DNA of 64,000 nucleotides from Teredinibacter purpureus (lineage in GTDB: Bacteria; Pseudomonadota; Gammaproteobacteria; Pseudomonadales; Cellvibrionaceae), in assembly GCF_014217335.1 (NCBI RefSeq), contig NZ_CP060092.1:2435501-2499500 (forward strand), in the 5' to 3' direction. Positions 1-64,000 of this stretch are shown piece by piece. The translations under genes were made by a program, and so were the position numbers. A model generated the notes under the pieces. It was given only the letters and a program-made list of their open reading frames with translations, was not told the origin of the DNA and searched no databases. The number at the start of each line of letters is the position of its first letter. Positions within the stretch are counted from its first letter, which is position 1.

Positions 1-33
1 CTGAATAATTGAGCGTAGATCATAGGGTAAGTA

Positions 34-47
34 TACTGTATAAATAG
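34..47. promoter_or_regulatory. left half of an SOS (LexA) box split by an IS
   Basis: TACTGT (34-39) followed by ATAAATAG (40-47). Removing the insertion sequence and one copy of the 8-bp duplication joins this to ACAGTT at 1387-1392 and restores TACTGTATAAATAGACAGTT. That fits the gammaproteobacterial LexA pattern CTGT-N8-ACAG. The flanking AGTATACT (32-39) also holds a -10-like TATACT on both strands, so the operator probably overlapped a promoter. The controlled gene is not evident. It may lie left of the window on the minus strand, because nothing convincing is coded just to the right. Confidence 0.7.
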
Positions 48-71
48 GGGTCTTCCCCTATTCAGGTGGCT
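48..71 (+). repeat. ISL3 left terminal inverted repeat
   Basis: Begins GGGTCTTCCCCTATTC and ends GGTGGCT. It matches the reverse complement of 1355-1378 at 22 of 24 positions, with differences at positions 4 and 17. Confidence 0.9.
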
Positions 72-132
72 TTCTAGCCTTTCCTAATAAACTCCCCTAG
101 AATCCCAGCCTTTTATTTCTTGGTTTTCAGTG

Positions 133-1356
133 ATGGACGAGCTTTCTCTTTACGAAAAAATATTATCAATCTCTTCTCCTTGGTTTGTCGAATCAGTTCA
201 GCTAGATGAGCGTGACAACACCGTTCACGTCCACGTTGAATACGATTGCGACAAACATTTAACCTGCCCTTTGTGTGAATCCAGATGTAGTCGCCATGAC
301 ACCAGAACAAGAACATGGCGCCATCTCGATAGCTGTCAATTTCGCACTCTCGTTCACGCGAATATCCCTCGCTCTAAATGTCGCACGCACGGTGTATTGC
401 AAGCTGATATCCCCTGGGCTGATAAGCGATCAAGTTTCACCTTGATGTTTGAGGCTTATGTAATCTCCTGGCTTCAAGAGGCGAGTATTAATGCCGTCAG
501 TAAGAAGCTGGCGCTTAGCTGGAATGCTGCCGATGGAATAATGAAGCGGGCTGTAGAGCGAGGCCTAAAAAGACGGTCTCATCTACATATTCAAAACCTA
601 GCTGTCGATGAGGTCTGCAGCAAAAAGGGACATGAATATGTGACCATTGTTTCTAATGATCATGGGCATGTAATAGATGTCCAAGAAGATCGCAAAAAAT
701 CGAGTTTAAACGCATTTTTTACAGGATTAAGTGACAAGCAAATCCAATCAGTTGAAACGATTAGTATGGATATGAGTCCGTCCTATATTTATGCCACCAA
801 AGAGTATATTCCTCACTGGGAAAGAGCGATATGTTTTGATAGGTTCCATGTTGCGATGGACTTAAATAAGGCTCTAAATAGTGTTCGTAAAAGTGAAGCC
901 AATATGGTCGCGCAACAACACAAGCTAGAGCTCCATAGATCGAAATTTGCATGGCTGAGATCACGTGAAAATCTAAAGGATATTCATTCTGTACAGATTT
1001 CAACATTAAGCGTTGTAGCAAAGAAGACTGCACGCGCATGGGCGATAAAGGAGTATGCCATGGAGCTCTGGAATTATGATGATCGTATATGGGCTGAAGA
1101 AGCTTGGAAGCAATGGTACAGCTGGGCGATAAGAAGCCGCCTCAATCCTATAAAATCGGTAGCTAAAAGCATAAAGAAGAATCTATGGGGGATAATAAAC
1201 GCCATCGTAAATAAAAAGAATAATGCTGGTGCAGAAAGTATAAATAGCAGAATAAAAATGCTAAAAGTAAAAGCGAAAGGTTTTAGGAATAAGGCCCGTT
1301 TTAAGGCTGCAATTTTATTTCATCTCGGCGGGCTGGACCTGATGCCAGAAATCTAG
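133..1356 (+). CDS. ISL3-family DDE transposase
   Basis: Transposase of about 407 residues that would cut and paste the flanking element. An N-terminal Cys/His cluster (CPLCESRC near residue 46, then a later C-x2-H) resembles the ISL3 zinc-binding region. The DDE core is visible as Asp in LAVDEVCSKKGH (about 159), Asp in SMDMSPSY (about 213) and Glu in NNAGAESINSRIK near residue 370. Length is normal for the family (about 400-440). A GTG at 130 lies one codon before the ATG at 133; no strong Shine-Dalgarno decides between them. The stop codon overlaps the right inverted repeat, as is common in compact IS elements. No frameshift is seen, so the gene is probably functional. Confidence 0.93.
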   Translation: MDELSLYEKILSISSPWFVESVQLDERDNTVHVHVEYDCDKHLTCPLCESRCSRHDTRTRTWRHLDSCQFRTLVHANIPRSKCRTHGVLQADIPWADKRSSFTLMFEAYVISWLQEASINAVSKKLALSWNAADGIMKRAVERGLKRRSHLHIQNLAVDEVCSKKGHEYVTIVSNDHGHVIDVQEDRKKSSLNAFFTGLSDKQIQSVETISMDMSPSYIYATKEYIPHWERAICFDRFHVAMDLNKALNSVRKSEANMVAQQHKLELHRSKFAWLRSRENLKDIHSVQISTLSVVAKKTARAWAIKEYAMELWNYDDRIWAEEAWKQWYSWAIRSRLNPIKSVAKSIKKNLWGIINAIVNKKNNAGAESINSRIKMLKVKAKGFRNKARFKAAILFHLGGLDLMPEI

Positions 1357-1378
1357 CCACCCGAATAGGGGAAGGCCC
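1355..1378 (-). repeat. ISL3 right terminal inverted repeat
   Basis: Read on the minus strand it begins GGGCCTTCCCCTATTC and ends GGTGGCT. It pairs with 48-71 and includes the last bases of the transposase stop codon. Confidence 0.9.
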
Positions 1379-1392
1379 ATAAATAGACAGTT
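1379..1392. promoter_or_regulatory. right copy of target duplication plus right half of split LexA box
   Basis: ATAAATAG (1379-1386) is the second copy of the target duplication. ACAGTT (1387-1392) is the distal half-site of the interrupted operator. Neither side of the IS now holds a complete CTGT-N8-ACAG site. Confidence 0.7.
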
Positions 1393-2028
1393 ATCTTGGG
1401 TTTGGTTTTCTTTTAATGTAGGAAGGAGGTACCTCTTATTGCTGCATACATTATGGCGTAGCGTCGGCTCGGGATGTTGTACGTGACATCAGTGGGGATA
1501 AGGTCTTTTTAACGTGGAGTTGTGGGGCTCGGACAGCCGTGAAGCGTTCTGCACGCAGAATAAATAGTGCGACAAATAAGTCGTTTGAATTACGCCATTT
1601 AATTGGTGCGATAGGTCTCAATCAAATTTTAAAATTTAAGCTATTGATTTGCGAATGGCCTATAATGCGCGGCGAATAGAGAGGGTGTGGTGTTCTTTAA
1701 ATGAAATTATCGCCATAGTAATCGGTTTTCATAAGTTAAATGAATAACCTTAAAGGTTAATATTTAAAATAATTACACATGCTACTGTGTGGATTGTTTG
1801 TTGTCGCAAAAAATAAAAATAAATACGTGTGACAGATTAATCCTTGTATCCACTTTTTCGTCAGTTCGAATCTCTGTTCATTTTGTCAAAATATTTTCTA
1901 GTTTAAATTCAATAAGTAACGTTTTCCTGTGAAAATAATTTTTATGGGTGAAGTAGCGTTGGGGTTTTACTGGAAAGTGAGTGGTAAAAATTTAATAAAA
2001 CTAAATATCAACACTCCAGGAGAATGTA
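1393..2028. other. intergenic stretch upstream of the GH9 gene
   Basis: About 640 bases with no convincing gene. A stop-bounded open frame runs from roughly 1424 to 1680 on the plus strand but has no plausible start near its beginning. The last 300 bases are AT-rich and probably hold the promoter and leader of the GH9 gene. The leader ends with an AGGAGA ribosome-binding site just before the ATG at 2029. Confidence 0.5.
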
Positions 2029-4755
2029 ATGCCTAATTTATTACGTCGTTGTTTATTTGTGGCGGTTACGCTGCTAGTAAGCAATTATTTGTATGCTGAA
2101 ACGGGGAACCCGCGCGTTAATCAGGTGGGGTATACACCGAATAGCGCGAAAATAGCGAGTTATAAAGCGAGTTCAAATACCGCTCAAACGTGGGAATTAC
2201 GCCAAAATGGTAACGTGGTCGCAAATGGCACCACCAACCCGCAAGGTGTAGACGCCGCTTCCGGCGACAATGTTCATCATATTAATTTCTCCTCTGCGAG
2301 TGTGACCGGTTCTGGTTTTACACTGCATGTAGGGGGTGATGAAAGTTACGCTTTCGACATAGCTGCGGATGCGTTTTCACCGATAATGTATGACGCTATT
2401 CGTTATTTTTACCATAACCGTTCAGGTATTGAAATTGAAACACAGTACACCGGTGGCGGTAACGGTAGTTACGCGGCTGATGCTCAGTGGGCTCGTCCTG
2501 CGGGCCATTTAAATCAAGGCTCTAACCAAGGTGACTTTGCCGTACCGTGTTGGGCAGATAGTGGTTGTAATTATGCCTTAGACGTAACCAAAGGTTGGTA
2601 TGACGCAGGGGATCACGGAAAATATGTCGTCAATGGCGGTATTTCTGTTTGGAAGTTACTTAATATGTACGAGCGCGCGTTACATATTAGCAATAGTGCG
2701 AATAAGTTTGCCGATGGTACGCTGAATATTCCAGAAAGTGGTAACGGTGTTGCCGATATTCTGGATGAAGCGCGTTGGCAAATGGAATTTATGATGGCTA
2801 TGCAGGTGCCCGAAGGCGAGAATAAAGCTGGAATGGTGCACCATAAAATGCATGATGTGGGCTGGACGGGTTTACCTCTAGCACCTCATGAAGATTCCAA
2901 TGAGCGAGCATTGGTGCCACCGAGCGTAACCGCCACCTTGAACGTTGCGGCGACAGGCGCTCAGTGTGCGCGTCTATTTGCTGAAATTGACGCAGCTTTT
3001 GCTAATGAGTGTTTAAGTGTTGCGCAAACGGCATGGAGCGCGGCAGAGCAAAACCCTAATGATGTTTATGAGGGTGGGTACGATAGCGGCGGCGGTGGTT
3101 ATGGTGATGCGAATGCAGCCGATGAGTTTTTCTGGGCTGCAGCAGAACTTTATCTCGCGACAGGTGATAGCCAGTACTTACCAACTATTAACAGTTACGA
3201 AGTGGTTTTGACCGATTGGGCATGGCCCGACACAGCCATTCCCGGCTTGATGTCGTTAGCAATAGTACCCGGTGCTAATACGGCTAGTTTACGCGACATG
3301 GCCCGTACCAAAATCATTGAAATTGCCGATTTACACGTGGCCACTATTAATTCGAACGGGTACATGGTGCCTTCTACGGATGAAGAATATTATTGGGGTT
3401 CCAATAATGTTGTTGCGAACAAAATGGCTTTAATTGCCTTGGCTTATGATTTTACTGGCAACGACAGTTACGCCAAAGCGTTTACACAAGCTATGGATTA
3501 CCTTTTTGGTAACAACACATTGTCATTTTCTTATATCTCTGGGCATGGTGAAGATGCCTTAACGCAGCCGCATCACCGCTTTTGGGCGGGCGCTTTAAGT
3601 AGCAGCTACCCATGGTTGCCGCCTGGCGCTTTATCGGGTGGCCCGAACGATGGGTTGGAAGATGACACTGCAGCTAGTGCGTTAGGTGGGTGCGAATCTA
3701 TACCGGCAAGTTGTTATATGGACAATATTGAATCGTGGTCGACCAATGAAATAACGATTAACTGGAACAGTGCTTTAGCGTGGGTGCTCGCGTTTTATGA
3801 TGATTACGCGAACCAAACGGGAACACCAACACCGGTACCCACAGCGACACCAACACCTACACCTACGGCAACACCAACACCTACACCTACGGCAACACCA
3901 ACACCTACGGCCACGCCGGTACCTACAGTGACACCCACACCAGTACCCTCGGTTACACCCACGGCTACGCCCACGCCAACGCCCACGCCAACGCCCGCAC
4001 CAACATCACCTCCAGGGCAGTGCGAAGAAGTGTGTCAGTGGTATCAAGATGACCCTAGACCGCTTTGTGAAAACCAAGACAGTGGCTGGGGATGGGAAAA
4101 TCAACAAAGCTGTATTGGCCGAACAACCTGTGAAGACCAAGGTGGTAGCGGTGGTGTTATAAGTGAGTGTGAATCTACACCCGTACCTACGGCTACGCCT
4201 ACACCCGTACCTACGGCTACGCCTACACCCGTACCTACGGCTACGCCTACACCCGTACCTACGGCTACGCCTACACCCGTACCCACGGCTACGCCTACAC
4301 CCGTACCTACGGCTACGCCTACACCCGTACCCACGGCTACGCCTACACCCACGGCTACGCCTACACCCACGGCTACGCCTACACCCACGGCTACGCCTAC
4401 ACCCACGGCTACGCCTACACCCACGGCTACGCCTACACCCGTACCCACGGCTACGCCTAATCTTGTTACGTGTTCTGTAAGTTATATGAATAGTTGGAGT
4501 AGTGGCTATCAGATTAATGTTGACGTCGAGAATGGCAGTAGTAGTGCTATTTCGTCTTGGACGTTAGAGCTTGATTTTGGTGAAGACCCACAGGTCACCG
4601 GCAGCTGGAACGTAAATGTTTCTGAGTCGGGTAATGTTGTGACTGCGTCAAATATTAGTTGGAATGGTAATGTCGGCGCGGGTCAAACGACTAGCTTCGG
4701 TATGCAGGGTAGTTCAGACGGTAATCTGTCAACGCCAACGTGTAGCGTATTATAA
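2029..4755 (+). CDS. secreted GH9 endoglucanase with CBM10 and CBM2
   Basis: Probable endo-1,4-beta-glucanase, exported by the Sec pathway (signal peptide residues 1-23, cut after LYA). Domains in order: N-terminal Ig-like CelD-type domain (about 27-112); GH9 (alpha/alpha)6 barrel (about 115-595) with the [11 protein letters not shown] motif near 189 carrying the catalytic-base Asp pair, PHHRFW, and the acid Glu in [12 protein letters not shown]; Pro/Thr linker; CBM10 (about 664-712, C-x3-C-x-W-Y and GWGWEN); a second Pro/Thr linker made of DNA-level repeats; C-terminal CBM2 (about 812-908). It is the only plus-strand hydrolase here, unlike the six-gene island at 33-48 kb. Start supported by AGGAGA 7 bases upstream. 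A strong terminator follows. Family assignment is secure; exact activity is inferred. Confidence 0.95.
4177..4458 (+). repeat. minisatellite encoding the second Pro/Thr linker of the GH9 enzyme
   Basis: Seven 24-bp units (encoding TPVPTATP), then five 18-bp units (encoding TPTATP), then one more 24-bp unit, in phase with codons. Copies differ only at scattered positions (cctacg versus cccacg). The 18-bp form equals the 24-bp form minus two codons, which suggests slippage or unequal recombination. Confidence 0.95.
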
Positions 4756-4798
4756 TTAATACCGTTGTAACGCATAATTTACAATTTAAAAAGTGACG

Positions 4799-4829
4799 AA
4801 AAACCGGCTCCTTATGGGAGCCGGTTTTT
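4799..4829 (+). terminator. rho-independent terminator of the GH9 gene
   Basis: CCGGCTCC, a TTATG loop and GGAGCCGG, followed by TTTTT and preceded by AAAAA, 45 bases after the GH9 stop. It could also serve the convergent gene ending at 4873. Confidence 0.9.
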
Positions 4830-4872
4830 GTGTGTGCTTACGGAAAGTAGCCGTCGTTTGCGGTACGTAAGA

Positions 4873-5583
4873 TTACAATTTTTGGTGCTGGCGAGACAAT
4901 GCGTCGCTTAGTTTTTTGCCCCAACCTTCAAAATGCTTCTGTAGATTATGTTCTTTTGTTAGGCGCGTATTTTCTTGGTAATTGGAGCCTACTTGCTGCT
5001 GTCCTTCGATGATAGCAATAAGATCGCCCGTTAGAGCGTCGCGTAACGCGGCCTCGAATTTTATTTCTCCAGAACCCAGCGTTTCAGTGTTGTCGTTTTT
5101 AGGGGTCCAAGGTGTTAATCGCGATATCTTTATATCAAGCTGAATTGTTTGCGCAGTGGGAACCGTAACGGCGTTAAATTTTCCTCCGCTGTGTATTCCT
5201 TTGGTGATACTTGAAATGTAAAGTCCTCGTATAAAACGTGTACTTTCATCACTTAAAGCCCACTGACCTTTCTTGGGGCTTTTAACCCAAGGTGGAGGCA
5301 CTAATTTCATATCCGATACATCTAAAGGCGTAATAATAAACTGTGTGAACTGGCTGAATTCGACACCCGGTCGAACATAGGTGATTGTCGTATCTTGCTG
5401 AGCATTCGCAGTAATAGCAGCAAAAACCAGTATTGTGGCTAGAATGTCTCGATAGCAATTCTGTGTAAAGTGGGCTGATTTTCGTAAAAAAATAGAGAGC
5501 TCCTGTTGCTGCTTTGTTTGGTTAAACGGTGTGATCACTGTCGGTACTTGTCCAGCGGATGGTAACCAGTAGGTAGGCATCAC
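4873..5583 (-). CDS. DUF3313-like secreted or envelope protein
   Basis: Predicted protein of up to 236 residues. The middle section, with TYVRPGVEFSQFTQFIITPL, resembles the DUF3313 domain of small outer-membrane or periplasmic lipoproteins of unknown function. A hydrophobic segment ending TANAQ (about 45-61) looks like a signal peptide, but about 40 residues precede it, which is unusual. An AGGAG-like site lies just upstream of an in-frame ATT near residue 31. The true start may therefore be internal and non-ATG, or the 5' end may have changed. The remainder lacks lipobox cysteine or enzyme motifs. Family call is tentative. Confidence 0.6.
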   Translation of the reverse strand: MMPTYWLPSAGQVPTVITPFNQTKQQQELSIFLRKSAHFTQNCYRDILATILVFAAITANAQQDTTITYVRPGVEFSQFTQFIITPLDVSDMKLVPPPWVKSPKKGQWALSDESTRFIRGLYISSITKGIHSGGKFNAVTVPTAQTIQLDIKISRLTPWTPKNDNTETLGSGEIKFEAALRDALTGDLIAIIEGQQQVGSNYQENTRLTKEHNLQKHFEGWGKKLSDALSRQHQKL

Positions 5584-5673
5584 GATGGATTCTTAAATTT
5601 ATACTATAGACTAACTTGTTCAAAGTATGGCGTTGCTAAGGTGGTGTAAGGGTTGCCATTTTTTTATGGCCGG

Positions 5674-6237
5674 TTATTTATGCAGCTCAAAGGAAGAGTG
5701 TTTGATTATTGTGAGCGTTACCTTGCCTACGGTAATACCAAACTTGGTTAACGTGGATTCGTTAATAAGTGTAGATTCATTGGTGAGATACATGCGGTCG
5801 TCTACGTTAAGGTTTATATGACCGTCGTTATACGGAACCATCAACGTGTACTTGAAAAACAGTGCATTTCCTTTAGCGGCTAATACGGTTTCACCGATAA
5901 CATCGTTGGCACTTGCGCTGTATCGATTATTCCCTAGTGGGCTTAAGGTCCATATTCTTTGTTGTTTTTCGCCATCGTCAAAAATGAAGTATTCATCTAA
6001 TATGCCGACACCTTGATTGTTCCAGCTGGCGTCTATAGTTGCATTAAAATAACGAATCACTTTGTTTGAGCGATTCTTGACTACCCCGTGAGCGGTAAGT
6101 TTTCCGTTGAAAAAGTGGGGTACGTTAAGTGATGGCGTATTTTGAGCGTACTCCTCAAGAGTAACGTTGGAGCAGGAGGTAATCGCCAGTGCCGCGATTA
6201 TTAGAAGGAAGCGTGTGCTGTACTGGATGAGTGACAT
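5674..6237 (-). CDS. DUF3833 family lipoprotein
   Basis: 187-residue lipoprotein. The N-terminus is a short hydrophobic signal ending in lipobox ITSC (Cys at about 22). The body follows the DUF3833 pattern: FFNGKLTAHGVVKNRSNKV, DEYFIFDDGEKQQRIWTL, NRYSASANDVIGE, YTLMVPYNDGHINLNVDDRMY and a C-terminal FGITVGKVTLTI. The family is widespread in Gammaproteobacteria, predicted to be envelope-located, and has no established function. It lies between two other minus-strand envelope genes, 90 and 82 bases apart, so co-transcription is possible but not shown. Confidence 0.85.
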   Translation of the reverse strand: MSLIQYSTRFLLIIAALAITSCSNVTLEEYAQNTPSLNVPHFFNGKLTAHGVVKNRSNKVIRYFNATIDASWNNQGVGILDEYFIFDDGEKQQRIWTLSPLGNNRYSASANDVIGETVLAAKGNALFFKYTLMVPYNDGHINLNVDDRMYLTNESTLINESTLTKFGITVGKVTLTIIKHSSFELHK

Positions 6238-6318
6238 AGCATTTGGACTAATCGTTAGGAAAAGAAAGGTTAATTCCCCGTTATTACGTATTAAGTGTAG
6301 ATTTGGATGGTTGTTGCT

Positions 6319-7254
6319 CTATTGCGCTAATGATTGATCATGTAAAAGAGGTTTAAGCTCGTCGTGGTTGTCCATAAAACCTTGAGATTCAGAGAGCGCT
6401 TCCTGCGATTTTCGCTTATTTTCGCCCAGACTCCAGTTATAGCTGGCACGATGAAGTCTTGTGGAAGCTTGATATCGGTGATAAATGAGTTCTTCTGTGT
6501 TGTCGAGTTGTGTATAAATGGCGATTATTTTTGTGGATGTGTCTGCTGATTTTTTCCACGATTCTGCCGATAGCAAAAACTCGCCAGCTTGGGAGTAGGC
6601 ATAACCAACTTGCTCTAGAATATCGCCTGAAGTAATGAGTAAAACCGTTAATATTGATAGCGTTTCAGTGCGTACCTCTGTACGTATTGTGTCTTGAAAT
6701 CTCTTTTCGCCATAAAGGTTTAATCGACGACTAATAAGGTCTGTGTCGTCGGCAAAATTTCGCCACGATTTTCCAATTTCATTTGGGTTTCCAGATTTGG
6801 TGAGAAGTGCGGTTAATTGCTTTTGTAAATAGAATAAATTTTCAGTATTAATCTGGAGTACGCTTAATCGTTGGCTTGCCATCGAAAACTGATTGTTTTC
6901 AATTTGCTTTTCAATAAAGTCTAAATCTTTATACATGGCCCAATATATGGAGGCAAACTTGTAATGGAGAAGTTTTATGGCATTGGATTGATTCGGTGTC
7001 GTTGAGCCTACATTAAGGCTTAGTGGTAAGCGTGTTGCGGCGGGGCCGTGTATTGAGCAGAAGCCGAGTACTTGAATGCCTTCTTGCGCACATTTTTTAC
7101 GTAAATCGCGTTCTTTTATCAAACATATTCTTTGCCAAGATTCTGATGGCAGGGCAGTGCAATCGCAGTGAATGTCTGCGCACGCTTTTAGAGGTTCGGC
7201 ACCGACATAAAGGCTTATCACTGTGATAATTATCAGGCAACCCACGTGTCGCAT
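6319..7254 (-). CDS. secreted protein of unknown function
   Basis: 311 residues with a signal-peptide-like N-terminus (MRHVGCLIIITVISLYVGAE). A Cys-rich segment follows (about 25-68, including ACADIHCDC and several further Cys), suggesting disulfides in the periplasm. The rest is helical with TPR-like character (YSQAGEFLLSAESWKKSADT and YHRYQASTRLHRASYNWSLG). I do not recognise the family. A GGAATTG sequence precedes the ATG. The gene is followed by the DUF3833 and DUF3313-like genes on the same strand. Confidence 0.7.
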   Translation of the reverse strand: MRHVGCLIIITVISLYVGAEPLKACADIHCDCTALPSESWQRICLIKERDLRKKCAQEGIQVLGFCSIHGPAATRLPLSLNVGSTTPNQSNAIKLLHYKFASIYWAMYKDLDFIEKQIENNQFSMASQRLSVLQINTENLFYLQKQLTALLTKSGNPNEIGKSWRNFADDTDLISRRLNLYGEKRFQDTIRTEVRTETLSILTVLLITSGDILEQVGYAYSQAGEFLLSAESWKKSADTSTKIIAIYTQLDNTEELIYHRYQASTRLHRASYNWSLGENKRKSQEALSESQGFMDNHDELKPLLHDQSLAQ

Positions 7255-7519
7255 GTTTCAATTCCGTTATTGTGCCAATACATCTATTTAGCATAAGAAC
7301 GGAACGACCCTTCAGCCAACTCCTAGCGTATTAAGTGTAGAACGTTTGGTTATGATCAAAAGGTTTTGATAGCAATGAGCGATAACTCCTATAGGAGACC
7401 GTCATAGTGTTGGGCGTTACGGGGAGTGTTTGCCGGTAGTTATGGTAAAGAAGGGTCTTGAGCAGCGCCATCGCCGTAATTCCAACTTACGCCGATGGCT
7501 GCTTGGCCGCGCGGTTTTA

Positions 7520-8239
7520 TCAGGCGCTTAGATGTTGATTGAGCGCCTTCTTATCACGACGTTTTCGGGAACACAAAGCTGCGAGTGATAAGCCCATTAG
7601 CATTAACACTGTTGCTGGGGGCTCTGCGACAGCGACTGTTGTGGAGATTGAAATAGGGCTGGAGGTGATATTGATGTTGTCGCTCCAGGTGATTTGATAG
7701 TCGCCGTGATCGCTGTTGGCGGTGTTGCCGCATATTTCACCTACGCCACCGGAACTTCCGAGTACCCCGCCGATACATTTTTTGGGTGAGTTAAAACCTG
7801 TAATGGCGAGTAGGTAGTCGCCTGCGGCAAGGGTTAATTCCAAAAACGAGTCGTAATGGTATTCGGACCCATCCGAAAACCCTTGTGGCGAGAAAATACC
7901 GTTCCCATCGTCGTCATTGCTAGCTAGAGTCGTGCCGAGGGGAGAAATAATAGATATGGTGGTGTCGAGCAAGGTGATTTCACCGTCGCCGTTAACATCC
8001 ACGGTGTTCGCTAAGATAAAATCGAGAGAGTTAGATAGGGGTTTTGTTTCCCATGCAAGAAGATCAATAGTCAGCGCGCCACCACTGGTATAAAAGCCCC
8101 AGTAGTCTGTTGTGTTTCCAGCGTCTGTATTATAGATAGTACCGGTAGAAATAACAGAGGCTATTGACGTCTGTGCAAGGCAGGCGCTAAGCAATAGGCC
8201 AATAATACCTTTTGTGACAAAATGGTTCTTAACATTCAT
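7520..8239 (-). CDS. PEP-CTERM-like exported protein
   Basis: 239 residues with a clear signal peptide (about 1-27, ending TSIA). The body is beta-rich and Gly/Asp-rich, with an EF-hand-like VDVNGDGEITLLD and a DVUA0089-like section (ELTLAAGDYLLAITGF). The C-terminus has the sorting-signal layout: EPPATVLMLMGL, a hydrophobic stretch and a basic SRKRRDKK tail. Such proteins are processed by an exosortase and often linked to exopolysaccharide. No exosortase gene is in this window. A GGAATTG leader precedes the ATG. The substitution of EPPA for the usual PEP makes the sorting call probable rather than certain. Confidence 0.75.
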   Translation of the reverse strand: MNVKNHFVTKGIIGLLLSACLAQTSIASVISTGTIYNTDAGNTTDYWGFYTSGGALTIDLLAWETKPLSNSLDFILANTVDVNGDGEITLLDTTISIISPLGTTLASNDDDGNGIFSPQGFSDGSEYHYDSFLELTLAAGDYLLAITGFNSPKKCIGGVLGSSGGVGEICGNTANSDHGDYQITWSDNINITSSPISISTTVAVAEPPATVLMLMGLSLAALCSRKRRDKKALNQHLSA

Positions 8240-8590
8240 TTCAATTCCTTTGAATTTTTATGTTAAATAAGAAAGGGTGTGATTTTAAAATTTTAGGCGT
8301 TTTCATTTTGATAGTATCAATGTTCCTTATGGCCTTTCAATTAGAATTTAATGACGCGGTGTTAATTAGTCCACTGAACATGGTGGATGAGTGCAATGTA
8401 TGAGCCAGTTTTGATATTGTTTGTGGAATCAAAGTGTTAGGTTTTGGGCTTGTCCTGCATGAGTTTTAATATGTAAACTAAACCGACTGTGTCGTATGGT
8501 ATTGGTGGCGCGGTGGTTATTTTTTTGGCAGTCGTGTTTTTTATGGATGTTGTGTTTTTTTACGATTAGACGAATAGTGGTGGGTGATTT
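8240..8590. other. intergenic, nothing recognised
   Basis: About 350 AT-rich bases between imuB and the PEP-CTERM-like gene. It should contain the latter's promoter on the minus strand. No ORF, hairpin or repeat stands out. Confidence 0.4.
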
Positions 8591-10231
8591 TTAAGCGAAA
8601 ACGCCGTGCATAAACCATTTTCGTTGTTGGATATCGAAATAAATCCATAAACGTAAAAAATCATCTCGTTGAGCAATAAAATAATCTCTTGCGCACGCTT
8701 GTTGCCACCAACCCGATTCAATACGCTCGGGGCCTTGTAGTAGAGTTACTTTTCCTTTCCAATAGAGTGTGTGCTGTCTTTCTTCCATGGGGCGCGGAGT
8801 GTCAAATAGCCAGCTTGGCCGTGAACCGGTGCTAGCGCTAAGCGTTTTTTTTGTCGCAGGTAGTAGAGCTTTAGGTTGCGTATTTATTGTGAATATTTGA
8901 TGGCTTTTCTCTGGAATATGATCGTCGCGATAACCGATCTTAAAAAGAGCGCCAGCGCCTAGGCGTGATGCTAGTTTGGCCGTGGTTATTGTAAAGCTAC
9001 GGTGGGCTTCTTCATCATTATAATGATGAAGAGTTTCATTGAATGATAAAGCGTGGTTATGAAGGCTGTTGGGTATTGTATTGCGGCAAAAGAGTTCTAC
9101 ACTATCCACTTCAAATGCTAGGTTTTGGGCGTCTAGCTGAATGCGTGTAAGTTCAAGTAATAATGCCCATTGGCTTTGTCCTTTACTGGTAACAACAGTA
9201 AGGGTTTGCTTGTTGTGGTGAATGTCGAGCAATGTCCAGTCAATAGCCTGGCATTGTTGTTGTCGTTGCTTAAGGTATTCGCTAAGTTTTTGGAGTAATA
9301 ACGTCATGGGTTGGTACAGTTGGTCGCAATTACGAATGGGGTAATCGAACTGAAGGCTATCAAAGAAAGATTCATGGGGTTTATACATTTCGATAGGCCT
9401 ATTAAATAAGCCTGCTTGCGAAAATGTTTTTTCTATGCCAAATATTGTTTCGATAAACGCACAAAAGTCCAATCCCCAGCGTTTACGTATTCCGCTTAAT
9501 GAATTGTGCGATATTTGATTGGCGATATCGCTTAGCGTATAAAAACCTGATTTATCTAAAGCGCTTATATGCTCCTGCATTTTTTTCGGTGTAATACCGT
9601 TGTGGGGGCACGATAATAATTGTTGAATCGGTATGTTTTTGAGTTGAGCGGTAAAAAAAACAATAGCCGTTTCACGATGCTCGTGCGTGATGTCACGGGG
9701 GATATTGTTGTCCTGAAAAGAGAGTAACCAAGCCGCATAATCGGTGTGCGCGAAACCAAGTTCGAATGAGTAAGGTAAGACGGAAAGTGTTTTTTTAAGT
9801 TGAAGCGTAAGGTTGTGAATACCTCTAAATAACGCTAAAGACTGTGAAATCTCAAGCGTAAAACCGTTATCGCGATGAAAACTATAGCGAGTATAACGTG
9901 GTTTTAAGTGCTGTTGAATATAAGGGGTGTAATGGTAAAGCTGTTCGGCGATTTGGCGAATAGCGGTATGTTCCACGTTATAGTCGCGTTCAAGAACTTG
10001 GCATTCACATAGCATCCGTGCCCTCGTTGCCGACATATCCAGTGTGATACCTTTTTTAAACGCTTCAGTATTTACACTGATGACGCGTTGTTTTTCAACA
10101 ACAATGATGGCATTAGGATCGTTATAGTCAAAACCAAAAATATCTAATGGGAGTTGCGGTAAACGAATGGCTATCCAGCTTTTAGGTTCTATTATACTGT
10201 TCCCTTTTTTGGCGTTAATATTGTACTGCAA
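8591..10231 (-). CDS. imuB: ImuB, catalytically inactive Y-family polymerase-like protein
   Basis: 546-residue ImuB homologue, the adaptor of the ImuA-ImuB-DnaE2 translesion mutasome. The N-terminal part (WIAIRLPQLPLDIFGF, then VISVNTEAFKKGITLDMSATRARMLC) has the Y-family palm fold signature in which the metal-binding acidic residues of true polymerases are replaced, as expected for ImuB. The C-terminal part is ImuB-specific and ends RKWFMHGVFA. By family knowledge it contacts the beta clamp and recruits DnaE2. Only 15 bases separate it from imuA upstream, so the two are co-transcribed from the SOS box at 11137-11156. dnaE2, often next in such cassettes, is not here. Confidence 0.88.
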   Translation of the reverse strand: MQYNINAKKGNSIIEPKSWIAIRLPQLPLDIFGFDYNDPNAIIVVEKQRVISVNTEAFKKGITLDMSATRARMLCECQVLERDYNVEHTAIRQIAEQLYHYTPYIQQHLKPRYTRYSFHRDNGFTLEISQSLALFRGIHNLTLQLKKTLSVLPYSFELGFAHTDYAAWLLSFQDNNIPRDITHEHRETAIVFFTAQLKNIPIQQLLSCPHNGITPKKMQEHISALDKSGFYTLSDIANQISHNSLSGIRKRWGLDFCAFIETIFGIEKTFSQAGLFNRPIEMYKPHESFFDSLQFDYPIRNCDQLYQPMTLLLQKLSEYLKQRQQQCQAIDWTLLDIHHNKQTLTVVTSKGQSQWALLLELTRIQLDAQNLAFEVDSVELFCRNTIPNSLHNHALSFNETLHHYNDEEAHRSFTITTAKLASRLGAGALFKIGYRDDHIPEKSHQIFTINTQPKALLPATKKTLSASTGSRPSWLFDTPRPMEERQHTLYWKGKVTLLQGPERIESGWWQQACARDYFIAQRDDFLRLWIYFDIQQRKWFMHGVFA

Positions 10232-10246
10232 ACGTGAAATCAGTAT

Positions 10247-11086
10247 TTAATCAGAGGTTCCATAACGTTGTTTTAGCGCTACTTTCTTTTCTGTGGTGAT
10301 AGGCCCGTTATTGATGTGACGGTTGTAACGGGCAAGTATATAGTCGTTCGTGGTGCTCGATGCTACGCTTGGGTAGGCTTGGTCAAGTTGATTGTGGGGC
10401 GGTAGTGCTCGCCAATGTTTAGGCAAAGGGAGTTCAATGGGGTGCGTTCGGGCTTGTTGCAGTTGGCCGCGCTGCTTGAATAACGTTACGGTTAAATGGT
10501 TACGAGTGAGCGCGGCAATTAACCGAATAGCGGCTGGGGAACTTTGTTGCTGCGCCTGAAACGAGCGAAATAAAACAGTTAGCCCGTATCGGTCAGCAGT
10601 GGCTAATTGGCATTTGCGTAATTCGGTATAGTTTAGTAATTCTTTTGGCTGCCATGCCATTAAAACACTACAGCAACTGGCGCGGGCTAATTCTACAAAA
10701 GCTGCAATAAAGTCCGTTTTGTTGTGCGTTTGCACAACTAGAAGCTGGGCTAAGGGTATTTTGGCGTCAATAAGAGCGGGAGCAAAAGGCCGCGCAGGAG
10801 GGTTAAGTAATACCGCATGGGTATTGGGTTGTTGTGTAAGTTGTGTCTTTAATGCTGGCGTAAATAACTGCCAGTCGCCGGTGCCTGCGGTAGGTTGAAC
10901 AACCTCTATAAGACTACCAAGCGGCCAGCCATTATTCAGTAATTGCTGGTTGAGCTCTGGGTATCCGCTGTCGAGAGCTTCCTTGTGTCCCTGTTTTTGG
11001 ACATGGCCTTTCCATATGTCGCTACGTTGCAGCAGGCTCTCTAATGAAGGCGCAGCGGTCTTTGTTGGTTTGTCGGTGTGCGTCAT
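10247..11086 (-). CDS. imuA: ImuA, RecA/SulA-like mutasome protein
   Basis: 279-residue ImuA-type protein. LESLLQRSDIWKG, the conserved GYPELNQQLLNNGWPLGSLIEV and VLLNPPARPFAPALIDAKI follow the ImuA/SulA-like family, a shortened RecA-fold lineage. A canonical Walker A is not obvious. Family knowledge places it with ImuB in SOS-induced error-prone synthesis. First gene of a two-gene operon, with a near-consensus LexA box about 50-70 bases upstream. Ends GTSD. Start is the ATG at 11086; no strong Shine-Dalgarno is seen. Confidence 0.85.
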   Translation of the reverse strand: MTHTDKPTKTAAPSLESLLQRSDIWKGHVQKQGHKEALDSGYPELNQQLLNNGWPLGSLIEVVQPTAGTGDWQLFTPALKTQLTQQPNTHAVLLNPPARPFAPALIDAKIPLAQLLVVQTHNKTDFIAAFVELARASCCSVLMAWQPKELLNYTELRKCQLATADRYGLTVLFRSFQAQQQSSPAAIRLIAALTRNHLTVTLFKQRGQLQQARTHPIELPLPKHWRALPPHNQLDQAYPSVASSTTNDYILARYNRHINNGPITTEKKVALKQRYGTSD

Positions 11087-11136
11087 GTTGAGTATTAGCT
11101 AAAAAGGGTTGGGCGGCAAAAGCTCGCTTTTCACTT

Positions 11137-11156
11137 GCATGTATGTATATACAGTA
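11137..11156 (-). promoter_or_regulatory. SOS (LexA) box of imuAB
   Basis: Read on the minus strand: TACTGTATATACATACATGC. The first half is a perfect TACTGTATATA. The distal half-site is ACAT instead of ACAG. Location 50 bases upstream of imuA and the known LexA control of imuAB support it. Confidence 0.8.
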
Positions 11157-11280
11157 TAGCGACCTAATCATTCTGGCAAGTATGAATTTTGGCAACGTTG
11201 TGCCGGAATGCGATAATGGGTGTTTAGTGAAACAGTAGGTTAGGGGCAGTAGTAGGTTCTAACGCTTAAGGTGATTGATT

Positions 11281-12165
11281 ATGGGTAAGCTGTACGGCGC
11301 CGTAGAGGCGGGTGGGACTAAGTTTATATGTGCGGTTGGGCGCGGGCCAAATGAGATTGAAACAGTACAAATTGCAACCATTACGCCAACTGAAACATTG
11401 GCCCAAGTGATTGAATTCTTTAAACCGTACGCGTCTACACTTACCGCGCTAGGCGTTGGTTCGTTTGGGCCTATAGACCTGAATCGCGAATCGCCAACCT
11501 ATGGTTATATAACCTCCACGCCTAAGCCTGGCTGGGCGCAAACGGACATCTTAGGCGTACTTCGTGAACACTTTGACGTCCCTATTGGGTTTGATACAGA
11601 TGTTAACGCGGCAGCTCTCGGTGAGGGTGTGTGGGGAGCCGCACAAGGCCTGGATGACTATATTTATATCACCATCGGAACCGGTATTGGCGGCGGGGTT
11701 GTGAGCGGTGGTCGTCTTGTTCACGGGTTACTGCACCCAGAATTGGGACACTGTTTTATCCCAAAACGAGCAGGTGATGATTATAAGGGGCGTTGTCCTT
11801 TTCATGGCGATTTGTGTTTTGAGGGATTGGCTGCGGGGCCGGCAATAGAAGAGCGCTGGCAAACGCCAGGTGTGGCTTTGCCTGTTGATCACCCAGCATG
11901 GGAGTTAGAGGCGGACTATATTGCAAAAGCACTCGTGACGTTTATCGCTACGTTATCACCTCAAAAGATTATTTTGGGTGGTGGTGTTATGGCGCAGTCG
12001 CAGGTCATTACTCAAGTGCGTGAAAAGGTTCCGGCATATTTAAATGGCTATATTCAGCACCCTGCTATAACCGATAATATTGAACAGACAATTGTCCTGC
12101 CGGGGCTTGGCAGTCAGGCGGGAATACTGGGTGCAATGGTGTTGGCACAGCAAGTGGAGTGTTAA
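11281..12165 (+). CDS. ROK-family sugar kinase, probable fructokinase
   Basis: 294-residue ATP-dependent sugar kinase. Features: N-terminal phosphate loop AVEAGGTKF; sugar-site region [13 protein letters not shown] with the catalytic-base Asp; the ROK signature [13 protein letters not shown]; and a zinc site HPELGH followed by [13 protein letters not shown] (Cys-x2-His-x4-Cys). The sequence resembles the Mak/ScrK-like fructokinase subgroup, so D-fructose to fructose-6-phosphate is the likely reaction, but related hexoses cannot be excluded. A TTG two codons upstream is in frame. The ATG at 11281 is preferred because AAGGTG lies 7 bases before it. Its stop overlaps the region used to start the next gene, implying translational coupling. 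Confidence 0.88.
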
Positions 12166-12167
12166 AA

Positions 12168-12839
12168 GTGGCAAAAATTCAGGTTGATCATTTTTCAGAT
12201 GTCTTGTGTATTTGGGCGTATGTTTCACATATTCGGATTGCTGAGCTTCAGTCAGAATTTGGCGATGATATTGCTATTGAGGTTCATTTCTTTCCCGTTT
12301 TTGGTGATGTGCCAGGAAAAATAAAAAAGGCATGGGGCGATCGAGGTGGAATAGCGGCCTATAGTCAGCATGTACAAGACGTAGCCGAACCGTTTGAGCA
12401 CATTACGCTTCACGAGGATGTCTGGCTCAAAAATACGCCGCAATCTTCTTTACCCGTTCATTTATTCTTGGCAGCGGCTAGATTAGCGGAGCAACAAGAA
12501 CGCACTGAAGTGGGCGTTTTTTCGCGATACATGACGTTGGTACGAGAGGCGTTTTTTGTACATGCTCGCGACGTTGCTCAGTATAAAACGTTATTGTTAC
12601 TTGCCGATGAAGCAGGACTTCCCGTCGATATTGTGCGTCAAAGCGTTGAGAGCGGAGAGGCGCACGCCATTATTTGCCGTGACATGTATAAAGCCGTTGA
12701 GTTAGGCATAAAATCGAGCCCAACGTTGCTGTTTAATGAAGGACGACAGCAGTTAGCGGGTAACGTTGGGTATCGTATTATCGAAGCAAATGTTAGAGAG
12801 CTTTTGGATAATCCTGCGGGCCAGCAATCATGGTGTTGA
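12168..12839 (+). CDS. DsbA-family thioredoxin-fold protein
   Basis: About 224 residues of the DsbA/FrnE/HCCA-isomerase-like group. A thioredoxin-fold start (VDHFSDVLCIWAYVSH) is followed by a long helical insertion and by the cis-Pro region KSSPTLLFNEGRQQLAGNVGYRIIEANV. The active site reads S-D-V-L-C-I-W-A with a single Cys rather than CxxC, so the role may be isomerase- or GST-kappa-like. No signal peptide, hence cytoplasmic. GTG at 12168 is chosen with TGGAG 9 bases upstream; another in-frame GTG at 12159 overlaps the kinase stop. Probably an operon with the sugar kinase. A terminator follows at 12914. Confidence 0.78.
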   Translation: MAKIQVDHFSDVLCIWAYVSHIRIAELQSEFGDDIAIEVHFFPVFGDVPGKIKKAWGDRGGIAAYSQHVQDVAEPFEHITLHEDVWLKNTPQSSLPVHLFLAAARLAEQQERTEVGVFSRYMTLVREAFFVHARDVAQYKTLLLLADEAGLPVDIVRQSVESGEAHAIICRDMYKAVELGIKSSPTLLFNEGRQQLAGNVGYRIIEANVRELLDNPAGQQSWC

Positions 12840-12913
12840 CGCGAGCGAGTGCAGGTATAGCACTCGCTTAATATTATCCTCTTCCCCCAACCCAAAGTTC
12901 TATTTAATTCATT

Positions 12914-12942
12914 AAAAACATGCGCTAAAGGCATGTTTTTTT
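12914..12942. terminator. rho-independent terminator
   Basis: AAAAACATGC, loop GCTAAAG, then GCATGTTTTTTT. It lies 75 bases after the DsbA-like gene. A second hairpin (AGCGAGTGC / GCACTCGCT, 12844-12868) lies nearer the stop but lacks a T-run. Confidence 0.85.
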
Positions 12943-13028
12943 GTTCTACGCCTGTCATTTTTCTGTCACGCAATACTCATAAATATGTCATGAGCTTGCG
13001 CTAAAGTGATCGAAATGGAGGGTGTAAC

Positions 13029-13541
13029 ATGCGTCTATTTCATACTATACATCAAATCGATTTAATGACTTTTGATTGGTGCTTACGCCGTAAGCACCGA
13101 GAGTTGGCTGTGGTGTTAAGCCGATACGTATCGCGGGTTGCCGACGGCCCTCTCTACGCTGTTATCGTATTTGTTTTCATGCTGCTAGAACAATGGCACA
13201 TGGTTAAACTGATGGTTGTAGCGTTTCTTATTGAGCGAGCACTGTATTGTATTTTTAAATCCTCTTTTCGTCGCAATAGGCCTGCAGTTGCTATCCCAGG
13301 CTATAAAAGCGAGGTTGTTCCTTCCGATCAATTTAGTTTCCCCTCAGGGCATACCTCAGCCGCATTTTTAGTTGCCTGCGCGCTGGTGGGGGCGTACCCC
13401 GCATTGGGGTGGCTGTTGTACCCCTGGGCCGTGAGCGTTGGTGCGGCAAGGGTGATGCTTGGTGTGCACTTCCCTACAGACGTTATGGCGGGTGCGTTAC
13501 TTGGCCATACCATATGCTTGCTTGTTCTAGCGGCACTCTAA
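13029..13541 (+). CDS. PAP2-superfamily membrane phosphatase
   Basis: 170-residue integral membrane phosphatase of the type-2 phosphatidic acid phosphatase fold. The three motifs are present: KSSFRRNRP, PSGHTSA, and ARVMLGVHFPTDV with the catalytic His. Four or more hydrophobic helices surround them. Such enzymes dephosphorylate lipid phosphates, undecaprenyl pyrophosphate or similar. Length is typical of small bacterial PAP2 proteins. GGAGG sits 9 bases before the ATG. The next gene is a glycosyltransferase 56 bases downstream, suggesting a shared role in lipid or surface glycan metabolism; the substrate is unknown. Confidence 0.88.
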   Translation: MRLFHTIHQIDLMTFDWCLRRKHRELAVVLSRYVSRVADGPLYAVIVFVFMLLEQWHMVKLMVVAFLIERALYCIFKSSFRRNRPAVAIPGYKSEVVPSDQFSFPSGHTSAAFLVACALVGAYPALGWLLYPWAVSVGAARVMLGVHFPTDVMAGALLGHTICLLVLAAL

Positions 13542-13597
13542 TTATAATTGTGTGCAAGACGACATCGTAGCGAGTTAACTTACAATAAGAGTGACGA

Positions 13598-14683
13598 ATG
13601 AAAATACTTTATGGTGTCCAAGGAACGGGTAATGGTCATATTAGTCGCGCACGCGCGATGAATAAATATTTAAAAGAAAACGAGATAGATGTGGATTATG
13701 TCTTCTCGGGGCGAGAAAGAAATAAGTATTTCGACATGGAAGAGTTTGGAGCGTGGCGAGATTTCAAAGGTTTAACGTTTGTACACAATGCTGGAAAATT
13801 AAGTGTTATAAGGACATTAAAAGATGCAAAATTCAAACAGCTTTGGCAGGATATTAACAGCCTGGAGGTCGACAACTACGATTTGATCGTGACCGATTTT
13901 GAACCGATTACGGCATGGGCTGCTAAGCGGGCGGGGAAGTTTTGTCTAGGCGTGGGCCATCAATATGCCTTTGAACATAAGGTGCCACGTAGAGGCGATG
14001 ACTTTATTGCCCGCACAATAATGTCGTCCTTTGCTCCTGCCTCCGAAGGGTTGGGGTTACATTGGCATCACTTTAATCAAGCGATATTACCGCCTATTGT
14101 GGAGTTAGACCCTGTGGCGGACCCCGTGGATAAAAAGAAAATTTTGGTGTACTTGGGGTTTGAGGATAGCGACGAAGTTATTCGTTTGCTTGAGCCATTT
14201 GAAGAATATAGTTTTTATTATTATGGGCCATTTTACGAGTACCAAAGTTTGGGCCATATTAAGCTTAAACCGTTGTCGCGTGATGGTTTTAAATACGACT
14301 TGGCAACGGCGAATGGTGTTATATGCAATGCCGGTTTTGAACTGTCTAGCGAGGCAATTCAGCTGGGTAAAAAATTGTTGGTTAAACCGCTAATGGGACA
14401 GCTTGAGCAGCTATCAAATGCGAAAGCAATGGAGGAGCTCTATTTAGCGATGACAATGGAGTTTTTAGACAAAAAAATTGTGGGTGAATGGTTAGATGAT
14501 TTCCCTACTAAACGCGTGACTTACCCAAATGTAGCAAAGGCCATTGCCGAATGGATTGCCGCAGAAAGCTGGACACTGGAAGGCTCAAAAAACAAGTTAA
14601 TTGAAACCCTGTGGAGCCATGTTGAGGGGCATGGGTTACCCTCTTTTGACAATAGTGGCTTGCAGCCTGTATTCATTGAATAA
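13598..14683 (+). CDS. MJ1255/VC2487-family glycosyltransferase
   Basis: 361-residue GT-B-fold protein. The N-terminus (MKILYGVQGTGNGHISRARAM) has the nucleotide-sugar transferase glycine loop typical of MurG-like and VC2487-type proteins. The C-terminal half contains NGVICNAGFELSSEAIQLGKK, the donor-binding region of GT28-like enzymes, followed by PLMGQLEQLSNAKAMEE. No membrane helix is evident. Donor and acceptor are not established for this family. It follows the PAP2 gene closely and on the same strand. An AAGAGTGACG leader precedes the ATG. Confidence 0.85.
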   Translation: MKILYGVQGTGNGHISRARAMNKYLKENEIDVDYVFSGRERNKYFDMEEFGAWRDFKGLTFVHNAGKLSVIRTLKDAKFKQLWQDINSLEVDNYDLIVTDFEPITAWAAKRAGKFCLGVGHQYAFEHKVPRRGDDFIARTIMSSFAPASEGLGLHWHHFNQAILPPIVELDPVADPVDKKKILVYLGFEDSDEVIRLLEPFEEYSFYYYGPFYEYQSLGHIKLKPLSRDGFKYDLATANGVICNAGFELSSEAIQLGKKLLVKPLMGQLEQLSNAKAMEELYLAMTMEFLDKKIVGEWLDDFPTKRVTYPNVAKAIAEWIAAESWTLEGSKNKLIETLWSHVEGHGLPSFDNSGLQPVFIE

Positions 14684-14767
14684 TCAACGTTATGTTATTG
14701 GAGTGTTCGTTTGGTGAGGCGTATTTAAGCGATAGAGCGGCAAGGTTTGTTGAAGATGTTGGCCCGT

Positions 14768-14797
14768 ACCCATAAAAAAAAGAATAGTTTTATGGGT
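14768..14797. terminator. weak hairpin between convergent genes
   Basis: ACCCATAAAA and TTTTATGGGT separated by about 10 A-rich bases, between the ends of the glycosyltransferase and a kinase-phosphatase gene. There is no clean T-run, so the terminator role is uncertain. Confidence 0.35.
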
Positions 14798-14858
14798 GTT
14801 TCGGCCAATAGGGGACGCTCTATTTGGGGAGAGGTGCTCATTATAAAGGTGTTGGTAC

Positions 14859-16586
14859 TTATAGTTTCGTAAATAAATAAAGCGCTGTTAACCAGCCCGC
14901 AGCGGCGACCAGTTTCCACGTTAACACTGGGTCGCGCTCTAACAGCGGCACTTCCTCTGGCGTTGTCCATTTCGTGTTGGGGCTACGCAGGTCTTTAACC
15001 CATTCCGATAGGGCAGAATAACGAGCGTTTGGTTGAATACTTAAAGCTTTTTCTAGTGCTTTATCGAGCCAAAAAGGTACCAGTGGATTGTGCTGTCGAG
15101 CAGGAATGTAGTTTAATTTTTGAAAGCTTTTTAAATCCTTCGCGTTGCTATAGGCTTCTCCATAAGGCTGTTTTTGGGTTAGCATTTCATAGAGTAAAAC
15201 AGCGAGAGAGAATTGATCTGATTTTTGTCCCACGGTACCGCCGTAACGATACTCAGGGGCGGAATAGTCTAGAGTACCTAAAATTGTGTCGCGCTGAAAC
15301 GGCGAGCCAATCTCGTGAATACCCGCGACCCAGCAGGAGCCAAAGTCAATTATCGTGGCGCCTTGAATTCCTACAACGATATTTCCCGGTTTAATATCTT
15401 GGTGTAAGGTATCTTTTCGGTGAAAGGCGCGAATACCTTTTACCATTTGCTCCAACAGTTCGATGGCATCGGTAATGGCAAAGGGAGCACGCTCTTTTAT
15501 TAATTGCTCTAAGGTTGGGCCGGCAACATGCTCTGTTAAATAGTACAGCGTTTTTCGGACATGCGGGGGCGTGACGACTCGAGCAACTTGTGGGTTTTGA
15601 ATGCGCGCGCCAATCCAAGATTCCATCACAAAACGTTCAATGTAAGCGGGGTCATCATCATAATTCACCGAAGGTGTTTTCATGACTAATGGTTTGCCAT
15701 CACTATTCTTAACTAAATAAACCTGACTTCTTTCCGATTCATGTAGAATTTTTTCAACGGTCATGCCATCAATCTTATTGCCGGCTTCCAGTAGGGGAGG
15801 GAATGGCAGCTTAGATAGTACATTGACGGCGTCGGCTTGAGAGGGTGTACCAATCGAAACAATCTTAACCGCCTGAACACTAATGTTATCTTTTGTCTCG
15901 TACTTTACTGCGAGCGCGGACAAGGTCTCCGTGATGGTTTCTGGAAAATCTTGGTGTTCTAATACCAGTTTTTTAAATTCTCGCGAGGGAATGGCATCGT
16001 GTATGCCGTCGGAGGTTAAAACAAACAGGTCGCCAGGTTCGATTTCCTCCATTTGCATGTCCACTTCAAGCGTTATGTCGGCACCTAGAGCGCGGCTTAA
16101 ATAGGTGGTGTCTTTATCGATACGTTGCGTGTGATCACGTGTTAACTGTTCGAGTTGGTTCTCTCTTACGCGGTAGATACGAGTGTCGCCAATATGAAAC
16201 GTGAAACTTTTATCGCCTTTTAAAATAAGTGCACTAAAGGTTGTAAGGTAGCCTTCGCCACGGACACTGTTTTGGCTTTGCCCCCACAAATATTGGTTAA
16301 GCGACCGAATAACCTGCATTGCCGACTGCTGCGTTCGCCAAGTGTCGGGCGTAGCATAATAGTCGGTTAGAAACCCCGTAATGGCTGATTGACTTGCTTG
16401 CCGTGCGGCGGAGCTACTGCTTACGCCGTCGGCTACGGCAATGGCGATACCTTTTGTCGCAAGCGTGGTTTGTTGATCGTTAGAAGGAATGCGAGCGCCG
16501 ACGGTATCTTGGTTTTCAGGCTTGTTGGGGCCTTTGTCACTGTATTGGGAGAGTGCAATTTTGAGGGACGATTTTAAGTGGTCCAC
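14859..16586 (-). CDS. PP2C phosphatase-Ser/Thr kinase fusion with C-terminal TM (copy 1)
   Basis: 575-residue bifunctional regulator. Residues about 10-243 are a PP2C phosphatase with metal-binding Asp at VADG (53), SDG (193) and KDN (233). Residues about 273-535 are a protein kinase with Lys303 (VMK), Glu322, HQDIKPGN (Asp397), IDFG (Asp414) and SAPEY. The ATP-binding glycine loop is degenerate. A single hydrophobic helix near 555-573 should anchor it in the inner membrane, with both domains cytoplasmic. Start is GTG at 16586 with AAGGAC just upstream. It lies directly after the NNP transporter. Similar kinase genes neighbour nitrate-assimilation genes in Pseudomonas (the PA1782 context), so a nitrogen role is likely. 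A paralogue lies at 19365. Confidence 0.92.
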   Translation of the reverse strand: MDHLKSSLKIALSQYSDKGPNKPENQDTVGARIPSNDQQTTLATKGIAIAVADGVSSSSAARQASQSAITGFLTDYYATPDTWRTQQSAMQVIRSLNQYLWGQSQNSVRGEGYLTTFSALILKGDKSFTFHIGDTRIYRVRENQLEQLTRDHTQRIDKDTTYLSRALGADITLEVDMQMEEIEPGDLFVLTSDGIHDAIPSREFKKLVLEHQDFPETITETLSALAVKYETKDNISVQAVKIVSIGTPSQADAVNVLSKLPFPPLLEAGNKIDGMTVEKILHESERSQVYLVKNSDGKPLVMKTPSVNYDDDPAYIERFVMESWIGARIQNPQVARVVTPPHVRKTLYYLTEHVAGPTLEQLIKERAPFAITDAIELLEQMVKGIRAFHRKDTLHQDIKPGNIVVGIQGATIIDFGSCWVAGIHEIGSPFQRDTILGTLDYSAPEYRYGGTVGQKSDQFSLAVLLYEMLTQKQPYGEAYSNAKDLKSFQKLNYIPARQHNPLVPFWLDKALEKALSIQPNARYSALSEWVKDLRSPNTKWTTPEEVPLLERDPVLTWKLVAAAGWLTALYLFTKL

Positions 16587-16748
16587 TGTAGGTCCTTGTC
16601 GCGTTTGGTAGCGTTATCCTATCACTATTTTAAATGTATGGCGTTAGCGGTAGATCGGAGTACACCAGTGGCAATAATAGAGAGAATAGTCGAAATAAAG
16701 GGGCGTTAGCCTGCGTCTTGGTTGTGTGTATTACGGTAGGACGTCATT

Positions 16749-16785
16749 AAAAAAAGGAGGGGATGAAATACATCCCCCCCTTTTT
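16749..16785 (-). terminator. rho-independent terminator of the NNP transporter gene
   Basis: On the minus strand: CATCCCC-type stem (GGGGATG / CATCCCC on the plus strand) with a short loop, followed by a T-run. It starts about 10 bases past the transporter stop and would limit read-through into the kinase-phosphatase gene. Confidence 0.8.
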
Positions 16786-16795
16786 GTTGACGAGC

Positions 16796-18268
16796 TTAGG
16801 TCAACTCAATTTTCTGCACGGTACCATCTGGAAGTACTTCAGTCATATGCCCTTCGGGCTCTTCTAAAAACTGAACAATCACAAAGATAACCGCAGCACA
16901 GCCTCCAATAATTAAAAAGAAGGTACTTGCATCGACAAAGCTATAGGCGGTTAGAAACGTAACGGCACCAACGTTACCGTAGGCACCTGCCATGCCGGCA
17001 ATTTGGCCTGTCATGCGGCGTTTAACTAAAGGCACCATGGCAAACACGGCACCCTCTCCAGCTTGAACAAAGAAGGAACAACACATAACGGCGACAACCG
17101 CTAAAAATATAGGCCAGCCTGAATCGATTTGAGAGAGAATGCAATAGCCTACAGTGAGGCCAGCTATAAAAATGGAAAGTGATTTGCGACGGCCAAATCG
17201 GTCTGAAATATAACCGCCGCCTGGGCGCGCAATCAAATTCATAAAAGCAAAGACTGCACCGAGGGCGCCGGCTTGAACTAAGCTCAAGCTGGTAAATGTT
17301 TCGAGAAAAAAGGCCGGCAGCATCGAGACAACGGCGAGCTCTGAGCCAAAGGTTACAAAATAGGCCCAGTCTAAAATCGCAACTTGCTTGAATTTGTATT
17401 TGTCATGCTCAGGAGCGCCGTGCGCGAGCATCTCTTTGTTAACTTTATAAATTTGAGAAAACTGGAAAACAAATAGCGCAACCAGTACACCATAAAAGGT
17501 GTAGGTGGCCGTTTGGCTTAACAATTTAACGCCCGCTGGAGATAGTTTCCACGCTAATACTGCCAGAATAAGATACATGGGAATATTCATGGCTAAATAG
17601 AAGTAAAAATCTTTCTTGCTGGTAACTTCTAAACCACCGGATTTTTTTGGCTTAAAGTAGGTAGAGCCTTTGGGTGTGTTACGTGCTTTCCAATAGAAGA
17701 TAAAACCATACACGAATGCAATTACGCCCGTGGACGCAATCGCGTAGCGCCAGCCATCGTCCCCGCCATACAATAATGCCACGGTGGGTAAAGAGAACGC
17801 TGCAGCCGCTGAACCGAAATTACCCCAGCCGCCGTACACGCCTTCGGCCAAGCCAACTTGACGAGCTGGAAACCACTCGCCAACCATGCGAATACCAATA
17901 ACAAACCCAGCACCGGCAAAACCCATAGCGAAGCGCATAATAGCGAGTTGTTCGAAGCTGGTGGCAAAGGCAAAGCCTAAGCAAAGAAGGCCGGATACTA
18001 CGAGTAAGCAGCTGAAAACAATACGTGGCCCAAATTTGTCCACCAAAATACCAATGACAATTCGCGCTGGAATAGTAAGTGCCACGTTTAAAATAAGCAG
18101 GGCTTTCCACTGAGCCCCTGTCATATTAAAGGCCTCCATGATAAGCGGTTTCATGGGAGCATGAGAAAACCACATGACAAAGGTTAAAAAGAATGCAAAC
18201 CAAGTGAGGTGCAGCGTGCGGATATTAGTTTGTGAAAAATCCAGCAGGTTTAACTTAGAGGAACTCAT
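16796..18268 (-). CDS. NNP-family nitrate/nitrite transporter (NarK/NasA type)
   Basis: About 490-residue major facilitator with 12 predicted helices. Nitrate-porter features: the N-terminal [19 protein letters not shown] helix, Arg in [14 protein letters not shown], glycine-rich [18 protein letters not shown], and [20 protein letters not shown]. By family it moves nitrate in and/or exchanges nitrite across the inner membrane. The ATG at 18268 is chosen because GAAGGAAA precedes it; an upstream Met at 18349 would add 27 polar residues. Neighbouring nitrogen genes and a kinase-phosphatase fusion suggest assimilation rather than respiration; no nitrate reductase gene is in the window. Confidence 0.92.
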
Positions 18269-18542
18269 ACGGTTTCCTTCTTCTCCTAAAAAATGTGGAT
18301 GAGTTACACCGGTGCGGTGATCGCTCATATTGAAATGTTTGATTAACACCTAGCAATCGTCATGCCAGCACCGTTATGGCTCGATAAAGCCCAGTAAGGA
18401 CCTTGTTAAAAGGGTTTCTGAATAAAAAACAAACATAGTTGTGACCGTATGCTGTGCGTTTCGGCTCGTTTTTGGTGCGCTTTAGGTGGGAGTAAGCGTG
18501 CAAGATAAATGTGCGATAGTATGCGCGGCTGGAGATCGATGA

Positions 18543-19379
18543 TTGGATGAAAGAATTATGGCAAAACGACCCTCAACAAAAAGCAAAAGCCCGAAACCTG
18601 CGGTAAACCAAAAGAAAAGGCCGGCGCAGCAATGGCGAACGCGACTTGGCTTACACGTTCAAGCACTTAGTTTTGGCTTGTTAACGCTAATCGTGGCGTT
18701 TACGGTCAGCTGGGTGGTATTGGCAAAATATGATTTTATGTACGGAGTTTGGCTCGATCATGGTGGAATTGGGCAAGGAATAGATACCTATGGCCCGCAA
18801 AATCGATATAAGACGGGATTTGGTGACACGACTCGAGATGAGCGCATTAGGGTGTTTAGTGAGATAAATAGCAGTGTACATCGAGGCGGGGAAGGCTTAG
18901 CCGACATTACGTATACGTCACCGAGTAGCGATGGAGTGCACGTGCTATTGCGATCACCTGAGGTGATTCACCTGCAAGATGTGGCCAATTTGATCGATGT
19001 TTTATTTGGCGTTGCGTTTATATCCGTTATTTTGTGGTGTGGCGTGAGCGGGTATCTATTACTCGTGGAGCGTTCTATGCCTTCACTTAAACAGCAAAGT
19101 ATGGCGGTGTTAGCGTTAACGGTTCCGGCCATTGTTCTGGTGTTAATACTCGGCCCAACGGATGTGTTCAATCAGTTTCATATATGGATATTTCCCGCGG
19201 GGCATGAATGGTTTTTTTATTATCAAGATTCGCTCATGTCGACATTGATGCTAGCCCCAACACTTTTTGGATGGATAGCCATCGCGTTATTAGTGGCGGC
19301 GGCGGTAAGCTTCGTGGTTATTCAGGGCGTGTTACAGGTGGCGGCCACAACTGTACCGCGACTTTTAACGCGCAAGTAG
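18543..19379 (+). CDS. DUF1461 integral membrane protein
   Basis: 278 residues. A basic N-terminal tail (KRPSTKSKSPKPAVNQKK) is followed by a helix near 40-62, an extracytoplasmic loop and three further helices. The segment FHIWIFPAGHEWFFYYQDSL followed by MLAPTLFGW matches the DUF1461 pattern, as does SPEVIHLQDVANLI. Function unknown. The TTG at 18543 has GGAG 8 bases upstream; the ATG at 18558 is the alternative. It is the only plus-strand gene in the nitrogen block. Its 3' end overlaps the convergent kinase-phosphatase gene by 15 bases, so the two transcripts are antisense at their ends. Confidence 0.75.
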   Translation: MDERIMAKRPSTKSKSPKPAVNQKKRPAQQWRTRLGLHVQALSFGLLTLIVAFTVSWVVLAKYDFMYGVWLDHGGIGQGIDTYGPQNRYKTGFGDTTRDERIRVFSEINSSVHRGGEGLADITYTSPSSDGVHVLLRSPEVIHLQDVANLIDVLFGVAFISVILWCGVSGYLLLVERSMPSLKQQSMAVLALTVPAIVLVLILGPTDVFNQFHIWIFPAGHEWFFYYQDSLMSTLMLAPTLFGWIAIALLVAAAVSFVVIQGVLQVAATTVPRLLTRK

Positions 19380-21122
19380 GTATATAACCGCAAGGGCTAG
19401 AATAGCCGATAGGCTTTGCCAAAAGGCTACAGGGTTTCGGTCTAGTAACGGTGGCTGTGTTTTGGTGAGAAATTCACGGCTGGGCCTGCGTAAATCGGCG
19501 ATGAATTCTGAAAAAGCATCGTAGCGTTTGTAAGGGTTAGGGTGTAATACTGTCTTGAGCGTGTCGTCAATCCAAGCGGGAATTTCGCGTTTGTCATGTA
19601 GCGCGGTTCTATACCGTAAGTTTCGTTGTGCGGAGGGTGTTCTGGCTTTGGCGACCTCGGCTCCATAGGGAAGGTTGCCCGTTAACATCTGATAGGTAAT
19701 AACCCCTAGAGAGAATAGATCCGAACGCGGTGTGCCTGGTTCTCCCAAAAAATATTCGGGTGCTGTGTATTGTGCGGTTCCGAGAATATTTTGTCGTTCA
19801 ATTGCGGTTGTAATCTCCATAATTCCTGCAACTTTCGTTGCGCCAAAATCGATAATTTTTACGGTTCCCGTTGCGTCGATCATAATGTTTTCAGGCCGTA
19901 AGTCTTGATGTAACATTTCTAACCGATGAAAAGCCCGCAACCCCTTTGCAATTTGTTCCACAATTTCTCTAACGCTTTCGAGTGTGGGTTTTGGGTTGTC
20001 TATCATCCATTGGGTTAGTGTTTGGCCGTCGATAAACTCGGTTGCAATATAGATAAAGTGCCGTTGCCGTGTTTGCGAACAAGGCTTTAGTACATAGGGG
20101 TTATCTATGCGCTTGGCGACCCATTCCTCCATTAAAAAACGTTCTAGGTAGGCTGAATCGTTTCTCAAGTCGATAGAGGGGATTTTGATGATAGTGGGTG
20201 TTTTGGTTTCGTTATCCTCCGCTAAATAGACATGGCTACGACTACTGCCGTATATCTTCCTCAAAATGGTATAACCATCAAATTGTGCACGAGCCTCCAG
20301 TAATGGTGGGAATGGTAACTCGCTGTATTGTTGGTAAATTGCGCGTGTATCGTGGCTTGGTAACGTATTAATACGTACAACTTGTGCAGTAAGGTTGTCG
20401 GTGCTGCCATTGTCGAAGGCTGCCTCTACAATAAATTTTGCGGCGGTATTTAAATCTTGCTGGTGAGCGTTAATAGTCTCGGTAATGAGCTGGTCATTCG
20501 CAAATTCATAAACACCGTCAGAAGCAAGAATAAAGATGTCGCCTTCGGCAACGGGTAAGGCCTTGTAGTCAATTTCGAGATGTGAATTAATACCTAAACC
20601 TCGGCTTAGGTAGCTTTGCTCTTGTGAAACCCAAAGCCTATGATCCTGAGTAAGCTGTTCTAATGCGTTGTTATGTAGCCGGTAGATGCGAGTATCGCCA
20701 ATATGAAAAATGTGCGCGGTATCCGACTTTATAATCAGTGCACTTAACGTACAGACATACCCGCGGTCTTTATCGTAGCGGTATTGGCTTTGTTGTGTTT
20801 GGGCAAATAGCCATGAGTTGGTTGCCATTAACACTTGTTGCGCGGATTTTTTAGTGGACCAAGCCTCAGATGTACAGTAATAATCTTGTAAAAAACTGGT
20901 GACCGCCGATTCACTGGCTATTTGGCTAACCTGACTACTGCTAATGCCATCGGCTATCGCAATGGCAATACCCTTAGAGCTAAGTTGAGGTTCTGCTGGG
21001 CAGTAACTTCCGTGAAAATCCTGATTAATATCCTTGCGGCCTTTATGTGAATATTGGCCAATCGAAAGTGTGAGCGGCTGATTTTTTGTAGGGCTAGAAG
21101 GGCGTGGCTGCTGGGTAGTCAT
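19365..21122 (-). CDS. PP2C phosphatase-Ser/Thr kinase fusion with C-terminal TM (copy 2)
   Basis: 585-residue paralogue of the gene at 14859, same domain order: PP2C (about 20-255; NQDFHG, IADGIS, SDGVYE, DNLTAQ), kinase (about 285-545; TIIKIPS, MLHQDLRPEN, IIDFGATKVAG, TAPEYF) and a hydrophobic C-terminal helix near 565-582. HRD is HQD in both copies, and the DFG and APE motifs are intact, so kinase activity is plausible. The N-terminus has 15 extra Pro/Gln-rich residues. It is the third gene of a probable minus-strand run after the formate/nitrite channel and cyanase. Two full copies flanking one transporter suggest separate sensing or regulation of nitrogen sources. Confidence 0.92.
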   Translation of the reverse strand: MTTQQPRPSSPTKNQPLTLSIGQYSHKGRKDINQDFHGSYCPAEPQLSSKGIAIAIADGISSSQVSQIASESAVTSFLQDYYCTSEAWSTKKSAQQVLMATNSWLFAQTQQSQYRYDKDRGYVCTLSALIIKSDTAHIFHIGDTRIYRLHNNALEQLTQDHRLWVSQEQSYLSRGLGINSHLEIDYKALPVAEGDIFILASDGVYEFANDQLITETINAHQQDLNTAAKFIVEAAFDNGSTDNLTAQVVRINTLPSHDTRAIYQQYSELPFPPLLEARAQFDGYTILRKIYGSSRSHVYLAEDNETKTPTIIKIPSIDLRNDSAYLERFLMEEWVAKRIDNPYVLKPCSQTRQRHFIYIATEFIDGQTLTQWMIDNPKPTLESVREIVEQIAKGLRAFHRLEMLHQDLRPENIMIDATGTVKIIDFGATKVAGIMEITTAIERQNILGTAQYTAPEYFLGEPGTPRSDLFSLGVITYQMLTGNLPYGAEVAKARTPSAQRNLRYRTALHDKREIPAWIDDTLKTVLHPNPYKRYDAFSEFIADLRRPSREFLTKTQPPLLDRNPVAFWQSLSAILALAVIYLLAR

Positions 21123-21249
21123 TGTTATCGCTTCGCCCCAAGGGGCAGGTTAACCGTGAGAGAGGTGTTTAAATTTAAATAAAGGACGGTAGAGCGTGCT
21201 GCTCGAGAACGATGGCCGCCGTTTAGGGGCGGCACCCATTGCCCAAAAA

Positions 21250-21690
21250 CTACCAGTTATTGTACTTTAAAAATTTCCCATTCATTGTAATTAATACGCG
21301 ATCCCCTTTGGGGTCTTCAATTTTATCGACATCGAGCGAGAAATCGATAGCGCTCATAATGCCGTCACCAAATTTTTCTTGGATGATTGCTTTTAAGGTG
21401 GTGCCATAAACACCGGTAATTTCATGGAAGCGATAGATTAGGGGGTCGGTGGCAATCGATTGCTCCCACGTTTTTGTTGGATAGGCTTCAAGTGCGGCAA
21501 CAACGTCTTCTTCCAGGGCTAAATATTCAACAATGGCGAGTGCAATGTCTTTGGGTGCGCTATTCATGCCTAAGCAAGCGGAGGCTAACCACACGGGTGA
21601 GAGATTTAAATCTTCCCCAATTTTTTCCCATGTTAAACCTTTTTTTGCTTTGGCGGTAACAATGGTATCGGTCATGCTTTGTTTGTTCAT
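21250..21690 (-). CDS. cynS: cyanate hydratase (cyanase)
   Basis: 146 residues, close to the usual 156. Cyanase converts cyanate plus bicarbonate into ammonia and CO2 via carbamate, allowing cyanate to serve as nitrogen source and be detoxified. The N-terminal helix-turn-helix-like domain (GLTWEKIGEDLNLSPVW) and the catalytic C-terminal domain are present. Active-site Arg87 and Glu90 (YRFHEITGVYGTTLK) and Ser113 (IMSAIDF) match the family triad. AAGGA lies 8 bases before the ATG. It sits between the nitrite/formate channel and kinase-phosphatase copy 2. No cynT carbonic anhydrase or cynX is adjacent. Confidence 0.96.
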   Translation of the reverse strand: MNKQSMTDTIVTAKAKKGLTWEKIGEDLNLSPVWLASACLGMNSAPKDIALAIVEYLALEEDVVAALEAYPTKTWEQSIATDPLIYRFHEITGVYGTTLKAIIQEKFGDGIMSAIDFSLDVDKIEDPKGDRVLITMNGKFLKYNNW

Positions 21691-21712
21691 GCGTATTCCT
21701 TATCTGTTGGCA

Positions 21713-21746
21713 GACCCTTATTGTTTTATAAAAACGTTAAGGGTCC
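21713..21746. other. hairpin in the cynS leader
   Basis: GACCCTTA and TAAGGGTC flank an AT-rich 18-base centre about 25 bases upstream of the cynS ATG. No T-run follows on either strand, so it may be a leader structure or operator rather than a terminator. Confidence 0.35.
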
Positions 21747-21913
21747 GTGGAATAAAGTGTTTTATAACGGGCACAAAAGTAGTCGTGTAGCACGCTAAAA
21801 CTCTCCCTTGGATATTGCGCCTTTCATGGCACCTTCTATTGCGCTATTTATGGTGCTACCAAGAGAGAGGGGCCGAATGTTTACCTGAACGCTGGGTGAT
21901 TTCTAGGTGTTGA

Positions 21914-22723
21914 TTAAAGAGAGCGTCTTGGCCCAGTACGCAAATGAGTACTGTAAAGTGTTAACCCTGTGAAGAGTAAACCACCGACAAGATTACCAAG
22001 TACGGTAGGTATTTCGTTCCATATTAAGTAATCCATTATTGAAAAGTCGCCGCCCATAATAATGCCTGAGGGGAACAAGAACATATTCACTACTGAGTGC
22101 TCAAACGTCATAAAGAAAAACAGCATAATCGGCATCCACATGGCGATAACTTTGCCGCTTACGTGGGTAGATATCATTGCACCAACAACACCGGTTGAAA
22201 CCATCCAGTTACAGAGCATGCCTCGGAAGAAAATAGTGAACCATCCAGAAGCACCATAGGCGGCGTAACCCAAGGTACGGCTTTCGCCAATACCCGCAAT
22301 TTTTTGGCCTACAGCCCCCGGTTCAACGGAAAATCCGTAGGTAAAGACAAACGCCATCATAAACGCAACCGTTAAAGCGCCTGCGAAATTACCCAAAAAT
22401 ACTAAGCCCCAATTTTTTAAGACCCCCTTCACGGTTACACCTGGACGTTTGTCGATAAGCGCCAGTGGCGTGAGCACGAATACACCGGTGAGTAAATCAA
22501 AGCCCAGCAAATAGAGCATACAGAAGCCAATGGGGAACAGAACGGCACCAAGAAGTGGGACGCCGGTTTGTACCGTCACCGTAATTGCAAATACCGCGGC
22601 CAGCGCCAGAATGGCACCCGCCATATAGGCGCGAATAAGAGTGTCGCGTGTGGACATAAATATTTTCGATTCACCTGCGTCTACCATTTTGGCGACGAAT
22701 TCGGAGGGTACTAAATAAGACAT
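21914..22723 (-). CDS. formate/nitrite transporter (FNT) family channel
   Basis: About 269-residue pentameric-channel subunit with six predicted helices. FNT hallmarks are visible: LGFDLLTGVFVLTPLALIDKR, LKNWGLVFLGNFAGAL, GMLCNWMVSTGVVGA and FEHSVVNMFLFPSG, the last containing the conserved pore-region His. Given cyanase and an NNP transporter alongside, nitrite is the likelier substrate (NirC-like), though formate is possible. The ATG at 22723 is preferred, with AGAGAAA upstream; an upstream start at 22798 would add 25 non-conserved residues. First gene of a probable channel-cynS-kinase run. Confidence 0.88.
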   Translation of the reverse strand: MSYLVPSEFVAKMVDAGESKIFMSTRDTLIRAYMAGAILALAAVFAITVTVQTGVPLLGAVLFPIGFCMLYLLGFDLLTGVFVLTPLALIDKRPGVTVKGVLKNWGLVFLGNFAGALTVAFMMAFVFTYGFSVEPGAVGQKIAGIGESRTLGYAAYGASGWFTIFFRGMLCNWMVSTGVVGAMISTHVSGKVIAMWMPIMLFFFMTFEHSVVNMFLFPSGIIMGGDFSIMDYLIWNEIPTVLGNLVGGLLFTGLTLYSTHLRTGPRRSL

Positions 22724-23479
22724 AATGATTTCTCTGTTATATAGGTGCGTTTTGATTGATGTTGGTAGGTGCGGCCCTACGTACACTGAACAAGGCAATT
22801 ATTACGCCTACTTGTGCGAATATTGGTTAAGGGTTTGTTTTATATAAATAAAAATTAGTTTTTTTAGAATATTTTAAACAGTAATTGCCATGGCATGCCT
22901 CATGAAAGGGCTTTCTTTGCTATATGCTGGTGCGATAGGTGAAGTAGACGAAGCCTTTATGTTGAGTATTGGTCGTGATTTTGCCCATAAGAAAAAGAGC
23001 ATGATGGAGGTTTAACATGTTAGCCGGTTGGCTATTTTTTTCGCGGAAAAGAGTGTGTGTTGCGCTTTGATTAGTGTCCACTAAAGTTAAATATTCGGGC
23101 GCAATTGCATCAATCTATACGCGGTTTTTAGAGCGCCAACGTTAACGGGGAGGAGAGATGGCTTGATGTCGTCACGTATCGCATATAGCGACTGTAATTC
23201 GATGAATACAGCGTGATAGGCGTGCTCCACTACCACGAGCGGTAGTTTTTGCCGCGTCGGGCGGGCCTGCGCAATAGCCGGCAAGGGTAGGTGGGCCAGG
23301 TAAACATAATAAGAAGCGGTAAAGGGTTGTATATTAGATAATACTAAATTAGTATTACCTCTTCTTTGGGTGAGTTGCTCTAGAGTTCTTTTGCGGCGTA
23401 ATTCGAGGCTATAGGGCGCATAAACGGTACCGTTTAATATTATTGTTGATTTATAACGCTATATGAAGAGGTTGGTAGT
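22724..23479. other. 750-base gap with weak coding signals and an operator-like palindrome
   Basis: No firm gene. A small plus-strand ORF (22890-23015, 41 codons, starting MACLMKGLSLLYAG) is followed at once by another ATG. On the minus strand an unbroken frame runs from about 23459 to 23087 (about 124 codons) with no ATG; its only common start is TTG at 23284. Both are unproven. The 19-bp palindrome at 23339-23357 probably controls the operon that starts at 23480. Confidence 0.4.
23339..23357. promoter_or_regulatory. 19-bp perfect palindrome upstream of the efflux operon
   Basis: TAATACTAAATTAGTATTA, symmetric about 23348, about 120 bases before the DUF2892 gene. Size and symmetry suit a dimeric repressor (TetR, MarR or ArsR type). 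No such regulator gene is adjacent, so the ligand and protein are unknown. Confidence 0.55.
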
Positions 23480-23710
23480 ATGACCATTACACCTAAAAAA
23501 ACGAATATTGATAGTTTAGTGTTTAGATTTGCGGGCATTTTCATTTTACTCAGTGTGTTTCTGGGGCATTTTCATCACGAGAACTGGTTGTGGTTTACGG
23601 TGTTCGTAGGGGCCAATTTACTGCAGGCGTCGTTCACGGGTTTTTGCCCGTTGGCGATGATATTGAAAAAAATAGGTGTTCAGTCGGGCATGGCTTTTCG
23701 CGGAGATTAG
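23480..23710 (+). CDS. DUF2892 (YgaP-like TM domain) membrane protein
   Basis: 76 residues with two hydrophobic helices. [18 protein letters not shown] and [19 protein letters not shown] with the conserved FTGFCP motif identify DUF2892, the membrane part of YgaP-type proteins, often linked to sulfur or thiol stress. It is the first gene of the putative efflux operon; the next CDS start lies 50 bases after its stop. The conserved Cys in GFCP could bind a thiol or metal, by analogy only. Confidence 0.8.
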
Positions 23711-23762
23711 CGACACTTATAAAGTGGGTTCTCATAAACATTTATACAATAGGACGGTAGGC

Positions 23763-24887
23763 ATGCAGTGTTTTGATTTTACGCACGGCGCCATCACGAG
23801 AAGCTGGCGTTGGTTAGGTTTATTGAGCGCGGTGCTGCTGGTGTTTGCTTGTGGCAATGAGTTGAATACGCCCAGTACCAAAGCGTTTTCACCACTGGCT
23901 GAATCGCTAGAGACCGAGGCTGTGGCATGGCGGGTGGTGGCTAGCGAAACCTCGTTTGACGGTGTGGTTGAAGCGGTGAATCAGGCGGTGGTGTCGGCGC
24001 AAACAAGTGGTCGAATTGTCGAGCTTCCTTTTGATGTAGGGGATTATGTGGCACAAGGTGATGTTATTGCGCGGTTCACCGATGCTGAACAGCAAGCCGC
24101 ATTGCGGGTTGCACAAGCACGTGTTGAAGAAGCCAATGCGCGATTTACAGAAGCAGATGAGCAGCTTGCCAGAGTGGCTGATGTATATGCGCGCGGTATG
24201 GTGGCAAAAGCGGGCTTAGATCAAGCAAAAGCGACACAACAAGCGGCGCTCGCACGCAGTGATTCTGCCCGTGCAGGTGAACAGGATGCCCATGAGCGTT
24301 TGGCGCATACCGTGGTTATTGCGCCCTATAGCGGGATTGTGGTTAAGCGACTGACTGATGTGGGCGCCACTGTTGTGCCGGGGTCTCCCTTACTTGAAGG
24401 GCTTTCGTTACAGCATTTGCGTGTACAAGTCGATGTGCCTCAAGACCATATTGGTTTACTGCGTAAGCATAAAAAAGCACGCGTAATACTGGCGAATGGC
24501 GATTCTGTTGCGGTCACTGATATTCGTATTCCACCTAGCGCAAAAAGTAACACGCATAGCTTTGGTGTTCTATTGACGTTGCCAGAAGGCCAATATGAAG
24601 AGCCTGTTTTTCCCGGCACTTTAGTGAAAGTTGCGTTGCCGCACGGAGAGCAGCGACAGCTATTGGTGCCAGAAAAAGCGGTTGCACGTAGGGGCGAAGT
24701 CACGGCGCTTTATATCGTCTCGCAGCCTGAACCAAACGTTTGGGATATAGAATTTCGCTATGTACGCTTAGGCACGCCAATCAGTGAACACCATGCGATT
24801 GTATTGTCCGGTTTAGAGGCGGGCGAACAGATTGCGTTAGACCCCATTGCGGCGGCGGCAGCTTATAAAATGCAAACATTCAACTAG
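23763..24887 (+). CDS. RND efflux periplasmic adaptor (membrane fusion protein)
   Basis: About 374-residue HlyD/AcrA-type adaptor. The signal peptide ends in a lipobox-like LVFACGN, so it is probably a lipoprotein. A biotinyl-lipoyl half (SAQTSGRIVELPFDVGDYV) and a helical hairpin (about 105-170, Ala/Gln/Glu-rich) follow, then the second lipoyl half (HTVVIAPYSGIVVKRLTDVG), beta barrel and membrane-proximal domain. ATG at 23763 is chosen for its signal peptide and GGACGGT site; the in-frame ATG at 23676 overlaps the previous gene and adds 29 residues. It would link the pump at 24946 to an outer-membrane channel encoded elsewhere. Confidence 0.9.
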   Translation: MQCFDFTHGAITRSWRWLGLLSAVLLVFACGNELNTPSTKAFSPLAESLETEAVAWRVVASETSFDGVVEAVNQAVVSAQTSGRIVELPFDVGDYVAQGDVIARFTDAEQQAALRVAQARVEEANARFTEADEQLARVADVYARGMVAKAGLDQAKATQQAALARSDSARAGEQDAHERLAHTVVIAPYSGIVVKRLTDVGATVVPGSPLLEGLSLQHLRVQVDVPQDHIGLLRKHKKARVILANGDSVAVTDIRIPPSAKSNTHSFGVLLTLPEGQYEEPVFPGTLVKVALPHGEQRQLLVPEKAVARRGEVTALYIVSQPEPNVWDIEFRYVRLGTPISEHHAIVLSGLEAGEQIALDPIAAAAAYKMQTFN

Positions 24888-24945
24888 CGTATGCCGCACG
24901 TAATTATAGTAACAAGATTAAGTTTTAATTAGACCGGATAAAAAC

Positions 24946-27900
24946 ATGGAACACTCTTCGACACTCGGTTTCTCGGGTCGCCTTGCAAAAGCTTTTCTTA
25001 CGTCAGAAATAACACCGCTATTAGCCTTGACGGGTTTCTTGTTAGGTGTGTTTGCTGTTTTGGTGACACCAAGAGAAGAGGAACCGCAAATAAATGTCAC
25101 TTTTGCAAATGTTTTTATTCCGTTTCCCGGCGCGTCGGCGAAAGAAGTTGAATCGTTAGTGACTACGCCTGCGGAACAAATTGTGTCAGAAATAAAAGGG
25201 GTAAAGCATGTTTACTCTGCATCACAGGCAGGAATGGCGGCGCTCACCGTTCGTTTTAAGGTGGGAGAGCCTCGCACAGAGGCAATTGTGCGTTTATACA
25301 ATGCATTCTATTCGAATCAAGATGCGTTGCCCTATAATTTAGGTGTGGGGCAGCCATTGATAAAACCCAAAGGTATTGATGATGTACCCGTGGTGACCGG
25401 CACATTATGGAGTCAAAACCCTGATATTAGTGCTGCGGATTTATTGCATATAGCACATGCCATGGAAACCGAATTACAGCGAGTTCCCGGTACGCGTGAT
25501 ATTAATACCATTGGCGGAGCAGCAACAATTGTACAGGTTAAATTTGATCCCTCTCGTTTAGCGGCTTATGGATTATCGTTAGGGGACTTACGTGAAAGTT
25601 TGTCGTCGGCCAATGCGTCAGCTGACGCTGGCGCAATTGTTCACCACAATACTGATATTAATATTCAAGCGGGAAATTTTCTAACCACTGAAAGTGATGT
25701 GGCTGAACTAGTGGTAGGCGTTGTTAACGGTGTACCGGTATTTTTACGGGATGTTGCAACAGTCTCTTTAACCACCGAAACGCCTCGAAACTATGTAAGT
25801 TATGGCGTTGGCGCTGCACATGCCTTACCGCCGGCGCGCTATCCTGCGGTGACCTTGTCCGTGTCGAAAAAAAGTGGCGAGAATGCTGTTGAGGTTGCCG
25901 ATGCGGTGATTGATCGTTTCAACCAAATGAAAGGTCTTTATTTTCCTGATGGAATTGAAGCCACTATTACACGAAATTATGGCGAAACTGCAGAAGAGAA
26001 AGCGCAAACGCTAATAAAAAAATTATTATTTGCCACCCTCTCGGTAATTGTCTTAGTGATGTTGGTATTGGGTAAGCGTGAGGCGATAGTGGTAGGGGTA
26101 GCGGTGGTCGCAACCTTGGCCATTACACTATTTGCGTCGTGGGCGTGGGGCTTTACGTTAAATCGAGTGTCATTGTTTGCGTTAATATTTTCAATTGGTA
26201 TTTTGGTGGACGATGCCATTGTGGTGGTAGAAAATATTCACCGGCATATGAGATTGGGTAAGGGTACATTAAAGGACATTATTCCCATTGCGGTGGATGA
26301 AGTAGGCGGGCCAACCATTTTAGCGACGTTCACGGTTATTGCAGCACTTTTGCCCATGGCGTTTGTGACGGGATTAATGGGGCCTTACATGCGGCCGATT
26401 CCTATTAATGCTTCTATTGGCATGTTGATCTCGTTAGCAGTAGCTTTTATCGTAACGCCTTGGTTGTTTTTGCGTTTATTTAAACGGGATTCGCATCATA
26501 AAAATAGTAATGAAAATAAACCTTTTACAGAGAGTAGCAACCCAAAAGATACGCGGCTGCACGTTTTTTTTACACGAATACTTAACCCCTTTTTACAGGG
26601 AAAAGACGGCCGTAAAAATCGTGTCTTTTTACTGGTGGGTATTCTCGGTTTAATTGGCCTGTCGCTAAGCCTAGTGGTTTCTCAGGCGGTAATTATGAAA
26701 ATGCTACCGTTTGACAATAAAAGTGAGTTTCAAGTTGTCGTTGATATGCCTGAAGGAACATCACTGGAGCAAACACATAGAGTATTACAGGCACTGGCCA
26801 ATGATTTAGAGTCCCTCCCCGAAATGCTGGATTACCAGCTATACGCCGGTACCGCAGCACCCATTAATTTTAACGGATTGGTGCGGCAATATTATTTGCG
26901 GAACGAACCGCACTTAGGTGATATCCAGGTCAACCTTGTTCACAAAAGTAAACGTAGTCGAAAAAGCCACGCCATTGCTTTGCAGGCTCGAACACTGATG
27001 GCCGATACCGCCCAACAATTTAAGGCCAATGTTAAAGTGATAGAAATGCCGCCGGGCCCGCCAGTAATGGCCCCGCTGGTGGCTGAAATATATGGATTGG
27101 ATTACCCTCGCCAATTGGCGGTGGCACAAGAGGTAAGAGGGCTGTTTAGTGCGACGGATGATGTAGTGGATGTTGATGACACTATTGAGGCTCCGCAAGA
27201 AAAGTGGGTGTTAATTGTGGATAGGGCGCGCGCGGCAAAACTTGGCGTGAGCCAGCGAACCATTATTGCGGATATTACGGCGGCGGTACGCGGAGAGGAT
27301 ATGACGTACCTGCATGATGAGCACGCCAAGCAGGCGATACCTGTGCGAGCGACGCTACCGTCGGTGCAAAAAGGTGATTTATTGGCGTTGCAAAATTTAC
27401 GTGTGCGTACGAGGAATGGCGACCTCGTTGCGCTTTCAGAAGTCACACAATTGAAAAAACAGGTGCGCGACCAAACGATCTACCATAAAGATTTATTACC
27501 GGTGGTTTATGTTACCGGTGATGCCGCAGGCGATACTGATAGCCCACTTTATGGGTTGGCAACGATTGCTAACGCGTTAGCACAAAGCCCTGTTGAGGGT
27601 ACCGTTATAGAGCAGTTTTATATTCAACAGCCTCAAAACCCTTATCGATGGAGCTTGAAGTGGGACGGCGAGTGGCAAGTGACGTATGAAACATTCAGGG
27701 ATATGGGAATAGCCTATTCCATCGGGCTTATTATGATTTATTTGCTCGTCGTTGCTCAATTTAGATCATATTCAATACCCTTAATTATTATGGCGCCAAT
27801 ACCCTTAACCATTATCGGTATTATGCCGGGGCATGCGTTGCTTGGGCAGCAGTTCACCGCACCCTCGATGATTGGCATGATTGCACTTGCGGGCATAATC

Positions 27901-28194
27901 GTACGTAATTCAATTTTGCTAGTGGATTTTATTCAACAGCAAGTGCGTGCGGGTAAAAATTTACAGGCGGCTACTATTGAGGCCGCCGCTGTACGGTCGG
28001 TGCCCATTGCTCTGACGGCTTTGGCGGCTATGATGGGGGGCGTATTTATTTTGGACGACCCTATTTTCGGAGGTTTAGCTGTGTCGTTAATTTTTGGCTT
28101 GTTAGTTTCCACTATCCTTACGTTGTTGGTTATCCCAGTTGTGTACTACGCTTATGAATACCAACAGCAGCGAAATATTGTGCGACAGCAATAA
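24946..28194 (+). CDS. RND-type efflux pump permease
   Basis: 1082-residue AcrB-like proton-driven transporter with 12 helices and two large periplasmic loops. TM4 has the proton-relay Asp pair (GILVDDAIVVVENIHRHM). In TM10 the Lys usual in AcrB is Arg (AGIIVRNSILLVDF), seen in some HAE subfamilies. N-terminal QINVTFANVFIPFPGASAKEVE and the porter-domain repeats are intact. Substrate is unknown; length and motifs favour a drug or small-organic pump over a heavy-metal pump. It follows the adaptor by 58 bases and precedes a TonB-dependent receptor by 32 bases; no TolC-type gene is present. Confidence 0.92.
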   Translation: MEHSSTLGFSGRLAKAFLTSEITPLLALTGFLLGVFAVLVTPREEEPQINVTFANVFIPFPGASAKEVESLVTTPAEQIVSEIKGVKHVYSASQAGMAALTVRFKVGEPRTEAIVRLYNAFYSNQDALPYNLGVGQPLIKPKGIDDVPVVTGTLWSQNPDISAADLLHIAHAMETELQRVPGTRDINTIGGAATIVQVKFDPSRLAAYGLSLGDLRESLSSANASADAGAIVHHNTDINIQAGNFLTTESDVAELVVGVVNGVPVFLRDVATVSLTTETPRNYVSYGVGAAHALPPARYPAVTLSVSKKSGENAVEVADAVIDRFNQMKGLYFPDGIEATITRNYGETAEEKAQTLIKKLLFATLSVIVLVMLVLGKREAIVVGVAVVATLAITLFASWAWGFTLNRVSLFALIFSIGILVDDAIVVVENIHRHMRLGKGTLKDIIPIAVDEVGGPTILATFTVIAALLPMAFVTGLMGPYMRPIPINASIGMLISLAVAFIVTPWLFLRLFKRDSHHKNSNENKPFTESSNPKDTRLHVFFTRILNPFLQGKDGRKNRVFLLVGILGLIGLSLSLVVSQAVIMKMLPFDNKSEFQVVVDMPEGTSLEQTHRVLQALANDLESLPEMLDYQLYAGTAAPINFNGLVRQYYLRNEPHLGDIQVNLVHKSKRSRKSHAIALQARTLMADTAQQFKANVKVIEMPPGPPVMAPLVAEIYGLDYPRQLAVAQEVRGLFSATDDVVDVDDTIEAPQEKWVLIVDRARAAKLGVSQRTIIADITAAVRGEDMTYLHDEHAKQAIPVRATLPSVQKGDLLALQNLRVRTRNGDLVALSEVTQLKKQVRDQTIYHKDLLPVVYVTGDAAGDTDSPLYGLATIANALAQSPVEGTVIEQFYIQQPQNPYRWSLKWDGEWQVTYETFRDMGIAYSIGLIMIYLLVVAQFRSYSIPLIIMAPIPLTIIGIMPGHALLGQQFTAPSMIGMIALAGIIVRNSILLVDFIQQQVRAGKNLQAATIEAAAVRSVPIALTALAAMMGGVFILDDPIFGGLAVSLIFGLLVSTILTLLVIPVVYYAYEYQQQRNIVRQQ

Positions 28195-28226
28195 TCGTTC
28201 AATATTTTTTAGAGGGGCGCTCAGTT

Positions 28227-30284
28227 ATGAGCAAACAGGGAGTAGTCGTACGTCATCTGACGTCCTTGTTACTGGTTAGTGCAGTGTTAAATTGTCGCGC
28301 CGAAGATTATTTATACGATTTATCTCTTGAGGATTTACTACAACTTACGATTACGTCGGCGTCAAAAGTGTCTGATGTGGTGCGCGACGTCCCCGCGTCC
28401 GTCACTATTATTACGCGCGATGATATTAGCCTTATGGGCTATGCCTCGCTCGAAGAGCTGTTGATGAATGTGCCGGGCTTTTATCACATAGACACCTATG
28501 AGGATTTTCAGGTGGGTGTGCGAGGCACGGTTGGCGGCTCATTAGCCTTTTTGATTAATGGTGTTCAACAACATCCCACTCGTATTAAAACCTTAACGGT
28601 ACCTAACCGTTCTCGTAGTAACTTACCTATCCAAGCCATAGATCGCATTGAAATTATTCGTGGCCCTTCTTCTGTTATCTATGGCAACAATGCTTTTCTT
28701 GGCAGTATCAATATTATTACTAACGATAAACAGCAGGGTACGACCGCCTCGGTAAGCATTGGTGAAAATGGATATTCTTCAGGTTATCTGCGTGTTTTAC
28801 AAGAATCGGATCGTGGCTATTCTGTACTGAATATTGGCGCCAGCCGAACAAAGGGTATTGGCGGCAACCTCAACGAAGTTATGAGTGAGGAGCAATTAAA
28901 CCGTGAGTTGATGAGCCCCGAAATGTATCAACGTTTAGACGGGACATTGGAGCAGGAGACCTTTAGTGCCGAAATGAGCGGCCGGCTGGACACGCTGGAA
29001 TACGGGTTTCGTTATTCGGATATGCATTATGGCTTTTACGCGCTATTTCCAGGTTTTGAGGATGGCAGCAAAATTGATCTAACCAGTTGGGTGGGACATG
29101 TAGGGTATGAGCTAAGTTTGAGTGACGCCTACAAAGTGAATATTTCGGGTGTTGCCAGCAATGAAAAGTATTTTGTTGACCCCGATTTTATTATTCCCAG
29201 TATTCGCGGGTATCAAAACCAGAACAGTAACCGCATAGAGCTGGAAGGGTTGTTATCTTATGACGCGTCTGAACAGCTGAAGTGGCTGATAGGTGTAAAC
29301 TATCGACAAATGCGACATGTACAGAACAATGGAGATTTTTTTGAAATTGGTTATTTTAACCTAGCCGAAACCGAGAGCATTGTTAATCTCGCGGCGTTTT
29401 CCAATGTAACTTACAAAGTGTCAGAACGTTGGGAGTTGACGGGTGGCTATCGGCATGCCTACGTAGGTGATTATGACGCAATATTCACTGCACTAGATGA
29501 GGGTGGCGAAACACTAAACGAACCGTTTAGCGTGGATAGACGCAATGATGAAGCGGTTAAATTGGCGAGCAATTGGCGTTTTACCGATCAAGATGCAGTC
29601 AAGGTCATTTATAGTACGGCCACGCAAGATAATAGTTCGATTGAGCTGCTTGAGCCCGAACAAATGAAAACGTATGAGCTCAATTATTTGCATACAGGCA
29701 AGAAGAACACCGTATCGGTCTCGCTTTTTGACAATGATATTCGTAATGTTAGGCGCCGTGTAGTGAGGTATAACGGGGATCAAGTAGAGGATGTACTGGA
29801 TAACCAATCGCACTGGCAAACCAAAGGCGTCGAAGCGATTATAACAACGCGTCCTACGCGCAACCTCATGGCTGAAGTCAGTGGCGTTTATCAAACGAGT
29901 AAAGACCTGATCGCACCAGGTGCAACGGTAGGTTATTCACCACAGAGCCAAATGAAGTTTAAGTTGGGTTACGGGGTTGATGCTTGGCGCTACAGCACTT
30001 CGTTAGTGTATGTGAGTGATATGCACTCTACTTTTGGGATCGATTACCGAGAAGAGAACCCCGATGATCAGATTCAGTATTTAGGTAGCCCTGTGGATAG
30101 CTACCTGCTGGTGAATGCGAATATTCGCTATCAGCGTGAGAGTAAGCCTTGGTTTGTCAATATGCATGGTTTTAATCTTACGGACAGTGATATTCGTTAC
30201 CCAGCCAATGAACTGGCTGATTTTGAATACGGTGCCTTTGGGCCAGGTTGTCAGATTGTCCTAACATTTGGTATCGACTTATAG
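28227..30284 (+). CDS. TonB-dependent outer-membrane receptor
   Basis: 685-residue receptor. Signal peptide (about 1-25, ending CRA). Plug domain about 40-165 with SASKVSDVVRDVPASVTIITRDDI, LLMNVPGFYHID, IDRIEIIRGPSSVIYGNNAFLGSINIITN. The rest is a 22-strand barrel rich in alternating aromatic residues. The C-terminus ends IVLTFGIDL rather than in a terminal Phe. The DLSLEDLLQLTITSASK opening is typical of receptors of the Vibrio/Alteromonas/Cellvibrio type. It is co-oriented with the RND genes 32 bases away, so uptake and efflux appear coupled. Ligand unknown. Confidence 0.9.
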   Translation: MSKQGVVVRHLTSLLLVSAVLNCRAEDYLYDLSLEDLLQLTITSASKVSDVVRDVPASVTIITRDDISLMGYASLEELLMNVPGFYHIDTYEDFQVGVRGTVGGSLAFLINGVQQHPTRIKTLTVPNRSRSNLPIQAIDRIEIIRGPSSVIYGNNAFLGSINIITNDKQQGTTASVSIGENGYSSGYLRVLQESDRGYSVLNIGASRTKGIGGNLNEVMSEEQLNRELMSPEMYQRLDGTLEQETFSAEMSGRLDTLEYGFRYSDMHYGFYALFPGFEDGSKIDLTSWVGHVGYELSLSDAYKVNISGVASNEKYFVDPDFIIPSIRGYQNQNSNRIELEGLLSYDASEQLKWLIGVNYRQMRHVQNNGDFFEIGYFNLAETESIVNLAAFSNVTYKVSERWELTGGYRHAYVGDYDAIFTALDEGGETLNEPFSVDRRNDEAVKLASNWRFTDQDAVKVIYSTATQDNSSIELLEPEQMKTYELNYLHTGKKNTVSVSLFDNDIRNVRRRVVRYNGDQVEDVLDNQSHWQTKGVEAIITTRPTRNLMAEVSGVYQTSKDLIAPGATVGYSPQSQMKFKLGYGVDAWRYSTSLVYVSDMHSTFGIDYREENPDDQIQYLGSPVDSYLLVNANIRYQRESKPWFVNMHGFNLTDSDIRYPANELADFEYGAFGPGCQIVLTFGIDL

Positions 30285-30678
30285 CCTTTCTCTTTTATAG
30301 TCTCCAGGCGCGCTTCCCAGCCGATATTTCGGCTGTGAGCATTGTTAAATTGCCTTCATTTTGCGCTTATTTATCCCTGTTACGGTTTCGTATGATCGCC
30401 TATTAAAGCGGCCATCCGGTCTACATCTGGCATGCGACGGTCCCTTAATAGGGCTTATTATCATTATCCCCTAAATTAAGAAGCGAATCTTTGCTCTACC
30501 TATAGCAGGGCAGTATTGCGTATAAATGAACTTAATTATACGTGTTTATTGCTGTGAGGAAGTAGTAATCACTAACTTTTAGGTGCGTTGTGGAGACGCC
30601 ATTGTCGTGCCTGTCGTCCAATTCAGACTTCAGACTGATTGTCTTTACGTATAATTGGGATCAAAATTATTGCTATTG

Positions 30679-30704
30679 CCGGTATTTAAACGTTTAAATA
30701 CCGG
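30679..30704. repeat. 26-bp perfect palindrome upstream of the AraC-type gene
   Basis: The half-site CCGGTATTTAAAC is followed directly by its exact reverse complement. It lies about 100 bases before the regulator start. It could be an operator or a cruciform; the absence of a T-run argues against a terminator. Confidence 0.7.
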
Positions 30705-30714
30705 TAGCGTCGCT

Positions 30715-30748
30715 TAGCTAGGTGTTTAGCTACGCCATGTAGCTAGGT
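30715..30748 (+). promoter_or_regulatory. three TAGCTA direct repeats before the AraC-type gene
   Basis: TAGCTA at 30715, 30727 and 30740; the first and third extend to TAGCTAGGT. Spacing is 12-13 bases, more than one helical turn, upstream of an AraC-family gene. AraC proteins often bind direct repeats, so autoregulation is possible; this is inference. Confidence 0.4.
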
Positions 30749-30800
30749 CAATATAATAATAACGGTGAGAAACCGCATAGGTTTGTTGAGGGGTCGTCCA

Positions 30801-32036
30801 TTGGATAGTGTTCTCTTTAATTTTCACGATATCGTTTTAATCGCAACCATTTTTCTGTGTGCCTTACTGGCGATTATTCTCTTCGATAAACGAAAGGGCC
30901 GTGGTTTAGGTAACATTTTTCTAATTGCCTTTTTTATTGCCAGTGCGCTGGTACCCATCGATACCCTGATTAATTTTGGTGCGGCCTTTCGTGGGTGGGC
31001 GATTGAGCACTTACCGGATTGGTTTTATATCTTTGACGTGGGTTTTTGGCTGCAAGGGCCGTTATTGCTGTGGTACATACGGTCGATAATCTACAAAAAT
31101 TATCGGCTACGATTTGTTGATACTTTCTATTTGTTACCTTTTCTGCTGGTTATTATGCATCAGCTGTTGGCCTACCATATTCTTCCTTCAGATGTGAAAG
31201 CCGATATTCAGCGCGAATACAATTTAGGGTCTGAAACAACCATTATCTTTTTTATCACGCTGTCGCGCGAATTATTGCGTCTTTACTTTGGCGTTTTGTG
31301 CGTTGTAGAAATTCGGTATTACCTGAGCCAGATATCGCCCGACACAATACTTCGATATAAAACCGAGATTGCTTGGTTTAATGCCGGTTTGGTTGGTTTA
31401 GTGGGGTTGTGGGGCTGGGCCTGTGCAATAGCGGTAGCGCTCATTGTGAACGTGGAGTTACACACAGGCTTACCCGTGAATCAAATGGGTTTAATGGCGA
31501 ATTACGGAACGCTGTTTCTAATGGCGGGTTTTGTCGTTGTATTGAGCCGGTACGGTCTATCCGTTACGGGTATTGTGCCCATGTTTGAACGCTCGCTAGT
31601 GAGCCCTGTAGTGGGGGGAGAACAACAAGGCATAGAGAGTGAAGAAAAATTAGAAACAGTGGTTAATGAAGTGGCGGCCCCGCCAATCAACCCTGTATAT
31701 ATTGAGCGTTTGGAGGAGTTGATTAGAGTACGAAAAATTTATTTGGAACCGTCGTTAACATTAGAAGTGCTGGCAAACGAAGTGGCAGTTTCACCGCGAA
31801 CGCTGTCGACCATTTTAAATAAGCATTACGGGTATAATTTTTTTGAATATATTAATACGTATCGTATTGAAGAGGCGAAAAAACTGTTAGTGAGTGATGA
31901 ATATCAAAATGCCACTATGCTCGATATTATGTACAAAGTGGGGTTTAAAAGTAAGGCTACGTTTAATAATTTTTTTAAGAAGATGGAAGCCATGACACCT
32001 AGAGAGTTTAAGAAAAACAATGCGGTAAAAGAATAA
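30801..32036 (+). CDS. membrane-anchored AraC-family transcriptional regulator
   Basis: About 411 residues. The N-terminal half has six or seven hydrophobic helices (IVLIATIFLCALLAIILF onward to about 250). A linker rich in Glu and Val follows, then the AraC/XylS DNA-binding domain (about 310-411) with LEVLANEVAVSPRTLSTILN and a second helix-turn-helix MLDIMYKVGFKSKATFNNFFKK. It probably senses a signal at the inner membrane and controls nearby genes. TTG at 30801 has GAGGGG 7 bases upstream; GTG at 30765 lacks a ribosome-binding site. It lies between the receptor/efflux operon and the carbohydrase island, either of which could be its target. Confidence 0.85.
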   Translation: MDSVLFNFHDIVLIATIFLCALLAIILFDKRKGRGLGNIFLIAFFIASALVPIDTLINFGAAFRGWAIEHLPDWFYIFDVGFWLQGPLLLWYIRSIIYKNYRLRFVDTFYLLPFLLVIMHQLLAYHILPSDVKADIQREYNLGSETTIIFFITLSRELLRLYFGVLCVVEIRYYLSQISPDTILRYKTEIAWFNAGLVGLVGLWGWACAIAVALIVNVELHTGLPVNQMGLMANYGTLFLMAGFVVVLSRYGLSVTGIVPMFERSLVSPVVGGEQQGIESEEKLETVVNEVAAPPINPVYIERLEELIRVRKIYLEPSLTLEVLANEVAVSPRTLSTILNKHYGYNFFEYINTYRIEEAKKLLVSDEYQNATMLDIMYKVGFKSKATFNNFFKKMEAMTPREFKKNNAVKE

Positions 32037-32068
32037 TCGATAATAGAGCATTACGCTATTAGGGTTAA

Positions 32069-32096
32069 AATATGGCGGCCAAGTGGCCGCCATATT
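32069..32096. terminator. bidirectional terminator
   Basis: Perfect 12-bp stem AATATGGCGGCC / GGCCGCCATATT with AAGT loop, in the 69 bases between the convergent AraC-type and beta-propeller genes. Confidence 0.85.
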
Positions 32097-32105
32097 GTTG
32101 TGCGT

Positions 32106-33305
32106 TTACTTCCAGATTAAAAAAGAAGAGGGCGCAATTTTTTTGTGTAATATTTCAATGTTGTCTCCTGAAAGAGACATTGTACGTAAGCTGTAAACCC
32201 TCTCGCCAAGCGCCTCTGAATAGAGGTAGGCAATTTGATTGCCGCTAGGTGAAAATGTGGGGTTTTTAAACAGATGGTTACCTTGGCTGAGTTGCGTAGT
32301 GCCTTTATCAATAGTGTGGTGAAACAGCTGCATGCCGCCTTCATACACTTTCTTGTGTGTTTCTTCGTTGTAGTAAAACTTATAATCTACCAGTGCCGAA
32401 AATAATAGCGATTGACTGTTGGCTGCCCAACTTATGCCGTCTTGAGCGTGAGCGCCGGCTGGAGAAAGCGATTTATCATGGCCGGTTTTTATATTAAATA
32501 AACGAAGCTGACGACTTCCACGGAAATTAGGGTTGCGTCCATAAGCAATATACTCGCCATTAGGCGAAAATTTTGCGTATGCAACGTGCTTCATAAACGG
32601 ATCATCGTCATTGGGTTCATATACCGTGGACGGTGCTTTTAATGGCAGGGAAACGAGGTGTTGAACACGCTTGGACTCAACGTGAAGTAAGCTGAGATAC
32701 GACATCTCATCTTCAGAATGCCCTATCGCAATAGTGGTGCTGTCGGGCGACCAGTGATAGTGGTGAATTTTTTTGCTCACCATTAAGGTTTCCGCTTCGC
32801 TTTCAGGTGTGGCTTTTCGCAATAGCTCCGTTTTGCCGTTTCGGGTTAGCAAATAGGTTATGGCGTTACCCGCAGGATCAAACTGTGGGGAGGCTTCGGT
32901 TTCGGGGTGATTAATAATTTGTAAGGGTTTAGCGGCTGTTTGACCGGGCTCTATAGAAGCTGCAGAGTCTGCGGGCAATAAAAACACATTCAGTCGTTCG
33001 GTATGTTTTTTGAGGTCGACTTTAAAGTTGTCTTTACGGTTTGAGAGAAACACGATGTCGCCGTTGGGTGAAATATCCATACTGAGGTCGCGCCAGTGGC
33101 TGTCGTCGGTATGCTTGGTTAACACCTTATTATCATCTAATGAGTGGATATTGACCGACGGGCCAATTGTTTTAACGGCAAAATATAATCGTGCGGGTTG
33201 TGTTGTGGGTTCAGAGCAGGCGGCAATGACGATGCTTGCGCAAGTGGCAACCGCCACTTTAATAAATACATTGCTTGCTCTGTGATGGGCTCTTAAAATC
33301 TTCAT
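32106..33305 (-). CDS. beta-propeller (PD40/TolB-like) lipoprotein
   Basis: 399 residues. Signal with lipobox IVIAACSEP (Cys about 29). The body is a series of WD40-like PD40 repeats, recognisable by DISPNGDIVFLSNR, QFDPAGNAITYLL, HWSPDSTTIAIGH, KFSPNGEYIAYGR and TFSPSGNQIAYLY. TolB-like propellers act in protein-protein contact or substrate sensing in the periplasm; the partner is unknown. Its leader carries CAATAAAAATC followed by GAAGGA, like several cellulase genes downstream. Convergent with the AraC-type regulator. Confidence 0.8.
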   Translation of the reverse strand: MKILRAHHRASNVFIKVAVATCASIVIAACSEPTTQPARLYFAVKTIGPSVNIHSLDDNKVLTKHTDDSHWRDLSMDISPNGDIVFLSNRKDNFKVDLKKHTERLNVFLLPADSAASIEPGQTAAKPLQIINHPETEASPQFDPAGNAITYLLTRNGKTELLRKATPESEAETLMVSKKIHHYHWSPDSTTIAIGHSEDEMSYLSLLHVESKRVQHLVSLPLKAPSTVYEPNDDDPFMKHVAYAKFSPNGEYIAYGRNPNFRGSRQLRLFNIKTGHDKSLSPAGAHAQDGISWAANSQSLLFSALVDYKFYYNEETHKKVYEGGMQLFHHTIDKGTTQLSQGNHLFKNPTFSPSGNQIAYLYSEALGERVYSLRTMSLSGDNIEILHKKIAPSSFLIWK

Positions 33306-33407
33306 TGGTTGAACGTCCTTCGCAGATTTTTATTGTTGTTTTGGGTAAATGATACCGGCTTGCAGGTGAATTGCCAGCGAGGATTAAGCACTTTCGATAT
33401 CCTGCAA

Positions 33408-33437
33408 TAAAAAAGGCCACGATGTTAAGTCGTGGCC
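33408..33437 (-). terminator. rho-independent terminator of GH6 gene 1
   Basis: On the minus strand GGCCACGA, a 7-base loop and TCGTGGCC lead into a run of seven T residues, 50 bases after the GH6 stop. Confidence 0.88.
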
Positions 33438-33488
33438 CTTGGGTGCGGTCATTTTAGCGCAGGTTATGCGCTAAAACACGGTGTGATC

Positions 33489-35618
33489 TTAGAGAGCTGG
33501 GTAAGCATTCTCAACTAAGGTCTGGAAGGCTTCTGGGAACCAACGGCCAGCGTGTGGTGCGTTGTCCATAGCGCCAGTCATAATGCCGGAACCTTCGTCT
33601 GCGTAACGGTTTTCAGCACCTGGGTCACACATGGGGTCGTGCTGTTTATTTGGATCGTTAGGATCAATTTCAAAGTTAGGATCACTTACGCCATCCGACT
33701 CACCTTGAGGTTTAATCCAAACATAAGCATCAACCCCGGATTGAGGCGCGGCTTGTGGGCGGAAACCAACACCACCAGATTGGTTACACCAGTTTCCTCT
33801 ATGCTGGCGGCGATCGACTCGTGATTCGTTTACATAGGTTTCTAAATCATCACTTGATGATGCGCCTGATGGACGAGCAGCGCCACCCCAGCCATTGCGG
33901 CCAGTATCAATTAGCATACCCAAGGAATTGGGGAATCCGTTGTTGATCATGGATGAACGCCAATCTTGGACAAAACTTAACTCATCTAAGTAACTATTAA
34001 ACTCGTAGAAGTCTGAAGACTTAATTTGTCCACCGCCAACTTGGAGGTCTGGGTTAGATAAGTAAGGTTCTGTAACAGGCGTGTAGTTTGCGGAGTTACT
34101 CGCGAACCCGGAGATGCTATTAACACCGTTATTGGTGCCCTTTACGGCATTCCCTATAAGAGTGATTGCTTCGGAGAAGTTGTCACTCCAACCTAGCCAG
34201 CCTGAGTGAGCGATATCCACATAGGAATATACATTTGGAATTTCACTCAAAACGTTTAGTGCATGCTGAATACCGTCGACGTATCCACCGGCGCCATTCG
34301 CTTCGTTACAATCGGCTTCGTCGAGGTTGGTCACTAAGTTGGGTAGTGAGTCCACTTCAATAATCGCGATGATACGAATATTGTTGTAGGCAGGGTCGCT
34401 TAGGATTTCAGCGATAGGTGCAATGTACTCATCTTGATAACGCTGGAAGCCACCGTCGGCGATGCGCAATTCTCCGTTTGAGGCGAGTGCGGCACAGTCA
34501 CGGTTAGGTAAGTCGTACACGACAAACATAAAGAGATTTGCGCCTTGGGCGAGGGTCTCGTCCAAGTGCTCACGTAAACCCATGCCGTCGCCATCAGCTG
34601 GCCCTTCGATAGCGCCGATACGGTCCATCCATACCGCGGTGTTGTAGCCGGATATAGAAGAACCGTTTGATTCACCGTTGGCTTTTGCGGCCCAAACAGG
34701 GTCTACATACCACGTTGCGCCCACGAACGGGTTGTCTAAGCCCGTCGCATCACCGGTGTTAGGTGTGGAGCTACTACTTGAGCTTGATGTGGAGCTTGTA
34801 GACGAGCTTGTAGACGAGCTTGTAGACGAGCTTGTAGACGAGCTTGTAGACGAGCTTGTAGACGAGCTTGTAGACGAACTTGTAGACGAACTTGTAGACG
34901 AACTTGTAGACGAGCTTGTAGATGAACTGCTAGCGCAATCCGAAACAACACCACCTGCGGTGCCGTCTTGGCCTTCACACGTTGTTCGCCCAATACAGCT
35001 AGAGCCATCTTCCCAGCCCCAACCGCTGTCTTGGTTGTTACATAGCGGCCAAGTGCCATCGCCATACCAGTTACAGGCTTCGTCACATTGCCCTGTGCTT
35101 GAGGATGAGGAACTAGTGCTGCTGGACGAAGAGCTGCTCGAGGATGAGCTACTGCTCGAAGAGCTGCTAGGGGTTGGTGTGGGTGTAGGAGTAGGAGTCG
35201 GTGTTGGCGTGGGTGTAGGGGTTGGTGTCGCGGTGGGAGTAGAGCCGCCATCGCCTACACAGCTAGGCTGCGAAAGATTACCGTTAGAGCTACCCTGAAA
35301 ACCGAAGCTTGCAGATTGCCCGTCACCTAAGCTGCCATTCCAGCCAATGTTTGTTGCGGTCACTGAATTGCCAGAGCTATTTAAATTGGCATTCCAGCTA
35401 TTGGTAACTTGTGGTGATGTGCCAAAGTCTAAGTCAACTGACCAACTGCTAACACTTGAGCCAGAGTTGGTGACGGTTACGTTGGCTTGGTAACCGCTAT
35501 TCCATTGGTTCCAATAGGACACTTCACAGGTTATTGCGGCGAAGGCCGACGGCGCTAAGCTAAAGGCAAGCGCCGCGCCGGCCAGGCGCAAGGGTTTGAA
35601 CAGGTTGTTGATTTTCAT
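33489..35618 (-). CDS. secreted GH6 cellulase with CBM2 and CBM10 (copy 1)
   Basis: About 709 residues: signal peptide (ends SAFA), CBM2 (about 30-120), Pro/Thr then poly-Ser linker, CBM10 (about 177-228), a long (SSST)n linker, GH6 domain (about 287-709). GH6 signs: GLDNPFVGATWYVDP, the catalytic-acid region YDLPNRDCAALASNGEL, IEVDSLPNLVTN, and WIKPQGESDG near the C-terminus. GH6 enzymes are inverting endoglucanases or cellobiohydrolases acting from the non-reducing end; which applies here cannot be told. ATG at 35618 is chosen for signal peptide and AGAGGAAC site; an upstream Met at 35663 adds 15 residues. Close paralogue of the next GH6 gene, but with different linkers. Confidence 0.95.
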   Translation of the reverse strand: MKINNLFKPLRLAGAALAFSLAPSAFAAITCEVSYWNQWNSGYQANVTVTNSGSSVSSWSVDLDFGTSPQVTNSWNANLNSSGNSVTATNIGWNGSLGDGQSASFGFQGSSNGNLSQPSCVGDGGSTPTATPTPTPTPTPTPTPTPTPTPSSSSSSSSSSSSSSSSSTSSSSSSTGQCDEACNWYGDGTWPLCNNQDSGWGWEDGSSCIGRTTCEGQDGTAGGVVSDCASSSSTSSSTSSSTSSSTSSSTSSSTSSSTSSSTSSSTSSSTSSSTSSTSSSSSSSTPNTGDATGLDNPFVGATWYVDPVWAAKANGESNGSSISGYNTAVWMDRIGAIEGPADGDGMGLREHLDETLAQGANLFMFVVYDLPNRDCAALASNGELRIADGGFQRYQDEYIAPIAEILSDPAYNNIRIIAIIEVDSLPNLVTNLDEADCNEANGAGGYVDGIQHALNVLSEIPNVYSYVDIAHSGWLGWSDNFSEAITLIGNAVKGTNNGVNSISGFASNSANYTPVTEPYLSNPDLQVGGGQIKSSDFYEFNSYLDELSFVQDWRSSMINNGFPNSLGMLIDTGRNGWGGAARPSGASSSDDLETYVNESRVDRRQHRGNWCNQSGGVGFRPQAAPQSGVDAYVWIKPQGESDGVSDPNFEIDPNDPNKQHDPMCDPGAENRYADEGSGIMTGAMDNAPHAGRWFPEAFQTLVENAYPAL
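34792..34926 (-). repeat. 12-bp tandem repeat coding the (SSST)n linker of GH6 copy 1
   Basis: About eleven copies of GAGCTTGTAGAC (plus-strand orientation) with only a few A/G or T/C changes. Each encodes four linker residues. The reverse frame is open throughout and is an artefact. Confidence 0.92.
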
Positions 35619-36194
35619 TGTTGTTCCTCTGAGGATTTTTATTGTGATTTTTTCGCAAAACATGATGCCCGTTATTATTGTTTGGAAGATGGGCTTTTAT
35701 TAATGGGTGGCGATGACGGTTAAGGTGGTTTCGTGTCGCCGGGGTGATGGATTCACCTTTTGGGTGGTGTCATCAAAAAGGAAATAATAAAAAAAATATT
35801 TATGTCGTTTATTGTTATGTTGCCATTTCTACGTTTGTACTAGTGTAGACGGTGTTAACTGGGTTGAAATAAAAATTGTTAAAAACGCAAACAATTAAAC
35901 AGTTGATGTGTGAATTGGTTATCTTTAGGTGTGACACCGCCGAATATGTTAACTGCTTTTGCATAATCTAATAGGGATTGCGGCGTCAATAATTGATTAA
36001 TTATTGTTGGATATTTACATCTGTTATTCAGGCGAGCGTTTTTATGCGGATGTGAAATTAGATGGGGTTTTTCTGGAGGATAAAGTCGAGAGGTATATAA
36101 GGGTTGTTAGCGTTGGCAACAAAAAAAGCCGCGATCATTTCTGATCGCGGCTTCTATTTTTACACCTTAGCAACGCTAAGTTGAAGTAGGAAAC
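35619..36194. other. intergenic between the two GH6 genes
   Basis: About 575 AT-rich bases. It should hold the promoter of GH6 copy 1 on the minus strand. The leader includes CACAATAAAAATCC just upstream of the ribosome-binding site. The far end carries the terminator of GH6 copy 2. Confidence 0.5.
36120..36151 (-). terminator. rho-independent terminator of GH6 gene 2
   Basis: GCCGCGATCA, loop TTTC, TGATCGCGGC; the minus-strand 3' side runs into seven T residues. Confidence 0.9.
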
Positions 36195-38387
36195 TTACAA
36201 TTCTGGGTAAGCGTTCTGAATGAAGGTTTCGAATGCTTCTGGGAACCAACGGCCAGCGTGTGGAGCGTTGCCCATTGCGCCTGTGCCGAGTGAATCATCA
36301 GAAGTGTTGTTCGAACCAGGGTCACACATAGGATCGTGTTGCTTGTTAGGATCGTTAGGATCGATTTCGAAGTTAGGATCACTTACGCCATCTGACTCAC
36401 CTTGTGGCTTAACCCAAACGTATGCATCAACGCCTGCTGCAGGAGCAGCTTGTGGGAAGAAGCCTACACCACCGGGCTGGTTACACCAGTTACCACGGTG
36501 CTCACGACGGTCGATACGACTTTCGTTTACATAGGTTTCAAGATCAGAGCTAGAAGATTCGCCAGTAGGACGGTTTGGACCACCCCAACCGTTACGACCA
36601 GTATCAATCAACATACCGATAGTTGAAGGGAAACCTTTGCTGATCATAGCGTCGCGCCATGCTTGAACAAACATTAACTCTTCTAGGTACTGAGTCCACT
36701 CGTAGAAGTCAGCTGAACGTACGGGATTGCCACCAACCTGAAGATCAGGATCTGGCATGTACGGTTCGGTTACAGGCGTGTAGTTTGCAGAGTTAGAAGC
36801 AAAACCAGCAATGCTGTCTGCGCCCTTGTCTGTTTCTAAAATAGCATCGCCAATCAAAGCAACGGCTTCAGAGAAGTTGTCACTCCAACCTAACCAGCCT
36901 GAGTGTGCAATATCAACGTAAGAGTATACGTTAGGGATTTTGCCAAGCTCGTTAAGAGCGTGTTGGATACCGTCTACGTAACCGCCTTCGCCGTTCGCTT
37001 CTTGACAATCAGCTTCGTCTAAGTTGGTTACCAAGTTAGGTAATGAATCCACTTCGATTACAGCAACAATACGAAGAGCAGCATACTTTTGGTCACCAAG
37101 AATAGCGGTAATACCAGCGATGTATTCGTCTTGGTAACGAGCAAAACCACCGTCAGCGATGCGAAGTTCGCCGTTAGAAGCTAAGGCCGCACAGTCACGG
37201 TTTGGAAGGTCATAAACAACAAACTGGAACAAGTTAGCGTTCTGAGCTAAAGCTTCGTCCAGGTGATCACGTAAACCCATGCCATCACCGTCTTCTGGGC
37301 CAGCAATTGCGCCGATACGATCCATCCAAACGAAAGTACTTTCGCCAGAGATCTTGCTGCCGCCAGTCTCGCCAGCTGCTTTAGCAGACCAGATTGGATC
37401 AACATACCACTTGGCACCCACAAATGGGTTGTCTAGGCCAACAGACTCGCCCGCATCAGGGTTTGGTGTTGGAGTAGCCGTTGGAACAGGAGTCGGTGTT
37501 GGCTCTGTTGTAGGAGTAGGCTGGCCTGTAGGAGTAGGCTGGCCAGTAGGCGTTGGCTCTGCAGTGGGAGCAGGTGTTGCCGTTGGCGTGGTGCCACAAT
37601 CAGAGACTACGCCACCGTTGCCGCCGTTTTGGCTTTCACAGGTAGAGCGACCGATACAGCTTGTATTGTTTTCCCAGCCCCAGCCATCACTGTTAGCACA
37701 GATAGGGTAAGTGCTTTCGCTGTACCACTGACAAACCTCTTCACACTGACCTGGATCAGTCGTTGGCTCAGTAGTTGGTACTGGCGTTGGTACTGGCGTT
37801 GGTGTTGGCTCAGTAGTTGGTACTGGCGTTGGTGTTGGCTCAGTAGTTGGTACTGGCGTTGGTGTTGGTTCAGTAGTTGGTACTGGCGTTGGTGTTGGCT
37901 CAGTAGTTGGTACTGGCGTTGGTGTTGGCTCAGCAGTTGGTACTGGTGTAGCCGTAGGCTGAGAACCGTTGCTACCTACACATGTTGGTGTTTCGAAGCT
38001 GCCGTTGGAGCTGCCCTGAAAACCAAAGCTAGTAGAACCGCCGTTAGCATTAAGGTTACCGTTCCAGCCGGAATCGGTAGCGGTTACAGTGTTGCCAGAA
38101 GTGCTTAAAGAAACATTCCAGCTATTGGTTACTTGTGGTGCGTTAGCAAACTCAAGTGTAATTTCCCAATCGGAAACACTGCTGCTGTCGTTGTTAGTAA
38201 CGTCTACATTCAACTGGTAGCCTGAGCCCCAGCTGTTTACGTAAGAAACTTCACAGTCAACGGCGTTGGCACTAGCGGCCAAAGTCGTTAACGCTATACC
38301 GGCTACGCTGGCTTTGAGCCAGTGGCCGATGCCCCCATTAAAAGTATCCATTCTCGAGCGAGATGGACGATTTTTCAGAATATTCAT
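36195..38387 (-). CDS. secreted GH6 cellulase with CBM2 and CBM10 (copy 2)
   Basis: About 730 residues, same order as copy 1: signal peptide with an extended n-region (ends SANA), CBM2 (about 44-137), Pro/Thr linker of repeated TPTPVPTTEP units, CBM10 (about 213-266), a second Pro/Thr linker, GH6 (about 316-730). The GH6 domain is very similar to copy 1, including YDLPNRDCAALASNGEL and GWLGWSDNFSEA. Unlike copy 1 it contains no poly-Ser. ATG at 38387 follows AGAGGACAATAAAA; an upstream Met at 38534 would give 49 extra residues with no signal character. The start is about 155 bases after the GH5 gene on the same strand, so read-through is possible. Confidence 0.95.
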   Translation of the reverse strand: MNILKNRPSRSRMDTFNGGIGHWLKASVAGIALTTLAASANAVDCEVSYVNSWGSGYQLNVDVTNNDSSSVSDWEITLEFANAPQVTNSWNVSLSTSGNTVTATDSGWNGNLNANGGSTSFGFQGSSNGSFETPTCVGSNGSQPTATPVPTAEPTPTPVPTTEPTPTPVPTTEPTPTPVPTTEPTPTPVPTTEPTPTPVPTPVPTTEPTTDPGQCEEVCQWYSESTYPICANSDGWGWENNTSCIGRSTCESQNGGNGGVVSDCGTTPTATPAPTAEPTPTGQPTPTGQPTPTTEPTPTPVPTATPTPNPDAGESVGLDNPFVGAKWYVDPIWSAKAAGETGGSKISGESTFVWMDRIGAIAGPEDGDGMGLRDHLDEALAQNANLFQFVVYDLPNRDCAALASNGELRIADGGFARYQDEYIAGITAILGDQKYAALRIVAVIEVDSLPNLVTNLDEADCQEANGEGGYVDGIQHALNELGKIPNVYSYVDIAHSGWLGWSDNFSEAVALIGDAILETDKGADSIAGFASNSANYTPVTEPYMPDPDLQVGGNPVRSADFYEWTQYLEELMFVQAWRDAMISKGFPSTIGMLIDTGRNGWGGPNRPTGESSSSDLETYVNESRIDRREHRGNWCNQPGGVGFFPQAAPAAGVDAYVWVKPQGESDGVSDPNFEIDPNDPNKQHDPMCDPGSNNTSDDSLGTGAMGNAPHAGRWFPEAFETFIQNAYPEL
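37769..37942 (-). repeat. 30-bp tandem repeat coding the first Pro/Thr linker of GH6 copy 2
   Basis: About five near-identical 30-bp units encoding TPTPVPTTEP. The unit at 37769-37810 is 42 bp, with an internal 12-bp duplication, a sign of slippage. Confidence 0.9.
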
Positions 38388-38496
38388 TTTTATTGTCCTC
38401 TGATTTTTATTAGTGCCTACATAGGAAAGGCGTGTTTTACAGCTGTTACAACAAGTTGCTGCCGCTGAAAAAGTGATCAAACATGATTCAAACGGC

Positions 38497-38532
38497 GCGC
38501 ACATCCCTGTGCGCAAGGGGCTATAAGCCCCC
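38497..38532. other. two adjacent hairpins between GH5 copy 1 and GH6 copy 2
   Basis: GCGCAC / GTGCGC (38497-38514) and GGGGCT / AGCCCC (38517-38532). On the minus strand the T-run comes before, not after, the stems. This is not a standard terminator and may attenuate or process a GH5-GH6 transcript. Confidence 0.45.
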
Positions 38533-38542
38533 AAAAAAATCC

Positions 38543-40129
38543 TTAGTTAATAATGTTATTGCCACATGCATCTCGAGAAATACAGGTTTGGTTGTTTTCA
38601 TTGCCCCAACCAGATGTTGTATTTGCACAAATGCTTACCTGCCATCCGTACCAGTTACACATGCTGCCTGTAGGCTCTGACGTTGGCGCAGGAGTGGCGG
38701 TAGGTGCCGGAGTTGCAGTAGGTGCTGGTGTAGGTGTAGCCGTTGGTGCGGGAGTTGGCGTTGCTGTTGGCACAGGTGTTGGCGTTGCCGTTGGTGCGGG
38801 CGTAGCCGTAGGTGCGGGCGTAGCGGTAGGAGCTGGAGTAGGTGTCGCTGTTGGAGCAGGTGTTGCCGTTGGCGTGGTGCCACAATCAGAGACTACACCA
38901 CCGTTCCCACCGTTTTGGCTTTCACAGGTAGTACGTCCAATACAGCTCTGGCTATCTTCCCAGCCCCAACCGCTTTCCTGGTTGTTACAGACGGGGTAAA
39001 GGCTTTCGCTATACCACTGGCATTGCTCATCACAGTTGCCTGTGGAGCTGCTGCTAGAGCTAGAGCTAGATGAGCTGCTGCTAGAGCTAGAAGAGCTAGA
39101 GGAACTGCTAGAAGAGCTAGACGAACTGCTAGAAGAGCTAGACGAACTGGAAACGTTACCAATGGTTGTTCCCCAGTTGGCAATAAGATCTTTAACGAAG
39201 CGACCTGAATCGGTTAAATCTGAATTGCTCCAGTTGCTTACCGGTGCGCCAGTTTGAACTAAAGAAGAACCTTCGGCTTTATCGCTCACAGTCCAGTTGA
39301 GGTGCGAGATGTTGTTTTGCTTCAGGAAGTTCATCCAAGTGTTGGTTTCATTTGCAGCTACAGCGCCGTCGCCGTCAGCATTAACCGTGCCCCACTCAGT
39401 AACAAGCAATGGGATACCGTTGTTTAGCGCGGTTTGCGCCTTGTTTCGGTAGCTCTCGCCATGCGTACCTGCGTAAAAGTGCAAAGTGTAGGCTACATTA
39501 GGATCGTTAATGGGATCATTTGATGCTGCATCAACATCTTGAGACCAGTTAGGGGTTCCCACAACAATTAGGTTGTCTGGGTCGATTGCGCGAATGGCAG
39601 AGATTACGGCTTCAGCGTAAGGCTTGATAGTACCACTCCAAGAAACACTTAACGGCTCATTGTAAATCTCATAGATTACGTGGTTATTGTTACCATAAAG
39701 AGAGGCCATTTCAGTAAAGAAGCTAATGGCTTCAGATTGAAGGTTCTCAGCGTGATGACTATGGAAATCGATTAGTACGTAAATGTCGTTCGCAATCGCG
39801 GCGTCGACAACAGTGCGTACACGTTGCACATTACCTTCTGGGTCTTCGATGTAGCTTCCGTCTTCATCTGCGCCCATAGCGGCTCGAACCATAGTCGCTT
39901 TAAAATCATCTTTTAACCATTTAACAGTATCGGCATTGTAGAAACGTTCTTGTCCCCACCCTGTGTTACTCCAGAAAAAACTGTTTCCTGCGAAGCTTTT
40001 CGCTACGCCACCGCTGAGAATTTGATTCCCGCTCACAGTTAAAGGTGGAACATCGGCGATTGCAGTTGTGGTTGAGAATACCGCAGCGGCAGCTGTGGCA
40101 AGCAAGCTTTTCATTTTCGTGCTCATCAT
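38543..40129 (-). CDS. secreted GH5 endoglucanase with two CBM10 modules (copy 1)
   Basis: About 528 residues: signal peptide (ends TAIA), GH5 barrel, most like subfamily GH5_2 (about 23-322), poly-Ser linker, CBM10 (about 365-415), Pro/Thr/Ala linker, short C-terminal CBM10 (about 490-528). Catalytic acid/base Glu lies in YEIYNEP and the nucleophile Glu in LLVTEWG; substrate-site FHSHHAE is present. Predicted endo-beta-1,4-glucanase. The C-terminal module ([19 protein letters not shown]) is nearly the same as the last module of the mannanase and GH9 genes. Start near the MM pair at 40129/40126. Duplicate of the GH5 gene at 41016, with different accessory domains. Confidence 0.95.
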
Positions 40130-41015
40130 AGTGAGAGTCCCATTACTTATTAAAGTTATTTTGATTGGGTTAGAGCGCCATTTGCTTTTAAACACAGAGG
40201 CTTAAAAGTCGAAGCAGCACGCATTTTATGGGATGTGAAATTTGATTAAAAGGCTTGAAATTTATGGAATTAGTTTTCCAATTTTATTTGGGAGGCCCAT
40301 TTTTTTAACGAGTATTAATATGATTTTATATTGGCGGTTTTACCGGTAATGCGGCTACAAAGACGTTTTCTTCTTATAAAAGCGTTAGAAAAAATGAGCG
40401 AATTTATTAGTGAATAATGTGATGAGGTACCAGCAAAGTACTAAAGCGTAAAAATAACAGACAGAATTGAGAATAAAGTCTGGAGACTATTGCCCAGCCT
40501 TAATATTAAATGGTTGGTTTTGTTGAGTTGGGAGGGCTGTTGTAGTACTTGTTTGTCATGCCTTCGATGGCTTTAGTTTTAGAGGTCGCTTACTCCAATA
40601 CAACCGTATTTGAGGGTCTTAAAGTTGTCGTTTGCGTAATGTTTAACTTAATTTGCAGAAATAAGAACTAATCTGCCTTAGTTCAATAGGGCATATTGAC
40701 CCTGACGCCATTTATTCTTAGGCATAAAAAAACTAAAAATAAATTGTCCATGTCGTCACTCTAAAAATTTTAGTAGAACCTTTTAATGTGTTTTGTTTTA
40801 CTGTTGGTGGGTCAATGGTATGGGTTTCGTTGTGTTAATGTGTTTTTTACGTCAAAGCATGAATGTTGAAACTTAACTTTGGCATTAATTTTATCGAGGA
40901 TTTTTGTGCCATTTGGTGTTGGAGAGCCGACAAAAATACAGGTAACCCGTTGTGCGATTTACGGAGAAAAGGTCGTGTAAACGACGCGCGTTTTACACGA
41001 CCTTTTAACGCTATG
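40130..41015. other. intergenic, about 880 bases, AT-rich
   Basis: Unusually long for this region. Apart from the terminator at 40967-41006 I see no gene or repeat. It presumably includes the promoter of GH5 copy 1 on the minus strand. Confidence 0.45.
40967..41006 (-). terminator. terminator of GH5 gene 2
   Basis: AAAAGGTCGTGTAAA and TTTACACGACCTTTT around a GC-rich loop, beginning 10 bases past the GH5 stop. The minus-strand arm ends in TTTT. Confidence 0.85.
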
Positions 41016-42698
41016 TTAGGGCGCGGAACAGGACGGTGAATTGATATTTCCGTTTGAGCTTCCCTGAAAACCGAAGCTTGCTGAACTACCTGCGCCTAAA
41101 CCACCGTTCCAGCTTATGTTGGAGGCCGTGACGATATTGCCGCTGGTCGCTAAATCGGCATTCCAGCTATTGGTAACTTGCGGAGATGTACCAAAGTCCA
41201 ACTCGATCGTCCAGTTGGCAATGCTTGAAGTACCGTTGTTGGTAACGGATACATTCATTTGGTAGCCAGAGCTCCACTGATTTAAGTAGGTGACTTCACA
41301 GGTAACACCATCATTGCTAGCGCTGCTTGAAGAGCTAGAGGATGAACTAGAAGAAGAGCTTGAGGAAGAGCTACTAGAGGAACTAGAGGAGCTAGAGGAA
41401 CTAGAGGAACTAGAGGAGCTAGAGGAAGAGCTGCTAGACGAGCTAGCTGGGCAATCGGAAACGACGCCACCTTCTGTTCCACCTTGACCTTCACAGGTCG
41501 TGCGCCCAATACAGCTTCCACCGTTTTCCCACCCCCATCCACTGTCTTGATTGTTACACAGAGGCCAAGACCCGTCGCCGTACCATTGACAGGCCTCATC
41601 ACAATTCGCGTTGCTTGATGAGCTGCTACTGGCGCTAGAAGTACTCGAGCTGCTAGATGAACTAGAGCTACTACTAGACGAGCTGCTAGAACTACTGGAT
41701 GAACTGCTCGAACTGCCAATATCTATCGTTGTTCCCCAGTTAGCCACAATGTTTTTAACTAAACGGCCTGCTGCGGTTAGGTCTGAATCATTCCAATTGC
41801 TCACAGCCGAGCCGGTTTGCACAATTGAAGAGCCTTCGGCCTTGTCGCTCACGGCCCAGTTCAAGTGGGAAATATTGTTTTGACGTAAAAAACTCATCCA
41901 ATCGTTGGTGTTGCTTTCGTTGGGTGAGCCATCGCCGTCAGCATTCACCGCACCCCATTCAGTTACAAATAGGGCAATGCCGTTATTAAGGGCTGTTTGA
42001 GCTTTACTGCGATAAGAAGCGCCGTGAGTGCCTGCATAGAAGTGCAGTGCGTACGCGATGTTGCTGTAGCTTGTAATGGGATCGTTTGACGCAGCATCGA
42101 CGTCTTGTGACCAGGAAGGCGTACCTACAACAATCAAGTTGTCTGGGTCTATTGCTCTAATTTCTGCAATAACGGCTTCGGCATAAGGTTTTACGGTGCC
42201 GCTCCAGGATACTTGCAATGGTTCGTTATATATTTCGTATATAACGTGATTATTTTGGCCGTAACTTTGTGCCATCTCCCTAAAAAACTCAATCGATTGC
42301 TGCTGCAAATCTTCTGCATGATGCGAGTGGAAATCGATAAGTACGTAAATATCTTCCGCAATGGCGGCTTCTACAACCGTGCGAATACGGCTGAGGTTTC
42401 CGGATGGGTCTTCGCTATAGCTTCCTTCACCGTCGGCGCCCAGAGCAGCTCTCACAATTGTTGCGTTCCAGTCATTTTTAAGCCAACGCACCGTATCGGC
42501 ATTATAAAAACGTTCTTGTCCCCATTCTGTATTGCTCCAAAAAAAACTATTGCCGGCAAAACTTTTCGCTTGGCCACCGCTGAGTATCTGATTGCCACTA
42601 ACGGTGAGTGGCGGTACGTCGGCTAGTGCGGCCGGAGCCGACAACGTAGCGACGAGAGCGGCGGTTGTCATTAGGTTGAGTAGATTTTTTATTTTCAT
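41016..42698 (-). CDS. secreted GH5 endoglucanase with CBM10 and CBM2 (copy 2)
   Basis: 560 residues: signal peptide (ends AALA), GH5 domain most like GH5_2 (about 27-325), poly-Ser linker, CBM10 (about 364-415), second poly-Ser linker, CBM2 (about 465-560, CEVTYLNQWSSGYQ). Catalytic Glu in YEIYNEP and FVTEWG. The catalytic domain is highly similar to copy 1. The second linker and the terminal binding module differ, pointing to duplication followed by module exchange. All Ser-linker DNA uses repeated AGC/TCT-type codons. The leader is CACTC, an A-rich stretch, then GGAACTCCAACT before the ATG. Confidence 0.95.
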   Translation of the reverse strand: MKIKNLLNLMTTAALVATLSAPAALADVPPLTVSGNQILSGGQAKSFAGNSFFWSNTEWGQERFYNADTVRWLKNDWNATIVRAALGADGEGSYSEDPSGNLSRIRTVVEAAIAEDIYVLIDFHSHHAEDLQQQSIEFFREMAQSYGQNNHVIYEIYNEPLQVSWSGTVKPYAEAVIAEIRAIDPDNLIVVGTPSWSQDVDAASNDPITSYSNIAYALHFYAGTHGASYRSKAQTALNNGIALFVTEWGAVNADGDGSPNESNTNDWMSFLRQNNISHLNWAVSDKAEGSSIVQTGSAVSNWNDSDLTAAGRLVKNIVANWGTTIDIGSSSSSSSSSSSSSSSSSSSSSSSSTSSASSSSSSNANCDEACQWYGDGSWPLCNNQDSGWGWENGGSCIGRTTCEGQGGTEGGVVSDCPASSSSSSSSSSSSSSSSSSSSSSSSSSSSSSSSSSSSSSSSSASNDGVTCEVTYLNQWSSGYQMNVSVTNNGTSSIANWTIELDFGTSPQVTNSWNADLATSGNIVTASNISWNGGLGAGSSASFGFQGSSNGNINSPSCSAP

Positions 42699-43140
42699 AG
42701 TTGGAGTTCCATATCGTTATTTTTTTAATGTTTTTGAGTGTTTCGAAAATTGAAAAAATTAAGGCGTACAGCATCGAAAAGTTTAGGACACGCAAAGTCC
42801 TGGGAGAAGAAAACTTTTATATGGTTTTACTTTTCTCGAGTCGCGTGTAATTAACATTCGCTATTTGCAGCGCGGGAATGGCGCGTGAATTTGTACCTTG
42901 TTTCGATTGGATATGGGCTGGCAGTTTTATTATAGGGAATTAAATAAACGTTTAATTAACGTATTAATTTAAGTAGGGTATTTGTTGTGTCGGATGTTGT
43001 GTGTGGTTTTTTTAGTGTCGCGAAGCATTTGCAATAGACTTGGGTAGCCGCATATTTTATTGCCGTAAACAAAAAAGGGCCTTGTCGATAACGAGAAGGC
43101 CCTTTGCGGTTGTTTCGCTACAACACGATAATATTATTTG
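42699..43140. other. intergenic, promoter of GH5 copy 2
   Basis: About 440 AT-rich bases with no ORF. It ends with the terminator of the mannanase gene. Confidence 0.4.
43070..43105 (-). terminator. rho-independent terminator of the mannanase gene
   Basis: AAAGGGCCTT and AAGGCCCTTT around a 12-base loop; the minus strand continues into a T-run. Confidence 0.88.
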
Positions 43141-45426
43141 TTATTGCACGATATTGTTACCGCAGGCTGCACGAGAAATGCACGTTTGATTATTTTCGTT
43201 GCCCCAGCCGGAATCGGTATTGTCACAGATAGAGACTTGCCAGCCATACCAGTTACATATTCCACCGGAAGGCGCCGTTGTTGGCGTTGGCTCCGGCGTT
43301 GGTATCGGGGTCGGTTCTGCAGTTGGTATGGGGGTTGGCTCCGAGGTTGGTGTTGGTGTTGGTGTTGGTGTTGGAGTGGGAGTGGGAGTGGGAGTTGGCT
43401 CCGGGGTTGGTGTTGGAGTGGGTTCAGGCTCGCCGTCGCAGATTTGTACGATACCGCCGTTACTCGACTGGCCTTCACAGGTTTCAATACCAATACAGCT
43501 TTGGTTGTTTTCATAGCCCCAGCCACTGGTTTGGTTTTCACACAGTGGGCGTGGGTCGTCTTGGTACCATTTACACATTTCGGTACATACGTCAGTGCCT
43601 GGAGTAGGTTCAGCCGTTGGGGTGGGTTCTACTGTTGGTGTTGGTGTTGGTGTTGGCTCCGCCGTTGGAGTAGGCTCTGGGCTTGGTGGAAGGCTAGGTT
43701 CGCCGGAGGGGGCTGGCGTTGGGTTTGGGTTAGATCCGGTGAAAGAAGAATCGGCACAGGTCCATGTTGAGCCGTTGTCACCTGTTAAGGTGTAGTAGGC
43801 CGGTTGTACCGCAGGGCCACTGTCTTTGGTGACTTGGTAGTCAATGGTGACGGTGTTACCGGGTGCCAAGATGCCATTAAAATGGTCAGTGTCTAAACGA
43901 ATGGTGACTGAGTTGCCGTCTTCTGTAAAACTGGTGGCATTGTAGCCTCCGTTAAGATTTTCAGCTTCGCCAATGAGGAAGTTTAAGTCATAACCCTCAA
44001 AGGTAATATTGTGTCCGGCATTATTGTTAAGGTTCAACTGTAGATGTGAGCCGGTATCCCATTCATCGTATCGCACGAACTCCACCCTGCAAGCTGGGAG
44101 ACCGTCTACACCGCCACCGGTCGCTACGATCATAGTGGCTGTTGCGGTTGCGGACTCTACAGATTCATTGTCAGTGAGGGTATATTCAAAGGTATCAATA
44201 CCTGAAAATGCGGAGTTTGGGCTATAGGTAGCACTAATACCGTTGGTGCTAACGGCACCGTTTTGAGGGGCGGTAATAATGGTCGCGCTCACGAGTTCAC
44301 CGTCGATATCGCTTCCTAGCAAATCAAAAGTGGTGTCGGTGTCGCGCAAAGTCGTGTGATTGAACGATATCGCTTGCGGCGGGAAAACAGCACCAGTACC
44401 GCCGGTAAAACAAGTACAGGTTTGGGCTGTCGCACGAATGCCGTGCTCGCTGTTAATGAGGAGGTCACCCCACGTTGAAAGGTTGCCCACATCATAGTCG
44501 ATTGTAATATCGAGAGATTCTACACCGCCGCTATTGCCTGACCATGACCAGCCAAGGTAGCCTAAATCGTATAGGTCGGTTAATTCCAAAATAGAGGCTT
44601 CGTCAACGTCTTCGTCTTGATGGTCGGCACCAAATTCACCCACTACAATAGGGAGTTTGTGATCGTATACAAATGTACGCAGGTAACTGTCGATAACATT
44701 ACGGTTGTTATAGATTTGGTACATGTGAACACTAAACACAACATTTGCGAGCGGGTCTGCGGCGAACACTTCGGGTGCACGCTCGAGCATGGTGTTTTCC
44801 CAGTCTTGTCCCCAGTTGGGGGCATCTACCATAAGGGTATGAGTAAAACCGGCTTCACGTAAACGCTGTATCGCGTCGATGTGATCGTTAACCCAGTCGT
44901 CTCCAGTTACACCGCTGTTACCGTATGGTTCGTTAGCGATATTGATGATAACGGTATCCTCTTCGCCTTTAAGGGCGCCTTGGATATCGATCCAGTAGTC
45001 AACGCCGGTCGACAGATGCACTGCACCCGATTTTTCGGGGTAGCCAGTAGAGTCGTGCACTTCCACAATCGATACCATTTGCAGTTCTTTCATTTGAGCA
45101 ATAATGCCCGCAACGGTTTCTTCTGAATCGCGCCCCCAATCCTCTTCGTGTAGGCCTGTACTTAGTACTATGCGTACGGAGTTAGAGCCAACACTTGCTA
45201 TATCGATGAGTGCTTGTTCGGTGGTGTCTTCGTACCATGTGTGGGCGTGGTTTACACCGCGCATAATAAAAGGTTTGTCGTAGTTATCGAACAGTAATCC
45301 GTCTTTGACATAAAAGCCGTCAACGGCCATGGCAGAGCTCGCGAAAAGGGAGGCTGTGGCAAGTGCAGTAGATAAGCACCATTGCCGAATTTTTCCCGTA
45401 CGCGAGGAGTTTTTAGATTTGTTCAT
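43141..45426 (-). CDS. secreted GH5 (GH5_8-like) beta-mannanase with Ig-like, CBM2-like and two CBM10 modules
   Basis: 761 residues. Signal peptide (about 1-34). GH5 domain about 36-335, close to bacterial GH5_8 endo-beta-1,4-mannanases: [33 protein letters not shown], acid/base Glu in INIANEPYG, nucleophile Glu in [16 protein letters not shown]. Then a cadherin/Ig-like domain (about 345-430, [20 protein letters not shown]), a CBM2-like beta-sandwich (about 446-557, [20 protein letters not shown]), Pro/Thr linker, CBM10 (about 612-663), Pro/Thr linker and C-terminal CBM10 (about 722-761). Mannanase activity is inferred from subfamily motifs. The leader carries CACAATAAAAAT then GAGGAA before the ATG. 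Confidence 0.92.
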
Positions 45427-45635
45427 TGTTATTCCTCAATTATTTTTATTGTGTGTTGTTGATCTATTATTTTGATGTGAAATTTAAATTGAGTATCGGT
45501 TACATTCTTGTGCGGTTTTATGGTTTTTAAGCAATGAAATGCCTTATTAAAAAACAGTAAGAATGTTGTACGAAAGCGTGATTAATTGACACTGTATGAA
45601 GGCTTCTGTTTTAGCAGACGGCTTCATACAGAGAG

Positions 45636-45670
45636 CCTCTAGCAACCTTGAAGTAAGGGTGTGCTAGAGG
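45636..45670 (-). terminator. hairpin after the GH9-CBM3c gene
   Basis: CCTCTAGCA and TGCTAGAGG around a 17-base spacer, 14 bases past the stop. No T-run follows on the minus strand, so it may stabilise the 3' end rather than terminate. Confidence 0.5.
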
Positions 45671-45683
45671 AGGATGCTAGAGC

Positions 45684-48269
45684 TTATTGAACGACGTTGT
45701 CGCCACAGGCTGCACGCGAGATACACGTTTGATTGTTTTCATTCCCCCAGCCAGAACTGGTGTTGGAGCAAATGGCCACTTGCCAGCCGTACCAGTTACA
45801 CATACTACCTGTTGGCTCAGCAGTGGGTGCTGGCGTAGGCGTAGGTGCTGCGGTGGGCGTGGGAGCCGTGGTGGGGGTGGGCGTTGGTGCAGTTGTGGGC
45901 GTTGGTGTTGGAGCTGCGGTGGGTGTAGGTGTTGGAGCTGCGGTGGGTGTAGGTGCAGCAGTAGGCGTGGGTGTTGGTGCTGCCGTTGGTTCTGGTGTAG
46001 GACCGTCGCATACGCTTACCACGCCGCCGCTACCGTTTTGGCTGTTACAGGTGTCAATGCCAATACAGCTTTGGTTGTTTTCATAACCCCAGCCGCTCTC
46101 TTGATTATTGCAAAGAGGGCGGGGGTCATCCTGATACCACTTACACTGGTCGCTACAGGTGCCGGTGCCGGGCGTAGGCACAGGTGTTGCAGTGGGAGTG
46201 GTTGTAGGTGTTGGTGTAACGCTAGGTGCTGATGTAGGTGTAGGTGTAGGTGTAGGTACTGGGGTTGTAGAGGGCTCTGCTGTGGGCGCCGGAGTAGGAG
46301 TTGGTTCGCTACCTCCGCTGGGCTCTTGCCCCCAAACTAGGCCTTCTGGGCCATAGGCAGGAATTTTAGGGGCATCAATACCATAGGTTGCATCCACAGT
46401 GCCGCTATACGCAGCGTCATAAGAAGGGTCGTTACTATTGTCCCACTCTACGCCGGTTGCTGAATCGGGCAAAGCCACACGGAATTGAACTTCGCGGCGA
46501 TGTTCTGATTGGCCACCAGGGAATATCACGTCGTCACCAAATAAAACTTCGACGTAATAAATAGTGCCATTCCATTGGTTTAGTGCCGAGATGTTCGACG
46601 CTTGATTGTAACCAGAGCTAACGGTTAGGTCTTCTAGTCCGTAGCCGGCATCAAACACTTCGCTTAAATCATAGAAATAGCGAATGGATAGATCGTCTCG
46701 TCCTTTTGCGGGAGTGGTGCTGTGGTTTTGAATTACAGCTTTTATTTCAACGTATTGACTGCTTGAAGAATTAACTTTAGCGCCGACTAAGTATTCCACT
46801 GTTTCGGGTTCTGCTGGTGGAAAGTTGGATAGCGGAGCGCCGCCATACTGGCTATATAATGCGGCCAATGCGCTAGTGAAACCTGAGTTGTAATCAGTGG
46901 CAACTTCGTTTTCAACGTAATCGTCTCTATCTTCAACGTAGCCTGTGTCGGCATTGGGGCCACCCACTAGGGCACCGTAGAGTATATGGCGTTGTTGCTC
47001 AGGAACACTGCTGGTATCTGCCCAAGAACCGTGGGAACCGCGGTGGTGAACATTGGTGGGGTAATTGTTTCCAAAACCCACCACGTAACTTTGGTTGGCG
47101 GGGTTGTCGCCAAGAATGTGGTCTATTTGGTATTTGCCAAAACTGTGATAGCGGTCGTGGAGAGGGTGGCTTGTGCCGAGGCTTTCGGCATAAAAGAGCG
47201 CCAAATAGGCCGCGTTTGCAGCGTATCGGTTAACGCCCCAAGTATCTACGAGAATTAAACCTGCGCCAGTACGATTACCGTCGCCGATACTCCAGTGATC
47301 TAAATAGCGCTGTGCATCTTCGTGGTAATTATCGTCACCCACGAGCGCCGCCATTAACACGTAAACGCCATAGGCTTTGTCGTTCCAGCCTTGTGACCAC
47401 GTGTACACCGGTGTTTCGGATTGGTTTTCTGTACCCATTTGAACGTAATAATCGCGCGCTTTTGTTAGGTATCTATCGTTGCCAGTCGCACGCCATAGCC
47501 AAATCGCGGCCCATGCCATTTCATCCCAATAAACGCCATCGGTTGAACTGTAAAAACTGGATGCGTCTGAAATACAAAGCGAGTAGGCGTTGTCTTTTCC
47601 GGTTGTGCCGGTGGTTGATTCGGCAAAGTTAAAGAGTGATTCGGCGTGAGAAACGAGCGTAGCGGCATAGGCGGCATCATTGGATGAAAAGACCATAGAC
47701 GATGATGCCATTGCGGCGGCTGTTTCGGCAGCGAGATCTGGGCCGGGGCAGCTCGAGTCGATTTTCATTGATACGCGTGATTCGGGGATTTTATGGTGTA
47801 AAACTTCTGCTGGCCCCCAAAAAGTATGATCGTCTCCGCCTACACCGACTTGGCCGTAAAATTCGTTTGCGGAAGGGTGAGCATTAATAAAATAATCATT
47901 TACAAAACGTAGGTTATTTAAGAGGTGTTCCTGCTGGTTTGAATCTTGGTAGGCGCCCGTATAGTCGACGCCCCCCCAGGCAACCATAGTGACGGTTGCG
48001 GCCATTGGGAAACCAAATTTAACGTGGTCGCCAGCATCAAACCAGCCACCGCGTAAATCTAAGCCTACATCGGCGCCATCATCGGGCACAGAATCGCCAC
48101 GCCACGCGACACGGTTCCATTCTGGCAGCGGGCCGGCTTGCTGGGCCTCGTAAAAATAAAGAGATTTTTGTAATGCTTCACCATAGGCGAAGTTCGATTG
48201 AGCACTGGCGCCGCTGCTGGCAAATGCCAGCGCCGCTACGCTAGTTGCGAGCCATATTTTTTTTATCAT
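45684..48269 (-). CDS. secreted GH9-CBM3c cellulase with two CBM10 modules
   Basis: About 861 residues: signal peptide (ends ASA), GH9 domain starting directly after it (about 27-470) with GGWFDAGDHVKFGFPMA, HHRGSHG and the acid Glu in ENEVATDYNSGF, then a fused CBM3c (about 485-640; YLVGAKVNSSSSQYVEIK, YYVEVLFGDD), Pro/Thr linker, CBM10 (about 703-755), Pro/Thr linker, C-terminal CBM10 (about 821-861). GH9 with CBM3c is the arrangement of processive endoglucanases, in which the module guides a cellulose chain into the cleft. It lacks the N-terminal Ig domain of the GH9 enzyme at 2029. ATG at 48269 follows GGAGACCAACA; an upstream Met adds 5 residues. Confidence 0.95.
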   Translation of the reverse strand: MIKKIWLATSVAALAFASSGASAQSNFAYGEALQKSLYFYEAQQAGPLPEWNRVAWRGDSVPDDGADVGLDLRGGWFDAGDHVKFGFPMAATVTMVAWGGVDYTGAYQDSNQQEHLLNNLRFVNDYFINAHPSANEFYGQVGVGGDDHTFWGPAEVLHHKIPESRVSMKIDSSCPGPDLAAETAAAMASSSMVFSSNDAAYAATLVSHAESLFNFAESTTGTTGKDNAYSLCISDASSFYSSTDGVYWDEMAWAAIWLWRATGNDRYLTKARDYYVQMGTENQSETPVYTWSQGWNDKAYGVYVLMAALVGDDNYHEDAQRYLDHWSIGDGNRTGAGLILVDTWGVNRYAANAAYLALFYAESLGTSHPLHDRYHSFGKYQIDHILGDNPANQSYVVGFGNNYPTNVHHRGSHGSWADTSSVPEQQRHILYGALVGGPNADTGYVEDRDDYVENEVATDYNSGFTSALAALYSQYGGAPLSNFPPAEPETVEYLVGAKVNSSSSQYVEIKAVIQNHSTTPAKGRDDLSIRYFYDLSEVFDAGYGLEDLTVSSGYNQASNISALNQWNGTIYYVEVLFGDDVIFPGGQSEHRREVQFRVALPDSATGVEWDNSNDPSYDAAYSGTVDATYGIDAPKIPAYGPEGLVWGQEPSGGSEPTPTPAPTAEPSTTPVPTPTPTPTSAPSVTPTPTTTPTATPVPTPGTGTCSDQCKWYQDDPRPLCNNQESGWGYENNQSCIGIDTCNSQNGSGGVVSVCDGPTPEPTAAPTPTPTAAPTPTAAPTPTPTAAPTPTPTTAPTPTPTTAPTPTAAPTPTPAPTAEPTGSMCNWYGWQVAICSNTSSGWGNENNQTCISRAACGDNVVQ

Positions 48270-48751
48270 TGTTGGTCTCCACACAAGTTAGGTTTTAAGC
48301 GCATACAGTTACAGCACGGCTACGGCAGTCGCTCTTATTTTCTCTCGACAGCACCTAAACATAAAAATTAGAAATATGGGGGGGCACCCGTGCAGGACGT
48401 TGCTGGGTACAAAAAAGTGATATTGATTTCGTTAAGTTGAAGGCCCCAATGGCCAAATTTTTATTTTTGTTTTGATGCGGACGATATTTAACGCTTCTGG
48501 CTATCGCTTCGTCCAGACTTAGGTCAAAAAAACAAACTATGAAATTTTATTTATGTTTACGGGCTAACTTGTGGCCTAAAGAGTGGTGTATATGAATGGT
48601 ACTTTTGTGCGGCATACAGTGTGTTGAGTGTGGTTAATGCCTTTGATGGTTTGATGCGAGCGCGTACGTTGTAAAAATTAGGCATAAGCGGGGGCTTAAC
48701 GTGAAGGCGGTTAATGCTGTTGTCGGTCATTAGGCTGGCAGGAGATGGAAT

Positions 48752-48777
48752 AAAAAAAAGGGGCCCATAAGGGCCCC
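48752..48777 (-). terminator. strong rho-independent terminator
   Basis: GGGGCCC, loop TTAT (minus strand), GGGCCCC, then eight T residues on the minus strand. It ends either the candidate sRNA or the operon at 49191-51342. Confidence 0.88.
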
Positions 48778-48850
48778 AATATCATGTTTGCGAAAAACCA
48801 CTCCAGCCTCAGAGAAAGATGGGTAGCCTTCACAGGAGGGAGTATACCTA
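48752..48850 (-). ncRNA. candidate small RNA or structured 3' region
   Basis: A minus-strand segment of about 100 bases begins after TATACT (a -10-like hexamer at about 48841-48846) and ends in a strong terminator with eight T residues. It contains a GC-rich body that can fold (ACTCC / GGAGT and an inner GGCT / AGCC). The nearest upstream gene on this strand stops 340 bases away at 49191, so it could be a free-standing sRNA or a long 3' UTR. It matches no RNA family I recognise. Confidence 0.35.
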
Positions 48851-49190
48851 ATTGGCGTCATTAGCAGGTAAAACATGAGGTGCCACTCCTGAATTATTGG
48901 CGCCATAGGTTGACTTTTTAGTGATTTTGGCGACGATTAATATGATATTTATGCCGAATGGCGTGAGGGTGCGTTGACGTTGGAGCGCAAAAAAATATTC
49001 ACGCGTCGAAGAGTTGTTTTTGGCGAGCAAAAGGTATTATACATATTATGTAAGCTGGCGCTGGGTGTGCGGCCGTGCGCCTGCATATTGCATTGAACAA
49101 AACCTGCTGGCTAGCATCGATCATAGAATGAAATGTGCGGTTGCTAGCCAGTGGTTGATAACAACAGTGTTCTGCATCAACGCCTTAAGC

Positions 49191-49865
49191 TTAAAAGGTA
49201 AGTGCTTCAGGTTTGTCTAGGTCGTTCACAACTCGCCAATTTCCGCCACCAGTAATCACCTTATTGCTCCAAAGTGAAAGGCGGTTTAAGTAGTCTTGCG
49301 GGTTTTGGTTGTCTGCTCGAAGCTTAGTAACGTTGAGCGCTTGCACAGTAAACCCTTTTAAATTTAAGTCGAAGTCACGTACGTAATCTTTAGGGAGTTC
49401 TTCTTTTAAATCGGAGTAGATCATAATGGTTTTACTCCCGACATTCGCTTCGTTTAGATATTCGACTCCTTGCAGTAAACCGCCCGAAATATCGGTGTAG
49501 GCACTGCTTTGAACCGTGCCAACAAAGCGCTCTATTTGGGTTGCGAATGTCCGTTTTTGTTTATTCGCAACAGATGGACGTGCATCTAACACCACCTTTG
49601 CAATAATGTCTTTTTCACTAAAACTACCGCTATCAATACGAGCAACGGCGAAGGTATCGCCGGGTTCCAGTATCGCTAACATAAAATTGATGAGTTGCTG
49701 TGCCTTGGTTAACTCTTGGGTATAGGTGCCAGAGGTGTCTAGTAGTAAGTAAACACCGCGGGCATAGTTTGTGGGTGGTGTATCGCTGCAAGCCGTGAGC
49801 CCGAATATTGAGGTGAACACCAACCTGATAAAGAGGGTTTTAATGTTGTGGAATAGAATAGTCAT
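49191..49865 (-). CDS. VWA-domain lipoprotein
   Basis: 224 residues. N-terminal signal with lipobox GLTACSD (Cys about 26). The rest is a von Willebrand factor A-like domain: GVYLLLDTSGTYTQELTK gives the first MIDAS part (D-T-S-G-T, variant of DxSxS), ISGGLLQGVEYL a later part, and KTIMIYSDLKEE the third. It should lie on the periplasmic face of a membrane and bind a partner protein through a metal. It starts 34 bases after a multi-TM gene on the same strand, implying a two-gene operon. No function is known to me for this pair. Confidence 0.75.
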   Translation of the reverse strand: MTILFHNIKTLFIRLVFTSIFGLTACSDTPPTNYARGVYLLLDTSGTYTQELTKAQQLINFMLAILEPGDTFAVARIDSGSFSEKDIIAKVVLDARPSVANKQKRTFATQIERFVGTVQSSAYTDISGGLLQGVEYLNEANVGSKTIMIYSDLKEELPKDYVRDFDLNLKGFTVQALNVTKLRADNQNPQDYLNRLSLWSNKVITGGGNWRVVNDLDKPEALTF

Positions 49866-49899
49866 TCTGACGGCCTTATTAGTTAATGCGGTTTCCGGC

Positions 49900-51342
49900 T
49901 TACTTTTCGGTGACCGTGTTTAAACGAGCTTTCGATGGTGTTTCCAGTGATTGGCGAATAAGTGCTTCACACCATAAAGGCGCCGCTATTAGAAGGTCAT
50001 ACAAACTGATCACGATTTTTCCAATGTGCCTAACCATGGCCGCTGTTATGCGCATAATCACAGCGGTTACCGTTAAGGCTAACTCCAGTACGCTACCGAA
50101 AACGCTTCGACCCGTTTGGAGTAAATACTCTAGCGGTATGGCAACCATCGTGAGAGCGAGCGGTAGAATAAACCCGAGTGTCATGTTGGCTGCGAGTGGT
50201 ATCCACTCGTTAATGTTCGTATCTGTGAGTGGGGTAGTGGCGGTTACGCCGGCAAGTGAGGCACGCAAATCGGCGAGATCTCCCGCTATTTGATCCCGCA
50301 TAAAGGCCAGCGCCGATTCAGTTGACGCTAAAACAATAAGTACAATTGCGGCGGCAATCATAATGGTGCGTCTTATGCGGTCATCCATAGCGCCAATTAA
50401 TGGGAATAGTGACGTTATGCGCAGGCTTTCCAATAGAAATATACCGGCAGTCATTTCTAAGCAAATAATGACAAGCGCGGCTAAATCGGCCACCTTAACC
50501 CCCGCGACTCGTTGCACCGAGCCAACCATTTCTGACATGGGTAATGCTATCAGGTGAAAGTTGAAAAACGCGCCGCCAATGGCAATAGTTATGACCAATG
50601 CCGCGATAATAAACTGGGTAATAGAGGATGCTTTAAGGGCGCGTTCCGCTTTGTCTCTACCGGCGACAATGTCATTAAAGCGAATCATTTGATGATCAAT
50701 ATTATGGCTTCGTGTGACGATTTCTTTAAGGCGTTCGCCCACTTCGTCAACGCTATAAGCCAGTTTTCGCCAATAGGGCGTCATACTTTTTAGCGCGTTG
50801 TGGCGAGTGAATGATTCTTTTCGGTAAGCTGCAAGCGTTTCTTTATGCTGTTGTTCAGCGGAGGCGTGAATTTGCTCTAAAACTTTCCCGCCAATGGTTG
50901 CTGCTTTTTCCCCGTTTTTAAGTTTTGCTATGGCGTCGACGGCTTCTACCCAATCAGGCCCCGCTAATGGTACTTCACGGCTTCGTTCGTAATCGTCTTG
51001 TATACGCGCGACTTGCGCTTGCATTTGGCGTTGTAACTGTGGGTAGCCACCAAGATCACGTTGGACAAATTTATTCACTTCAAAAAACTCTTTTTCAAGG
51101 TCTCGTTCGGCTTGCTCTCTCCCTTGGGCGAGCAATACCTCTCTGTTTCGATGATATAAGCGAATGCGGGCGGCTTGCAGTGCTTTTGCTGCGAGCCTAA
51201 GGCCACTGTATAAACTGTTGAATGAGCCATTTAGCGCACGATGAGCTGCGTTACGGGCAATGTAGAGGACGAGTGTCCCCCCAATAAAGAGTATTGCGAA
51301 TTCACCCCAACTATTGAGGGTGAAAGGAGTCTCGAAGATCAT
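49900..51342 (-). CDS. multi-TM membrane protein with long coiled coil, unknown function
   Basis: About 480 residues from the ATG at 51342 (AGGTGG upstream; a Met at 51486 would add 48 residues). One N-terminal helix (FAILFIGGTLVLYIA) is followed by about 200 charged, helical residues (AQGREQAERDLEKEFFEVN, QLQRQMQAQVARIQDDYERS) likely forming a coiled coil. Five or so hydrophobic helices fill the C-terminal half (ITQFIIAALVITIAIGG, LAALVIICLEMTAGIFLL, IMIAAAIVLIVLAS, LGFILPLALTMVAIPLEYLL). I do not recognise the family. The VWA lipoprotein downstream suggests a shared envelope complex. Confidence 0.65.
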   Translation of the reverse strand: MIFETPFTLNSWGEFAILFIGGTLVLYIARNAAHRALNGSFNSLYSGLRLAAKALQAARIRLYHRNREVLLAQGREQAERDLEKEFFEVNKFVQRDLGGYPQLQRQMQAQVARIQDDYERSREVPLAGPDWVEAVDAIAKLKNGEKAATIGGKVLEQIHASAEQQHKETLAAYRKESFTRHNALKSMTPYWRKLAYSVDEVGERLKEIVTRSHNIDHQMIRFNDIVAGRDKAERALKASSITQFIIAALVITIAIGGAFFNFHLIALPMSEMVGSVQRVAGVKVADLAALVIICLEMTAGIFLLESLRITSLFPLIGAMDDRIRRTIMIAAAIVLIVLASTESALAFMRDQIAGDLADLRASLAGVTATTPLTDTNINEWIPLAANMTLGFILPLALTMVAIPLEYLLQTGRSVFGSVLELALTVTAVIMRITAAMVRHIGKIVISLYDLLIAAPLWCEALIRQSLETPSKARLNTVTEK

Positions 51343-51770
51343 AGTACGTACCACCTTGATTGGGTGAAATGTAAGGGTATGTTGGCTGCGAATGTTAGTA
51401 TTCGCGGTAGTTGTGCTTACTTTATCAACGTAGAGGTGGTGCGAGAGGGCGTTGTTCACGTTTTCGTGGTGATCAATTCTGTCCAAATATGGCGAAATAT
51501 GGCAGCGCTAACTATTTGATTTTAATAAGAAAAAAAATGTGAACTTATCGCTGTGTTACGGTCAAAGTTTGAGCTAGTAAGGGTGTGCGCATTGGATCAG
51601 ACGCTTTACAAGTCCACCCTTTACTCAAGCGGCGATAACTAGTACCTTGGTCGCCCTGATTTTTCGGTCTTTAAGGCCTAATTATCACAACGATCAATAA
51701 GAAAGAAAGACACAGATTCCGGCGTAGTCAGCCTCCTCTAAATGGTTAATTTTTTGGGTTAATTCAACGA
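51343..51770. other. intergenic between divergent genes
   Basis: About 430 bases between divergently transcribed genes, presumably with both promoters. Nothing else stands out. Confidence 0.4.
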
Positions 51771-54413
51771 ATGTTACGAAGTACATCCCCCTTCTTGTAT
51801 GCTTTTTCCGTATTACTTTTATTGAGCCTAAACGGCTGTGGCAATGATACTGATCGGAAAAAAGGTGCCGTTACCGATTTTAGCGACCTTACCGATATGC
51901 GCTTAAGCAGTTTGGTGATCGATCAAGGTACGTTAGTGCCGGCTTTCGATCCCGACTATATAGGCACTTATGCGCTTAATGTCCCCAGTGATGTGACGAG
52001 TATTAATATTACCGCCTCACCTTTAAACGAAGACATTAAACTTGCTATTGCTAAGCGAGAGCTGGAGCGCGATGAAAATGGCGATCCGGTACTTGATGAA
52101 AATGGTAATAGTACGTTCAATTATTTGGGCGAAAATAACGAGATTGAGCCTGGCGAGGTTGATACTAAAACCTTGGCAGAAGGCGATAACATTATTGTAT
52201 TGAGGATGTCTGAAGACGGAAATACCCGTCGCCTTAATTACACTATAAATGTTCATCGGGTGAGTACGTCAGCAAAGCTGCTGAATATTGTGGCGACCAA
52301 TCAAGCCTACAATTCTGATGATGCGTCAGACGTTTTTTATCTGGCACTCACTCCTGAATTTAATTCTTCTGTCTTTTCTTACGCAGCTGAAGTGCCTTAT
52401 GCGGGCTGCATGATAACTGTCGGTGCGCAAACCAACGAACGTCATACCAGCGTAACCATTAATAATCGAGAAAGTGCTCACTTTCAATCGATTGAGCTAA
52501 ACGTGGCCGAGGGTGACAATTTAGTCGAACTAGTGTCTCGTGCTGAAGATGGTGTTGGCGAAGAAACCTATCAGTTAACCGTTACTCGAGCTGTTGGCAC
52601 CACAGAAGAGTTGGCTGCAGATACGACTTTGAGCGCTATGGAAATTGTTGGCGCAGAATTACAAACCGATTTTGGTTGCTTAATTCCGAGTTATCTTGGT
52701 GCTTACAATCAAAATGTCTCAGGCCTACAGTTAACCGCTAGCCCTTCAGTAGAGGGCGCAACCATGACTTTGGGTGTGCCGGAACTGAGTGATACTGGGG
52801 TTATCTTAAGTGTTACAGAACCCCAAACGCTATTAGCGGGTGTGCCGTTCGCTATTGATGTGGACGGTGTCGATTCCGTTGAGCGGGTACTAGAAGTCAC
52901 CGCCAGTAATGGCACTAATAAACGGTATTACACGCTTTCGCTAGGGCGCAGAGAGACTAATTGGGTATTGGTTGAGACTGTCGATGAGTTACAGGCAGCG
53001 TTGTTAAACGCCGAGCCTAATGATGAAATTGTTGTGCGTCCCACGTACTACTTCGGAACAGCTTCATTAGACACAAGCGGCCATGAAGACGCGCTTTTTT
53101 ACAGCGATCGTAGTGGTACCGCTGATACTCCCATAACATTGCGTAGTGCCAGTAGTGGCGCTTATCCCATATTATTTGGGGAAAGCCAGACAGAAAATGA
53201 CGTGTTACGTCTTTCGGGCGATTACTGGGTTGTGAACAACATCCAAACCTATGGCGGAAGAAATGGCATTGTTTTGGATGGCGCGAGCTATAACGAGCTT
53301 ACAGGGTTAACGGTGAGCCATGTGGGTGAGCGAGGTATACAGCTTCGTAACGGTAGTTCATATAATAGTCTGCGACGCTCTTTGGTTTCGAATACTGGTT
53401 TGTCTACGCGTGAAGGCTACGACGCATATGCTGAAGCTATTGTTGTTGGTTCGCCCGCAGACGAATGGTCCAGTGCGCCTTCAGGTGTTTTTGACCCAAC
53501 GAATATGAGCAATCGTATTTTTACCAATATTCTTGGGCCAAATGTGTTGGCTGAAGCCATCGATATTCATGAAGGTGTTGAATCAACTGAGGTTAAGTTC
53601 AATGTTATTGATGGCCTTGGGTTGTCCGCAAACGCTGAGCAGTCTGCGTTGATCGTTGTGAAGGGGAATGATACTGATATTAGCTTCAACACCTTTATTA
53701 ATGAGTCGGGCGAAGCGTTAAACCATGTTGTTGCCGCTACTACAGTAGAACGAGATTGGGTGACACAAGCGTGGGGGGAAAATACGCATTTTTATCAAAA
53801 TAAAGCGGATCTTGGTGGTGCAGCCACTGCGCTTGCGAATAGCGGTAATGTTGCGGTATTTAATGCGACTGAAAATACTCGAACTGATGGGGTAGAGGTA
53901 AGTTACGTTGGAGCGGGTATTAATACGGAATACTCAGTGCCCATCTATCAGATTCAAACAGTTGTTGATACACCGCTGTGCTTGGCAGAAGTACGCCCTT
54001 ATACCACGACGGATTCCGGCATTAATTTGTCCGCTGGTATAGAGATGCAAGCGTGTGGGAATGCGGCTGAGCAATTGTGGAAGTTTGTCCATGATGAAGA
54101 TGGGTTTGTTTTCATTGTGCCATCAGATGTTCCTGGGCGCACACTGGCGCCACAAACACCGCTTTATGTGGGTGAAACAGGGCTTCCTGTGGTGACTGCC
54201 GAAGTTGACTCGTTAGGCGTTATTCTTAACCCTGAAGACGGCTTCTACCTTCGTTGGCAGCTATTTTACGATGGTGATGAAGTTATTATTGTTAACAAAG
54301 GGGATTGGGGTCGGCGGTATGTGTTGACCGGCGCTGCAGAAGTGGGTTCTGCCGTTAATCTTGCTGTTAATATTGGCCACGAACTTCAGCGTTTCCGTTT
54401 AATCGCTCAGTAA
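51771..54413 (+). CDS. large lipoprotein: cadherin-like repeats, parallel beta-helix, C-terminal lectin-like domain
   Basis: 880 residues. Lipobox LSLNGCGND (Cys23). Residues about 40-390 contain up to three cadherin-like beta-sandwich repeats (LSSLVIDQGTLVPAFDPDY, LLNIVATNQAYN, LSAMEIVGAELQ with YTLSLGRR-type ends). Residues about 400-710 form a right-handed parallel beta-helix (DELQAALLNAEPNDEIVVRP, then PITLRSASSGAYPILFGES, GIVLDGASYNELTGLTVS), as in polysaccharide lyases and chondroitinase-B/PL6-like proteins. Residues about 720-880 look like a beta-trefoil or carbohydrate-binding tail (AEQLWKFVHDEDG, YLRWQLFYDGDEVIIVN). A lyase or glycan-binding role is likely but the catalytic residues were not identified. 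Confidence 0.75.
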   Translation: MLRSTSPFLYAFSVLLLLSLNGCGNDTDRKKGAVTDFSDLTDMRLSSLVIDQGTLVPAFDPDYIGTYALNVPSDVTSINITASPLNEDIKLAIAKRELERDENGDPVLDENGNSTFNYLGENNEIEPGEVDTKTLAEGDNIIVLRMSEDGNTRRLNYTINVHRVSTSAKLLNIVATNQAYNSDDASDVFYLALTPEFNSSVFSYAAEVPYAGCMITVGAQTNERHTSVTINNRESAHFQSIELNVAEGDNLVELVSRAEDGVGEETYQLTVTRAVGTTEELAADTTLSAMEIVGAELQTDFGCLIPSYLGAYNQNVSGLQLTASPSVEGATMTLGVPELSDTGVILSVTEPQTLLAGVPFAIDVDGVDSVERVLEVTASNGTNKRYYTLSLGRRETNWVLVETVDELQAALLNAEPNDEIVVRPTYYFGTASLDTSGHEDALFYSDRSGTADTPITLRSASSGAYPILFGESQTENDVLRLSGDYWVVNNIQTYGGRNGIVLDGASYNELTGLTVSHVGERGIQLRNGSSYNSLRRSLVSNTGLSTREGYDAYAEAIVVGSPADEWSSAPSGVFDPTNMSNRIFTNILGPNVLAEAIDIHEGVESTEVKFNVIDGLGLSANAEQSALIVVKGNDTDISFNTFINESGEALNHVVAATTVERDWVTQAWGENTHFYQNKADLGGAATALANSGNVAVFNATENTRTDGVEVSYVGAGINTEYSVPIYQIQTVVDTPLCLAEVRPYTTTDSGINLSAGIEMQACGNAAEQLWKFVHDEDGFVFIVPSDVPGRTLAPQTPLYVGETGLPVVTAEVDSLGVILNPEDGFYLRWQLFYDGDEVIIVNKGDWGRRYVLTGAAEVGSAVNLAVNIGHELQRFRLIAQ

Positions 54414-54429
54414 TCTGTTTTACTCTGAG

Positions 54430-54456
54430 AAAAAGGGCTTTTAAAGCCCTTTTTTT
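54430..54456 (+). terminator. rho-independent terminator of the beta-helix lipoprotein gene
   Basis: AAAAAGGGCTTT and AAAGCCCTTTTTTT, 16 bases after the stop. Confidence 0.9.
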
Positions 54457-54518
54457 GTGCGTGAACATTTTATTTTACGCTGCATTCACGGTGATTTAGT
54501 TCTATGCTCGGTACTAGT

Positions 54519-54582
54519 ATTGCCTTGTAGTACTATTGCCTTGTAGTACTATCCCCTTGTGGCACTATCCCCTTGTGGCACT
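54519..54582 (+). repeat. four 16-bp tandem repeats
   Basis: ATTGCCTTGTAGTACT twice (54519-54550), then ATCCCCTTGTGGCACT twice (54551-54582), then a truncated ATCCCC. Copies are identical within each pair and differ at four positions between pairs. Non-coding, between two convergent genes. Confidence 0.92.
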
Positions 54583-54650
54583 ATCCCCGTATATGCCTGA
54601 CCGTAAACCAACGTTATGACGCGTGTTTGTTTGTGTAACGTTGCTTTTGC

Positions 54651-55502
54651 TTACCCGTCAAACTTGTAGACCCAGTTTCGTTTTACGTTGTCGCATACCA
54701 ACAATGTCCTACCAACCTCCATGCACTGCGTAAGGCTGTGAGGCTGGCTTTCGTCGTATCGACGTTTAATTCCGTTACGAGATTTCTCGGCCTTTAGTAA
54801 TTGGAACATGGCCGAAAAGCGATTGGCAAAATTGCCGCCGCGTTGCTGTATTTCGTCGAATGTTGCGGCAAAGCGTGTAAATGACATCGTTGAATCACCT
54901 AATCCTATACTTAGCATTCGATCTAAATAAACGGGGTAGGTTTGGCTTAGGTAGTAAAGGTCTGTTTCGTTTAAATAAGCGGCGTGATCACGGGGCCGTA
55001 TGGAAAGCGTATTCGTGGGGCTGAGCGCACGAGAAGAGAGTTCGCTATTCGGTTTATTCGTTTGCAGATGGTAGCGACCAAACTGACAGTGGATGACAAG
55101 TGGCAATAGCTGGCAGCGGCTAGAAAGTGGCGCGTTTTCGGTGTGGTGGGCTTGTACCGCTGTATTCTGTTGTTTTGTTGTGGGTATTGGCGTCGCTGTA
55201 TCGGGAAGCGCCTGTAGTGTTTCTCCATTGAGAGGGGGCAATGATAGCCCGGCTTTTCGGGCTGGCGCTTTGAGCAGTAGCCGTTGGATCTTTTCAGCGT
55301 TACCACGAAACTCCATAAATGTTGGTAAGGCTGCGCTTTTGCCTCGCGCTTTAAGTTCGCAATAAAGTTTTTCCAAATCTGAACGTGCTTGCTCAGCGCA
55401 TGCGATAGCGTGAGTAGAGACCATAAACATGCATAAGAGCATAAGCGCAATGTAGGCATGTTTTACGTAAGAAAGGCACTGTGTGTTTTTCTGGTGTGTC
55501 AT
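54651..55502 (-). CDS. exported protein of unknown function
   Basis: 283 residues with a signal-like hydrophobic segment (AYIALMLLCMFMVSTHAIA, about 16-34). Cys residues at ACAEQ, YCEL, SRCQLLPLVIHCQFG and QCMEVGRTLLVCDN suggest disulfide pairs in the periplasm. The first third is helical (ARSDLEKLYCELKARGKSA). The C-terminus is basic, with VKRNWVYKFDG. No family recognised. Its ATG overlaps the mobA stop (ATGA), so translation is coupled to mobA, although no functional link is known. Confidence 0.65.
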   Translation of the reverse strand: MTHQKNTQCLSYVKHAYIALMLLCMFMVSTHAIACAEQARSDLEKLYCELKARGKSAALPTFMEFRGNAEKIQRLLLKAPARKAGLSLPPLNGETLQALPDTATPIPTTKQQNTAVQAHHTENAPLSSRCQLLPLVIHCQFGRYHLQTNKPNSELSSRALSPTNTLSIRPRDHAAYLNETDLYYLSQTYPVYLDRMLSIGLGDSTMSFTRFAATFDEIQQRGGNFANRFSAMFQLLKAEKSRNGIKRRYDESQPHSLTQCMEVGRTLLVCDNVKRNWVYKFDG

Positions 55503-56176
55503 TGGGAGCGTTGTTCTAGTGCAATGGCTTTTGCTTTAGCGTGGTCGTTGGGTGTGTTTATGTTAAAAAACAGGTGTTCTTTCAACGTTGGTGATGCAAC
55601 AACAGCGTCCGTAGTGAGGCACACGCGTGTTGAATTTAACGAAGCCAGAAAGCCTTTTGCTGAGCGTTGGCCAGATGCCAAATACTGGGTAAGTACAGGG
55701 AGTGTTGATGCATGCCATAGGCCGGTTAAAAAATGGTCTCGGCCTTGCCAGCATATATAGTGTGCCTTACTAATAGGTGTGTTTACGGTACTGTCAAATA
55801 GTCGTGTCACTAGGTTGTCGGGCAGAAAGGGGGTGTCGCCAGGTACGGTTAACAGCCATTCGCAGGCTGGTAGCGGTTTTAGCCATTCGAGCCCTTTTTG
55901 TATACCTGCCAAGGGGCCTTCGCGCGTTTCGCCATTATCTTTGAGTACTGGGCGCTCATGGCTGAAGTGCTCTGCTATTAGGTGTGCGGGTAATGGGTCG
56001 TTATAGCTGAGGGCAATAGCTCGCACCTGAGGTTGTAACGAGTTAAGGAGTCTTTGCAGGAGCGTGTGTTGCCCTAGAGGCAACAATATTTTAGCTTTAC
56101 CGTTCATACGACGGTTTTCTCCACCGGCTAGAATGAGTGCGGCTACTGGCGGTATAGTAGAAAATGAAGATGTCAT
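55499..56176 (-). CDS. mobA: molybdenum cofactor guanylyltransferase
   Basis: 225 residues. MobA adds GMP to Mo-molybdopterin to form the bis-MGD cofactor used by nitrate reductases and related enzymes. The nucleotide-binding start LILAGGENRRMNGKAK matches LAGGxxxRMxGxxK. GPLAGIQKGLEWL and the metal/phosphate loop VPGDTPFLP are present, as is FFNINTPND near the end. Normal length (about 200-230). Cytoplasmic. A need for molybdoenzymes fits nitrate assimilation elsewhere in the window. It overlaps the next gene by four bases. Confidence 0.92.
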   Translation of the reverse strand: MTSSFSTIPPVAALILAGGENRRMNGKAKILLPLGQHTLLQRLLNSLQPQVRAIALSYNDPLPAHLIAEHFSHERPVLKDNGETREGPLAGIQKGLEWLKPLPACEWLLTVPGDTPFLPDNLVTRLFDSTVNTPISKAHYICWQGRDHFLTGLWHASTLPVLTQYLASGQRSAKGFLASLNSTRVCLTTDAVVASPTLKEHLFFNINTPNDHAKAKAIALEQRSQ

Positions 56177-56247
56177 AATCGTATTTAATCGGTAATATCC
56201 CGTTCCCCAGTCTGGGCAACTTTATAACTTACTATCATACCCGAATT

Positions 56248-56886
56248 ATGAAACTAGAAGACATTCGTCGAGAATACCTCGCTGGCGGTTTACGCCGAGA
56301 TAACCTACAAGATAACCCTATCACGCAATTTAAACTGTGGTTGGATCAAGCCATTGAAGCACACATTCCAGATCCCACTGCGTTTACTTTGGCTACAGTG
56401 TCCAGCGAAGGGAAACCAAGCCAGCGCATTGTGTTGTTGAAGCATCTGGATGAACGAGGGTTCGTTTTTTTTACGAATTATGCGAGTCAAAAATCCCAAC
56501 AAATTGAGGTGAACCGCAATGTCTGTTTGCATTTTCCATGGCACGGAATGGAGCGTCAAGTAGAGGTGGAAGGCGTTGCAGCGCGAATACCGCTAAAAGA
56601 GTCGCTCGCGTATTTTCTTTCTCGGCCACGTGATAGCCAAATAGCGGCTTGGAGTTCTCGGCAAAGCCATCCAATAAGCTCACGTAAAATGTTACTGATG
56701 CAATTTGAATCGATGAAAGCTAAGTTTGCAGAAGGAGAGGTGCCTCTACCGGATTTCTGGGGGGGGTACCGTATTGTTCCGAGCGCGTTTGAATTTTGGC
56801 AAGGGGGAGGCAGTCGTTTACATGATCGTTTTCAATACGTTAAAAGCGCTGAGCAACGTTGGGCGATTGAGCGCGTGGCTCCGTAG
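56248..56886 (+). CDS. pdxH: pyridoxamine/pyridoxine 5'-phosphate oxidase
   Basis: 212 residues, normal length. FMN-dependent oxidation of PNP or PMP to pyridoxal 5'-phosphate, the last step of vitamin B6 synthesis and salvage. Conserved parts: [35 protein letters not shown] for [25 protein letters not shown] and the C-terminal [15 protein letters not shown]. Divergent from mobA with 71 bases between starts. No adjacent B6 genes. Confidence 0.97.
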
Positions 56887-57028
56887 GGGCTATCCAATAC
56901 ACACTACTTTTATTGAAGCGAGTGTGGCGTACCTTATTCCTCTTAATAGGGTGCTTGTCATCCTTCTGTCATTAAGCCGACATACTCTCTCGCCTATTAC
57001 CGTTGCCGTCGAATGAGGTGTAGAGAAT

Positions 57029-57388
57029 ATGATCCAGAAAAATCGTGGATTTACCCGTATTGTTAAAGCCACTGTTTATTCTTACAAGGGTATTCTAGCG
57101 GCGTGTCGAAATGAGGCTGCCTTTCGACAAGAGCTTGTGCTCGCGGTTGTACTTATTCCGGTCGCGTTGTGGTTGAACCTTACTACATTGGAACGTGTGG
57201 TCTTAATCTTCTCCGTTATAGTGGTGTTAATAGTGGAGTTACTCAATAGTGCTATTGAGTCTGTAGTTGATCGCGTGGGTTATGAACATCATGAGCTTGC
57301 TGGGCGCGCGAAAGATATGGGGTCAGCGGCTGTACTTCTGGCTTTGACGCTTCTTGTGTTTGTTTGGGTCAGTGTTATTGCCTTCTAG
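57029..57388 (+). CDS. dgkA: diacylglycerol kinase
   Basis: 119-residue small prokaryotic diacylglycerol kinase (E. coli 122 residues). It rephosphorylates diacylglycerol to phosphatidic acid in the inner membrane. Three helices are visible. Catalytic and ATP/metal residues lie in RNEAAFRQE, VELLNSAIESVVDRV (catalytic Glu) and HELAGRAKDMGSAAV. GAGGTG lies upstream of the ATG. Monocistronic by position. Confidence 0.96.
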   Translation: MIQKNRGFTRIVKATVYSYKGILAACRNEAAFRQELVLAVVLIPVALWLNLTTLERVVLIFSVIVVLIVELLNSAIESVVDRVGYEHHELAGRAKDMGSAAVLLALTLLVFVWVSVIAF

Positions 57389-57719
57389 GTTTGATCTTTG
57401 TCTTGATAGACTTTTGGTTTGAGGTGTGGCGACAAGGCCATAAGTGCAATACAGTCTTGAAAAGGGATGCTCAGTGCGCCATGCGCCAAATTAAATTACA
57501 GCCTTCCTCATTTCTTGCATTTTTCCCATGGAATTAATTCTTTCCCTTTAAGTCGAAGTTTTAAGCAATACAGATTTGCTTGAAAAATAGTGCCTTTAAG
57601 CGTTAAAACGCAATTTCTTATAATTGTTAATGCTTTATTGTGAGTTTTATTGTTTTTTTTTACATGATATTTTTCATTTTATGGCTTTATCTTTAATGCG
57701 TATGTGCTATATTATTAAT

Positions 57720-57876
57720 CAGTAACGTGTTGTTCCGCTGCGTGAACACGGTTCAAGTTAGTCGCAGCGTTTAGAATGTTGTTTACATTTGTTGTTATAT
57801 GAGTTTGTTATTCGCTTAATTTTGATGTGATTTATGTGTAACTAGTCCCAGCCCGCTTCCGAGCGGGCTTTTTTTT
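57720..57876 (+). ncRNA. candidate small RNA with intrinsic terminator
   Basis: A -10-like TATATT near 57709 precedes a roughly 150-base segment. It can form alternative stems: CGTGTT with AACACG, or GCTGCG with CGCAGC, which exclude each other. It ends in a strong terminator. The nearest upstream gene stops 330 bases away. It resembles no RNA family I know; a long dgkA 3' UTR is the alternative. Confidence 0.35.
57851..57876 (+). terminator. rho-independent terminator
   Basis: GCCCGCT, loop TCCG, AGCGGGC, then eight T residues. It is 460 bases past dgkA. Confidence 0.9.
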
Positions 57877-57982
57877 GTTTGTGGAATTGATTCTTCGGAT
57901 TGCGGGGGGTAAAGGTATCTTCGTGGTCAGAAAATCAACATAAAGAGCGTGGCGCGCTAGAAAGCTTAATGTGATTCTAGCG

Positions 57983-58450
57983 TTAGAGCGGTAGCTGAGT
58001 GGTGTATTTAATCTGTTTCAACGCAAATACAGAGTTCACTGAGGCTACATTGGGTAAGTGCACTAGCTTGCTCTTTAGTAGTTGTTCGTATTGATCGACG
58101 CTCGCGACAATGACTTTCACTAGGTAGTCTTTATCCCCTGTAATGGAATAGCATTCTACGACCTCGTTAAGAGTATGTACGGCGTTTTCGAAAGCAAGTA
58201 GTGATTCTTCATCGTGACTTTTAATTGTGATGTAGGCGTGAATAACAACACTCAGATTTAAGTGCTCTGCATTGAGCAGCGTTACGCGGTTTTGGATATA
58301 GCCGGTTTCTTCTAGCCGTTTTACCCTTCGCCAGCAAGGCGTGTGAGAGAGCCCTACTGCCTCGCCCAGTTCGGCCATCGAAATGTCGGCATTGGCTTGT
58401 AGGCTTTTTAGTATTTTGATGTCGTAATTATCGAGTTCGACAGAGGTCAT
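57983..58450 (-). CDS. Lrp/AsnC-family transcriptional regulator
   Basis: 155 residues. N-terminal winged helix-turn-helix (LDNYDIKILKSLQANADISMAELGEAVGLSHTPCWRRVKRLEETGYI) and C-terminal RAM ligand-binding domain (VVIHAYITIKSHDEES, then VVECYSITGDKDYLVKVIV). Lrp-type proteins sense amino acids and bind DNA as octamers. It is divergent from an aromatic/aspartate aminotransferase gene with 94 bases between, a common arrangement in which the regulator controls the neighbour. Confidence 0.94.
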   Translation of the reverse strand: MTSVELDNYDIKILKSLQANADISMAELGEAVGLSHTPCWRRVKRLEETGYIQNRVTLLNAEHLNLSVVIHAYITIKSHDEESLLAFENAVHTLNEVVECYSITGDKDYLVKVIVASVDQYEQLLKSKLVHLPNVASVNSVFALKQIKYTTQLPL

Positions 58451-58544
58451 GACAGGTCCATTGTGTGCTTTAAATAGGGTAGAATCGAGCTTTCGGCACG
58501 ACTTTACACTGTGTCTCCCTAGTCCTCAACGTTGAAAAAGTTCT

Positions 58545-59720
58545 ATGTTCGATTCTCTTTCCACTCTTCCTCCGGACCCTATATTGGGCCTTATAAGTAA
58601 ATTTAACGCTGACCCCAGAGAAGACAAAGTCGATTTGGGTGTTGGTGTTTATCGAAATGCTCAGGGCAGAACGCCCATTCTTGACTGTGTGAAACAAGCG
58701 GAAACACAGCTACTAAATACTGAAGACACGAAGGCGTATATAGGCCCTCTCGGTAATGCGGTGTTTAATCAACAGATGGCGGAGCTTGTCTTGGGTGATT
58801 CCCATGCTGAACTTGATCGTTTAGCGTTGGTTCAAACGCCTGGCGGTTGTGGTGCGTTGCGCGTTGCGGCCGAGCTTATAAAGCGTGCTAGCCGCACCAG
58901 TAGTATTTGGGTGAGCGACCCCACCTGGGGCAACCATGTGCCCTTACTCGGGGACGCAGGAGTGCCGATAAAACAGTACCCTTATTACGACTTCTCGACA
59001 CATACGATACGATTTGAAGAAATGCTGGCATGCCTTGAAAAAGTTCCTGCGAACGATTTGGTGTTGCTGCATGGTTGTTGTCACAATCCGAGTGGTGCTG
59101 ATTTAACGCGTGAGCAGTGGCAAGCCGTTGCAGATGTGGCTCAGAGGCGTGGGTTTGTTCCGTTTATCGATATGGCGTACCAAGGCTTTGGTGAAGGTGT
59201 AGCAGAAGATGCCTATGGTATTCGATTGATGTGTGAACAATTACCCGAGGTGTTGTTAGCACTCTCGTGTTCAAAAAACTTTGGTTTATACCGTGAGCGA
59301 GTAGGTGCAGTAGCCGTATTAGGTGCGAGTAAGGCGATCACAACTTCTCATATCGCGAGTATTGTTCGGGGTATTTACTCTATGCCGCCGTCACACGGCG
59401 CGGCGATTGTGGCGAATATTTTATCGAATGACGCCTTACGGCAAGTATGGTTTGCGGAAGTTGATGAAATGCGTAATCGAATTAAAGCTATGCGTGATCA
59501 ATTCGTGGCGGCGATTAACAATCGAGGTGCCGAAGGTCGATTTGATCATATTGCTCGTCAGCAGGGAATGTTCTCCTTTTTAGGATTGGGTGAGCGCGAA
59601 GTAGCCGAGCTGGCCGATGCTTATGGTGTTTATATGGTGGGAACAAGCCGGATTAGTTTGGCGGGCCTCAACCACCAAAATAGGGATAAATTTTGTGATG
59701 CGCTAATGCGCGTCATATAA
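58545..59720 (+). CDS. aspartate/aromatic amino acid aminotransferase (class I)
   Basis: 391-residue PLP-dependent aminotransferase of the AspC/TyrB group. GVGVYRNAQGRTPILDCV opens the fold. The PLP-binding Lys lies in SCSKNFGLYRERVGA, the cofactor Asp/Tyr region in PFIDMAYQGFGEG, the phosphate contacts in LLHGCCHNPSGADLT, and the substrate carboxylate Arg in VGTSRISLAGLN. It transfers amino groups between glutamate and oxaloacetate or aromatic keto acids. Whether AspC or TyrB is not decidable by eye. Probably regulated by the divergent Lrp protein. Confidence 0.93.
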   Translation: MFDSLSTLPPDPILGLISKFNADPREDKVDLGVGVYRNAQGRTPILDCVKQAETQLLNTEDTKAYIGPLGNAVFNQQMAELVLGDSHAELDRLALVQTPGGCGALRVAAELIKRASRTSSIWVSDPTWGNHVPLLGDAGVPIKQYPYYDFSTHTIRFEEMLACLEKVPANDLVLLHGCCHNPSGADLTREQWQAVADVAQRRGFVPFIDMAYQGFGEGVAEDAYGIRLMCEQLPEVLLALSCSKNFGLYRERVGAVAVLGASKAITTSHIASIVRGIYSMPPSHGAAIVANILSNDALRQVWFAEVDEMRNRIKAMRDQFVAAINNRGAEGRFDHIARQQGMFSFLGLGEREVAELADAYGVYMVGTSRISLAGLNHQNRDKFCDALMRVI

Positions 59721-59924
59721 ATGGAATAGACATCCCGATCGCAGAGGGAGCTTCTATACTCAAAATTAGGCTCCAAGTTTTGCGTTCTATCCCGCTGAAA
59801 TATCGACCTTCAGTGCTTCTTTTTGCCCGCGATACGCATGGTATCGCGAGTGTTGAAAGCTAATGTTATAGAGCGTGACGTATTCAAGTGAGCATTGAAA
59901 TGTTTTGATTTATAGCGAGGGCTC

Positions 59925-61154
59925 ATGTCGAAGATCGTCAAAATGCATGTAGGTGAACTGCGGGTTGGGATGTTTGTATCCAAATTAGATAAAGACTGGT
60001 TGGATACCCCCTTCATAATGCAGGGCTTTCTACTCGAAGTGCAGGACGATATTGATATCGTATCGGAATATTGTGAGAGTGTGTGGGTCGATACGGATTA
60101 CAAAGAAACAAAATTAAGTGCCAATAGTTCTGGAGATGGCACCGCCTCGCACGCAAAACCCTCAAACGATGCCTTTGCGCCGGAAGTATCTATTCAAGAT
60201 GAGCATCGAAAGGCGTACAAGGCATTTCGGCAAGCCCGCTCTCTCACCAAAACACTGTTGGATGACATTCGTTTGGGTGGAGCGTTAGATGGTGCTCAAG
60301 CCCGAGACATGGTTAATGACTGCGTCCAATCGGTTATTCGGCACCCAGACGCGCTTTTGTGGATGGCAAAAATTAGAGATGAGCGAGAATATACGGCTGA
60401 GCACTGTTTAAATGTCTGTATTCTCGCCATCGCGTTTGGGCGACAGCTGGGTTTCGACGAAGCAGAGCTGCACAATTTGGGCATGTGTGGATTACTGCAC
60501 GACGTAGGTAAAATGCGGGTGCCGGAAGAAATTGTAGATAAGCCCGCAAGCCTCACGCCTAAAGAAATGCGTTTAATGAAAGCGCACACGGTACATGGGC
60601 GTAACCTATTGCTGGCGAGTTCCAATATATACAATGGCGCCATTGATGTTGCGTATAGCCATCACGAACGTATCGACGGGCAAGGTTATCCCCGTAAATT
60701 ACCGGGGCATGGTATTTCTCGGTTTTCGCGTATTATCGCCATCGTAGATGCTTACGACGCCATGACTGCTGATCGTTGTTACTCACGCGCAAAAACGTCA
60801 ACTGAAGCCCTTAAAATAATCTACAACGAAAAAGGTAAGCATTTCGACGAAGCGCTAGCATTGAAGTTTATTGAGACCATTGGCCTTTATCCCGCAGGAA
60901 GTTTGGTTGAACTATACAGCGGTGAAGTGGGAATAGTTGTGGAATCTAATCCGAGATTACGCCATTTGCCTCGCGTGATATTGTTGCTCGATGAAGAAAA
61001 ACAAGTGCGTGAAAAAGAAACAATTAAAGATTTAGCGTATATAGAAACTGGCGAAATGCCACGTAAATTTTTAATCAAGCAAGTTTGGCGTGATGGTAGT
61101 TTTGGAATACGTTTGCGGGAATATCAGAAGAAAGGATTGATTCTAAAACACTAG
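59925..61154 (+). CDS. HD-GYP domain protein, probable c-di-GMP phosphodiesterase
   Basis: 409 residues. N-terminal DUF3391-like part (MSKIVKMHVGELRVGMFVSKLDKDWLDTPF), an acidic, Ser-rich linker, then HD-GYP (about 140-330) with HDVGK near 190, HTVHG, and HHERIDGQGYP near 246, all metal- and substrate-binding residues kept. HD-GYP enzymes hydrolyse c-di-GMP, affecting motility, biofilm and secretion. No membrane helix. GCGAGG precedes the ATG. Converges with greB 42 bases away. Confidence 0.93.
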   Translation: MSKIVKMHVGELRVGMFVSKLDKDWLDTPFIMQGFLLEVQDDIDIVSEYCESVWVDTDYKETKLSANSSGDGTASHAKPSNDAFAPEVSIQDEHRKAYKAFRQARSLTKTLLDDIRLGGALDGAQARDMVNDCVQSVIRHPDALLWMAKIRDEREYTAEHCLNVCILAIAFGRQLGFDEAELHNLGMCGLLHDVGKMRVPEEIVDKPASLTPKEMRLMKAHTVHGRNLLLASSNIYNGAIDVAYSHHERIDGQGYPRKLPGHGISRFSRIIAIVDAYDAMTADRCYSRAKTSTEALKIIYNEKGKHFDEALALKFIETIGLYPAGSLVELYSGEVGIVVESNPRLRHLPRVILLLDEEKQVREKETIKDLAYIETGEMPRKFLIKQVWRDGSFGIRLREYQKKGLILKH

Positions 61155-61196
61155 TAGTATCAGTGTCGTTAGGTAAGAGATCGAATCTATAGATAT

Positions 61197-61670
61197 TTAT
61201 GGATCGTATTTTATAGCATTAATATACCAGGTAACGGCTCCCGCTTCGGTAGTGACAATTGCTTCATCATCCACTTCTTTTTTTAATAGCGCTCTCGCCA
61301 TTGGCGAATCAATTGAAATATAATCATTTCGCCCAAAAATTTCGTCATAACCGACAATGCGAAAATTGAGCGTGTTGCCCCCATCGTTTTCTATTGACAC
61401 CCAAGCACCAAAAAAAACCTTGCCTTCCTGTTGCGGGCTATACTCAACAACCTTCAGGTTCTCTAAGCATTTTCGTAAATAGCGCACGCGGCGGTCTATT
61501 TCTCTCAGTCGCTTTTTATTGTATTGGTAGTCAGCATTCTCGCTTCTATCACCCAGGCTCGCTGCCCATGCGACTTTTTTTGTTACGTCGGGCCTCTCCG
61601 TGCGCCAAAGCTCATCGAGTTCTATTTCTAGGTTTTTGTAACCTTGTTGTGTGATAAGGGGGGTGCGCAC
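61197..61670 (-). CDS. greB: transcription elongation factor GreB
   Basis: 157 residues. Rescues stalled RNA polymerase by stimulating transcript cleavage. The N-terminal coiled coil carries the tip acidic residues in SLGDRSENADYQYNKKRLREID; the C-terminal FKBP-like domain has VSIENDGGNTLNFRIVG and ISIDSPMARALLKK. Basic patches in the coiled coil (RRVRYLRKCLE) favour GreB over GreA. It follows the peptidase gene by 21 bases and likely shares its transcript. Confidence 0.95.
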   Translation of the reverse strand: MRTPLITQQGYKNLEIELDELWRTERPDVTKKVAWAASLGDRSENADYQYNKKRLREIDRRVRYLRKCLENLKVVEYSPQQEGKVFFGAWVSIENDGGNTLNFRIVGYDEIFGRNDYISIDSPMARALLKKEVDDEAIVTTEAGAVTWYINAIKYDP

Positions 61671-61691
61671 GGTTATTTTGTCGTCCTGTTG

Positions 61692-63704
61692 TTAGTGTTT
61701 TAAATTAAAAATATCTTTATAAAATGCCAGCTCTTCGTCTAGCATCGTTTTAATATTATGCGCCTGCCTGAAACCATGCCCTTCATTTTCAAATGTAACG
61801 TAATTTACTTGTAGGCCTTTCTTTTTTACTGCAGCTACCATGGTCTCGGCTTGGTTGGGTGGCACAACTTTGTCTTCTAGGCCTTGAAAGACCAGTAAAG
61901 GACAGCTGATGTTGTTAACAAAATGAATGGGTGAACGGTCTAGGTAGCGTTGTTTGTGTGTGGTGTAGTCGCCGATTAACGAATCTAGATAGCGAGCTTC
62001 AAATTTGTGTGTATCGCGCACGAGAGTTTCTAAATCGCCAATACCATAAAGGCTTACCCCAGCATTAAAGGTTTGGCTAAAGGTGAGTGCGGCAAGTACG
62101 GTATAGCCGCCCGCGCTACTGCCCTTAATGATCAGTTGATTAGGGTTGGCCCATCCTTGGGATACAGCGTAGTTGGCCGCAGAACATACATCTTCTACAT
62201 CATAAACACCCCATTTTTGGTGTAGAGAGCGCCTAAACGTTCGGCCATAGCCGGTGCTGCCGCGGTAGTTTACATCAACAACTGAAAAGCCTCGGTTTGT
62301 CCAATATTGTATTTTTAAATTAAGTGCGTTTTCGGTAGCGCCGGTTGGGCCTCCATGGCAAATAACAATACAGGGAGGGACGCCGTTGTCGTTTTTAAAA
62401 TGTGCATTTGTAGGGGGGTAATAAAACCCATAGGCTTTGGCTTTGTGGTTTTCTCCCGTTGGGAACTCAATGGCGGTGGGTATTGATATATCCTTTTTAC
62501 TTAGAGTTAAACCGCTCGCGGTAATGGCGTGGAGTTTTTTATCCTGTAAGCAATAAATACTGGGCATAGCGGTAGGCGAGGCGCCTACGAATACGCCCGT
62601 GGTGTTTGCTGAACGTGTATCGCAACTTATGCCGGTAATAACGCTTAATGATGAGGCTGCGTCTATAGGGGTTATTGTGTTGTTATTGAGGGTTAAAAGC
62701 GCGAGGGACCAGCTGCCGTTTCGTGTGAGGGTTAGGAGGATTTCACGCTCATTTAAAAAATCGTAGGTGGACATGCGAAAGGTCCACTGAGGTGTGGCGC
62801 ATTCGGCCGTTTCTTGCGTTACAGGAAGTGGTTTGACGTTTTTCTCAAGTAGGCTGTGGTAAGGGATGCGGTATAGGTTCCACCAGTTATTGGTATCGGA
62901 GACGAAGAATAAATCGCCGTTGGGTGCGAAGCGAGGCTGAAATAGGCTTTCCTGGCCATTACCGGCCACGTGATTGGCGTAGTTTTTGTTAAATTTACCG
63001 TTAAGCGCGCGTTTATCGAGCCATAGTTCCGTCGCATCCCACGGCATGTTGGGATGGTTCCACGATAGCCAGCTTAAGTATTCACCGCAGGGCGATAGTG
63101 TTGGGTTGGCGTAAAAATCGTCACCGTAGGCAATAACACTAACGTCCATCTCGATAGGGGGTTCTTGGCTGAGTGATATGGAGACGAGCTGCGTTAGCGG
63201 CTCTTGTGACGCGTCGCTATAGTGCTGTTCACAAACGGCTATGAGTTGTTGCCCTTGCGAGTCGAGCGTTATATCGGCAAAGCGTCGATCGGGGTTCGCG
63301 TGTAGAGAGGGGTTATCGGGTGCTGTGGGAGTACGTGTTAAGCACGTGGGGGTGAACGTCGGTTGGCCCATATAGGCGTGATAAACCTGTTGGTCCTCGC
63401 CAAGTACAAAATAGAGATTGTCGCCGTCAATGCAATAACTGCCTCCGCCATACTCATGCACTCTAGATTTTGCGCTAAGGGGCCGTGGCAATATGCAAGT
63501 AGGCGCTTCTACCTCTGGGCCGCTTAGGTTGGCCATCATTATAGCTGTACGGCCTTTTTCTTCCGCGAGAGACTCTAACCAAAAGAGTCGATTATTATTG
63601 AGGCACGGCTCGCTTAGGCGTGGCGTTTTGCCGGCGACACAATCAGCAGAAATAGCAGATGGCCATGAGCCGTGCGAGAGTGTCTTTGGGGTAGGGTAGG
63701 GCAT
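61692..63704 (-). CDS. S9 prolyl oligopeptidase-family peptidase
   Basis: 670 residues. The N-terminal beta-propeller (about 1-400, with blades such as RFAPNGDLFFVSDTNNWW and TLSPCGEYLSWLSWNH) is followed by the alpha/beta-hydrolase domain (about 420-670). Catalytic Ser in IIKGSSAGGYT, Asp in GLEDKVVPP, His in NEGHGFR. GGPTGATENALNL forms the oxyanion region. No signal peptide, so a cytoplasmic dipeptidyl or acylaminoacyl peptidase is likely. First gene of a likely pair with greB. Confidence 0.94.
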   Translation of the reverse strand: MPYPTPKTLSHGSWPSAISADCVAGKTPRLSEPCLNNNRLFWLESLAEEKGRTAIMMANLSGPEVEAPTCILPRPLSAKSRVHEYGGGSYCIDGDNLYFVLGEDQQVYHAYMGQPTFTPTCLTRTPTAPDNPSLHANPDRRFADITLDSQGQQLIAVCEQHYSDASQEPLTQLVSISLSQEPPIEMDVSVIAYGDDFYANPTLSPCGEYLSWLSWNHPNMPWDATELWLDKRALNGKFNKNYANHVAGNGQESLFQPRFAPNGDLFFVSDTNNWWNLYRIPYHSLLEKNVKPLPVTQETAECATPQWTFRMSTYDFLNEREILLTLTRNGSWSLALLTLNNNTITPIDAASSLSVITGISCDTRSANTTGVFVGASPTAMPSIYCLQDKKLHAITASGLTLSKKDISIPTAIEFPTGENHKAKAYGFYYPPTNAHFKNDNGVPPCIVICHGGPTGATENALNLKIQYWTNRGFSVVDVNYRGSTGYGRTFRRSLHQKWGVYDVEDVCSAANYAVSQGWANPNQLIIKGSSAGGYTVLAALTFSQTFNAGVSLYGIGDLETLVRDTHKFEARYLDSLIGDYTTHKQRYLDRSPIHFVNNISCPLLVFQGLEDKVVPPNQAETMVAAVKKKGLQVNYVTFENEGHGFRQAHNIKTMLDEELAFYKDIFNLKH

Positions 63705-63826
63705 ATTCGTTCGATAATGGTTGATTAGGTTACAATTAGCGTAGAGTTCCCGCGGTTACATTTTTATAGTGGGTATACACCTGTGCCAATCTCGAAGGCA
63801 CGTCTTTGGGTAGGCACTTTTCCATT

Positions 63827-64000
63827 ATGTCTTCAGTTTTTCAAGCACTTCATTATCGAAGCGAGCAACTCGCTGGCGCTCGACGCGTATGGGTTGCGTA
63901 TAGCGGTGGCTTAGATTCAACAGTGCTGCTACATCAGTTAGTGGAGTTAGGGTTGAAAAACCTTGTCGCGGTTCACGTTAACCATCAGTTGTCCTCTCGT
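63827..64000 (+). CDS. tilS: tRNA(Ile)-lysidine synthase, 5' part (runs off window)
   Basis: First 58 codons only; the frame is open to the window end. The ATP-pyrophosphatase P-loop SGGLDSTVLL (about 26-35) and VHVNHQLSSR are diagnostic of TilS, which converts C34 of tRNA-Ile(CAU) to lysidine and is essential. Start is the ATG at 63827, divergent from the S9 peptidase gene, whose start is 122 bases away. Confidence 0.92.
   Translation, partial: MSSVFQALHYRSEQLAGARRVWVAYSGGLDSTVLLHQLVELGLKNLVAVHVNHQLSSR

Follow-up and report, generated by a model that had tools for sequence, protein, structure and literature searches.

An ISL3-family insertion sequence in the LexA operator of dnaE2 in Teredinibacter purpureus, and the use of LexA boxes as target sites by one branch of ISL3 transposases

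We found that an ISL3-family insertion sequence (IS) close to the left end of the window, i.e., the whole analysed stretch of 64,000 nucleotides from Teredinibacter purpureus, has split a LexA operator that belonged to the error-prone polymerase gene dnaE2. The same site choice, at single-base register, is repeated across many genomes, at several operators and in both orientations, and it is restricted to one branch of ISL3 transposases. The reading that we favour, with a probability of about 0.72, is that of an ISL3 branch whose transposition complex itself selects LexA operators by reading DNA (operator mimicry). Two transposase subunits would each read one half of the palindrome CTGT-N8-ACAG, and the element would be joined at points 8 bp apart, just within the half-sites, so that the spacer would become the 8-bp target duplication and the operator would be split. 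An insertion of this kind would have split the dnaE2 operator at the window locus.

The element and the dnaE2 operator

A preliminary description of this DNA placed the element and its flanks at 34-1392, and that interval is correct, the IS proper occupying 48-1378. The features of the locus are as follows:

1-23, minus strand: first 23 bases of dnaE2, with the ATG at 23-21; the gene runs on left of the window
30-35, minus strand: TATACT, candidate -10 element of a putative dnaE2 promoter, on the gene's side of the IS
36-39, no strand: CTGT, left half of the split LexA box; an intact box is in the same place in 7/7 congeners
40-47, no strand: target duplication ATAAATAG, left copy, the N8 of the box (read directly)
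48-1378, plus strand: insertion sequence of the ISL3 family, 1331 bp, present as 8 full copies genome-wide
48-71, plus strand: left terminal inverted repeat (IRL GGGTCTTCCCCTATTCAGGTGGCT; read directly)
130-1356, plus strand: ISL3 transposase, 408 aa, GTG start as listed
1355-1378, minus strand: right terminal inverted repeat (IRR complement GGGCCTTCCCCTATTCGGGTGGCT; read directly)
1379-1386, no strand: target duplication ATAAATAG, right copy (read directly)
1387-1390, no strand: ACAG, right half of the split LexA box (read directly)
2029-4755: gene right of the IS, encoding a secreted protein of 908 aa

IRL and the IRR complement are identical at 22 of 24 positions, with GGG at both ends; elements of the ISL3 family have terminal inverted repeats of about 15-40 bp that start with GG. 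The transposase carries the ISL3-type domain set (Zn ribbon, HTH, DDE), with Pfam matches to PF01610 (200.7 bits), PF13542 and PF14690, all above cut-off, and matches NCBIfam NF033550 at 292 bits (cut-off 180). A search for solved structures matching it by sequence returned none, and seven same-genus genomes yielded no copy of this IS. The two 8-bp duplications of the window copy are identical at 8/8 positions, and reading of 36-47 and 1379-1390 bore out the earlier claim that ATAAATAG is exactly the N8 of CTGT-N8-ACAG.

The full dnaE2 gene (L175:6396-9524, 1042 aa) encodes an error-prone DNA polymerase (NCBIfam PRK05672.1, 1354 bits, cut-off 939). The split box ends 12 bp upstream of its start codon, and the sequence formerly past the box is now 1.3 kb from the gene. 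The right-hand flank of the IS matches congeners in 2/7, and there only inside the gene at 2029-4755, the product of which we take to resemble a family 9 cellulase whose proline-threonine linker is very long; therefore, the empty-site comparison proposed earlier was made via dnaE2. An intact CTGT-N8-ACAG was found with its start 28-31 bp upstream of dnaE2 in 7/7 same-genus genomes. Gammaproteobacterial LexA uses a CTGT-N8-ACAG box, and the split box has the properties of such an operator, standing before an SOS-type gene and being conserved in relatives. The host lexA gene has the box CTGTATATTAAAACAG 55 bp ahead of its start codon; thus, a LexA box of this type is in use in the genome of the window. 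Judging by the sequence, dnaE2 would have lost SOS/LexA control. Silencing may be the outcome as readily as derepression, and we lean toward a loss of SOS induction rather than constitutive expression.

Target sites of the element and its relatives

Across the 4,893,080 bases of the genome, there are 54 intact CTGT-N8-ACAG sites, compared to 29 for a reversed-pattern control. With 60 sites allowed, a random insertion would meet such a site with a probability of about 1.2e-5, and chance was rejected on this figure.

The preliminary description suggested comparing the target sites of all copies of the IS with CTGT-N8-ACAG. The expected context was present in five of the eight own copies, which are flanked exactly by CTGT and ACAG around 8 bp (L001, L003, L005, L006, L007), and was inexact in the rest: L002 has both CTGT and ACAG at a 9-bp spacing (one extra base), L008 has a single exact half-site, and L004 has neither. 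The duplications are identical at 8/8 positions in seven of the eight copies and at 7/8 in one (L005, with exact flanks). L001, L002, L005, L006 and L007 lie in copies of one repeat encoding a REP-tyrosine-transposase-like protein (NF047646, 40.7 bits, below the cut-off of 80; no Pfam match), where they occupy a box 25 bp ahead of that gene; in L001, L006 and L007, this box matches the lexA operator in all 16 letters. Of the five copies, two are inserted one way and three the other; unless one was flipped by gene conversion, at least two independent insertions must have hit this base. The repeat-box site was also found unoccupied, in three copies.

Relatives were collected by a contig scan, which gave nothing with a single protein and 79 loci with an alignment. 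The input to the end-finder comprised 150 loci (8 own, 6 plasmid, 19 from a genome search, 109 of 110 profile-scan loci, L153 being the one left out, and 8 E. coli regions). The end-finder located both ends in 96 loci and failed to do so in the other 54; together with 12 further E. coli regions, this gave 108 copies with ends. We excluded 33 of the 108 from the site count because their duplications matched at fewer than 7 of 8 positions, including L191 (in fimB), the ends of which are off by one.

Inside the branch defined below, there are 46 distinct duplication-intact sites (58 copies). Exact CTGT-N8-ACAG flanks were found in 33 of the 46, and 6 more match at 7 of 8 letters (39/46 at 7-8); one exact half only is present at two sites (L002 in its register, L008), and neither half is exact at five (L004, L053, L085, L154 in fimB, and the decayed L155). 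Outside the branch, 16 distinct sites (17 copies) include no exact site, no site at 7 of 8 letters and no exact half. The difference is significant (Fisher p = 2.5e-7 for 33/46 vs 0/16 exact; 9.0e-10 for 39/46 vs 0/16 at 7-8), for collections in which the scan aimed at close relatives of the ISKox3 side, thereby enriching it, with an end-finder that favours copies with good ends, and with some distinct sites possibly sharing descent. The two-orientation hits, the intact operators of congeners and the outside-branch control are independent of these sampling choices. The target preference suspected earlier is therefore real, and it goes with one transposase branch.

The symmetrised consensus of the inside targets is TACTGTATATATATACAGTA, which we take to equal the E. 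coli LexA consensus. Flank information inside the branch is 1.26-1.71 bits at positions -4 to -1; outside, it is at most 0.14 bits at -4 to -2 and 0.38 at -1. These values bear on another account, chance or a plain preference for A/T-rich DNA, to which we give almost no weight. In its favour, A and T predominate in the spacer, and PMC5559704 reports 8-bp duplications rich in AT for an enterococcal ISL3 element. The flank letters at -4 to -2 contradict this account, and plain AT preference was rejected on flank information. AT-richness, from which the preliminary description had tentatively derived the preference, is too weak an explanation, as targets outside the branch have A/T cores without CTGT/ACAG.

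A rough look at the 54 loci without both ends, kept out of all counts, found CTGT and ACAG at both ends in L017, L047, L138 and L145, and CTGT or ACAG at one end only in others. To the contrary, L139 has an end out of register, and L022 and L024, both with W at transposase residue 216 (see below), have clean duplications and no box.

ISKox3 has a match in 1635 of 5426 complete E. coli genomes, with at least 80% cover in 1272. From the 60 records listed out of 1997, 20 regions were picked for variety, non-randomly; 16 of these have exact sites, some of which recur across strains, one matches at 7 of 8 letters (L185, at dinJ-yafQ, dinJ presumably being an SOS gene), and three do not match, namely, two in fimB (L154, L191) and one decayed copy. 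The exact sites are:

before chromosomal umuDC: L156
before dinD: L160 and L188, in opposite orientations
before sbmC: L158, L192 and L194; L196 in the opposite orientation
before yoaA: L186
by plasmid umuD: L189, L190
by plasmid dinI-umuD: L159, L161, L195
by prophage-like genes: L157, L187, L193

Site recognition would be expected to give such entry into a single operator in either orientation with an unchanged register. The SOS gene table of PMC11002266 lists dinD, sbmC, umuC and yoaA.

Selection without targeting would have insertions land anywhere, those that split operators being kept as helpful or harmless. The hits ahead of dispensable or mobile genes (umuDC, dinD, sbmC, prophage, plasmid), and the lack of any hit before lexA or recA among the regions read, fit this account. 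However, operator loss would tolerate many positions in and around the box, and the register is base-identical in 33/46 distinct sites; in relatives outside the branch, the count is 0/16. We consider selection very improbable as the explanation.

The ISEc53-type copy within fimB (L154, L191) is an exception to the box rule. The RefSeq name for the fimB copies that we read is ISEc53; a fimB insertion in E. coli ST131 is named ISEc55 in PMC7671891.

In Candidatus Symbiopectobacterium endolongispinus (L051-L076), 2 of 19 both-ended copies have a duplication match of 7-8 of 8, and 15 of 38 ends adjoin an exact CTGT or ACAG. This pattern is consistent with copies that entered boxes and later recombined with one another, as in a genome undergoing shuffling.

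The transposase branch and the reading of the site

The tree comprised 59 different transposases (L088 and L155, being too short, were omitted), and a box was defined as a match of 3 or more of the 4 letters on each side. By site type, there are 31 box rows, 27 rows without a box and 1 half. All 31 box rows fall on a single branch of 37, and the other 22 rows are all without a box; support for this branch (bootstrap 94, SH-aLRT 99) is slightly below the program's star. Within it, the own copies cluster with L122, L106 and L110 (8 rows, 100/99). Five rows of the branch have no box: the fimB copy, L085, and three copies from one symbiont with mismatched duplications. L085 (Oceanospirillaceae bacterium) has an 8-bp duplication that is itself a palindrome, CTGTACAG, as if the half-sites were read without a spacer.

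Named gammaproteobacterial hosts are found on both sides of the split, Chromatocurvus being outside; in G518, of the same class as the host of the window, four copies have clean duplications but lack a box. The box trait therefore goes with the transposase and not with the host, and host-determined targeting was rejected. One record titled Chryseobacterium (L073) contains an ISKox3-like copy, and we take it as contamination because its left flank is the same as that of the Citrobacter record L046.

Guidance by the LexA protein, with the transposase binding LexA or LexA-bent DNA and inserting at the operator, is an unlikely but more serious alternative. In its favour, the target consensus reproduces the LexA consensus in full, with the letters beyond CTGT/ACAG and the alternating spacer; the E. 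coli sites lie ahead of real SOS genes (table in PMC11002266); and every credible named host of a branch member is a gammaproteobacterium. Against it, the insertion is central in the operator, in a stretch that bound LexA should occupy, and half-sites or non-operator sites are also used (L008, the fimB coding sequence, L002 with 9 bp and L197 with 7 bp, the odd spacings of the last two possibly being later slips in A/T runs). We infer that the transposase is the reader, given that the trait follows it rather than the host, that the joining points should lie beneath a bound LexA dimer, and that half-sites are sometimes used. An extension of the operator-mimicry reading is tentative, and we hold it to be somewhat less probable than its negation: the transposase, mimicking the DNA reading of LexA, may compete with it for SOS operators, and insertion may be favoured when DNA damage clears LexA.

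In alignment A2, the residues of 12 branch-assigned rows (L047 being placed by similarity only) and those of 16 others show no overlap at eight columns. Residue 216 of the window transposase, two past the conserved D214, is S or N in 12/12 branch rows and W in 16/16 others; it is a candidate target contact, or it may simply mark the clade. A later draw of 398 genomes gave four new loci, which agree with this pattern but are few: L197 (S216) has CTGT-ATAAAAAA-CAGT, a box one base shorter, L199 (N216) has no readable ends, and L200 and L201 (W216) have no box. S216 is also present in L023 and in the distant L037 and L040, the ends of which are unreadable, and thus S is not exclusive to the branch.

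Among known elements, ISKox3, ISEc53 and ISCfr12 (Enterobacterales ISL3) have transposases 41-43% identical to that of the window and, like the window IS, have ends GGG.CTTCCC and 8-bp duplications. Copies of ISKox3 and ISEc53 sit in CTGT-N8-ACAG, as does the window IS; unlike the latter, ISEc53 has an additional ClbS/DfsB-like gene. ISL3 elements outside the branch, such as those of Chromatocurvus (L089/L090), Thiobacillus (L102) and G518, belong to the same family, with similar ends and 8-bp duplications, but have no CTGT/ACAG flanks in 16/16 distinct sites and have W216 in the 16/16 A2 rows counted outside the branch. Preferential insertion at a defined sequence, palindrome or recombination site is a property of Tn7, IS30, IS1397 and Tn5053/Tn402; to our knowledge, none of these site-selective elements targets the operator of a global repressor. 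In the literature searched, to which ISfinder and most subscription journals were external, and as far as the sources were accessible, we found no account of an ISL3 preference for LexA boxes and no description of ISKox3, ISEc53 or ISCfr12 targets as LexA operators. The accessible part of PMC9603328 presents a resistance plasmid with umuD beside ISKox3 and leaves the operator uncommented, and that of PMC12445084 deals with a different IS family and SOS induction.

SOS operators govern mutagenesis, prophage induction and many plasmid genes, so that a widespread IS branch homing on them would be a systematic source of SOS rewiring. The branch may use them as landing sites because plasmids and prophages carry many of them and the genes behind them are often dispensable. 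Operator targeting would also explain the ISKox3 copies by umuD on plasmids, and offers a simple model of a transposase and a repressor competing for one DNA word. If the competition with LexA is real, the spread of the IS would be tied to the SOS response, with repeated rewiring of mutagenesis genes (dnaE2, umuDC) and of SOS switches in prophages, in plasmids and in competing transposons.

Other boxes

Two multi-copy families of REP-tyrosine-transposase-like genes in the genome of the window have CTGT-N8-ACAG boxes at their starts. One of these boxes is the lexA operator 16-mer, and one of the families is the main landing site of the IS; the families may be SOS-controlled mobile elements. Their genes with boxes are:

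L178: 507-1525 and 3893-4894
L180: 1474-2478 and 5169-6173
L181: 1420-2424

The only other exact CTGT-N8-ACAG in the window, at 15533-15548, is unoccupied. It falls within a phosphatase/kinase-like open reading frame (14859-16586, minus strand) and is unlikely to be an SOS operator. Elsewhere, an integron integrase gene (L183:1206-2237; TIGR02249, 406.8 bits vs 265) has the unoccupied box CTGTATATATAAACAG just upstream.
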